Shown piece by piece: positions 1 to 33,000 of a stretch of 33,000 nucleotides of DNA. Both the position numbers and the translations under genes were made by a program. Every line of letters begins with the position of its first letter. Positions within the stretch are counted from its first letter, which is position 1. Origin of the DNA: Chlamydiia bacterium (GTDB taxonomy: Bacteria; Chlamydiota; Chlamydiia; Chlamydiales; Rhabdochlamydiaceae); NCBI GenBank assembly GCA_021324995.1, contig JAJPIB010000050.1, forward strand, positions 1 through 33,000, given 5' to 3'. A model generated the notes under the pieces. It was not told the DNA's origin. It made no database searches and was given only the letters and a program-made list of their open reading frames with translations.

Positions 1-255
1 CTTTATTTTGCTTGCACGTCACTTCACTTCTGATGTTAAGAGAATCTTAAGTCAATCTCGTTGACTTTCTTCCTCTTGAGTTTCTTTAGTCTGTTTCTCA
101 AAAGGAAATAAGACAATACATAATCCGATTAATTTTCAGCAAATCTTTTCCGATTTTTTTCTCAAAATCTTAATAAAATTAAGATTTACAGTCCCCAAAA
201 ATCGCCCTCAAGAATATCTGTGAGGGCATTTTCAGAAAAATTCATCCGCCCCGAA
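1..255. other. AT-rich intergenic region at window start
   Basis: I see no convincing coding region here. The stretch is AT-rich. It contains a perfect 10-bp inverted repeat (165-174 and 178-187, 3-base loop) and then the hairpin listed separately as the nhaD terminator. The gene to the left lies outside the window, so its promoter or 3' end may fall here. Confidence 0.6.
195..227 (-). terminator. Rho-independent terminator of the nhaD-like gene
   Basis: A 7-bp stem, GCCCTCA (204-210) pairing with TGAGGGC (221-227), has a 10-base loop. On the minus strand it is followed by a run of T (complement of 197-202). It lies about 30 bp past the stop codon of the antiporter gene. Confidence 0.65.
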
Positions 256-1542
256 TTATTTTGTCAAAGCCTCTAAAAAAACGTACGTTCCCATGCCAAA
301 AAGATATCCGATTGCAACTGGAATCGTGGCTTTTTTCATGTAAGAAATAAAATCGATCTTTTCCATCCCCATTAAAGCGACTCCCGAGGAGGATCCAATG
401 ATGAGCATGCTCCCTCCCGTCCCCGCTGCATAGGCAATCATGTGCCAAAAAGACGAGTCCATAGGATATATTTGAAGAGGATACATCCCCATTGTCGCTG
501 CAACAAGAGGAACGTTGTCGATAATTGCTGAAAAGACCCCGATCAATGTTGCGATCATTGCCTTGCTAGGAATTGTCCTATCCATCCAGTCTGCAAGAAC
601 TTGAAGAATCCCTGCTGCATGTAGAGCACTGATGCAAAGCAGGATGCCGAGAAAAAACAGAATGCCAGATGTATCGACACGGGTAAGCACATGCGGCACT
701 CGCAGTCTTTCTCTATCTTTATGGGGGTAATGCATGAAGTCTGTTACACACCACAAAATGGATAATGCAAGAATAACTCCCATGAAGGGAGGAAGTCCTG
801 TAAGCGCCTTGAATACAGGAACAAAGATCAATCCTCCTACGCCCAGTAAAAACACTGCCCTGGCTCCAGGCATTTGCTTGGTCTCTTCATGGCTTAACTT
901 CTGAACCGGCAATTTTCCTTTTGTTCTAAAAGTAAACCACCCAAGAGGAATTAGAAGTGAAATAAGGGAAGGCAGAAACAATGCTTTCATCACCGCGACC
1001 GAGGACAGTTGACCGTTGATCCAAAGCATAGTCGTCGTCACATCTCCGATTGGCGTCCAGGCTCCCCCTGCGTTTGCTGCGACTACGACCACGCAGCAGA
1101 GCAAAAATCGGTCTTTGGCCTCGGGGACAAGCTTGCGAAGCAAGGAAACCATGAGGATGGTCGTTGTGAGGTTATCAAGGATTGCGGAAAGGAAAAATGC
1201 AAATGTGGCAGTAATCCAGAGCATTTTTCTCTTGGATTGAGTGCGGATTTTATCAGTGATGATTTTAAATCCGCGATGCGTGTCAATGAGCTCGACGAGC
1301 GTCATCGCCCCCATCAGAAAAAAAATGATCTGGGAAATATCTGAGACGTTGTGGCCTAGAGCTTTTATATTATCGCTGACGGGCAAGTGGCTTGTGGTCA
1401 GATAGATGGACCAGCATAATACGGCGATCAGCAGTGCGACTGCTGTCTTGTTCAATTTGATCGAGTGTTCAAAAATAATGGCTGCGTAGCCGATGCAGAA
1501 GACGAGAAGGATAAACCATGTCCCTAAGCTGAAGATCTCCAT
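256..1542 (-). CDS. nhaD: NhaD-type Na+/H+ antiporter (ArsB/NhaD superfamily)
   Basis: This is a 428-residue polytopic inner-membrane protein, probably exchanging sodium for protons to control cytoplasmic Na+ and pH. It shows the two-fold pseudo-symmetry of the ion transporter superfamily. One half has an ILDNLTTT stretch (D123, N124) and a glycine-rich NAGGAWTPIGDVTT stretch (157-170). The other half has IIDNVPLVAAT (D342, N343) and GTGGSMLIIGSSSG (375-388). These discontinuous-helix motifs typify NhaD rather than NhaA or NhaB. Length is normal for the family. The ATG at 1542 is preceded by AGGTAAGGAC, an acceptable ribosome binding site. The gene appears to be a single transcription unit ending at the hairpin at 195-227. 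The family assignment is strong; the cation preference is inferred. Confidence 0.88.
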   Translation of the reverse strand: MEIFSLGTWFILLVFCIGYAAIIFEHSIKLNKTAVALLIAVLCWSIYLTTSHLPVSDNIKALGHNVSDISQIIFFLMGAMTLVELIDTHRGFKIITDKIRTQSKRKMLWITATFAFFLSAILDNLTTTILMVSLLRKLVPEAKDRFLLCCVVVVAANAGGAWTPIGDVTTTMLWINGQLSSVAVMKALFLPSLISLLIPLGWFTFRTKGKLPVQKLSHEETKQMPGARAVFLLGVGGLIFVPVFKALTGLPPFMGVILALSILWCVTDFMHYPHKDRERLRVPHVLTRVDTSGILFFLGILLCISALHAAGILQVLADWMDRTIPSKAMIATLIGVFSAIIDNVPLVAATMGMYPLQIYPMDSSFWHMIAYAAGTGGSMLIIGSSSGVALMGMEKIDFISYMKKATIPVAIGYLFGMGTYVFLEALTK

Positions 1543-1624
1543 GTCCTTACCTAAAATGAGCAGGCTATAAATATTTTATTATCTCACCTGTCTCAAAAAA
1601 AGAAAAACAGAAACCGCGGAGCTT

Positions 1625-2647
1625 CTAAGAAATACCGGCTTGAATGATGTCGTGCATGCGAAGGATGCCTGCGACTTTGCCTTGATCGACAACGGGCAGG
1701 ATCATGACAAATTTCTTGGGATCTTTCTGCATGATTTTAAGAGCTTCCCAGGCAAGCTGATGCTTTTCGATGGTGATCGCGGTCGGTGTCATGAGGGTTC
1801 CGATGGACTTTTGAAGGACTTCGGGTCCATACTGCTGCAGGGATCTTCGCAAGTCGCCATCTGTGAAGATACCGAGAAAATTCCCCTCTTCGTCTTGAAC
1901 GAGAAGAGCGCCGCATTTTTTATTGGAAAGCTCGACGAGCAAGTCGATCAATAAGTCTGCTGGTTTTGCTCTGGGCACATGCGGGCCTTTAAACATGAGG
2001 TCTTCTACTGTGGTAACCATTTTTTTGCCGATCGTCCCTGAAGGGTGATTGAGGGCATAGGATGAGATATCAAATCCTTTTGAACGCATGAGGGCGATAG
2101 CAAGCATATCTCCGAAGAGCAGCTGAACGGCTGTGGAGGAGGTGGGAGCGAGGTCAAACGGGCATAATTCTTTTTGAAAAGGCAAATGGATAGAGACATC
2201 TGCATTTTTTGCGAGCCGGCTGCTAGGATTGGAAACGATAGAAAGGATCCGCGTTCCCCTCTTTTTCGCAAAAGGGATTAAATTGAGCAGTTCCTCAGTC
2301 TCCCCGCTTCGGCTGATCAAAACAAATAGGTCTTTTTCAGATAAGATACCGAGATCTCCATGCAGGAAGTTTGTGGGGGGCAAGTAAAGGGCTTTCGTAC
2401 CTGTGGAGATCATCGTCATCGCGATTTTTTCTGCGATGATCCCGCTTTTGCCAACGCCTGTGAATACAATCATTCCTTGGGTACTCAGACATTCTCGGAT
2501 GACTGGGTCGACTGCACTCAAATCGAGATGGTCGAAGTAGTGATCGATGTTGCGCCGTTGTTCTTTTAAAAGTTCGCTCAGCATTGAAAAAAATAGCGGT
2601 TTGTCTTCAGATAAGTGAAGTATACGAGAATGGGTTTTTACTTGCAC
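1625..2647 (-). CDS. kdsD: D-arabinose 5-phosphate isomerase (KpsF/GutQ family)
   Basis: This enzyme interconverts ribulose 5-phosphate and arabinose 5-phosphate, the first step towards Kdo, the inner-core sugar of chlamydial LPS. The protein (up to 340 residues) has a SIS domain from about residue 60 to 200, with TGVGKSG (63-69), the HGDLG element (96-100) and SRSGETEEL (112-120). Two CBS repeats follow from about residue 217, ending near FTDGDLRR and the C-terminal LRMHDIIQ. The open frame begins with GTG at 2647. No strong ribosome binding site precedes it, and an ATG at codon 22 (2584) is an alternative that keeps the whole SIS domain. It is divergent from icd with 56 bp between them. LpxK and GmhA nearby serve the same LPS pathway. 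Confidence 0.9.
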   Translation of the reverse strand: MQVKTHSRILHLSEDKPLFFSMLSELLKEQRRNIDHYFDHLDLSAVDPVIRECLSTQGMIVFTGVGKSGIIAEKIAMTMISTGTKALYLPPTNFLHGDLGILSEKDLFVLISRSGETEELLNLIPFAKKRGTRILSIVSNPSSRLAKNADVSIHLPFQKELCPFDLAPTSSTAVQLLFGDMLAIALMRSKGFDISSYALNHPSGTIGKKMVTTVEDLMFKGPHVPRAKPADLLIDLLVELSNKKCGALLVQDEEGNFLGIFTDGDLRRSLQQYGPEVLQKSIGTLMTPTAITIEKHQLAWEALKIMQKDPKKFVMILPVVDQGKVAGILRMHDIIQAGIS

Positions 2648-2703
2648 TCTTACAAAAAAAATTATAAAACAATTTTTGAATCAGAGACGCAAGGAGACGG
2701 GTT

Positions 2704-4152
2704 ATGAGCTCATCTAAAATCCCTATCGCTATTGCTTACGGAGACGGAATTGGTCCCGAGATCATGGCTGCTACTCTTCACATTTTAAAAGAGGCGGGAG
2801 CTCCGCTTGAATTGCATGAAGTGGAAATCGGAGAAAGGCTTTATTTGAAAGGGGTATCTTCAGGAATCGAGCCAAAATCCTGGGATACGATACGCAAGAC
2901 AAAAGCTTTTCTCAAGGCGCCCATTACAACTCCTCAAGGCGGTGGCTACAAAAGTTTAAATGTCACTGTGCGCACAACACTTGGGCTTTATGCAAATGTG
3001 CGTCCTTGCGTCGCCTATGCACCGTTCGTCAGCACAAAGCATCCGGGGATGGATGTCGTCATTGTGCGCGAAAATGAAGAAGATCTTTATGCAGGAATTG
3101 AGTATCGGCAAACGCCCGATGTGACTAAATCGATCAAGCTTATCTCTCGTCCGGGCTCGGAAAAAATTGTTCGCTACGCTTTTGAATATGCACGCCATCA
3201 TGGACGTAAAAAAGTCACTTGTTTCATCAAAGACAACATCATGAAAATTTCCGACGGTCTTTTCCATCGGGTTTTTGATGAAATTGCTAAGGAATACTCC
3301 GACATCGCTAGCGATCATTGGATTGTGGACATTGGAGCAGCCAGACTCGCAGATACTCCAGAAATTTTCGATGTGATTGTGATGCCAAATTTGTATGGTG
3401 ACATCCTTTCTGATGTCGCTGCCCAAATTTCAGGATCAGTTGGGATTGCGGGTTCGGCAAATATCGGCAATAAAGGGGCGATGTTCGAAGCCATTCATGG
3501 TTCGGCACCAAAGATCGCTCATCAAAACATCGCCAATCCTTCGGGATTGATTCTGGCAAGCATTCAAATGCTTATTTATCTTGGTGAGACAGCGGTTGCA
3601 GAGCGCATTCATAATGCATGGCTGCGCACAATCGAAGAAGGGTTTCACACATTTGATATCTTCAAAGAAGGCTTGAGCAAAACGCGAGTAGGCACTAAGG
3701 AATTTGCAGAGGCTGTTGTTAAACTTCTAGGAAAGAAACCGGAGCAACTCCCCGTTGTTTCCTATCAGGGCTCAAAAAAATTTGAATCTCTGCCTCCTAC
3801 CCTAAAACCGACAGCGACAAAAAGAGAACTTGTCGGTGTCGACGTATTTGTTTATTCGTTGGATTCAGCAGAAAGCCTCATTAAGCAAGCCACATCCACA
3901 CAATGGCCCACATTACCTCTTCGCATGATCGGCAATCGCGGTGTTCGCGTTTGGCCAGAAGGTCATCCTGAGACGTTTTGCATCGACCAGTATCGTTTGC
4001 GTTTTATGCGCCAAGATAAACATGTACATATTACTCCCGAAGACATTCTTCATACCTTAAATGTAGCTCTTCAAGCAGGTTTCGATGTGATATGTACAGA
4101 GAATCTCTACAATTTTGATGGCTCTGCGGGTTTCTCATCTGCTGAAGGGTGA
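2704..4152 (+). CDS. icd: Isocitrate dehydrogenase (long, Rickettsia-like type)
   Basis: Catalyses oxidative decarboxylation of isocitrate to 2-oxoglutarate in the TCA cycle. Of 482 residues, about 1-345 form the isocitrate/isopropylmalate dehydrogenase fold. Visible elements are YGDGIGPEI (12-20), substrate-loop residues SLNVTVRTTLGLYANVRP (84-101), the catalytic lysine region FIKDNIMK (174-181), the metal-binding NLYGDILSD (229-237) and the cofactor segment FEAIHGSAPKIA (261-272). The last ~135 residues form an extra C-terminal domain, seen in the long alphaproteobacterial/Rickettsia-type enzymes and not in E. coli Icd. Cofactor choice (NAD or NADP) cannot be read with confidence. The start is supported by AAGGAGAC upstream of the ATG. 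Chlamydiaceae lack icd, so its presence supports an environmental chlamydia with a fuller TCA cycle. Confidence 0.9.
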   Translation: MSSSKIPIAIAYGDGIGPEIMAATLHILKEAGAPLELHEVEIGERLYLKGVSSGIEPKSWDTIRKTKAFLKAPITTPQGGGYKSLNVTVRTTLGLYANVRPCVAYAPFVSTKHPGMDVVIVRENEEDLYAGIEYRQTPDVTKSIKLISRPGSEKIVRYAFEYARHHGRKKVTCFIKDNIMKISDGLFHRVFDEIAKEYSDIASDHWIVDIGAARLADTPEIFDVIVMPNLYGDILSDVAAQISGSVGIAGSANIGNKGAMFEAIHGSAPKIAHQNIANPSGLILASIQMLIYLGETAVAERIHNAWLRTIEEGFHTFDIFKEGLSKTRVGTKEFAEAVVKLLGKKPEQLPVVSYQGSKKFESLPPTLKPTATKRELVGVDVFVYSLDSAESLIKQATSTQWPTLPLRMIGNRGVRVWPEGHPETFCIDQYRLRFMRQDKHVHITPEDILHTLNVALQAGFDVICTENLYNFDGSAGFSSAEG

Positions 4153-4234
4153 TTTTTCTGTAGAAAAAATTTAATCACGCCTCTACTCTTTTTTAGGATT
4201 TTTATTCCGAAATCGATTCTATTTGAGGCACACT

Positions 4235-5236
4235 ATGACATCTGTAATCCTTGGCGTGGGTAATCCCTTCTGCGACCGAACAACTCATATAAACAATGAA
4301 TTTTTGACAGCACTTGAATTTACGAAAGGAGCGACTATTTCAGAGACAAACCCGGAGAAAGTTGATCACTCCTGGAAAATGGTTCCGAACAAAATCCATG
4401 ATGAAGAGACGTTGGGTGGAAGCGGCACAAATGTGATCAAGACAATCGCGCACTTAAAACCGTCTGATTCTAATCGCAGGTGTGCTCTTCTTGGGAAAAT
4501 TGGTGCCGATCTTAGAGGATGTAAAATTGAGCAAATGCTCCAGCAGAAAGACATTCTTTCGTTTCTTTCGAAGACAGATGGAGAAACGGGAATCGTTAAT
4601 TGCTTTGTGACACCGGATAAAGAAAGGACGATGCACACTTATTTAGGAGCGGCTCTGCACTTTTCTCCCGATGATATCAATCCCATGTTCTTTGAGAAAG
4701 TGTCCCACATGCATATCGAGGGATATCTTTGTTTTAACAAGGGAACTATAAAAAAAAGTTTAGCGATCGGAAAAGAAAAACAGATCCCCATTTCTTTTGA
4801 TCTTGCAAGTCGTAACGTTGTGACTCTTTTTAAACACGACTTTATCGAGATGCTCCCCTCATTGCATTATCTTTTTGGAAACCAGGAAGAGATGGAGGCT
4901 CTGACAGGATTTTCTGATTTTAAGGAAGCAGCTGATGTTTTTAGCTTTGATCAGACGATCGTTGCGACCCAAGGAAGCGAGGGCTGCTGGGTCAAACATG
5001 CGAGAGAATCGGATGCGGTCCATTTCGATGCTCTAGAGGTCACACAGATTGCGGATACAACCGGAGCAGGAGATTTCTTCGCTGGAGGGTTTTTGCACGC
5101 CGCGCTTAAAGGGGAAGAGGTTTTCAAGTGCGTACAAGCAGGAAATCTCGCCGCCAGTTATGTGATTCAAGAAGTGGGTGCGGAGCTTCCCTTAGAAAAA
5201 TGGGATCTTTTAAAAAAAGAGATGTTGAAAATTTAA
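4235..5236 (+). CDS. PfkB-family carbohydrate/nucleoside kinase
   Basis: A ribokinase-fold sugar or nucleoside kinase of 333 residues, with the glycine-rich substrate motif GGSGTNV (61-67) and the C-terminal PfkB signature DTTGAGDFFAGG (274-285), where D280 is the expected catalytic base and GAGD forms the anion hole. The lid-domain features and general layout recall adenosine kinase or fructokinase, but the substrate cannot be decided from sequence. A TTG lies four codons upstream in frame; the ATG at 4235 is preferred because GAGG (4225-4228) sits six bases before it. The gene follows icd by about 80 bp on the same strand and ends just before a strong hairpin shared with the convergent E2 gene. 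Confidence 0.82.
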   Translation: MTSVILGVGNPFCDRTTHINNEFLTALEFTKGATISETNPEKVDHSWKMVPNKIHDEETLGGSGTNVIKTIAHLKPSDSNRRCALLGKIGADLRGCKIEQMLQQKDILSFLSKTDGETGIVNCFVTPDKERTMHTYLGAALHFSPDDINPMFFEKVSHMHIEGYLCFNKGTIKKSLAIGKEKQIPISFDLASRNVVTLFKHDFIEMLPSLHYLFGNQEEMEALTGFSDFKEAADVFSFDQTIVATQGSEGCWVKHARESDAVHFDALEVTQIADTTGAGDFFAGGFLHAALKGEEVFKCVQAGNLAASYVIQEVGAELPLEKWDLLKKEMLKI

Positions 5237-5243
5237 AAACAAC

Positions 5244-5268
5244 GCTTCCCCTCCTCACGAGGGGAAGC
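5244..5268. terminator. Strong hairpin between convergent genes, likely bidirectional terminator
   Basis: A perfect 10-bp stem, GCTTCCCCTC (5244-5253) with GAGGGGAAGC (5259-5268), has a 5-base loop. It lies between the PfkB kinase stop and the E2 stop. On the minus strand it is followed by GTTGTTTTTAAA, so it fits best as the terminator of the lpxK-E2 transcript, but it can also fold for the plus-strand transcript. Confidence 0.75.
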
Positions 5269-5276
5269 AAAAAAGA

Positions 5277-6494
5277 TTAATCGATGGTGGCTTCTTCTTC
5301 GAAATGCTTTTTTAAAGCGCTGAAAAATCCACAGCCATACATTCCATCTAAGACACGGTGGTCGAAAGTTAGAGAGATGTGCATGAGAGACCGGATCGCC
5401 AGCACATCATTTTCGAGAGGAATAACTCTTTTGTAGGTCGCTCCGACCCCGATGATCGCCACTTCGGAATGGCGAATGATAGGAATTCCGATTTGAACCC
5501 CGGACATTCCAAAGTTTGTCATTGTGATTGTTCCATCCATGACGTCATCAGGAGCGAGCTTACCCACTCTGGCTTTTGCAGAAAGTTCGCTGATCGCTTT
5601 TGCGATCGTGGTGATCCCAAGCTGCTGACAGTTTTTCACCACGGGAACCATGAGTCCATTATCTATACTCACAGCGACCCCTAGATTGACAAAACGCTTC
5701 ACGAGAATGGTGTCTCCTTCAAGAGAGGAGTTAATCAAGGGATATTCAGATAATGCTTTGCAAATTGCCCGGGCAACAAATGCTGTGATCGTGAGCTTAA
5801 ATCCATGCTTGGCTTGGAAAGATTCCTTCTGCTCTTGAATGAGCTTCATCACTTTGGTGACGTCAACCTCGGAAACTAAGGTGGCGTGTGGAGCCTCGTA
5901 GAAAGAGCGCACCATATTATCGGCGATGGCTTTTCGCATTCCAGTCATTTTGAGACGCTCAACATCTGTTGCTGCATCTGGGCTCATGGTTTTTTTTGCA
6001 GCATAGGGACAGGGTTTTGCAGAGAACTTTTTCTCGATGTAGTCTTCGAGGTCGTTTTTGGTCAATCTTCCCCCCATGCCTGTTCCTGAGATCTTTTCCA
6101 TTTCATCAAACCCAATCCCTTTTTCTCTAGCGATACGCAAGAGAGCCGGAGAAAAAAAGTTTCTCATTTCTCCACTCTGTTCTTCAACAGCTTGATAGAC
6201 GGTTTGAGGGACTGCCTCGGATGAGGGCTCATTCTCTCTAGGAGCTGTAGATCCGACCGCGATCACGGCGACGAGGGCGCCGACTTGTAGTTCTTGATCT
6301 AAATTTGCATGGATTTCTTTCAACACGCCAGCAGCGGGAGAAGGGATTTCGCTATTGACTTTATCCGTGGAAACTTCCAATAAAGGTTCGTCGAGGTTCA
6401 CTGGATCGCCAATGTTTTTAAACCACTGAACGATAGTGGCGCTATGAATGCTTTCCCCTAATTTCGGCAACAGTACTTTGATGTCTTCGCTCAT
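5277..6494 (-). CDS. Dihydrolipoamide acyltransferase, E2 of a 2-oxo-acid dehydrogenase complex
   Basis: Transfers the acyl group from lipoate to CoA in a cytoplasmic 2-oxo-acid dehydrogenase complex. The 405 residues contain, in order: one lipoyl domain (about 5-80) with the lipoylated lysine in STDKVNSEI (K45); a linker; a peripheral-subunit-binding domain (about 112-155, FFSPALLRIAREKGI to TKNDLEDYI); and a catalytic domain ending with the active-site FDHRVLDGM near the C-terminus. A single lipoyl domain and overall sequence fit the SucB/BkdB-like E2 group; chlamydiae carry several paralogues (this position matches CT400 from memory). Whether the substrate is pyruvate, 2-oxoglutarate or a branched-chain acid is not decidable here, and no E1 or E3 gene is adjacent. 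The start overlaps the lpxK stop by 4 bp (ATGA), implying translational coupling. Confidence 0.88.
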   Translation of the reverse strand: MSEDIKVLLPKLGESIHSATIVQWFKNIGDPVNLDEPLLEVSTDKVNSEIPSPAAGVLKEIHANLDQELQVGALVAVIAVGSTAPRENEPSSEAVPQTVYQAVEEQSGEMRNFFSPALLRIAREKGIGFDEMEKISGTGMGGRLTKNDLEDYIEKKFSAKPCPYAAKKTMSPDAATDVERLKMTGMRKAIADNMVRSFYEAPHATLVSEVDVTKVMKLIQEQKESFQAKHGFKLTITAFVARAICKALSEYPLINSSLEGDTILVKRFVNLGVAVSIDNGLMVPVVKNCQQLGITTIAKAISELSAKARVGKLAPDDVMDGTITMTNFGMSGVQIGIPIIRHSEVAIIGVGATYKRVIPLENDVLAIRSLMHISLTFDHRVLDGMYGCGFFSALKKHFEEEATID

Positions 6495-7540
6495 TTGATG
6501 GCCTTATCCAAAATGTTATCGATGAGTTTTTCCCAATGCTTCCTGCCGTGGATAATCTTTAGTCCGATTTCTACAGGGACAATCTCCAGGCTAAACATCT
6601 TGCGAGAGAGTTTTACATAGTCTTTTTCCGTGCACAAAAGCACTTCAGCGCCTTTTTCAAGGCATTTTTTTGCAAAGCGCTCAAGCTGCTCGTCTGGCAA
6701 GGAGGCATGGTCGTTAAGAAATAAAGTGTCAACAATTTCCTGATTTAAGTCACGCGTCGTCTGCAAAAAACGGGAGGGTTGGCCAATGCCGCAAAAAACT
6801 CCAACCTTGCGAGGAACCAAGCGATTTTTATTTAAAACTTCGATCTGCACAGCGACCAGGGGCGCATCGGTAAATGGGGAGATCAATGCTTGGATCTGCT
6901 CGAAATGGGTCGCATCTTTGACATGAGTCGCAACGATCAAATCTGCATTTTTAAGTCGTTTTGGAGAATCTCTGAGTAGACCGCAGGGTAAAAATTTTCC
7001 TTCAGAAAAAGGATTTACCCCGTCAACGACGACCACTTCAAAATCGCGAAACAGCCGGCGGTGTTGCATCCCATCATCGAGAAGAAGACAGGTCACTCCC
7101 TTCTCAACCGCTTGTTTACCGCTTGCAATCCTGTCGGCTCCAACCCAAATCGAAGCTTTTGTCTTTTGAGCGAGAAAATAGGGCTCATCCCCATAGACTC
7201 CCGCTGAGTCCAGAGCTGTTGAAACTTGTTTGATCTGGCCAGATCGTTCTATCTGAGACTTGTAACCGCGGCTAAGGATTCCCAATCGAGTCTTTTCCTG
7301 AAGGGCCAAAGCGAGCAAATGGATCAAAGGCGTTTTTCCCGTTCCCCCCGCAACAAGGTTGCCAACGCTGATGACAGGAACGGAAAGCTTTGCTGAGGAG
7401 AGGAGTTTTTTATCATAAGAAAAATTTCTGATCGCAATGGCAAAACGATAGATGCCGCTAAGCCCAAAGAGGCAGGCTTTAGCAATCGGTGCTTTTTTTT
7501 CTCCCCGAATGATTTTAAGGATGCTGCTTTGTAAACCCAT
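6491..7540 (-). CDS. lpxK: Tetraacyldisaccharide 4'-kinase
   Basis: Phosphorylates the 4' position of the lipid A disaccharide precursor at the inner face of the inner membrane, using ATP. The 349-residue protein has the N-terminal hydrophobic membrane-associating region, then SVGNLVAGGTGKTPLIHLL (59-77), which contains the family's Walker A loop with K69. The downstream DDGMQHRRL stretch and the FCGIGQPSRF segment are also hallmarks of LpxK. Length is normal (about 320-350). The gene overlaps the E2 gene by 4 bp and forms an operon with it, an odd pairing metabolically but one that also looks conserved in chlamydiae (CT400/CT402 region, from memory). Confidence 0.92.
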   Translation of the reverse strand: MGLQSSILKIIRGEKKAPIAKACLFGLSGIYRFAIAIRNFSYDKKLLSSAKLSVPVISVGNLVAGGTGKTPLIHLLALALQEKTRLGILSRGYKSQIERSGQIKQVSTALDSAGVYGDEPYFLAQKTKASIWVGADRIASGKQAVEKGVTCLLLDDGMQHRRLFRDFEVVVVDGVNPFSEGKFLPCGLLRDSPKRLKNADLIVATHVKDATHFEQIQALISPFTDAPLVAVQIEVLNKNRLVPRKVGVFCGIGQPSRFLQTTRDLNQEIVDTLFLNDHASLPDEQLERFAKKCLEKGAEVLLCTEKDYVKLSRKMFSLEIVPVEIGLKIIHGRKHWEKLIDNILDKAIK

Positions 7541-7613
7541 GAAACACTTTTTAAGTAATGGGGGGATTTTAGCATATTCGCTAAATTCTGGCGAACGCGA
7601 TGTAATTATTTAA

Positions 7614-8222
7614 TTACGTTTTGCAGGCGAAAGATTCAGATTGCACCAGTAAAGAAAAGAGTTGTTTCTCAACCATTTCGATGAGAATATGGATGGCGGC
7701 CATGTGCGCTTCCTGAATCCTATCGGAGTAAGCAAATCCGGAAACGATCCATTCCAGATCGCAAAGACCGCTCAATTTCCCGCCTGTTTTTCCGAGAAAT
7801 GCCACTGTTTTTAAATTTTTTTCTTTCGCGGCGAGGACGGCGTTGAAAAGGTTTTGAGAATTTCCACTTGTCGTTAGAACGATTAAAATATCGCCAGGAT
7901 TCCCGAAAGCTTCTACTCCCCTAGAAAAGATATTTTCAAATCCCATATCATTGGCAACACAGGTTACGTGCCCGGGATCAGAAAGAGCGATTGCGGGAAG
8001 AGCCTTCCGTTTGCCGCGAAACTGTCCCGTCAATTCTTCCGCAAAATGCATGGCATCGCAAAGACTGCCTCCGTTGCCTGCGATCAGTATTTTTCCATTT
8101 GCGCGGAAGCAATCTGCGATCAAGCGGGCAGCGTTTTCGATAAAGAGAAGACTTGAAGGGGCTTTTAAAAATTCTGCTGCACGAATGGCATCGCCGACCG
8201 CACTTTCGATCTCTTGTCTCAT
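7614..8222 (-). CDS. gmhA: Sedoheptulose 7-phosphate isomerase
   Basis: Makes D-glycero-D-manno-heptose 7-phosphate from sedoheptulose 7-phosphate, the first step of ADP-heptose synthesis. A single SIS domain of 202 residues carries GNGGSLCDAMHFAEEL (49-64), SDPGHVTCVANDMGF (81-95) and LTTSGNSQN (116-124). The metal and catalytic residues known from E. coli GmhA have clear equivalents: H59, E63, Q170 and H178. These separate it from the generic SIS proteins and from KdsD. It is transcribed divergently from asd across 112 bp. Chlamydiaceae LPS lacks heptose, so this gene suggests either a heptose-containing LPS core or use of heptose nucleotides in this organism (inference). Confidence 0.88.
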   Translation of the reverse strand: MRQEIESAVGDAIRAAEFLKAPSSLLFIENAARLIADCFRANGKILIAGNGGSLCDAMHFAEELTGQFRGKRKALPAIALSDPGHVTCVANDMGFENIFSRGVEAFGNPGDILIVLTTSGNSQNLFNAVLAAKEKNLKTVAFLGKTGGKLSGLCDLEWIVSGFAYSDRIQEAHMAAIHILIEMVEKQLFSLLVQSESFACKT

Positions 8223-8334
8223 AAAATCCCTACTATTCTTATAAATATAGTGGATGAGCGAAATTTAAGAAATCTCCGTTTTAAGAAAGTGCCGGATTCG
8301 CTATTCTTTAAAGAACTTCAACCTTTAAAAATCC

Positions 8335-9345
8335 ATGGAAAATTCGGCTGTTAATTTTGCTCTTGTCGGCGCGACCGGCGCTGTGGGTAGCGAAGTCATT
8401 AAAACTCTCGAAAAACGAAATTTTCCTATCCGACAGCTCCATTGTTTCTCTTCTTCCCGTTCCTCAGGGAAAGAGATCCTTTTTCGCGGAGAATCTCTTC
8501 GCGTTCAACCTTTGAGCGAAACCGCTTTTAAAGAAATCGATATCGCGATTTTTAGCGCCGGAAGCCAGGTTTCGAAGGAATGGATTCCAAAAGCGCTGAA
8601 AGAGGGTACAAAAGTCGTCGACAATAGTTCAGCCTTTCGCAGGCAGGCAAATGTCCCTTTAATCATTCCCGAAATTAATTCCCACGCGCTACAAAATCAT
8701 GCGCTCGCCGCTTGTCCTAACTGCAGCACAACCATCATGCTCATGGCGGTCGGTCCTTTGCATAAACGCTTTAAAATTGACCGCATCGTCGCTGCGACTT
8801 ATCAAGCGGCAAGCGGCGCCGGACTTCAGGCAATGAAAGAGCTCGAGGAAGAAACACTTGCTTGCCTAGAAAACCGGCCTTATACGCGCACAGTGCTTCC
8901 AAATCCTTATGCGTTTAATCTTTTCACTCACAATTCTCCTCTGCATGAAACGGGCTATGTTGACGAAGAAATAAAAATGCTGGAAGAAACGCGTAAAATT
9001 CTGGAAGATGAAGCGATCTGGGTGAATGCAACTTGTGTGCGTGTGCCAGTCTTGCGAGCACATTCAGAGGCGTTGAACATCACTTTTAGCCAACCTGTTT
9101 CTGTTGAAGAGGTCTATCAAGTTCTTCATCAAGCGCCAGGACTTAAGATTTTAGAGGATCGCAGCCAAAATCGTTTCCCTATGCCTGTGGATGCGAGTTT
9201 TCAAGACGCTGTTTTCTGCGGGCGCATCCGCAAAGATCTTTCTTTTCCGAACACAATCGATCTTTGGATCGTCGGCGATCAATTGCTTAAAGGCGCTGCT
9301 CTAAATGCTGTACAAATCGCTGAACTTTTTTTGGAGAGTCTCTGA
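8335..9345 (+). CDS. asd: Aspartate-semialdehyde dehydrogenase
   Basis: Reduces aspartyl phosphate to aspartate semialdehyde with NADPH, feeding lysine/diaminopimelate, threonine and methionine pathways. The 336-residue protein shows the N-terminal nucleotide-binding GATGAVG (12-18), the serine-rich loop DNSSAFR (96-102), the active-site cysteine in CPNCSTT (C130) and the substrate-binding LPNPYAFNLFTH and RVPVLRAHSEA stretches. The ATG at 8335 lacks a strong ribosome binding site, but the sequence starts at the expected distance from the Rossmann motif. Its stop overlaps the next start (TGATG). Chlamydiae need diaminopimelate for residual peptidoglycan, which explains why this gene is kept. 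Confidence 0.93.
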   Translation: MENSAVNFALVGATGAVGSEVIKTLEKRNFPIRQLHCFSSSRSSGKEILFRGESLRVQPLSETAFKEIDIAIFSAGSQVSKEWIPKALKEGTKVVDNSSAFRRQANVPLIIPEINSHALQNHALAACPNCSTTIMLMAVGPLHKRFKIDRIVAATYQAASGAGLQAMKELEEETLACLENRPYTRTVLPNPYAFNLFTHNSPLHETGYVDEEIKMLEETRKILEDEAIWVNATCVRVPVLRAHSEALNITFSQPVSVEEVYQVLHQAPGLKILEDRSQNRFPMPVDASFQDAVFCGRIRKDLSFPNTIDLWIVGDQLLKGAALNAVQIAELFLESL

Positions 9346-10874
9346 TGATTCGAATGTTGACCGAAGAAAACCGCAAGTGGTGGATTCTCACTGCAATGAC
9401 AACTTCTGTATCGATGATTTTCGTCGATATCACTGTATTGCCCGTGGTCCTCCCCACTTTGCAAAGAGACATGCAGATTTCCGACTTAGGGTTGCAATGG
9501 ATCATCAATGCTTATACGTTGGTTCTTGCCGTCTTCGTGTTGATCGGAGGAAAACTGGGAGATATTCTGGGTTTAAGAAAAACCTTTTCTATCGGCGCCC
9601 TCTGTTTTGCAACAACATCCGCGATGTGCGGAATGAGTACCACAGAATGGTGGCTGATTTTCAGCCGTGCATTGCAAGGTTGCGGAGCGGCTCTGCTGCT
9701 TCCCGCGACACAAGCGATCCTCATTTCTAACTTTCCTCCGCATCAGCGGGGAAAAGCCCTCGGTCTTTTTGTAAGTATTGGATCGATCTTCCTCGCACTT
9801 GGCCCTCTCATTGGAGGCAGTTTAACCACTTATCTGAGTTGGCGCTACGTGTTTTGGATCAATCTCCCAATTGCAGCGATTGGGCTTTTACTGACTTATT
9901 ATGCTGTGCCTTACATACGAGGAACTAAGCATGCATTGGATATCCGCGGATTTGTCATTTTGGCAGCCGGAATTGCTTCTTCTGTCGTTGCTTTGATGCA
10001 GGCTCAAATTTGGGGATGGCTTTCTCCTCTGACGCTTGGATTACTCCTCATCGGCGCGCTTTCACTGATCACGCTTTTCCGAAGGAAACACAAGCCTCAC
10101 GCTTCGATTATCGATTTTGAGTTGATCAAGAAAAAATCCTTTATCGCGAGCGCAAGCTCTATTTTTGCAAATCAATGGATTATCATGGTCACAGTTTTCT
10201 GGGTGATCTACTTTCAAAACATTCTGGGATTCTCTGCCTCAAAGGCAGGCATTTATTCTTTCTTCGCTAACATTCCTATTTTGGTTGCTGCTCCCTTAGG
10301 CGGCTATCTTGTCGATAAGCTCGGTCCGCGCATCCCTGTCATGATTGGATTCGGGCTGATTCTTTTCTCTCTAAGTTGGCTCGTCGCCTATCAGCGTCAC
10401 GAGAATATTGTGCTTCTGATGCCTACCCTTTTCACTTTTGGGTTCGGCGTGTGTATGATCTTTACGCCTTGTTTTGTGGCGATGATGAACGACGTTCCTT
10501 CGGAAAAAAGAGGTGTGGCGTCAGGCATTACGGCAGCGCTCCGGCAATTCAGTTCCTCTTTTGGGCTTGCGATTTTTGGGACGATTTATTCGACGCTCTA
10601 TTTTGGCCACCTGAATCGGTTGCTAAAAGAAAATCAAAGCACGCAATCTCTCTCTTCGGCACAATTTGAAGGACTTCTGTCTAAGTCACCGGAAGCTGTT
10701 CGCATCCTGGACCAGCTCCCCTCTCCAGATGCCCATTACGTTTTGCAATCTGCCAAAGCTGCATTTCTGGATGCCTTTGCTTGGATGAACATGACCGCAG
10801 CTGCTGTGGCCTTTGCTAGCATTCTCATTGCGTGGCGACTGTTAAAAAACACACCCATTCACAAAGAAAGATGA
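9345..10874 (+). CDS. MFS drug/metabolite exporter, DHA2 (14-TM, EmrB/QacA-like)
   Basis: An inner-membrane proton-coupled exporter of 509 residues, long enough for the 14-helix DHA2 class. It has the intracellular loop motif GGKLGDILGLRK after the second helix and the antiporter motif C region GPLIGGSLTTYLSW in helix five, both diagnostic of drug:H+ antiporters. A second half begins after the central segment around EKLIKKKS-like polar residues (about residue 250-265) and repeats the pattern (LGGYLVDKLGPRIP). Substrate is unknown. The ATG shares one base with the asd stop codon (TGATG), so translation is probably coupled; a second ATG three codons later is possible. It ends 12 bp from the convergent fic gene. 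Confidence 0.85.
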   Translation: MIRMLTEENRKWWILTAMTTSVSMIFVDITVLPVVLPTLQRDMQISDLGLQWIINAYTLVLAVFVLIGGKLGDILGLRKTFSIGALCFATTSAMCGMSTTEWWLIFSRALQGCGAALLLPATQAILISNFPPHQRGKALGLFVSIGSIFLALGPLIGGSLTTYLSWRYVFWINLPIAAIGLLLTYYAVPYIRGTKHALDIRGFVILAAGIASSVVALMQAQIWGWLSPLTLGLLLIGALSLITLFRRKHKPHASIIDFELIKKKSFIASASSIFANQWIIMVTVFWVIYFQNILGFSASKAGIYSFFANIPILVAAPLGGYLVDKLGPRIPVMIGFGLILFSLSWLVAYQRHENIVLLMPTLFTFGFGVCMIFTPCFVAMMNDVPSEKRGVASGITAALRQFSSSFGLAIFGTIYSTLYFGHLNRLLKENQSTQSLSSAQFEGLLSKSPEAVRILDQLPSPDAHYVLQSAKAAFLDAFAWMNMTAAAVAFASILIAWRLLKNTPIHKER

Positions 10875-10886
10875 TTTGATCGTTTT

Positions 10887-12020
10887 TTACGTTCCCTCTG
10901 ACAGCAAGTCTAAATACTCCCAATAACTGTAGCGCTTATCGCGACGTTTACCGGTGATTTCCTTAAGGATTTCCAGAGAAACAAATTGGTGCATGAGAGT
11001 TTTAGCGCTTTGGTAAGAGATTTTGAAATGGATAGCTACGTCTTTGATGGAAAGGTGAGGTTTTTCAAAGAAGTAATCAAGAAGAGCAATAGCATAAGGA
11101 GTGGAGAGTTTAGCTGTGATGAGTCGCTTTTTGTGAGTTTCTTGAATTTGAAGGACGGTTTTGATGGTCTGTAATGCAGAATTACATGTCCAAATAATCC
11201 CTTTAAGAAAGAAGGTGATCCATTGCTCATAATCGCCATTGGTACGGACAAGGTTGAGGCGATCATAGTACTCTTGACGATGTATTTTGAAATAATAACT
11301 GAGGTAAAGTGTAGGGTATTGGAGGGCGTCTTTCCAATAGAGGTAGAAAGTGATTAGAAGCCTACCTAATCTACCGTTTCCACCAAGAAAAGGATGGATT
11401 GTCTCAAACTGATAATGGATGAGTGCGCAGCTGACAAGTAGGGGAATATCACAGTTTTTGTGTAGAAAAAGCTCTAGTTCTCCCATGGCATCCATCGCCT
11501 CCTTTGGTGGCGGCGGAATGAAAGAAGCTGTGTTCGGAGTGGAACCTGCGGGACCGATCCAGTTTTGGCTTCTTTTGAATTCGCCCGGTGTTTTATCTGC
11601 CCCGCGCACCCCTTTTAAAAGGATCGCATGAATTTCTCTAATAAGACGTAAGCTCATTGGGAAATCGTTGAGTCTTTCCATACCATGGTTCAGGGCTTTG
11701 ATGTAATTGATAACCTCTTCGACATCATTTACATTCTTGACGGGGATTTGATTTTCATATTCAAAAATATCCTCGAAGGAAGCTTGCGTCCCTTCAATTT
11801 GTGAGCTGAGGAACGCTTCTTTACGAACGTACATGGCGATGACATGGCTTAGATTGGGCGCCAAAAAACCCATTGTATCCAGTTTTCCGATTGCGATGTT
11901 TGCGTCGGTGAGAAGGCTTTGCATCTCTCCTTCTATTCGTATTGGAGGCTCGGGAGGGAGGCTTGTCGGAATAAATGCTTTATATTGGTTGGGCTGACTG
12001 ATATATCTTCCGCTTCTCAT
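10887..12020 (-). CDS. Fic-domain AMP-transferase with N-terminal inhibitory motif and C-terminal HTH
   Basis: Fic enzymes transfer AMP (sometimes other groups) from a nucleotide to protein hydroxyls. The 377 residues contain the complete catalytic motif HPFLGGNGRLGR (H209 to R220), including the catalytic His and the anion-binding NGR. An N-terminal inhibitory helix is visible as SSQIEG (72-77, E76), the (S/T)xxxE(G/N) signature of self-inhibited class II Fic proteins. The C-terminal ~70 residues (SIKDVAIHFKISYQSAKTL and following) look like a winged helix-turn-helix, as in many chromosomal Fic regulators. All key residues are present, so it should be active once relieved of inhibition. The start has AAGGAA upstream. 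Repeats in the upstream region may be its own operator. No signal for secretion is visible. Confidence 0.9.
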   Translation of the reverse strand: MRSGRYISQPNQYKAFIPTSLPPEPPIRIEGEMQSLLTDANIAIGKLDTMGFLAPNLSHVIAMYVRKEAFLSSQIEGTQASFEDIFEYENQIPVKNVNDVEEVINYIKALNHGMERLNDFPMSLRLIREIHAILLKGVRGADKTPGEFKRSQNWIGPAGSTPNTASFIPPPPKEAMDAMGELELFLHKNCDIPLLVSCALIHYQFETIHPFLGGNGRLGRLLITFYLYWKDALQYPTLYLSYYFKIHRQEYYDRLNLVRTNGDYEQWITFFLKGIIWTCNSALQTIKTVLQIQETHKKRLITAKLSTPYAIALLDYFFEKPHLSIKDVAIHFKISYQSAKTLMHQFVSLEILKEITGKRRDKRYSYWEYLDLLSEGT

Positions 12021-12046
12021 ATCCGATTCCTTATTTAAGCATACGA

Positions 12047-12134
12047 GAATAACGGCTTGGAATAAGGGTCGTTATTCAAGTCTTCTTCAATAAGAATAGT
12101 CAAAAGAGGTCCTTTATTCAAGTCTTCTTTAATA
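12047..12134. repeat. Direct and inverted repeats upstream of fic, possible operator
   Basis: A 21-base direct repeat (12072-12092 and 12114-12134, core TTATTCAAGTCTTCTT) with a single difference is spaced 42 bp start to start, about four helical turns. An 8-bp inverted repeat, GAATAACG (12047-12054) and CGTTATTC (12070-12077), overlaps the first copy. Both lie within 115 bp upstream of the fic start. The fic product carries a C-terminal HTH, so self-regulation is a reasonable inference. Binding is not shown. Confidence 0.45.
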
Positions 12135-12177
12135 GCGTTTAGAACAGAATGTTAAAAAATTATTGAAAACGAATGGT

Positions 12178-12798
12178 TTAGAGATTGAAAACAAGCGGAG
12201 CTTTAGTGACGGGGTGAGAGAATTGGAGGCGCCCGTGATGAAGGGCAATTTTAGTCGAGCTGGATGCGCTTCCATACTTTTCATCGCCAAGGATGGGGCA
12301 GCCAATTGTGGAGAATTGAGCGCGAATTTGATGGTAGCGCCCTGTTTCAAGGTCGATTTCCACATAGGAACAGTCTTCGTGTTTTTCAAGAAGCTTGTAA
12401 TGCAAGCGGGCAAGCTTGGCTTCGGGGTGAGAGGCGGACACGATGCGCGCGCGATGCTCGTCGTGAAAAAGGTAATGCTCGAGTGTGCCTTCTGGATGAG
12501 GAAGAATGCCTTCAACTCGGGCGAAGTAGGTCTTGCGGATCCCCTTTTGGCGCATCATTTCTTGTAAGCGTGAAAGCGCTTTGCTCGTTCGCGCAAAAAG
12601 CACAAGTCCGCTAACCGGTTTGTCGAGACGATGAATGGGCTCGAGATAGACGTTGCCGGGCTTGTTGTATTTTTTTTTGATCCAGGCCTTAGCTTGGTCT
12701 GTCAAGTTAGAAGAATCGCGGGGATGGGGCTGCGTACTTATGCCTGCGGGCTTGGAGACGACAAGGATATGATTGTCGCAAAAAATGACTTGCATCAC
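12178..12798 (-). CDS. RluA-family RNA pseudouridine synthase
   Basis: Isomerises uridine to pseudouridine in rRNA or tRNA. The 205-206 residues carry the family core: the N-terminal VVSKPAGISTQPHP segment, the catalytic PIHRLDKPVSGLVLFAR (54-70, catalytic D59), and the C-terminal ETGRYHQIRAQF and LGDEKYG motifs. No N-terminal S4 domain is present, so it is a short RluA/TruC-like form. Target site is not predictable. Two starts overlap the preceding gene: GTG at 12798 and ATG at 12795, both downstream of AGAGGA. The ATG shares one base with the methylase stop (TGATG), so coupling is expected either way. It is the last gene of a three-gene RNA-modification operon. Confidence 0.88.
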   Translation of the reverse strand: MMQVIFCDNHILVVSKPAGISTQPHPRDSSNLTDQAKAWIKKKYNKPGNVYLEPIHRLDKPVSGLVLFARTSKALSRLQEMMRQKGIRKTYFARVEGILPHPEGTLEHYLFHDEHRARIVSASHPEAKLARLHYKLLEKHEDCSYVEIDLETGRYHQIRAQFSTIGCPILGDEKYGSASSSTKIALHHGRLQFSHPVTKAPLVFNL

Positions 12799-13619
12799 TT
12801 GAATTTCCTCTGGCGCACGACTTCATAGAGAAGAAGTGTTGTTGCCGTGGCAACGTTTAAGGAATCGGCAACGCCATGCATGGCGATGCGCACTTTGATA
12901 TCGGAGGAATCCATCCAAAAATCGCTCAAGCCAAGTTGCTCGGTTCCCACGGCGATAGCAACAGCTCCTGTCAGGGCAGTGTCAGTAAATTCTTTCTCAG
13001 CGGATGGCGTTGCAGCAATGATGCGAATGTTTTTGTCGCGAAGAAAACGCAATGTTTCAGCGCTTGTGGCTTCGACAACGGGAAGAGTAAAAAGCGTGCC
13101 TACACTGGCGCGGACGACGTTAGGATTATAAATGTCCGTGCACCGATCGCAAACGATCACACCATCCACACCCGCAGCATCCGCAGAGCGTAAGATCGTG
13201 CCGAGATTTCCTGGCTTCTCAATCGCTTCGGCAAGAATTAAAAACGGATCTTTTTTTTGCGCCAAATGAGCGGCTAAGTCCTGTAAAGTCTGTTGCATTT
13301 GCACAGCAATTGCGACAAGGCCATCGGGACGGTCGCGGTAGGATAGCTTTTGGAAAACAGACGCGCTGCAAACAACAATCTCTGCTCCTTTCTTTTTGAT
13401 CTGCTCAATCAATGCATTTTCGTTGGAACCTAGGAAAAGTTTCGGGCAGATGAACAACGTTTGAATGCACACGCCGCCATCCGCTGCGCGTTTTAGCTCG
13501 CGAAACCCCTCGATGAGGAATAACCCTGATTCATTGCGCTCCTTACGGTCTGCGAGCTTAACTGTCTTTTTTAACTTGGGATTTTGCAGACTTGTGATTT
13601 CTTCTTTTAGGAATACCAT
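12795..13619 (-). CDS. TrmH/SpoU-family RNA 2'-O-methyltransferase
   Basis: A SAM-dependent methylase that modifies the ribose of an rRNA or tRNA nucleotide. The 274 residues comprise an N-terminal substrate-binding domain (about 1-110) and the SPOUT domain with the deep trefoil knot. The three SpoU motifs are visible: AEAIEKPGNLGTILRSADA (motif 1), AIAVGTEQLGLS (motif 2) and IAMHGVADSLNVATATTLL (motif 3). The layout resembles RlmB and TsnR-like enzymes; the target is uncertain. It starts inside the end of the upstream methyltransferase gene (13-bp overlap) and ends overlapping the RluA gene. The position corresponds to CT403 (SpoU) of C. trachomatis, from memory. Confidence 0.88.
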   Translation of the reverse strand: MVFLKEEITSLQNPKLKKTVKLADRKERNESGLFLIEGFRELKRAADGGVCIQTLFICPKLFLGSNENALIEQIKKKGAEIVVCSASVFQKLSYRDRPDGLVAIAVQMQQTLQDLAAHLAQKKDPFLILAEAIEKPGNLGTILRSADAAGVDGVIVCDRCTDIYNPNVVRASVGTLFTLPVVEATSAETLRFLRDKNIRIIAATPSAEKEFTDTALTGAVAIAVGTEQLGLSDFWMDSSDIKVRIAMHGVADSLNVATATTLLLYEVVRQRKFK

Positions 13620-14443
13620 CTGGCAAAACTCCCGCAGGGAATGTTTAGCCCTTTATCCGATGGCAAAATCATTTCCCCTGTTTCTATGTTTCCTTTGAGG
13701 CCTTGCATTTTTTGTTTGAGCAAATGCTCCATGACGATGGGTGTCATGCCGGGCGTGTGCGTTGTGAAAATGAGAAAGAGTGGATTTTCTGAGAGAAGCT
13801 TGCGGCAAAGATGCAGGAGGTCATGGATATCCCGTTCAATTTTAAATACTTCCCCTTGCGCGCCTCTTCCAAAACTCGGAGGGTCGAGAATGATTCCGTC
13901 GTAGCGAACTCCCCTCTTGATTTCGCGTGTCAAAAACTTGGACACGTCGTCGACAATCCAGCGGATAGGCGCAGACTCGAGCTGGTTGAGTTTTGCATTT
14001 TCGCGCGCCCATGCCACCATTCCTCTGGACGCATCCAGATGGCAAACTTTTGCACCCGCAGATGCCGCAGCAAGGGATGCTCCTCCTGAATAAGCAAAAA
14101 GATTGAGAATAAGCGGAGGTTCTTTTCGCGTGCGGATCGCGTCCTTCATTGCTTTCCAAAGTAAGCTATGCTCGGGAAATACCCCTAAATGACCAAAATC
14201 GGTAGGTGAAATTTTAAAACGCACTCCTTCGACTTCTGAAATCCAATGCGCAGGAAGTTTTGTTTTATAATTCCAGGAGTTTCCTCCATCGCGAGAAAAA
14301 TGCGCGTCCGCCCGATCCCATTCCGCTTTCGGAAGGGTCGGTTTCCATAACGCTTGCGAACAAGGACGAGCGATCAGGTAGCTTCCAAAACGCTCGAGCT
14401 TCTGTTGATCGCCGCTATCGACAAGGAAATATTTTTCTGTCAT
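13607..14443 (-). CDS. Class I SAM-dependent methyltransferase, RlmI/RlmK-like
   Basis: A Rossmann-fold methyltransferase of 278 residues, most similar in motifs to 23S rRNA cytosine/guanine methylases. Motif I is LFAYSGGASLAAASAGA, followed by the acidic cofactor residue in CHLDASRGMVAWARENA. Motif IV is ILDPPSFGRG, the DPPSF form typical of RlmI/RlmK C-terminal domains. The N-terminal PUA domain found in full-length RlmI is missing, so this is the short version, as expected for the chlamydial homologue near CT404. It is first in an overlapping operon with the TrmH-type and RluA-type enzymes, which supports an rRNA-modification role. Confidence 0.83.
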   Translation of the reverse strand: MTEKYFLVDSGDQQKLERFGSYLIARPCSQALWKPTLPKAEWDRADAHFSRDGGNSWNYKTKLPAHWISEVEGVRFKISPTDFGHLGVFPEHSLLWKAMKDAIRTRKEPPLILNLFAYSGGASLAAASAGAKVCHLDASRGMVAWARENAKLNQLESAPIRWIVDDVSKFLTREIKRGVRYDGIILDPPSFGRGAQGEVFKIERDIHDLLHLCRKLLSENPLFLIFTTHTPGMTPIVMEHLLKQKMQGLKGNIETGEMILPSDKGLNIPCGSFARWYS

Positions 14444-14468
14444 TGAATTTGTGGAAAAATTGTGAATT

Positions 14469-14632
14469 TATACCCAACGTGACTGAAAATTTGGTTTAGG
14501 ACCGAAGCGAAAGCTCCCGCGATTGGCACGATTGAATCGTCGCCCCTATTAGAAATAGGGGCTAGATTCGATCATCCAATCCCGGGGCTTTGGCTCGGTC
14601 TTAAATCCAAATTTTCAATCACGTTGGGTATA
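14469..14632. mobile_element. 164-bp foldback MITE-like element, family A copy 1
   Basis: A non-coding palindromic element bounded by TATACCCAACGTGA at the left and TCACGTTGGGTATA at the right. The terminal inverted repeats extend about 37 bp with a few mismatches. The interior also folds on itself: GCCCCTATT pairs with AATAGGGGC around a 3-base loop at the centre, so the whole unit can form one long hairpin. It is the same length as the copy at 19922-20085 and differs at about nine positions. Flanking TATA at both ends suits a TA-targeting transposase acting in trans (inference). It sits directly upstream of the NADAR gene. Confidence 0.85.
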
Positions 14633-14737
14633 ATGCACGGTATCTTAGCAGCTATTACCGATTATTTCCATCCAATATTCTCGACTTTAGGCATAAGAAA
14701 GCGTAGACTTGTCCTCCCTATAAAGGAGAATAAAGCG

Positions 14738-15502
14738 ATGACATCCCCTATTCAAAGAACTCAAAATGTTTTTATCGATCAAATGGGTGCCTCTATTTCA
14801 CCACTCCCCACCCGTTCTCCATCCCCAATCCGGGACGAAATGCACATCCGGGCAGGGAATCAAAGATCTTTTTTAGGCTCTCTCTGGGACTCGATTGCCC
14901 ATTGCTTCAAATCGCTATTCCGATGCTTTTTTGGCCAGTCTGAATTTGCAGACCAAAAAGCTAGAATTCAATACGCTGCTGAGACAAATCATTTTATTGA
15001 GTTTTACAAAAAAGAAGAAAACGCGTTGACAGCATTCTTGGGAAATTTCCACCTTTGCCCCGTGCAGCTTTGGGGGATGCGCTTTCAGTGCTCGGAAGCG
15101 GCTTTTCAAGCGGCAAAGTTTAGTCCGAATAGGGCTATCATGCAACGCTTTCAACATGCAGCAAGTGGAGAAGAAGCTTTTCGCTTAGGAAGAGAATTTT
15201 CAAGAAATTATCCACCTATCGCATGGCAAGCGCGTAGCTTGAATGTGATGCGCGAAGTTGTTCACGCGAAATTTTCTCAAAATCCACAGCTCAAAGAACT
15301 CCTACTCGCTACTGGAAACGCCTACCTTGTCGAGCATATTCCTGTAACTGGAAGAGATGCTTTCTGGGGGGATAATCATGATGGAACCGGACGAAACTGG
15401 CTGGGCCAAATCCTAATGGAAACGCGGGCAAGACTTGGTGGAGCCCCACCCGTGCCAAGAAATGCTCAATACAATGATTTCATAGCAGGATTAGGACCTT
15501 AA
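14738..15502 (+). CDS. NADAR (YbiA/DUF1768) domain protein with N-terminal extension
   Basis: NADAR proteins are N-glycosidases acting on ADP-ribosylated nucleobases or riboflavin intermediates. In the 254-residue reading from ATG 14738, the domain spans about 84-233. It contains FLGNF (100-104), the acidic SEAAFQAAKF (119-128) and the C-terminal WGDNHDGTGRN (210-220) with the following LMETR. The first ~80 residues are not part of the family: a Ser/Pro-rich part (19-32) and a hydrophobic/amphipathic stretch FLGSLWDSIAHCFKSLFRCF (45-64). This could be a membrane-associating or secretion-related segment, but no function is shown. The 14738 start is favoured by AAGGAGAA at 14723-14730. In-frame ATG 14633 lies immediately after the MITE end and lacks such a site, so an N-terminus 35 residues longer is possible but less likely. 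Confidence 0.8.
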   Translation: MTSPIQRTQNVFIDQMGASISPLPTRSPSPIRDEMHIRAGNQRSFLGSLWDSIAHCFKSLFRCFFGQSEFADQKARIQYAAETNHFIEFYKKEENALTAFLGNFHLCPVQLWGMRFQCSEAAFQAAKFSPNRAIMQRFQHAASGEEAFRLGREFSRNYPPIAWQARSLNVMREVVHAKFSQNPQLKELLLATGNAYLVEHIPVTGRDAFWGDNHDGTGRNWLGQILMETRARLGGAPPVPRNAQYNDFIAGLGP

Positions 15503-15503
15503 T

Positions 15504-16328
15504 CTATTTCTCAACGTATTTCTTACTAAAGAAAAACTTGGGATCTGAGTAGAGCAATATCACTATGAAAGCAAGGAGTAGCGCTGTCTGGATTACCTTG
15601 CTTTCCGGCTGTGTTGCAAAAAATTCATTAAATGCACCTGCAGTGATGTGGAAAACCACAGCGACCCAAATGTTTCGGTGTGTTTTATAATAGAGCCAGT
15701 TCATCAGAATCACAAAAGGGATGAGGCTGCATGCAAAATTGAGGGCGTAAATCCATCCCATCTCTACCAGATTGTTGTGGTAATAACCCTTAATGAAGGA
15801 TAGCGGAAGATGCCAAATCGCCCAAAATATGGCAAAGATAATTGAAGTCCAAAAAAGGCTAAAGCGTGCGCGCAGCGTATCTGTTCCATAAGAGTGCCAG
15901 GCAAGCTCTTCGACAGCAGGAGCTAAAAAAAGAAGGATCCAAGCAGGAAACAGAGAATACGCGAAAGAGGCTTTTCCCGATAAAGAAAATTGTTCGATGC
16001 TTCCGCCCACAAGCAAAGAGAGCACTTGAGCGAGAAGAATACTTCCCACCATCAAAAATAGCGTTAAAAAGAGATAGATCGGCCGCACCTTTTTAAATGT
16101 GAAGAGTCTGTTCAACAAATCGCGGCGCAATTTGGGATCTACGTACATCATTAAAAACGCAATCATCATGGGACTCAAAAGCCCAATTAAAAGAAGCACT
16201 CCACTAAGTTCCTTATCGGTCGGTAGACGACTGAAATAAGCTGCTGTAAACCAAAAAATCCACGGAACAATCGTGCTCAAAAGATAAAAGCGGACCGGGT
16301 GCTTATATTGCTGAATGTTCATATTCAT
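15504..16328 (-). CDS. CPBP (CAAX protease/Abi) family membrane metalloprotease
   Basis: A multi-pass inner-membrane protein of 274 residues with the CPBP glutamyl-protease signature. The EE pair is E140-E141 in PAVEELAWHSYG. A FAIFWAIWHLP helix supplies H173, and VVFHITAGAFNE supplies H227 with a nearby Asn (N234). The usual arginine of the EExxxR motif is a histidine/serine here (AWHSYG), a small departure. Family roles range from prenyl-protein processing to bacteriocin immunity and signalling, and none can be assigned. It starts 4 bp after the cinA stop, so it is the third gene of an operon with the unknown 237-residue protein and cinA. It converges with the NADAR gene, one base separating the stops. 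Confidence 0.78.
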   Translation of the reverse strand: MNMNIQQYKHPVRFYLLSTIVPWIFWFTAAYFSRLPTDKELSGVLLLIGLLSPMMIAFLMMYVDPKLRRDLLNRLFTFKKVRPIYLFLTLFLMVGSILLAQVLSLLVGGSIEQFSLSGKASFAYSLFPAWILLFLAPAVEELAWHSYGTDTLRARFSLFWTSIIFAIFWAIWHLPLSFIKGYYHNNLVEMGWIYALNFACSLIPFVILMNWLYYKTHRNIWVAVVFHITAGAFNEFFATQPESKVIQTALLLAFIVILLYSDPKFFFSKKYVEK

Positions 16329-16332
16329 TAAT

Positions 16333-17577
16333 TTATCTCGTCTCTAAAAGCGGGAATCCAGGAATTCCTTTTTCCACTTTTCTCCAAAGAGCACCAAGAA
16401 GGTAATTTGTCGCAAGTAAAATGTTTGTCTCGCGGCTTCCGCGGCAGACAAATTTCCCTACATCAGGAACCTTGCCGCGCTCACCGATCGCTGCCCAAAT
16501 TGTACCGACAGGCATGTCTTGGGTGCCCCCAGTAGGGCCCGCGATTCCCGATACTGCGATGGCATAATCCGCTGACGTCTTTTTAAAAACGCCTTCCAAC
16601 ATCTCACGAACTACCTGTTCACTTTCTGCGCCATTAGATCTTAGTGTCTCCGGGGATACGCCGAGAATTTGCTGCTTCATCGCATGAGAATAAACGACAA
16701 AGGATCCCAAAAAATAGGTGGAAGCGCCGGGAAGAACCGTCACATGGCTGGCAAGCATGCCTCCCGTGCACGATTCTGCGAATGCCAACGTCTTTTGATG
16801 TTTCACAAACCAAGCCATCAATGCTTCTTCGATTTTTCCCGAAGAAGCATTGAAATGGTAATTGCCGAAATGTTTCTCAAGCGCTTTTTGAACCGAAGAA
16901 AGCGCATCTTCATCTGAAGACAGAAAGCAAACGGATAAAATGCCATGTCCGGGATAAATGCCAAACTCTACCGAAGGGTATTGCGCAGATAGCTCGCGCA
17001 AAAGAGGATCGATGAGGCTTTCGTAGACAATGCACAAGTTCATCTGAACCATTCTCTTAATTTGGCCAACAGGCCACCGTCGGTGCAATAGTGGAATCAC
17101 TTGTTCAAGGAATAAAGATTCGACTTCTTTCGGAACTCCTGGCAGAAGGATGAGTGTTTTTCCCTTTTCTGAAAAGACCAACCCAGGCGCCGACCCTATA
17201 GAATTATGCAAAGCTTTTGCCTTGCAGGGAATCCTCGCCTGATCTTTTACAGCGGAGTATCGGTCTTGATACCGTTTTTTTAACTCCTCAGCTATCGAGG
17301 AATCGATGTAAAAGTCGGAATCGAAAACTTCTGCAGCAACCTCTCGGGTAATATCATCGAGGGTGGGGCCAAGTCCACCCGTGCAAATGACGAGATCGCT
17401 GCGCACAAGCGCTTCTTCCAATCCTAAGCGGAGTTGTTCTTCCTGATCGGGAAGGGTGGTTTGCCGTGAAACGCTGTATCCATTTTTCTGGAGAAGATGG
17501 CATAAAGAAGAGGCATTGGTGTTGATAATTCGCCCTTTGAGGATCTCATCTCCGATAGATATGATTTCGATTTTCAT
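16333..17577 (-). CDS. cinA: CinA-like protein (MoaB/MogA-like domain plus PncC amidohydrolase domain)
   Basis: CinA combines an N-terminal COG1058 domain (ADP-ribose/NMN-pathway pyrophosphatase in characterised members) with a C-terminal nicotinamide-nucleotide amidase domain, so it recycles NMN within pyridine-nucleotide metabolism. The N-terminal part shows IEIISIGDEILKGR (3-16) and VICTGGLGPTLDDITRE (63-79 region). The C-terminal PncC domain shows AESCTGGMLAS and AVSGIAGPTGG. The ATG at 17577 gives 414 residues, the normal length, begins exactly at the conserved KIEIISIGDE, and overlaps the upstream stop by 4 bp (ATGA). The frame is open 20 codons further upstream, but that part belongs to the neighbour gene. 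The name comes from competence regulons; no competence role is implied. Confidence 0.88.
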   Translation of the reverse strand: MKIEIISIGDEILKGRIINTNASSLCHLLQKNGYSVSRQTTLPDQEEQLRLGLEEALVRSDLVICTGGLGPTLDDITREVAAEVFDSDFYIDSSIAEELKKRYQDRYSAVKDQARIPCKAKALHNSIGSAPGLVFSEKGKTLILLPGVPKEVESLFLEQVIPLLHRRWPVGQIKRMVQMNLCIVYESLIDPLLRELSAQYPSVEFGIYPGHGILSVCFLSSDEDALSSVQKALEKHFGNYHFNASSGKIEEALMAWFVKHQKTLAFAESCTGGMLASHVTVLPGASTYFLGSFVVYSHAMKQQILGVSPETLRSNGAESEQVVREMLEGVFKKTSADYAIAVSGIAGPTGGTQDMPVGTIWAAIGERGKVPDVGKFVCRGSRETNILLATNYLLGALWRKVEKGIPGFPLLETR

Positions 17578-18287
17578 GGGTGTACCGCTCGTACTTCTAT
17601 CCCTTTGCTTTGTAATTGAGGATGCATTTTGCTCCAAGCAATAGATTTTTTTCCAATGCGAATAGGCGCATTTGTTCTCACCCCATTGACTACAAATGGC
17701 GTCGCAAGAGTTGCATTACGCATCCATTTCGAAAGTTTGGAAAAGAGAAGATTGTTTGGAAAATCTGCAAGTGTAGACACTTTATGAATTTGATGGGTTT
17801 TTAGGTCTTGAAATAGCTGCGGATAAGAAAACTGCAATCCCCAAGAAACGCTCTCTGCACTGAACACCATGGGGTGAAATTTAGCATCTCGTTCTGAATA
17901 AAAAAAGGAATGCGCCTGAAGCTGGATTACAGGCTGAATCGGTTTAATGAGAAATTTGTCAGAGCCGATGCTAATAGCATAAAAAGTGCTGAGATCAGTT
18001 GTCATCGCCGAAGAAAAACAGCGCCTAAAATCGCTTGCGGGTGGCACTTTTCCCTGCTTAAGCAATTCGACATAGGCGGCATACTTTTCTCCAAACCTCT
18101 TCGATGAGAGTACAGCATCCTCTGCTGTCACTGGCTCCGCAACGCAAACGAATTGCGCGCTGCCCAGATAAGAAAGAAGGTCGTTCATTTCCTCTGCATC
18201 AAGCAACACCTGAAATTTTAACCACTTGGAAACTTGAAGAATTCCCTCTGTCTTCGGTGTGCTAATGCGGATGGGGAAAGAAGACAT
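17574..18287 (-). CDS. Uncharacterised protein coupled to cinA
   Basis: I do not recognise this 237-residue protein. It is soluble-looking, with no signal peptide or membrane segment. It has a hydrophobic/polar alternation suggesting an alpha/beta fold, and several conserved-looking aromatic/His stretches (FFYSERDAKFHPMVFSAE near the middle, TPFVVNGVRTNAPIRIG near the end). Its stop overlaps the cinA start by 4 bp, so it is very probably co-translated with cinA and the CPBP protease. Base use is like the core genes around it. It may be one of the Chlamydiota-restricted conserved proteins, but I cannot confirm that here. Confidence 0.7.
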   Translation of the reverse strand: MSSFPIRISTPKTEGILQVSKWLKFQVLLDAEEMNDLLSYLGSAQFVCVAEPVTAEDAVLSSKRFGEKYAAYVELLKQGKVPPASDFRRCFSSAMTTDLSTFYAISIGSDKFLIKPIQPVIQLQAHSFFYSERDAKFHPMVFSAESVSWGLQFSYPQLFQDLKTHQIHKVSTLADFPNNLLFSKLSKWMRNATLATPFVVNGVRTNAPIRIGKKSIAWSKMHPQLQSKGIEVRAVHP

Positions 18288-18356
18288 TCAGACCTCAGGA
18301 ATTTTTTTCTTGATCACTGATGAAGCTCGCAACCGACCGTGCATTAGAAAATTATG

Positions 18357-18390
18357 TATACCCAATGTGACTGAAAATTTGGTTTAGGAC
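18357..18390 (+). mobile_element. Solo left end of family A foldback element
   Basis: These 34 bases match the left terminus of the 164-bp family A element (TATACCCAATGTGACTG and the following TTTAGGAC) with one difference from the internal copies. The match ends exactly where the carotenoid oxygenase stop codon begins (complement of 18390-18392). It carries T at the position where the other left ends have C (CAATGTGA against CAACGTGA). That variant is otherwise seen only at the right terminus of the 19922-20085 copy. Confidence 0.75.
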
Positions 18391-19895
18391 TATTCTTTAT
18401 TAAAATATTGGCCATGAAAACCAGCGGGTATTAAATGCGGTGCCCTAGCGCGCCCAAGTTCTTTAAAGTTTTTTGCATCCAGAATTAATAAGAAAGAATC
18501 TTGATGAATGTGATCTAAAATTAGAGCAAGCACAACTCCTTCATCTTCTTCTATCGCTCCAGGAAGAGGCACAAACACGGGCTCACCGGAAGAACATCCT
18601 TTTTCAGCCCATACGAATGTTTCTTTTGTTGTAGGATTGATCTTATAGAGTCCTTCGCCATTCAGCTCTTCATTGTCATAAGACTTGCGATTAACACCCG
18701 ATAAATACAAATGATGATAGGGATTCCCATCGAATCTTTCATTAATCCTAGGAAATTCACATGGCTTTGAAAGCAAGACATCAGAAGTTATTTCACCCGT
18801 ATTCAAAGACAAAGAAAATCTCTCTAATTGAGATGGATAACTTTTATCTAAAGTCATTCCAGAATCAAGGTATAAACCTCCAATAATCTCAGCGTCATTG
18901 TATGTCACTATATCTAAGTAAATAAGACCATCTTTTTCAAAAGCATTCGCATGATGAAATGCAAAAAATGGTTTTGTCATATATCTACCGACCAAATGAC
19001 CATTGCATTTGTCTAAGACCACAAAGCGAGTTCCTCTCTTTGGCTGCCAATTAAAATTCTTAATAAATGCTTGATTTTTTGTGATTAAATCTAGCGGTTT
19101 AACAACTAAAGGGAACTCTGTAAGGATAACATAGTTTTCAGTGACTGCAAAACTATGCATGTAAGCAGGTTCTTCTACAGGCACTTCAGCAAGGATTTTT
19201 CTCTCACTAGTTCCATCTTCTAAACTATAGAAAGTGTAACAGCTAGTCTGCCCAAAGTTAATGAGATAATTCAACACCCTTTTTTGCTGACTATCATAAT
19301 GTGGGTGTACGGATTCCCAGCATCTATTTCTTGGTAACGCATCCTGATAATCCAGTGCTCCCATTGTCTCGAGAGTTTGTAGATCAAATTTTACTGGTAA
19401 AGGCACCTCAGTCAGAGCTACATATTCGTTAGCTAATTTTGCCACGTTGACGTTTGCGTTTTGAATAACGGGATGAGAATTTGGAATAAAAAACGTCAAG
19501 AATTTTTCGAAGATGGAACGACAAGGATCGGATGCAAACCCTTCGTAATTTAAAGAACCCTCGTCAAAAACAGTATGATAGGCATTGGAGCGAAGAAATT
19601 TATTCGAATAATTCACTGTACCTTGGTGAAATGAAAAAGCATGGAGCATAGCAAGTCCATCAAACCAATGTTCATTGCTTTGTCCATCAGCAATCACTTT
19701 GATAGGTCCATTACGAATCAAAGCTCCTGATAACCAATCGGGGATTGTTCCCGTAGTTTTCAGAGGCACGTTTTCCATTTCTTCTTGAAGTTCTGCGGAG
19801 ATGTTTGTCTTATTTATGCTTTTATTGGACATAGCAAGAAGACTCAAAGCACCACCAAAAAACATAGTTATTATTGTGGCTTTAAAAAATTTCAC
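18390..19895 (-). CDS. Carotenoid cleavage oxygenase (RPE65/BCO family)
   Basis: A non-haem iron enzyme that cleaves carotenoids or apocarotenoids oxidatively, plausibly yielding retinal-like products. In the 501-residue reading, the seven-bladed propeller family is recognised by WLSGALIRNGP (54-64), DPCRSIF (123-129), and four iron-histidine regions: SVHPHYD (H197), YMHSFAVTENY (H247), FAFHHANAFE (H314/H315) and AGFHGQYF (H494). Glutamates expected in the second shell are also present. The GTG start at 19895 is chosen because AAGAGG precedes it by a few bases. It begins MKFFKATIITMFFGGALSLL, a signal-peptide or membrane-anchor-like segment. The frame stays open to 20162, but that extra stretch is foldback-element DNA. 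Codons look AT-richer than in core neighbours, hinting at transfer. Confidence 0.87.
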   Translation of the reverse strand: MKFFKATIITMFFGGALSLLAMSNKSINKTNISAELQEEMENVPLKTTGTIPDWLSGALIRNGPIKVIADGQSNEHWFDGLAMLHAFSFHQGTVNYSNKFLRSNAYHTVFDEGSLNYEGFASDPCRSIFEKFLTFFIPNSHPVIQNANVNVAKLANEYVALTEVPLPVKFDLQTLETMGALDYQDALPRNRCWESVHPHYDSQQKRVLNYLINFGQTSCYTFYSLEDGTSERKILAEVPVEEPAYMHSFAVTENYVILTEFPLVVKPLDLITKNQAFIKNFNWQPKRGTRFVVLDKCNGHLVGRYMTKPFFAFHHANAFEKDGLIYLDIVTYNDAEIIGGLYLDSGMTLDKSYPSQLERFSLSLNTGEITSDVLLSKPCEFPRINERFDGNPYHHLYLSGVNRKSYDNEELNGEGLYKINPTTKETFVWAEKGCSSGEPVFVPLPGAIEEDEGVVLALILDHIHQDSFLLILDAKNFKELGRARAPHLIPAGFHGQYFNKE

Positions 19896-19921
19896 ATTAC
19901 CTCTTTCTGATCTGTTGCTTG

Positions 19922-20085
19922 TATACCCAACGTGACTGAAAATTTGGTTTAGGATCGCAGCGAAAGCTCCCGCGATTGGCGCGATTGAATCGTCGCCCCT
20001 ATTAAAAATAGGGGCTAGATTTGATCGTTCAATCCCGGGGCTTTGGCTCGGTCTTAAACCCAAATTTTCAATCACATTGGGTATA
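19922..20085. mobile_element. 164-bp foldback MITE-like element, family A copy 2
   Basis: Same length and layout as the copy at 14469-14632, with about nine substitutions. It starts TATACCCAACGTGACTG and ends AATCACATTGGGTATA. The central GCCCCTATT/AATAGGGGC stem is intact, and paired changes elsewhere leave the foldback largely preserved. It lies 26 bp upstream of the carotenoid oxygenase start. Read on the minus strand it is open in that gene's frame, which artificially extends the reading frame. Confidence 0.85.
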
Positions 20086-20356
20086 TGGTGGATATTTTTG
20101 AAATGGAGCTGCACGAAATAGAAAACTCGCCCACAATTCCAACCCAAATTTTGAATTCGCAAATTGTACCCAAATGAGAGTTAAAAGTCACTAGACCTCT
20201 TGCATAACCCTTCTTCGCGCCTGTGCCCTTGCGCAGTCAGTATTTTTCTGAGCCATTTTTACCTGTATATACTGGTGACGTTTCAATGGGTCATAGAATT
20301 TTGGTTTTAAGAGGTCTATTCATTGAACAGTTAGCCCCAAGGCTTTTAGAATCGAC
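20086..20356. other. Intergenic stretch between element copy 2 and lspA
   Basis: No gene is visible. Around 20130-20190 there are short degenerate echoes of the family A end (CCAACCCAAATTTTGAATTC, and GTACCCAAATGAGAGTT), possibly an eroded third terminus. The rest is occupied by the separate 125-bp inverted-repeat element at 20193-20317. This accumulation of remnants marks the right edge of the accessory block. Confidence 0.5.
20193..20317. mobile_element. 125-bp terminal-inverted-repeat remnant
   Basis: The sequence begins AGACCTCTTGCATAACC (20193-20209) and ends GGTTTTAAGAGGTCT (20303-20317). The reverse complement of the end, AGACCTCTTAAAACC, matches the start with a small indel. No reading frame of useful length lies between. 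The size and termini suit an internally deleted insertion sequence or MITE of a family different from the 164-bp element. No clear target-site duplication is seen. Confidence 0.5.
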
Positions 20357-20899
20357 TTATGAGGCTTGTTTGGGCGATTTTCTGGAAGACTTTCTGTGAT
20401 GCAACTTGGCGATTATAGATTCTGCGATTAAAAGTAAGATTCCTAAAAAGATGAGGCTATCAGCAATGTTGAAGACGGGATAGGAATAACTACCCAACTT
20501 AAAGTAAAACATGTCGACGACATGTCCGTAAGCGAAGAAATCGCTGACGTTTCCGATGGCGCCTGTTGTCACTAAGGTTAAACAAAATTTCCGATAGGGG
20601 CTTGCTGACACAAAAAAGAGGTAGGTCAATAGGCCGCCAATGATTGCGACACGGACATAGAGCAGATACTGTTGTAAGGAAGCAAAGGCACCCCACGCAG
20701 CGCCTTTGTTAATGACATGGACAATGGAAAAATCGATCCCATGCCAATCGCGAAAAACGGCAATTCCTCCATAAGGATAGACAGGCGTCGAGGCGCTAAT
20801 CGTGGGGATATTGTGATGGATGTAAGCCTTAAGATAGATGTCTAGCAAAAGCAGGCATAAAGCAGCGAATCCAAAACTTAAGGCCTTTTTCCAGTTCAT
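20357..20899 (-). CDS. lspA: Lipoprotein signal peptidase (signal peptidase II)
   Basis: An inner-membrane aspartyl protease that removes signal peptides from prolipoproteins after lipidation. In the 180-residue reading there are four hydrophobic helices. The conserved NKGAAWG (64-70) is present, as are the catalytic aspartates D120 in GAIGNVSDFF and D147 in FNIADS. The C-terminal tail is basic. The frame is open to 21010, but the first 37 codons lie inside dksA in another frame. The ATG at 20899 begins just before the first helix and 6 bases past the dksA stop. It closes a compact nrdR-dksA-lspA operon, the same order as CT406-CT408 from memory. Likely substrates in this window are the ABC solute-binding protein and the lipoprotein at 31276. 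Confidence 0.92.
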   Translation of the reverse strand: MNWKKALSFGFAALCLLLLDIYLKAYIHHNIPTISASTPVYPYGGIAVFRDWHGIDFSIVHVINKGAAWGAFASLQQYLLYVRVAIIGGLLTYLFFVSASPYRKFCLTLVTTGAIGNVSDFFAYGHVVDMFYFKLGSYSYPVFNIADSLIFLGILLLIAESIIAKLHHRKSSRKSPKQAS

Positions 20900-20904
20900 G
20901 CGCG

Positions 20905-21270
20905 TTAAAGAAGTCCTTTTTCTAATTTCTCTTGAGACTTGACAGTCATTGCCGCATAAGGAAGGGCCTCCAAACGCGCCAATGGGATCTCTTCCCCCGA
21001 AAGGTCGCAAATACCATAAGTGCCCTCCGCAATTTTTTCCAGGGCGCGTTCAATTTGGCGCAGAATATCAAACTCTTTACTGGTCACTTCTAAAGTAATG
21101 GTCCGGTTGAAGTCGTCTGTACCTTCGTCGGCTTGATGCTGGGAATAGCCCTTGGACTCATCTGCAGCTTTAACGTCTTCGCTCGAATCGCGAATCAGAT
21201 TCGTCATCTGATAGCGCATTTCCTCAAGACGTTTTTTAAATTTTTCTATGTCTGCTTTTTTTAACGCCAT
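20905..21270 (-). CDS. dksA: DksA/TraR-family RNA polymerase regulator with degenerate zinc site
   Basis: A coiled-coil regulator that inserts into the RNA polymerase secondary channel and adjusts rRNA and amino-acid promoters. The 121 residues give an N-terminal coiled coil (about 5-80), with an acidic tip region near ADEGTDDFNR (47-56), then the globular end with GICDLSGEEIPLARLEALPY (86-105). E. coli DksA has four zinc cysteines; here the first is present (C88) and the others appear as S91, T109 and S112. A zinc-independent form is therefore likely, comparable to the cysteine-poor paralogues known in Pseudomonas. Start ATG follows a weak GAGA. The gene lies between nrdR and lspA in one operon. 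Confidence 0.85.
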   Translation of the reverse strand: MALKKADIEKFKKRLEEMRYQMTNLIRDSSEDVKAADESKGYSQHQADEGTDDFNRTITLEVTSKEFDILRQIERALEKIAEGTYGICDLSGEEIPLARLEALPYAAMTVKSQEKLEKGLL

Positions 21271-21283
21271 TGATCTCTCACTC

Positions 21284-21757
21284 TTAATTGTAAAGTTTCT
21301 CTAATTCATCCTTGGGATTGATGTGTTCGATGGCATCCATCAATTCATCGACATCTTTAAACCGCCGGTAGACGCAGGCAAAACGGATGTAGGCAATGGT
21401 ATCCATCGCCTGCAAATGCTTCATCACAATCTCCCCGATTTCCGACGTCTTAATCTCCCTGATTTGTCTTTCCATCAATTCAGTTGAGATCTTATACGCA
21501 AGGGCCCTAACCTGCTCATGACTGATACGCGTATGTCGACATGCAGCGTCCAATCCTCTGATCAAGTTGTCCTGTCTAAAATCTTCATAGCGGCCATCCC
21601 GCTTTTGCACCTGGATTGTCAAATCAATCGTTTCAAACGTTGTAAACCGACGCAAACACTTCAAACATTCGCGTCGACGCCTTACCGAATTACTTTCGAT
21701 AACAACTCTTGAATCGGTTACTTTTGACTCTTCATGGTTGCAAAACGGACAGTGCAT
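21284..21757 (-). CDS. nrdR: Transcriptional repressor NrdR
   Basis: A nucleotide-sensing repressor of ribonucleotide reductase genes. The 157-residue protein has the N-terminal zinc ribbon with C3, C6, C31 and C34 (CPFCNHEE and ECLKCLRRFTTFE), followed by an ATP-cone domain (about 49-139; VQKRDGRYEDFRQDNLI at its start). All four zinc cysteines are intact, in contrast to the DksA next to it. Length is normal. AAGGGAGG precedes the ATG, a strong ribosome binding site. No ribonucleotide reductase gene or recognisable pair of NrdR boxes is in this window, so its targets lie elsewhere. Confidence 0.95.
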   Translation of the reverse strand: MHCPFCNHEESKVTDSRVVIESNSVRRRRECLKCLRRFTTFETIDLTIQVQKRDGRYEDFRQDNLIRGLDAACRHTRISHEQVRALAYKISTELMERQIREIKTSEIGEIVMKHLQAMDTIAYIRFACVYRRFKDVDELMDAIEHINPKDELEKLYN

Positions 21758-21941
21758 CAGATGCCTCCCTTCTTGGAACTCTCATTGCGAGGATCAAGTC
21801 TGGCTTCGCAAAGTTTACTAATTCTGGTGTTTTTCTATATACTTCAAGGTTTTTTTGAAAGCCTATATTCTCACATCTCAATGAAACTTCCACACGTTTT
21901 CGTTGAATACCATAAAATATTTTTTAAACTAATACTTTTTT

Positions 21942-23102
21942 TTAAAAAATTTGTCGCTTTCCATACAATCTCTCCAACGCCCTCGAAAAAACCATTGAAA
22001 ATCCTCCATTTCCAAGTACATTCGCACATGTAATCACTGGGTCAAAAAGGATATATAGAGCTGTGATTAAAGACATCATTTCTGCATTGAACCCCAAACA
22101 ACTTTCAAGAATGGGAAGCATCACGATAATTCCTCCTCCTGGAATCGCTGCAACGGAAAATTTTGCCATGACAAAATAAAACGCAAATAGCAAATATGAC
22201 CAAAGTTCGGGATAGGCGACACCATAATTTTTCATCACTGCGAGAGCAAATAGTGGGATGGCAAAACAGTCGCCGATCAAATGAATATTCACAGTCGCCG
22301 GGATCACAGCACGTGCAATTTCTGGATGCTGAGAATTTTTTTCCGCACCAACGAGCGTTAAAGGCATGGCAGCTGCGCTTGACATTGCTCCAAATCCAGT
22401 CATCGCTGCGGGCAACATATTTTTGATGCTTCCAAGAAAGCTTTTTAAACGGAAATTATTTGCTGCCCAATAGATGATAGCGATATATCCGAATACAGAA
22501 GCTGAGATAAGGGCAAAAATCAGAGCATAATCCTTGACAATTTTAACAATCACCCCATCGAAAATGAGCTTCATCGCAAAGCCTGCGATAAATAGCGGCA
22601 TAGCTAAAATAAATCCGTGTAAAATTCGATTCACCCCCTTTTCTAAAAAGGAGGAAAGCTTTTCCGCTCCCTTCCATTTAAATACAGAAACGCCCACTCC
22701 TAAGACCAGGCCAGCAAACATGGCTTGTGCATTAGAAATCCATTTGGGCAATGAAAAATCCCAAGCGGGCTCAAGACCTAAGCTCTCTTCAGGGAGCACT
22801 ATAGTCAGATTCAAATGATCCATTGCAGAACCCACAGAATAGCTGATCATCGTTGAAAGGAAGTTTGAGACGCAGATAGCTATCAGTAAAAAAAGAATGA
22901 TCTTTGTCGCACTTTTCGCAAGTTGGGCCGCTGTTTTAAACAGCAATCCAAAAATGACTAAAGGAAGCAGGAACATGATGATAGATTTGATCGTAAGTCC
23001 CAAAGCATAAACTATAGATTGGATATTGACCGGAATGAAAGGATTTAAAAGGGCAATTAATGCAATGACGCCCAATAAAATAAAAGGCATTTTGTGAAAC
23101 AT
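21942..23102 (-). CDS. Dicarboxylate/amino acid:cation symporter (DAACS family, GltT-like)
   Basis: An inner-membrane Na+- or H+-coupled importer of glutamate/aspartate or C4-dicarboxylates. The 386 residues are highly hydrophobic with several helices and the two re-entrant loops of the family. The serine-rich loop appears as GAMSSAAAMPLTLVGAEKN, and the helix-eight binding motif as DPVITCANVLGNGG. Both depart from the usual SSSSAATLP and DRxRTxxNVxGD forms, so substrate specificity may differ. The position between nrdR and a tRNA matches gltT (CT401) of C. trachomatis only loosely. GGAGAATC precedes the ATG. No partner gene is adjacent. Confidence 0.83.
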   Translation of the reverse strand: MFHKMPFILLGVIALIALLNPFIPVNIQSIVYALGLTIKSIIMFLLPLVIFGLLFKTAAQLAKSATKIILFLLIAICVSNFLSTMISYSVGSAMDHLNLTIVLPEESLGLEPAWDFSLPKWISNAQAMFAGLVLGVGVSVFKWKGAEKLSSFLEKGVNRILHGFILAMPLFIAGFAMKLIFDGVIVKIVKDYALIFALISASVFGYIAIIYWAANNFRLKSFLGSIKNMLPAAMTGFGAMSSAAAMPLTLVGAEKNSQHPEIARAVIPATVNIHLIGDCFAIPLFALAVMKNYGVAYPELWSYLLFAFYFVMAKFSVAAIPGGGIIVMLPILESCLGFNAEMMSLITALYILFDPVITCANVLGNGGFSMVFSRALERLYGKRQIF

Positions 23103-23464
23103 GTGTGATTCTCCACCGAAAATTTTTAAAAATAAGATTTAAATTAAGAAATAAAAAGGGAGTATTACCGGCGGAAGCCGGTGGTCAAGGTGGAAAAACG
23201 GGAGGTAGTATTGAATAGACTTACCTTACACATGCTTCTTATGGTAACAGGTTCTTGGCCTCAAAGCAAGATTTAAAATTTAACGTTTTTCCTTAGCTGA
23301 GGAACGCTTTCTAGATGCAGAATGTGCTGACTGAGTAGAAGATTTTTTATGCACTTTGATAAAATAGTATGCAAGATGTCTACTATAGTCTGGCCGAAAT
23401 CGGGTTCGTAGAACTAATATATTATGGTGTGAAAGAAGTTGGATGCGAGGAGCATCCAACCCAA
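23103..23464. other. Gene-poor region between symporter gene and tRNA-Ser
   Basis: No protein gene is convincing. A minus-strand frame at 23280-23489 begins inside the tRNA, so I do not call it. Two clean hairpins are visible: ACCGGC-GGAA-GCCGGT (23167-23182, a GNRA-type tetraloop) about 65 bp upstream of the symporter start, and the tRNA terminator at 23438-23460. The first could be a regulatory leader element of the symporter gene; that is inference only. Confidence 0.5.
23438..23460 (-). terminator. Hairpin downstream of tRNA-Ser
   Basis: A 9-bp perfect stem, GTTGGATGC (23438-23446) with GCATCCAAC (23452-23460), has a 5-base loop. It begins five bases after the tRNA 3' end on the minus strand. 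The following minus-strand bases (TTCTTTC) are only moderately T-rich. Confidence 0.55.
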
Positions 23465-23551
23465 CGGAGGAGGTGAGATTCGAACTCACGAAACGTTTTC
23501 ACGTTTACACGCTTTCCAAGCGTGCTCCATCGGCCACTCGGACACTCCTCC
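23465..23551 (-). tRNA. tRNA-Ser (anticodon GGA)
   Basis: The minus strand folds as an 87-base class II tRNA. The acceptor stem GGAGGAG pairs with CTCCTCC, and the discriminator base is G. The anticodon stem CACGC/GCGTG encloses loop TTGGAAA with anticodon GGA (reads UCC/UCU). A long variable arm, ACGTGAAAACGT, is typical of serine tRNAs, and the T arm GTGAG-TTCGAAT-CTCAC is intact. CCA is not encoded. Confidence 0.97.
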
Positions 23552-23606
23552 ATGAAAAAGTGGCAGAAGTTTATACGACTTAGGGTTTATCGATCCACTT
23601 AAATCA

Positions 23607-24041
23607 TTATTTAAGATGGCGATTTTCGCCTGGCGCAACGTCGCCATTTACGTAGAGCCAAACGCCTTCTACCTTTGCAAAATAACTGCGCTCAGTAAAA
23701 GTCGCATCTTCTTCCCCCTGTTTTAAATGCGCGATGAAAACAACGATTGCCTTATCCTTTTGCTCGCTGACCGATAAAATCTCGAGCCTTTCAAAATCTG
23801 TCTTTAAACAAGAATTGAGAATCGCTTCTTTCCACACATTTAGGTTCTGAGAGACTGCAGGATGGCGTGGATGGGTCGTTCGAACGATATAGTCGACGTT
23901 GTTAAGAGCATAAGCGCTGTAGCGCGACCGCATGAGTTTCTCTGCACTTTCCGCTGCTTTACCTCGGTGATAGGGAGCACAGCACTCTTGATAAAACTTT
24001 CCTCTGGAACAAGGACATTTGAAATCGGGATCAGCTGCCAT
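23607..24041 (-). CDS. YchJ-family (UPF0225) SEC-C motif protein
   Basis: A 144-residue protein with an N-terminal SEC-C zinc motif, CPCSRGKFYQECCAPYHRG (9-27), followed by the YchJ-type NTF2-like domain (SAEKLMRSRYSAYALNNVDY and onward). YchJ proteins are widespread but without an established function; SEC-C motifs bind zinc and are found on SecA and many accessory proteins. All four candidate zinc ligands (three Cys plus His/Cys) are present. Length is typical of the family. The start follows GAAGGTG. Only three bases separate it from the upstream unknown gene, so the two are co-transcribed. Confidence 0.85.
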   Translation of the reverse strand: MAADPDFKCPCSRGKFYQECCAPYHRGKAAESAEKLMRSRYSAYALNNVDYIVRTTHPRHPAVSQNLNVWKEAILNSCLKTDFERLEILSVSEQKDKAIVVFIAHLKQGEEDATFTERSYFAKVEGVWLYVNGDVAPGENRHLK

Positions 24042-24044
24042 GGG

Positions 24045-24746
24045 TTACACCTTCGGGGCTAGAGTAAGACGCTGATTGTGCGTGCCTGCCCTTACCGTCT
24101 GAATGAACTGCGCAACACGATCGACGCCGACCTGTATCAAATCGAGCTGAGTTAAACCGATGTTATTCGTTGGATTAGACACCCAGAGATCTCCTCCGGC
24201 CCCTTTTGCAATGCAGGTTTCGCGATAGCGTTGGTGAATTGTTGCTATCACGATCCGTCCGGTCCGATCCGCCATGCGCAACAAAACAAATTTGCGGCCG
24301 GCCAGGTCTTCTCCTTGAACCATCGATTGTCCGCTCCTAAAATAGGCATCTCCCAATTTTAAATAATCGGTAAAGTCGGATTGCTGAATCTGCACGACAG
24401 GAATGACGGCACAAACAGCTTCTCCTCCAAGCGCTGCGATGATTTTTTCTCGGGCCTGTCGGTTGCGCTGAGGTCCATCCAAGTAGTACTCGCACTCTTT
24501 CAGCTTACCTGCAAGCCCTGTAGCGCCGTAAATGCAGGTTCCCACCCCTATCACATCCAAAAACTCGAAGGATTTTTTTACAAAAAACACAAAATAGGCT
24601 TTGAAACTATCCGGCTGAGAAGTTCTGTCCCATTCGACGATTGTTTCAAAAAGGCCAGTCTTGCCGAGGGAGGTATCATCGCCACCAAAACTAAAGGTAT
24701 TTTGGGTGACCGGTTTCTGAGTGAGCGAAAGAATTGTTCCTGTCAT
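24045..24746 (-). CDS. Uncharacterised protein upstream of the YchJ-like gene
   Basis: I do not recognise this 233-residue protein. It lacks a signal peptide and has one moderately hydrophobic stretch (DVIGVGTCIYGATGLAGK, about 64-81) too short and glycine-rich for a certain membrane helix. The middle (VCAVIPVVQIQQSDFTDYLK) and the region FVLLRMADRTGRIVIATIH look like beta-strands of a compact domain. It probably shares a transcript with the YchJ-like gene. The reading frame has ordinary codon use for this genome, and its length and lack of stops support a real gene. It may be lineage-restricted. Confidence 0.65.
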   Translation of the reverse strand: MTGTILSLTQKPVTQNTFSFGGDDTSLGKTGLFETIVEWDRTSQPDSFKAYFVFFVKKSFEFLDVIGVGTCIYGATGLAGKLKECEYYLDGPQRNRQAREKIIAALGGEAVCAVIPVVQIQQSDFTDYLKLGDAYFRSGQSMVQGEDLAGRKFVLLRMADRTGRIVIATIHQRYRETCIAKGAGGDLWVSNPTNNIGLTQLDLIQVGVDRVAQFIQTVRAGTHNQRLTLAPKV

Positions 24747-24892
24747 AAAACCTGCGATTAAAATAATTGCACAAGGTTAAGACACTTTTTAGAATCCATC
24801 CAGATAAAAATATTTTTTACTGAAAAAGGATATCTCTTGCAAATATAACAGAGGTATAGTGAAATTTAGGACTCACTAACAAAGTTAAAATA

Positions 24893-25759
24893 ATGCTCAT
24901 ACGCTTTCTTTTTCTCCTAGTTTTGTTGCTTCCCCTCTCTTCTTGCGAGAAACGTCCATCTGCCTTAGGCGAAAAACCCACCGTTCTCGTCAGCGTTCCG
25001 CCTTACATCTATTTCGTCGATAAAATTGCGCAAGGGCTCGTCGACATCGAATCCTTGGTCCCCGCGGGGGCTAATCCCCACATTTACGAAGCTACTCCAA
25101 AAGAGGTGCAACGCTACCAAAAGGCAGCTCTTTGGATTTATCTGGGTGAAACTTTAGATAAAAAAGTTCTTCATGTTTTAAAGGATAGGCATAAAGCGGT
25201 ACGCGTCGTCGACGTCTCCCAAAAGATTCCCCTCCTTTCTTACTGCAATGAAGAACACGATCATGATCATTGCCATCATGAGGGAGCCGATCTCCATATT
25301 TGGCTTAGCCCCGTTCTTGCAAAGCAGCAGGCAGAGACGATTGGAGCTGCTTTAATGGATCTTTTGCCCGAAAGCAAAGAACAGATCCGTAAAAACCTGG
25401 AGAATTTTTTAGAAGAGCTTGATCAGTTGAATGCGGAGATTTCTTCACTGCTTGCTCCCATGAAAGATAGAGCGATTCTCGTCTCTCACCCCGCATTCGC
25501 CTATTTCTGCAGGGATTATCACATGGTTCAACTCTCGATTGAGGTGGAAGGCAAAGATCCATTGCCCAAAGATGTGACAGAAATTATCCAAAAGGCTAAA
25601 AGCTATCACATCCAAAGCGTATTGCTCGAACCCCAATACAGCAACAAGGGCGCAGAATTGATCGCTGAATCCATGCACTTACCTACACATATGGTCGATC
25701 CCTATTCGGAAAACTACTCGGCTAACTTACTAAGCATTGCTAAGGTGATTGCAGAATGA
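24893..25759 (+). CDS. znuA: Metal ABC transporter solute-binding lipoprotein (ZnuA/TroA family)
   Basis: A periplasmic lipoprotein capturing Zn2+ or Mn2+ for the ABC importer encoded next to it. Of 288 residues, 1-17 form a lipoprotein signal with lipobox LSSC (C18). The cluster A-I fold follows. Its metal ligands correspond to H63 (GANPHIYEA), H135 (GADLHIWLSP), H199 (VSHPAFAYF) and D269 (MVDPYSEN). A His-rich loop (HDHDHCHH, 122-129) precedes the second ligand; such a loop is typical of zinc-binding members, so zinc is favoured over manganese. The stop overlaps the ATPase start by 4 bp. Genes of this type correspond to CT415-CT417 from memory. No clear Zur or Fur-type operator is visible upstream. 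Confidence 0.9.
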   Translation: MLIRFLFLLVLLLPLSSCEKRPSALGEKPTVLVSVPPYIYFVDKIAQGLVDIESLVPAGANPHIYEATPKEVQRYQKAALWIYLGETLDKKVLHVLKDRHKAVRVVDVSQKIPLLSYCNEEHDHDHCHHEGADLHIWLSPVLAKQQAETIGAALMDLLPESKEQIRKNLENFLEELDQLNAEISSLLAPMKDRAILVSHPAFAYFCRDYHMVQLSIEVEGKDPLPKDVTEIIQKAKSYHIQSVLLEPQYSNKGAELIAESMHLPTHMVDPYSENYSANLLSIAKVIAE

Positions 25760-26496
25760 CCGCGCCTGCCCTTTGGATTGAAAATTTGAACTTCTGCTAC
25801 GAGGCCTTTCCTGCCCTAGAGAATGTGAATGTGAAGATCGAAACCGGAGAGTTCGTAGGGATTTTTGGCCCGAATGGGGGCGGCAAGACCACCTTGCTCA
25901 AACTGATTTTAGGACTACTTACCCCTGCTCAGGGTAAAATTCACCTTTTTGGCCTCTCTTCTGAAGAGGGCAGGCAATGGATCGGATATGTCCCCCAGTC
26001 GATTCACTTCGATCGCGACTTTCCTATTAATGTCGAGGAAGTCGTGATGATGGGGGCTTTGAGAAAAATGGATTGGTTGGGAAGATACCCTTTAGAAGTA
26101 AAATCAAAGGCCAGAGCTGCTTTAGAAAAGGTGGGTCTTTCCCATAAAGCTAAATCCTCTTTTGGCAAGCTTTCAGGAGGAGAAACGCAAAGGGCTTTGA
26201 TCGCACGAGCGATCATTGATGAGCCACGCATGCTGATCCTGGATGAACCTACAGCGAACATCGATGTCGAGGGGCAAAAAAGTGTTCACGAACTGCTCCT
26301 GCAATTAAATAAAACAATGACGATCTTAATGGTGACGCATGACCTGCAAACCATTGTAGACAAAGTGGGTAAGCTGCTCTGTGTTCAAAGAAGTGTGACC
26401 TCTTTGCAAGCGAAAGAACTTTGCGAGCACTTTGCTCTAGGACTCTATCATGCCCCTTTGACTTCTCAACCCCATTTTCCTTTTAAAAATGTTTAA
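25756..26496 (+). CDS. znuC: Metal ABC transporter ATP-binding protein
   Basis: The cytoplasmic ATPase powering the zinc/manganese importer. The 246 residues have Walker A GPNGGGKT (38-45), Q-loop VPQSIHF (79-85), signature LSGGETQ (139-145), Walker B MLILDE (159-164) with D-loop, and the switch histidine in VTHDLQT. The extra G in Walker A (GGGKT) is common in ZnuC-like proteins. It overlaps znuA by 4 bp and the permease gene by 8 bp, so the three are translated together. Confidence 0.93.
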   Translation: MTAPALWIENLNFCYEAFPALENVNVKIETGEFVGIFGPNGGGKTTLLKLILGLLTPAQGKIHLFGLSSEEGRQWIGYVPQSIHFDRDFPINVEEVVMMGALRKMDWLGRYPLEVKSKARAALEKVGLSHKAKSSFGKLSGGETQRALIARAIIDEPRMLILDEPTANIDVEGQKSVHELLLQLNKTMTILMVTHDLQTIVDKVGKLLCVQRSVTSLQAKELCEHFALGLYHAPLTSQPHFPFKNV

Positions 26497-27325
26497 CTTT
26501 ATTACAACCCTTTCTGAAAACCCCTTTCTTCTGATGGCTCTTGTCGCAGGCCTCGCCGCATCGTTCGCAAGCGGAATTATCGGGTCCTACGTCGTTGTGA
26601 ATAGGATTGTTTCAATGAGTGGCAGCATTGCTCACTCTGTGCTCGGAGGAATGGGGGTATGCTTATGGTTGCGCCGCACTTACAACCTGGATTTCTTGAC
26701 GCCTCTTCAGGGAGCCCTCGCTGCTGGCCTTTTTTCCGCTCTATTGATGGGCTGGATTCATCTAAAATATCGGGAAAGGGAAGATACGGTAATCGCCGCA
26801 ATCTGGGCGACAGGAATGTCTATCGGGGTGATTTTTATCGCTCTCACACCCGGATACAATGTAGAATTAATGAATTTTCTTTTTGGAAATATTCTTTGGG
26901 TGAGCCATAGCGATATCGTTCTGCTACTCTCATTGGATGCACTCATCGCTGCGACTGTCGCAATCTTCTATAGAAGATTTCTCGCGATCTGTTTTGATGA
27001 GCAGCAGGCCCTTTTGCAGAAGGTACCTGTGCATACACTTTATCTACTTTTGCTGTGCCTGGTTGCAATTGCCGTCGTCTTGCTGATTCAAGTTGTGGGA
27101 GCAATCCTCGTCATCACAATGTTGGCAATCCCGGCAGCTATTGCAGGAACCTTGACCCATATCCTTTCGCGAATGATGCTGATCGCAGTTCTTCTCGGCG
27201 CCCTATTCACGTCCCTTGGGATGTATTTCTCCTACGAGCTCAATTGGCCCCCAGGCGCGACGATCTCTCTTGTAGCAGCCATTTTTTACGCGCTAAGCCT
27301 TATGAGAAAACGGGCTTTGCGCTGA
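26489..27325 (+). CDS. znuB: Metal ABC transporter permease (ABC-3 family)
   Basis: The membrane channel of the importer: 278 residues with eight or so hydrophobic helices, typical ABC-3 sequence ASFASGIIGSYVVVNR (24-39) and GSIAHSVLGGMG, and the conserved coupling segment near NFLFGNILWV. It begins 8 bp inside the end of the ATPase gene, without an obvious ribosome binding site of its own. It ends 20 bp from the convergent short gene at 27346. Confidence 0.92.
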   Translation: MFNFITTLSENPFLLMALVAGLAASFASGIIGSYVVVNRIVSMSGSIAHSVLGGMGVCLWLRRTYNLDFLTPLQGALAAGLFSALLMGWIHLKYREREDTVIAAIWATGMSIGVIFIALTPGYNVELMNFLFGNILWVSHSDIVLLLSLDALIAATVAIFYRRFLAICFDEQQALLQKVPVHTLYLLLLCLVAIAVVLLIQVVGAILVITMLAIPAAIAGTLTHILSRMMLIAVLLGALFTSLGMYFSYELNWPPGATISLVAAIFYALSLMRKRALR

Positions 27326-27345
27326 GCCTGCACAGAATCAACGCG

Positions 27346-27459
27346 TTACATTTGACAGAAGCGTCCCCAGAAGCTTTTCCAGGCGCTGCGCTTAGAATTC
27401 TCTGACTTGTGCATTTTTTTAGATTTGGAAGCCGTTTTTCTTCTTTTTGATCTTGCCAT
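27346..27459 (-). CDS. Short basic protein (37 aa), possible small conserved gene
   Basis: Reading MARSKRRKTASKSKKMHKSE at its start and ending in GRFCQM, this 37-residue product is about 40% Lys/Arg in its first half. It is a plausible nucleic-acid- or ribosome-binding peptide. The ATG follows AAGGAGAGACAGTC, a strong ribosome binding site at good spacing. It lies 12 bp after the 53-residue gene. A very short gene with clean start signals and an upstream partner is more than chance, but function is unknown. Confidence 0.6.
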   Translation of the reverse strand: MARSKRRKTASKSKKMHKSENSKRSAWKSFWGRFCQM

Positions 27460-27471
27460 GACTGTCTCTCC

Positions 27472-27633
27472 TTAGTTCTGGTGAATCTTAATATCTTCTG
27501 GACGTACGGACTCAACGTCATTCGCCACATCTTTTAATTCGTCTTGCGATGAGGGATGATTACTTTTGCTATGGCGCTTCAATGTGACTTTGGAAGCCTT
27601 GCGTTTGTTCAACTTCTTGTTAAAAGGTTTCAT
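27472..27633 (-). CDS. Short basic/acidic bipartite protein (53 aa)
   Basis: A 53-residue product with a strongly basic N-terminal half (MKPFNKKLNKRKASKVTLKR) and an acidic C-terminal half (DELKDVANDVESVRPEDIK). GAGGATCA precedes the ATG. The gene is followed directly by the 37-residue basic gene with its own strong ribosome binding site, so they form a two-gene unit on the minus strand, between the metal importer operon and rplU. I do not recognise a family. The charge split suggests nucleic-acid binding with self-shielding, as inference only. Confidence 0.6.
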   Translation of the reverse strand: MKPFNKKLNKRKASKVTLKRHSKSNHPSSQDELKDVANDVESVRPEDIKIHQN

Positions 27634-27902
27634 TGATCCTCAGCAACGTTTAGATGGAGCCACATCTGCGGGCCGCAATTCCCTGTATCCGATATATTTT
27701 TATATTATTAGTATTTTATATTTTAATCAAACTAGTTTATCACTTAATTTCAAGAAAACCAATATTATTTTTTTAGAGAACCATTTTGAGTCTAAACACA
27801 TTGAATAGAAAATATGCGCATAAAGTAAGATTATAACTCCTGAACCCGAGGAAGCCGTAAAGCGTGAACTTCCAAAACCATGCCGGTTTTTCGTGTTACC
27901 TC

Positions 27903-27932
27903 TTGACTTTGAATCGAATTATAACCTATTAT
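27903..27932 (+). promoter_or_regulatory. Sigma-70-type promoter of rplU-rpmA-obg
   Basis: TTGACT (27903-27908) and TATTAT (27927-27932) are separated by 18 bp. Both are close to consensus. Transcription would begin near 27940 and give a leader of about 70 bases that contains the hairpin at 27949-27976. Confidence 0.65.
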
Positions 27933-27948
27933 CCTCCCTTTCCTCTCC

Positions 27949-27976
27949 AGGAAGTGCTATGCCCATTGCACTTTCT
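27949..27976 (+). promoter_or_regulatory. Leader hairpin upstream of rplU
   Basis: AGGAAGTGC (27949-27957) pairs over nine positions (one G-U) with GCACTTTCT (27968-27976) around a 10-base loop. It sits at the very 5' end of the predicted rplU transcript, where ribosomal-protein autoregulatory leaders are usually found. Function is inferred from position. Confidence 0.4.
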
Positions 27977-28007
27977 ATACATACGCGATGAACTTTCAGG
28001 AGGTCAA

Positions 28008-28319
28008 ATGTACGCGATTATCGAAACCGGTGGAAAACAATACAGAGTCGAGAAAGGGGATATCATCGATGTCGAACTTCTCGAAGTAAATGTTGGTGAA
28101 AAAGTAGAATTCAACAACGTGCTATTTATTAACAATGCAGGCGCAACCCAAATCGGAAACCCCAATGTCGCAAAATCTGCGGTTCATGGAGAGCTGATGC
28201 AGGAAGTGAAGGGCCCTAAAGAAATCGCTTTCAAATATAAGAAGCGCAAGCCATTCCGCCGCACGGTTGGACACCGCCAACGCTACTCACGCGTTAAAAT
28301 CACAGAGATCATAGGCTAA
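28008..28319 (+). CDS. rplU: 50S ribosomal protein L21
   Basis: A 103-residue large-subunit protein binding 23S rRNA near L20. It begins [18 protein letters not shown], carries the conserved [12 protein letters not shown] segment and ends in the basic [18 protein letters not shown] stretch followed by VKITEI, the L21 signature. The frame is open 48 codons further upstream, but the ATG at 28008 is preceded by CAGGAGGT, the best ribosome binding site in the area, and matches the family start exactly. It is the first gene of the rplU-rpmA-obg operon. Confidence 0.97.
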
Positions 28320-28332
28320 GGAGTTTCTCAAT

Positions 28333-28584
28333 ATGGCACATAAGAAAGGTCAAGGGTCGACCCGAAACGGACGGGATTCAAAAGCTCAGCGCTTAGGGAT
28401 CAAAGCCACTGGCGGAGAATTCGTCACAACAGGAAGCATTATCGTTAGACAGCGCGGGACAAAATGGCTGCCTTGCAAGAACGTCGGCATAGGCCGAGAC
28501 GACACTCTCTATGCCCTCATAGACGGGATCGTCACTTATCGCAAGACCAACCGCACCCACGTCTCCGTATTACCCGTAGCGTAA
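28333..28584 (+). CDS. rpmA: 50S ribosomal protein L27
   Basis: An 83-residue protein whose N-terminal tail reaches the peptidyl-transferase centre. It starts [20 protein letters not shown], with the typical [11 protein letters not shown] and IVRQRGTKW motifs. There is no N-terminal extension of the Firmicutes type needing proteolytic removal. It follows rplU by 13 bp with TAAGGAGT near the start. Confidence 0.97.
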
Positions 28585-28615
28585 TACTCAGACAGCTTTA
28601 CGATTGATTTAAGTC

Positions 28616-28649
28616 GCCTCTGATCCAGCATCAGAGGCATTTTATTTTA
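28616..28649 (+). terminator. Hairpin between rpmA and obg
   Basis: A 9-bp stem, GCCTCTGAT (28616-28624) and ATCAGAGGC (28630-28638), has a 5-base loop and is followed by ATTTTATTTTA. It looks like an intrinsic terminator, probably partial, so that obg is expressed at a lower level than the ribosomal proteins. Confidence 0.75.
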
Positions 28650-28659
28650 GGTAGAAAAG

Positions 28660-29673
28660 ATGTTTATCGATTCGGTTAAAATCAGTTTACGCGCAGGAAA
28701 AGGCGGCAATGGAGTCGTCGCTTGGAGACGTGAGAAATACATTCCGAAGGGAGGCCCAAGCGGTGGCGACGGGGGAAAGGGAGGCTCTATTCTTCTTAAA
28801 ACGGATAGCCACGTCCTTTCTCTCGAAGGATTCCGCAACCAACGGCAAATCTTTGCCGAAAATGGAATGCCGGGAGCTGGTAACCTGCAAAAAGGGCGAA
28901 ACGGTGCAGACTTAGAACTGATCGTTCCTTGTGGAACTCTGGTTAAGGACGTGAAGAGCGGAGAGATCCTTTTCGATTTTACGAATGAAAATCAAGAATT
29001 TTTAATCTGCAAAGGCGGGAAAGGGGGTAAAGGCAACAATTGCTTCAAGACTCCAACGAATCAGGCTCCCAATGTCTGCACCCCAGGAACTGAGGGAGAG
29101 GCTCGCGACGTCGAGCTCGAACTCAAACTCATCGCGGACGTCGGATTTATTGGAATGCCTAACGCCGGGAAGTCTACCCTGATGTCCCAAATCACTCACG
29201 TCCCTGTAAAGATTGGCGCCTATCCCTTTACAACCCTCTTTCCTAACTTAAGCTACGTTCAGTTTGACGACTTTTCGCGCGTGCTCGTAGCGGACATTCC
29301 CGGAATCATCGAAGAAGCCCACCAAAACAAAGGGCTTGGCATCGCTTTTTTGAGACATATTGAACGCTCTTCCGCTCTTCTCTTCGTCATCGACGTATCA
29401 GGATTTGAAGGAAGAGATCCTTTCGAGGACTTTACTATTTTGCGCAGCGAACTTAATGCCTATAATCCCGAGATGCTGAAAAAACCCTTTATTGTTGCAC
29501 TCAACAAGATCGATGAATTAGATGCAGAAGAGCAATTAGAGAAATTTTATGCAAAATACCCTTTTTCGAAAGAAACGCTTTTTCCCATCTCAGCAATGCT
29601 CAATGAAGGCATAGCCCCCCTACTCGATGCGATGCGTCAGCTCGCCCAAGTCAACGGGCGTCGCTTCAAATAA
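28660..29673 (+). CDS. obg: Obg/CgtA GTPase, ribosome assembly
   Basis: An essential GTPase linking 50S assembly to growth state. The 337 residues have the glycine-rich Obg fold (1-155; AGKGGNGVVAWRREKYIPKG at the start, repeated GGKGG-type turns), then the G domain with G1 GMPNAGKST (165-173), switch I around TTLFPNL, G3 DIPG (212-215) and G4 NKID (282-285), followed by the SA (G5) motif in PISAM. There is no C-terminal OCT domain, as in many non-Firmicutes. The start is set by the FIDSVKI family sequence; the ribosome binding site (TTTAGGTAG) is weak. It is separated from rpmA by a hairpin. Confidence 0.95.
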   Translation: MFIDSVKISLRAGKGGNGVVAWRREKYIPKGGPSGGDGGKGGSILLKTDSHVLSLEGFRNQRQIFAENGMPGAGNLQKGRNGADLELIVPCGTLVKDVKSGEILFDFTNENQEFLICKGGKGGKGNNCFKTPTNQAPNVCTPGTEGEARDVELELKLIADVGFIGMPNAGKSTLMSQITHVPVKIGAYPFTTLFPNLSYVQFDDFSRVLVADIPGIIEEAHQNKGLGIAFLRHIERSSALLFVIDVSGFEGRDPFEDFTILRSELNAYNPEMLKKPFIVALNKIDELDAEEQLEKFYAKYPFSKETLFPISAMLNEGIAPLLDAMRQLAQVNGRRFK

Positions 29674-29683
29674 CGGAAATTAG

Positions 29684-29708
29684 AAGCCCTCGTTTAAAGC
29701 GAGGGCTT
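29684..29708. terminator. Hairpin between convergent obg and MFS genes
   Basis: A 9-bp perfect stem, AAGCCCTCG (29684-29692) with CGAGGGCTT (29700-29708), has a 7-base loop. It lies between the two stop codons. The T-runs are short on both sides, so efficiency is uncertain; it can serve both strands. Confidence 0.65.
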
Positions 29709-29728
29709 AATCACCAATGGAAACTGCT

Positions 29729-31015
29729 TTAGCTGGCTCCGACTCTTTTCGCAGTCCACTTGCGATCGGGATGATGGAAAAAGATAACCGTAATCACGGC
29801 AATAACAGTAAACCCTGCGAGAAGCAAGAAGGCCCCCTGATAATTTCCTGTAAGGTCGATCAGCCAGCCTGTCAATACCGGGGCAAGAATACCGGCCAAG
29901 GAGAGGCAGCTCGATGTGATTCCTTGAGCAGATCCCGCTTTCTCCTTAGCTACGTCGATATTCGTACTGAAGAATGCGGGCTGGGGCAGCATTCCAAACC
30001 CAAGGCCAAGACTCAAGAAAACAATCGATGGGACTAAGTCTTTGGTAAAGCCGAGCAGGACAAAGAACACCGCTGCGAGGAGCTGGCTCGACCAAATCAC
30101 ATGCGCTCTTGCTAGACGGCTGCTTCCTGTTTTGCGATAGAGCCAGTCAGAAATCACTCCCCCAGCTTTGAGGAAAATTGCGCTGACAAGCCATGGGATG
30201 GTCAGATACCAACCGACGCTTTTCAGATTAAGCCCATGCTGTGTGAGGAAGTATCCTGGAAGCCACAGCGTCGCAAAGAAGAGCATGTAGCCAAAAGCAA
30301 AGTAAGCGATGTTATTCGCAACAAGAGCAGGATGGGTCAAAATGAATCTCCAATTGACCACTTCTCCAGAGCGCTTAGAGTCTTTTTCCTTTGAAGAGGC
30401 GATGAATTTTTTCTCTTCTTCGCCAACAAATCGGGAGTTTTCCGGTTTGTCCGTGAAAAGAGCGTACCAAACAAACGCCCACAGAATTCCAACGACGCTA
30501 ATCGCCATGAACATCGTTCTCCAGCCAAAATCGGCGACAAGATAGGAGCAGACAGGCGCTCCTACAACAGAGGAGAGAGGAATCGCGACAAGTCCTAGGG
30601 AAAGAGCGCGAGCGCGTTCCGCTGCCGGTAGCCAGTCACTAATCGAACGAGTCATGGCGGGAAAATGAGGCCCCTCCGTAAATCCAAGAAGAAGGCGCAG
30701 ACCGATGAATCCCCAAAAGCCAGCAGCAAACCCGAGCAAACCGACGCATACAGACCAGCTGATTGCAGCAAGGGGCCACACAATGCGCGTGCCAAAGCGG
30801 TCGACAAGCCAGCCGCCGAAAGCTGTTAAAAGAACGTATCCGACGCCAAAAGCGGATAAAATCATTCCAAATTGAGTGTCGCTAAAATTGAATTCTTTTT
30901 TAAGTGGATCGATGACAAACGAAATAGCAGAGCGGTCTACAAAGTTTACGAGCGTGATGAAGAAAATTAGACCAGTGACAATCCAGCGATAGTGCTTAAT
31001 GCGTGCTTTGTCCAT
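29729..31015 (-). CDS. MFS transporter, anion:cation symporter (ACS)-like
   Basis: A 12-helix inner-membrane carrier of 428 residues. The N-terminal VDRSAISFVIDPLKKEF and the cytoplasmic GGWLVDRFGTRIVW (loop 2-3, motif A) recall the ACS/GudP-ExuT-like group that takes up sugar acids and related organic anions. It also has GLRLLLGFTEGPHFPAMTR, typical of that group. Substrate cannot be set from sequence; chlamydiae use MFS carriers of this kind to import host metabolites. A 260-bp spacer with AT-rich runs separates it from the divergent lipoprotein gene. It is unlike the 14-helix exporter at 9345. Confidence 0.82.
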   Translation of the reverse strand: MDKARIKHYRWIVTGLIFFITLVNFVDRSAISFVIDPLKKEFNFSDTQFGMILSAFGVGYVLLTAFGGWLVDRFGTRIVWPLAAISWSVCVGLLGFAAGFWGFIGLRLLLGFTEGPHFPAMTRSISDWLPAAERARALSLGLVAIPLSSVVGAPVCSYLVADFGWRTMFMAISVVGILWAFVWYALFTDKPENSRFVGEEEKKFIASSKEKDSKRSGEVVNWRFILTHPALVANNIAYFAFGYMLFFATLWLPGYFLTQHGLNLKSVGWYLTIPWLVSAIFLKAGGVISDWLYRKTGSSRLARAHVIWSSQLLAAVFFVLLGFTKDLVPSIVFLSLGLGFGMLPQPAFFSTNIDVAKEKAGSAQGITSSCLSLAGILAPVLTGWLIDLTGNYQGAFLLLAGFTVIAVITVIFFHHPDRKWTAKRVGAS

Positions 31016-31275
31016 TTGTTCCCTTTCGGTAATAAGTAAATGAAAAAATAAAAAAATTTTCCAACTTCAAAGAATGCCATCATTCCTCAAAAAAATCAAT
31101 CTTCTCGCGTTTTTGCGTTTGTTTCAGTTTTAAAAAAATCTACACGCTTTAAATTAAGCGACTTAAGATATCCCAAGGAAATTTTTAACATTTTTTTTAA
31201 AAAGAGGTTTTCTTGAGGCGCCTTTCGTTATAATCTTCTCTCTGCTAACATCCTCCTCAAAAATTGGATTTCACA

Positions 31276-32232
31276 ATGTCTCCTATTAAAATAATAAGCC
31301 TCCTTCTTCTTGCTTGCCTTGTGCTCGGCGGCTGCAAAAGAGTCGGCGATCAAATCGAACCTACCTTAAGTTACAGCGTTCAAGACAGATATCTTCTTTC
31401 TTTACCTTCTCCTTTTTCTCCCCTCACAGAAGAGGAAAAAGCAGAAGATTGGGGAAAGGAGATGCAAATCGGATTTGGATTTGCCCATCAGCTCGACCTT
31501 TATCAAGCGATGACAGCCTTTAAGCGCGCAGAATTCTTAATTCCTCCGGATGAAAAAGAGCGACTTGTCGAGATTCAATATGAGATTCTACTCTGTTACT
31601 ACATGGGGAAAAAGTGGGAGGATGCGATTTACTTTTTTGAGCGAAGCGAACTTCGCTACGTCAACCAAAACTTCCCAGCGTTCCACGATCTTTTGATCCT
31701 CATGAATGAGGCTTACCAGGAAGCAGGGATGGAAAATAAATCAGAAAAATTCCTGCATGTCGTCTATAACAATTATCCCGAAGAGGGAGAAAAGCTCGTT
31801 CTTTCCAAAGCATTAGTCCAAGGGGATATCGATACAGTGAGAAGCATTGCTGCGGGCCCCCCTGAGAAGATTTATCTTGAAAATTTTTTAGATGAATACC
31901 AAAGACACAAAAAATCGGTAACCACAGCCCAAACGCTCAATGCGTTTATCCCAGGGGCAGGATATCTTTATCTCGGGCAAAATCAATCAGCGACGACTGC
32001 TTTTTTTCTCAATGGCCTTTTTATCGCCGCCTCCACTCTTTTTTTCCTCGATGGTAACATTGCTGCTGGAGCTATCTTCACAAGTTTTGAAGCAGGTTGG
32101 TATTTTGGGGGAATTTATGGAGCCGGCCTTGAAGCTAAAGCCTACAATGAGCGTCTTTTTGAATCGATGGCAACACCCATGATGCATCGAGAAAAACTCT
32201 TTCCAGCCCTCATGCTCAATTATGCGTTTTAA
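31276..32232 (+). CDS. Lipoprotein with helical repeats and C-terminal membrane segments
   Basis: A 318-residue lipoprotein with a signal peptide ending in the lipobox LGGC (C20). The next ~190 residues are helix-rich with TPR-like spacing (HQLDLYQAMTAFKRAEFLIP, YYMGKKWEDAIYFFERSELR, ILMNEAYQEAGMENKSEKFL). The last ~80 residues contain hydrophobic, glycine-rich segments (LNAFIPGAGYLYLGQ, AFFLNGLFIAASTLFFLDG) that look membrane-embedded. No enzyme motif is visible. A TTG four codons upstream extends the frame; the ATG is preferred because it starts the signal peptide. It overlaps the YidD-like gene by 11 bp, so the products are made together, perhaps working at the envelope on protein insertion (inference). 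Confidence 0.72.
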   Translation: MSPIKIISLLLLACLVLGGCKRVGDQIEPTLSYSVQDRYLLSLPSPFSPLTEEEKAEDWGKEMQIGFGFAHQLDLYQAMTAFKRAEFLIPPDEKERLVEIQYEILLCYYMGKKWEDAIYFFERSELRYVNQNFPAFHDLLILMNEAYQEAGMENKSEKFLHVVYNNYPEEGEKLVLSKALVQGDIDTVRSIAAGPPEKIYLENFLDEYQRHKKSVTTAQTLNAFIPGAGYLYLGQNQSATTAFFLNGLFIAASTLFFLDGNIAAGAIFTSFEAGWYFGGIYGAGLEAKAYNERLFESMATPMMHREKLFPALMLNYAF

Positions 32233-32605
32233 ACTCCTTTTTGTGTTCCTACTTCCTTTGTTTATCCATGCGTCACCAGGATTCCACGCGCCCTGGGGAA
32301 AAGACGCGGATTTGAAGTACTCCCCTCCTCAGCGCATACAAACTCCCCCCAAGCGTTCGCTCGCTGTGCGTACAGCTGAACATATTATCCGATTTCATCA
32401 AAATGTCTTATCTCCGGTCGATGGACCGCGAAGTCACTTTCGTCCCAGCTCTTCTAGCTATATGATGCTTTCCATGCAAAAACATGGGTTTATCGATGGT
32501 TTTTTCATGGGCTGCGATCGACTCATGCGTGAAAACAGCGATGACTGGGTCTATCGCAAAATTGAAGAAAACGGCAAGTTAATCAAATACGACCCTCCCC
32601 GTTAA
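32222..32605 (+). CDS. YidD-like protein with signal peptide, lacking the usual cysteines
   Basis: A 127-residue protein with an N-terminal signal-like segment (FKLLFVFLLPLFIHASPG, 3-20) and a YidD-like region around 50-104: AEHIIRFHQNVLSPVDGPRS, HFRPSSSSYMMLSM, KHGFIDGFFMGCDRLMREN. Classic YidD, which assists Sec/YidC-dependent membrane-protein insertion, has CRFxPTCS at the centre; here it reads SHFRPSSS, with both cysteines replaced by serine. Classic YidD also has no cleavable signal. This may be an envelope-facing paralogue. It is translated from within the end of the lipoprotein gene. The assignment to the family is fairly good, the function uncertain. Confidence 0.68.
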   Translation: MRFKLLFVFLLPLFIHASPGFHAPWGKDADLKYSPPQRIQTPPKRSLAVRTAEHIIRFHQNVLSPVDGPRSHFRPSSSSYMMLSMQKHGFIDGFFMGCDRLMRENSDDWVYRKIEENGKLIKYDPPR

Positions 32606-32651
32606 TCCTCTCCGGCGTAAAAATAGTTTAAACTATATTTCGCCTATCTGC

Positions 32652-32747
32652 TATATCGAAAATGATTCAAGAATCAGTTTGGCAAAGCATGCGCCAGAAT
32701 TTTGATCAGGTGCAGCCGAAACCGATTCTTGAATTATTTTCGGTATA
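32652..32747. mobile_element. 96-bp foldback MITE-like element, family B
   Basis: The left terminus, TATATCGAAAATGATTCAAG, and the reverse complement of the right terminus, TATACCGAAAATAATTCAAG, match over about 32 bp with a few differences. Inner bases also pair (TGCGCC with GGTGCA), so the element can fold into one hairpin. No reading frame of use is inside. The TATA(C)C ends resemble those of the 164-bp family A element, though the rest differs. It lies 38 bp upstream of the partial gene at 32786. Confidence 0.7.
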
Positions 32748-32785
32748 ACGTGCGAAAAAAGTTCTTTTTACCCAAGAGAGTCCCT

Positions 32786-33000
32786 ATGTCAGGCTTACAT
32801 TTTAAGACCGCTTTGTTAGCAATCGCGCTTTCTCCTTTCCTCCTCAATGCTGAGCTTCGAGGTGATTTTGAGGAAGATGATTACGTGACATACACCGAGG
32901 ACAGGGAGGATGAAAATGAAGACAGTCTTTATTACGATGACGATCAGGACGATGATTTAGCGGATGCTTCCTACTCTAGAGGAAATTCTTATTCTCAAGA
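32786..33000 (+). CDS. Acidic exported protein, partial (runs off the window)
   Basis: The N-terminal 71 residues are visible. A signal peptide (MSGLHFKTALLAIALSPFLL, likely cleaved after NAE or so) is followed by a very acidic stretch (EEDDYVTYTEDREDENEDSL, then YYDDDQDDDLAD). No domain is recognisable so far. Acidic, low-complexity secreted segments occur in envelope or calcium-binding proteins of many bacteria. AAGAGAG precedes the ATG. The C-terminal part is outside the window. The promoter region contains the family B foldback element. Confidence 0.65.
   Translation, partial: MSGLHFKTALLAIALSPFLLNAELRGDFEEDDYVTYTEDREDENEDSLYYDDDQDDDLADASYSRGNSYSQ

Follow-up and report, generated by a model that had tools for sequence, protein, structure and literature searches.

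An inserted carotenoid oxygenase gene between foldback MITE ends in a member of the Rhabdochlamydiaceae: mobility as a unit is unproven

A gene that lies between two matching transposon ends raises the question of whether it was carried to its place inside a transposon. This question is posed by a carotenoid oxygenase gene of a chlamydial genome (GCA_021324995.1), for which a preliminary description proposed that positions 18357-20085 moved as a single gene-carrying MITE. The features of the locus are listed in Table 1; the window is the whole stretch of 33,000 nucleotides that was analysed (contig JAJPIB010000050.1, positions 1 to 33,000).

Table 1. Genes and repeat elements at the oxygenase locus (window positions)
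Feature	Position	Strand	Remarks
Conserved gene hyp17574	17574..18287	-	no Pfam match; left neighbour of the insertion; directly after lspA in relatives
Lone left-type end of the 164-bp foldback element, CAATGTGA variant	18357..18390	+	without partner end; last base inside the oxygenase stop codon
Carotenoid oxygenase gene, intact	18390..19895	-	RPE65 family, 501 aa, GTG start
Complete 164-bp foldback MITE copy	19922..20085	+	left end CAACGTGA, right end CAATGTGA
Second MITE family, one-ended remnant (TATATACTGGTGACGTTTCAAT...)	20258..20326	+	complete copies of ~178 bp elsewhere in the genome
lspA (signal peptidase II)	20357..20917	-	right neighbour of the insertion
Second complete 164-bp copy in the window	14469..14632	+	outside the proposed unit

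The element ends were arranged as the preliminary description had read them. The lone end, TATACCCAATGTGACTGAAAATTTGGTTTAGGAC on the plus strand, agrees over its 34 bp with the left end of the 164-bp element. It abuts the oxygenase, whose stop codon occupies 18390-18392 (CTA on the plus strand, TAG on the minus strand), with base 18390 common to both. On the other side, the complete copy, which folds as one long hairpin (z = -12), is located 26 bp upstream of the GTG start codon (19893-19895), and this codon is preceded by an AGAGG ribosome site. The two outer termini of 18357-20085 are both CAATGTGA, while CAACGTGA is present at the inner left end of the 19922 copy and at both ends of the 14469 copy. 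The outermost ends (18357, plus; 20085, minus) are in inverted orientation and face correctly with the gene between them, but a whole miniature element is present on one side of the gene only. Rfam gave no match within the window. A candidate older relic of the 164-bp family to the right of the full copy was rejected, as its best match was no better than shuffles.

The oxygenase showed a full-length profile match to PF03055, and the nearest solved structure is 6vcf (query residues 35-499, E = 2.6e-141). It resembles the carotenoid cleavage dioxygenases of the RPE65 family in this match and in its conserved histidine motifs, and differs from them by an N-terminal hydrophobic segment; scores against the specific NCBIfam models were far under the cut-offs. 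In the alignment with homologues, its C-terminus lies within a few residues of their ends, and therefore the element end stands directly behind the natural stop codon. The gene has a GC content of 37% and a GC3 of 0.29; most of the sampled genes lie near 0.44, and this value is among their lowest 2%. One oxygenase is present in this genome, and the gene was found in 14 of 76 genomes including this one, some of the matches being partial or weak. Its distribution is patchy and non-syntenic, with a different location in each relative. Common neighbours, by which its former home was sought, were detected neither between genera nor between the congeners G006 and G001. The closest relative is the oxygenase of a Parachlamydia bin (60-62% identity) and not those of the two congeners (support 99/98). 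The simplest reading is that the oxygenase was probably acquired horizontally.

The lspA site was compared in eight relatives (G006, G004, G001, G003, G008, G021, G028 and G029). Each of them has lspA directly beside hyp17574, with cinA as the following gene and no oxygenase in between. Since none of the eight has the oxygenase at this site, something was inserted here, and the comparison confirmed the gene as an insertion between hyp17574 and lspA in this lineage. Neither of the two observations that the preliminary description named as contrary to a mobile unit was made: an oxygenase at the lspA locus without element ends was seen in none of the eight, and no case emerged of a gene ancestral here with the elements missing from relatives; these relatives are too diverged to place the junction of the empty site with respect to the outer ends. 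The preliminary description had also pointed to possible copies of the same 1.73-kb unit at other loci, and no second copy was found in this genome or elsewhere. In five relatives, the surroundings of the oxygenase were searched for 164-bp-family ends or long inverted repeats, and none of this family was found. A second candidate for an empty-site comparison is a gene at C34 (9502-10665), which is absent from seven of the eight relatives and whose neighbour was not placed in the close relatives either.

The 164-bp element consists of terminal inverted repeats that fold back over the whole length, and is too short for a transposase gene. The 1.94-Mb genome contains 41 near-full copies, with 91-100% identity to the one at 14469, and 341 termini at three mismatches or fewer, one per 5.7 kb (reversed-pattern control, 0), which is far more than chance would give. 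Further counts were taken from a 708-kb sample with mechanically called genes, which covers about a third of the genome and mostly contigs known for complete copies; the assembly is 92% complete and is broken at repeats. The 50 paired elements of the sample were 164-165 bp (31), 129 bp (3), 96-98 bp (7) or 64-65 bp (4) long, with a few of other lengths. Since several small elements have a deletion in common, the small subfamilies appear to have multiplied as such, for which ends of ~26 bp would suffice. The 34-bp lone end at the oxygenase is longer than the ends of the multiplied 64-65 bp subfamily, and therefore it could be functional. Lone ends are frequent, being found at at least 20 of 92 element loci, and two element loci within 1.6 kb of each other are nothing unusual: 18 of 69 intervals between loci were this short, where ~13 were expected at random.

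A nested copy (C20:35-198) lies inside the C-TA-G of another copy and shows a TA target duplication (GAATC-TA-GCCCC to GAATC-TATACC...GGTATA-GCCCC; one case only). The 164-bp element is a non-autonomous foldback MITE inserting at TA, and the duplication signature is compatible with IS630/Tc1-type or some IS5-type transposases. As the duplication lies within the conserved TATA end, it is uninformative on a joint insertion of 18357-20085. DDE_3 (IS630-type) matched only once in the genome, to a broken fragment where a contig ends, and no 164-bp-family ends were found in 12 kb of its contig; DDE_3 was the one transposase family searched for an autonomous partner with the same ends in this 92%-complete genome, and no such partner was found. 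The family resembles other bacterial MITEs in being short, non-coding and of high copy number, with full-length terminal inverted repeats, a TA duplication and size subfamilies (164, 129, 96-98 and 64-65 bp), and differs from them in its very high density and in that this DDE_3 search identified no autonomous partner. Judged from titles and abstracts, none of the papers listed for MITEs with Chlamydiae deals with the 164-bp element. A few copies suggested that the element inserts into the loops of terminators or palindromes, which was rejected, as the empty sites of 48 copies were no more folded than neighbouring TA sites. Elements with similar ends occur in three genomes of the same bacterial family (G016, G035 and G037), and their interiors differ in G035 and G037. 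In G037, a probable diversity-generating retroelement (L156:1036-5740) lies between facing ends related to the 164-bp element, 4.7 kb apart, and comprises a reverse transcriptase, an Avd protein and, as possible targets, a pair of similar proteins of which one has an F-box-like match.

The matching CAATGTGA outer ends had been taken as the sign of a single unit. In the 708-kb sample, T at the diagnostic position, which lies at a CpG, was found in 18 of 149 ends (~12%), 12 of them being exactly CAATGTGA. The T state of the two ends was not coupled within the 50 complete elements, both ends having T in one, and given one T end, a second has a chance of ~12%. The match is therefore of little diagnostic value, and this part of the proposal fell; a mobile unit would not require matching outer ends in any case.

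The suggested search for other genes flanked by the same termini found such genes in the sample, including some that have not moved. The udk gene (C56 805+/1573-) has facing lone ends at distances of 7 and 27 bp; four relatives (L150-L153) have this gene between tgt and tdk. The lepB gene (C61 25577+/27739-) is bracketed by facing ends 2 and ~200 bp away, and its neighbour is kept in G006, G008 and G028; these distances were counted from the end of the nominal 34-bp terminus. At AT-rich genes with an informative lone end, the orientation was right for a unit in three of six cases (the oxygenase, C31 26353 and C42 317) and wrong in the other three (C47 13597, C15 3911 and C24 3348). Because the ends are very common and close facing ends also arise around genes that never moved, the bracket does not show transport of the oxygenase inside a transposon. 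The lone ends of 20-26 bp directly upstream of the lepB (C61:27739) and udk (C56:1573) starts may form part of their leaders.

The distribution of the elements is related to gene composition. Within the sample, 17 genes were flanked on either side by an element at 400 bp or less, as compared with 8.8 expected. The mean GC3 was 0.36 for two-sided genes, 0.42 for one-sided genes and 0.45 for genes with none (p = 1.5e-4 and 7e-7), in a test that was devised after the data were seen. By arithmetic on the counts, the rate of an element on a given side was 0.38 at GC3 < 0.33, as against 0.11 for other genes. Seven genes with GC3 < 0.33 were two-sided, a small excess over the 4.2 that independence of the sides predicts. 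Genes that are strongly AT-rich in third positions and closely flanked on both sides include C31:26353-26955, C47:13597-14568, C15:3911-4648 and C24:3348-4493. The MITE association with AT-rich, probably imported genes is strong, and close two-sided flanking by the 164-bp family is a possible marker of recently acquired genes.

The same gaps also receive a second MITE family of ~178 bp with the ends TATATACTGGTGACG / TATATACTGGTGACGTTTCAAT, found at 15 loci of the sample; besides the remnant in the window, its loci include C31:27118-27300, C15:4911-5105 and C47:16871-17065. It clusters with the 164-bp family, six of the 15 loci being within 300 bp of it where 1.4 were expected (p = 0.0015), and its remnant in the window sits in the same gap as the full 164-bp copy. 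Two further repeats were observed in the window. An inverted repeat, CTAGACCTCTT...AAGAGGTCTA (20192-20323), surrounds the second-family remnant and is perhaps a third element type; a similar sequence occurs in G021 (L089, ~5095 and ~5370). A short foldback at 32652-32747 has 29-bp arms that are 90% complementary (TATATCGAAAATGATTCAAGAATCAG) and resembles TATACCGAAAATGATTCAAAAATTGG ends elsewhere in the genome.

The reading that we favour, with a probability of roughly 60%, is that the bracket is convergent and not a mobile unit: MITEs gathered in permissive gaps around an imported gene, and the left copy was later truncated. The oxygenase would have been acquired horizontally and inserted between hyp17574 and lspA, as the comparison with relatives showed for the insertion. 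Copies would gather in insertion-tolerant gaps, chiefly around acquired non-essential genes; the statistics establish the association, and tolerance is its presumed cause. Of two 164-bp copies, the one that inserted in the oxygenase's 5' gap would have remained complete, and the other would have inserted in the 3' gap, where a deletion up to the stop codon may have left its outer 34 bp. Tolerant gaps that collect several kinds of element, with later truncation, would explain the association, the clustering and the one-ended remnants together. This convergent bracketing is favoured by the high terminus density, the common lone ends, the udk and lepB controls, the 3:3 orientation, the association of elements with AT-rich genes, the near-independence of the two sides, the TA duplication at the nested copy, the second family in the same gaps and the remnant beside the full copy. 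It is less well suited to a lone end that touches the stop codon exactly, with no spacer, as a random deletion need not do so. The slight excess of two-sided flanking of AT-rich genes over independence also counts against it, and apart from the element ends, the oxygenase borders show no sign of the mechanism by which the gene arrived.

Movement of 18357-20085 as one non-autonomous transposon, with the lone left end and the full copy's right end as its borders, the oxygenase as its cargo and a transposase in trans, is possible but unlikely. What stood of this proposal is a lineage-specific insertion of foreign composition and patchy distribution, between outer ends that face correctly and are long enough, given that a subfamily with ~26-bp ends itself multiplied. 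Two-sided flanking goes with AT-rich genes, and a similar arrangement surrounds the AT-rich gene of a Cass2/GyrI-like protein (C31 26061-27122). The same facing arrangement at the ancestral udk and lepB genes, the right orientation in half of the informative cases, the frequency of the CAATGTGA state and the lack of a second copy weigh against it, as does the intergenic remainder outside 18357-20085, which is ~340 bp long (roughly 10-160 bp for the gap in relatives) and holds another MITE remnant. A broader version, also doubtful, is that this TA-targeted foldback family of an environmental chlamydia carries single accessory genes as cargo, flanked by ends that are full or minimal (20-34 bp), and spreads them round the genome, the oxygenase being one of several units; on this view, brackets of the wrong orientation would stem from units that decayed or were rearranged. 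Homologous recombination of a molecule carrying the oxygenase and one element with a resident element, which leaves a copy on each side, the left one then decaying, is improbable: dispersed near-identical copies provide homology, foreign genes with elements on both sides are accounted for, and no active transposase is necessary where a broken IS630-type fragment is the only one found, but two complete copies in the same orientation are predicted where one is complete, 164-bp repeats are short for frequent recombination, and no donor molecule is known.

True units have their nearest precedents in the TIME-COMPs, in which a gene lies between two miniature elements and some of which were shown to move with a Tn3-family transposase in trans (PMC13367494). 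The oxygenase locus resembles them, including IMU/blaGES-5, in its gene between miniature elements and in the movement by a trans-acting transposase that has been proposed. The TIME-COMPs have two whole elements, Tn3-type ends and 5-6 bp duplications, and movement was experimentally demonstrated for some, whereas the oxygenase locus has a 34-bp lone end on one side and an uninformative TA as its duplication, and its movement is hypothetical. It cannot be filed with the TIME-COMPs by their defining features.

This case separates a tempting pattern, a gene between matching transposon ends, from what the pattern can prove: at a density of one end per 5.7 kb, brackets around a single gene also form where the gene never moved. 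Recently acquired genes of chlamydiae could be easier to recognise by the MITE association with AT-rich genes, and if true units exist among the brackets, MITEs would give obligate intracellular bacteria a means of shuffling accessory genes.
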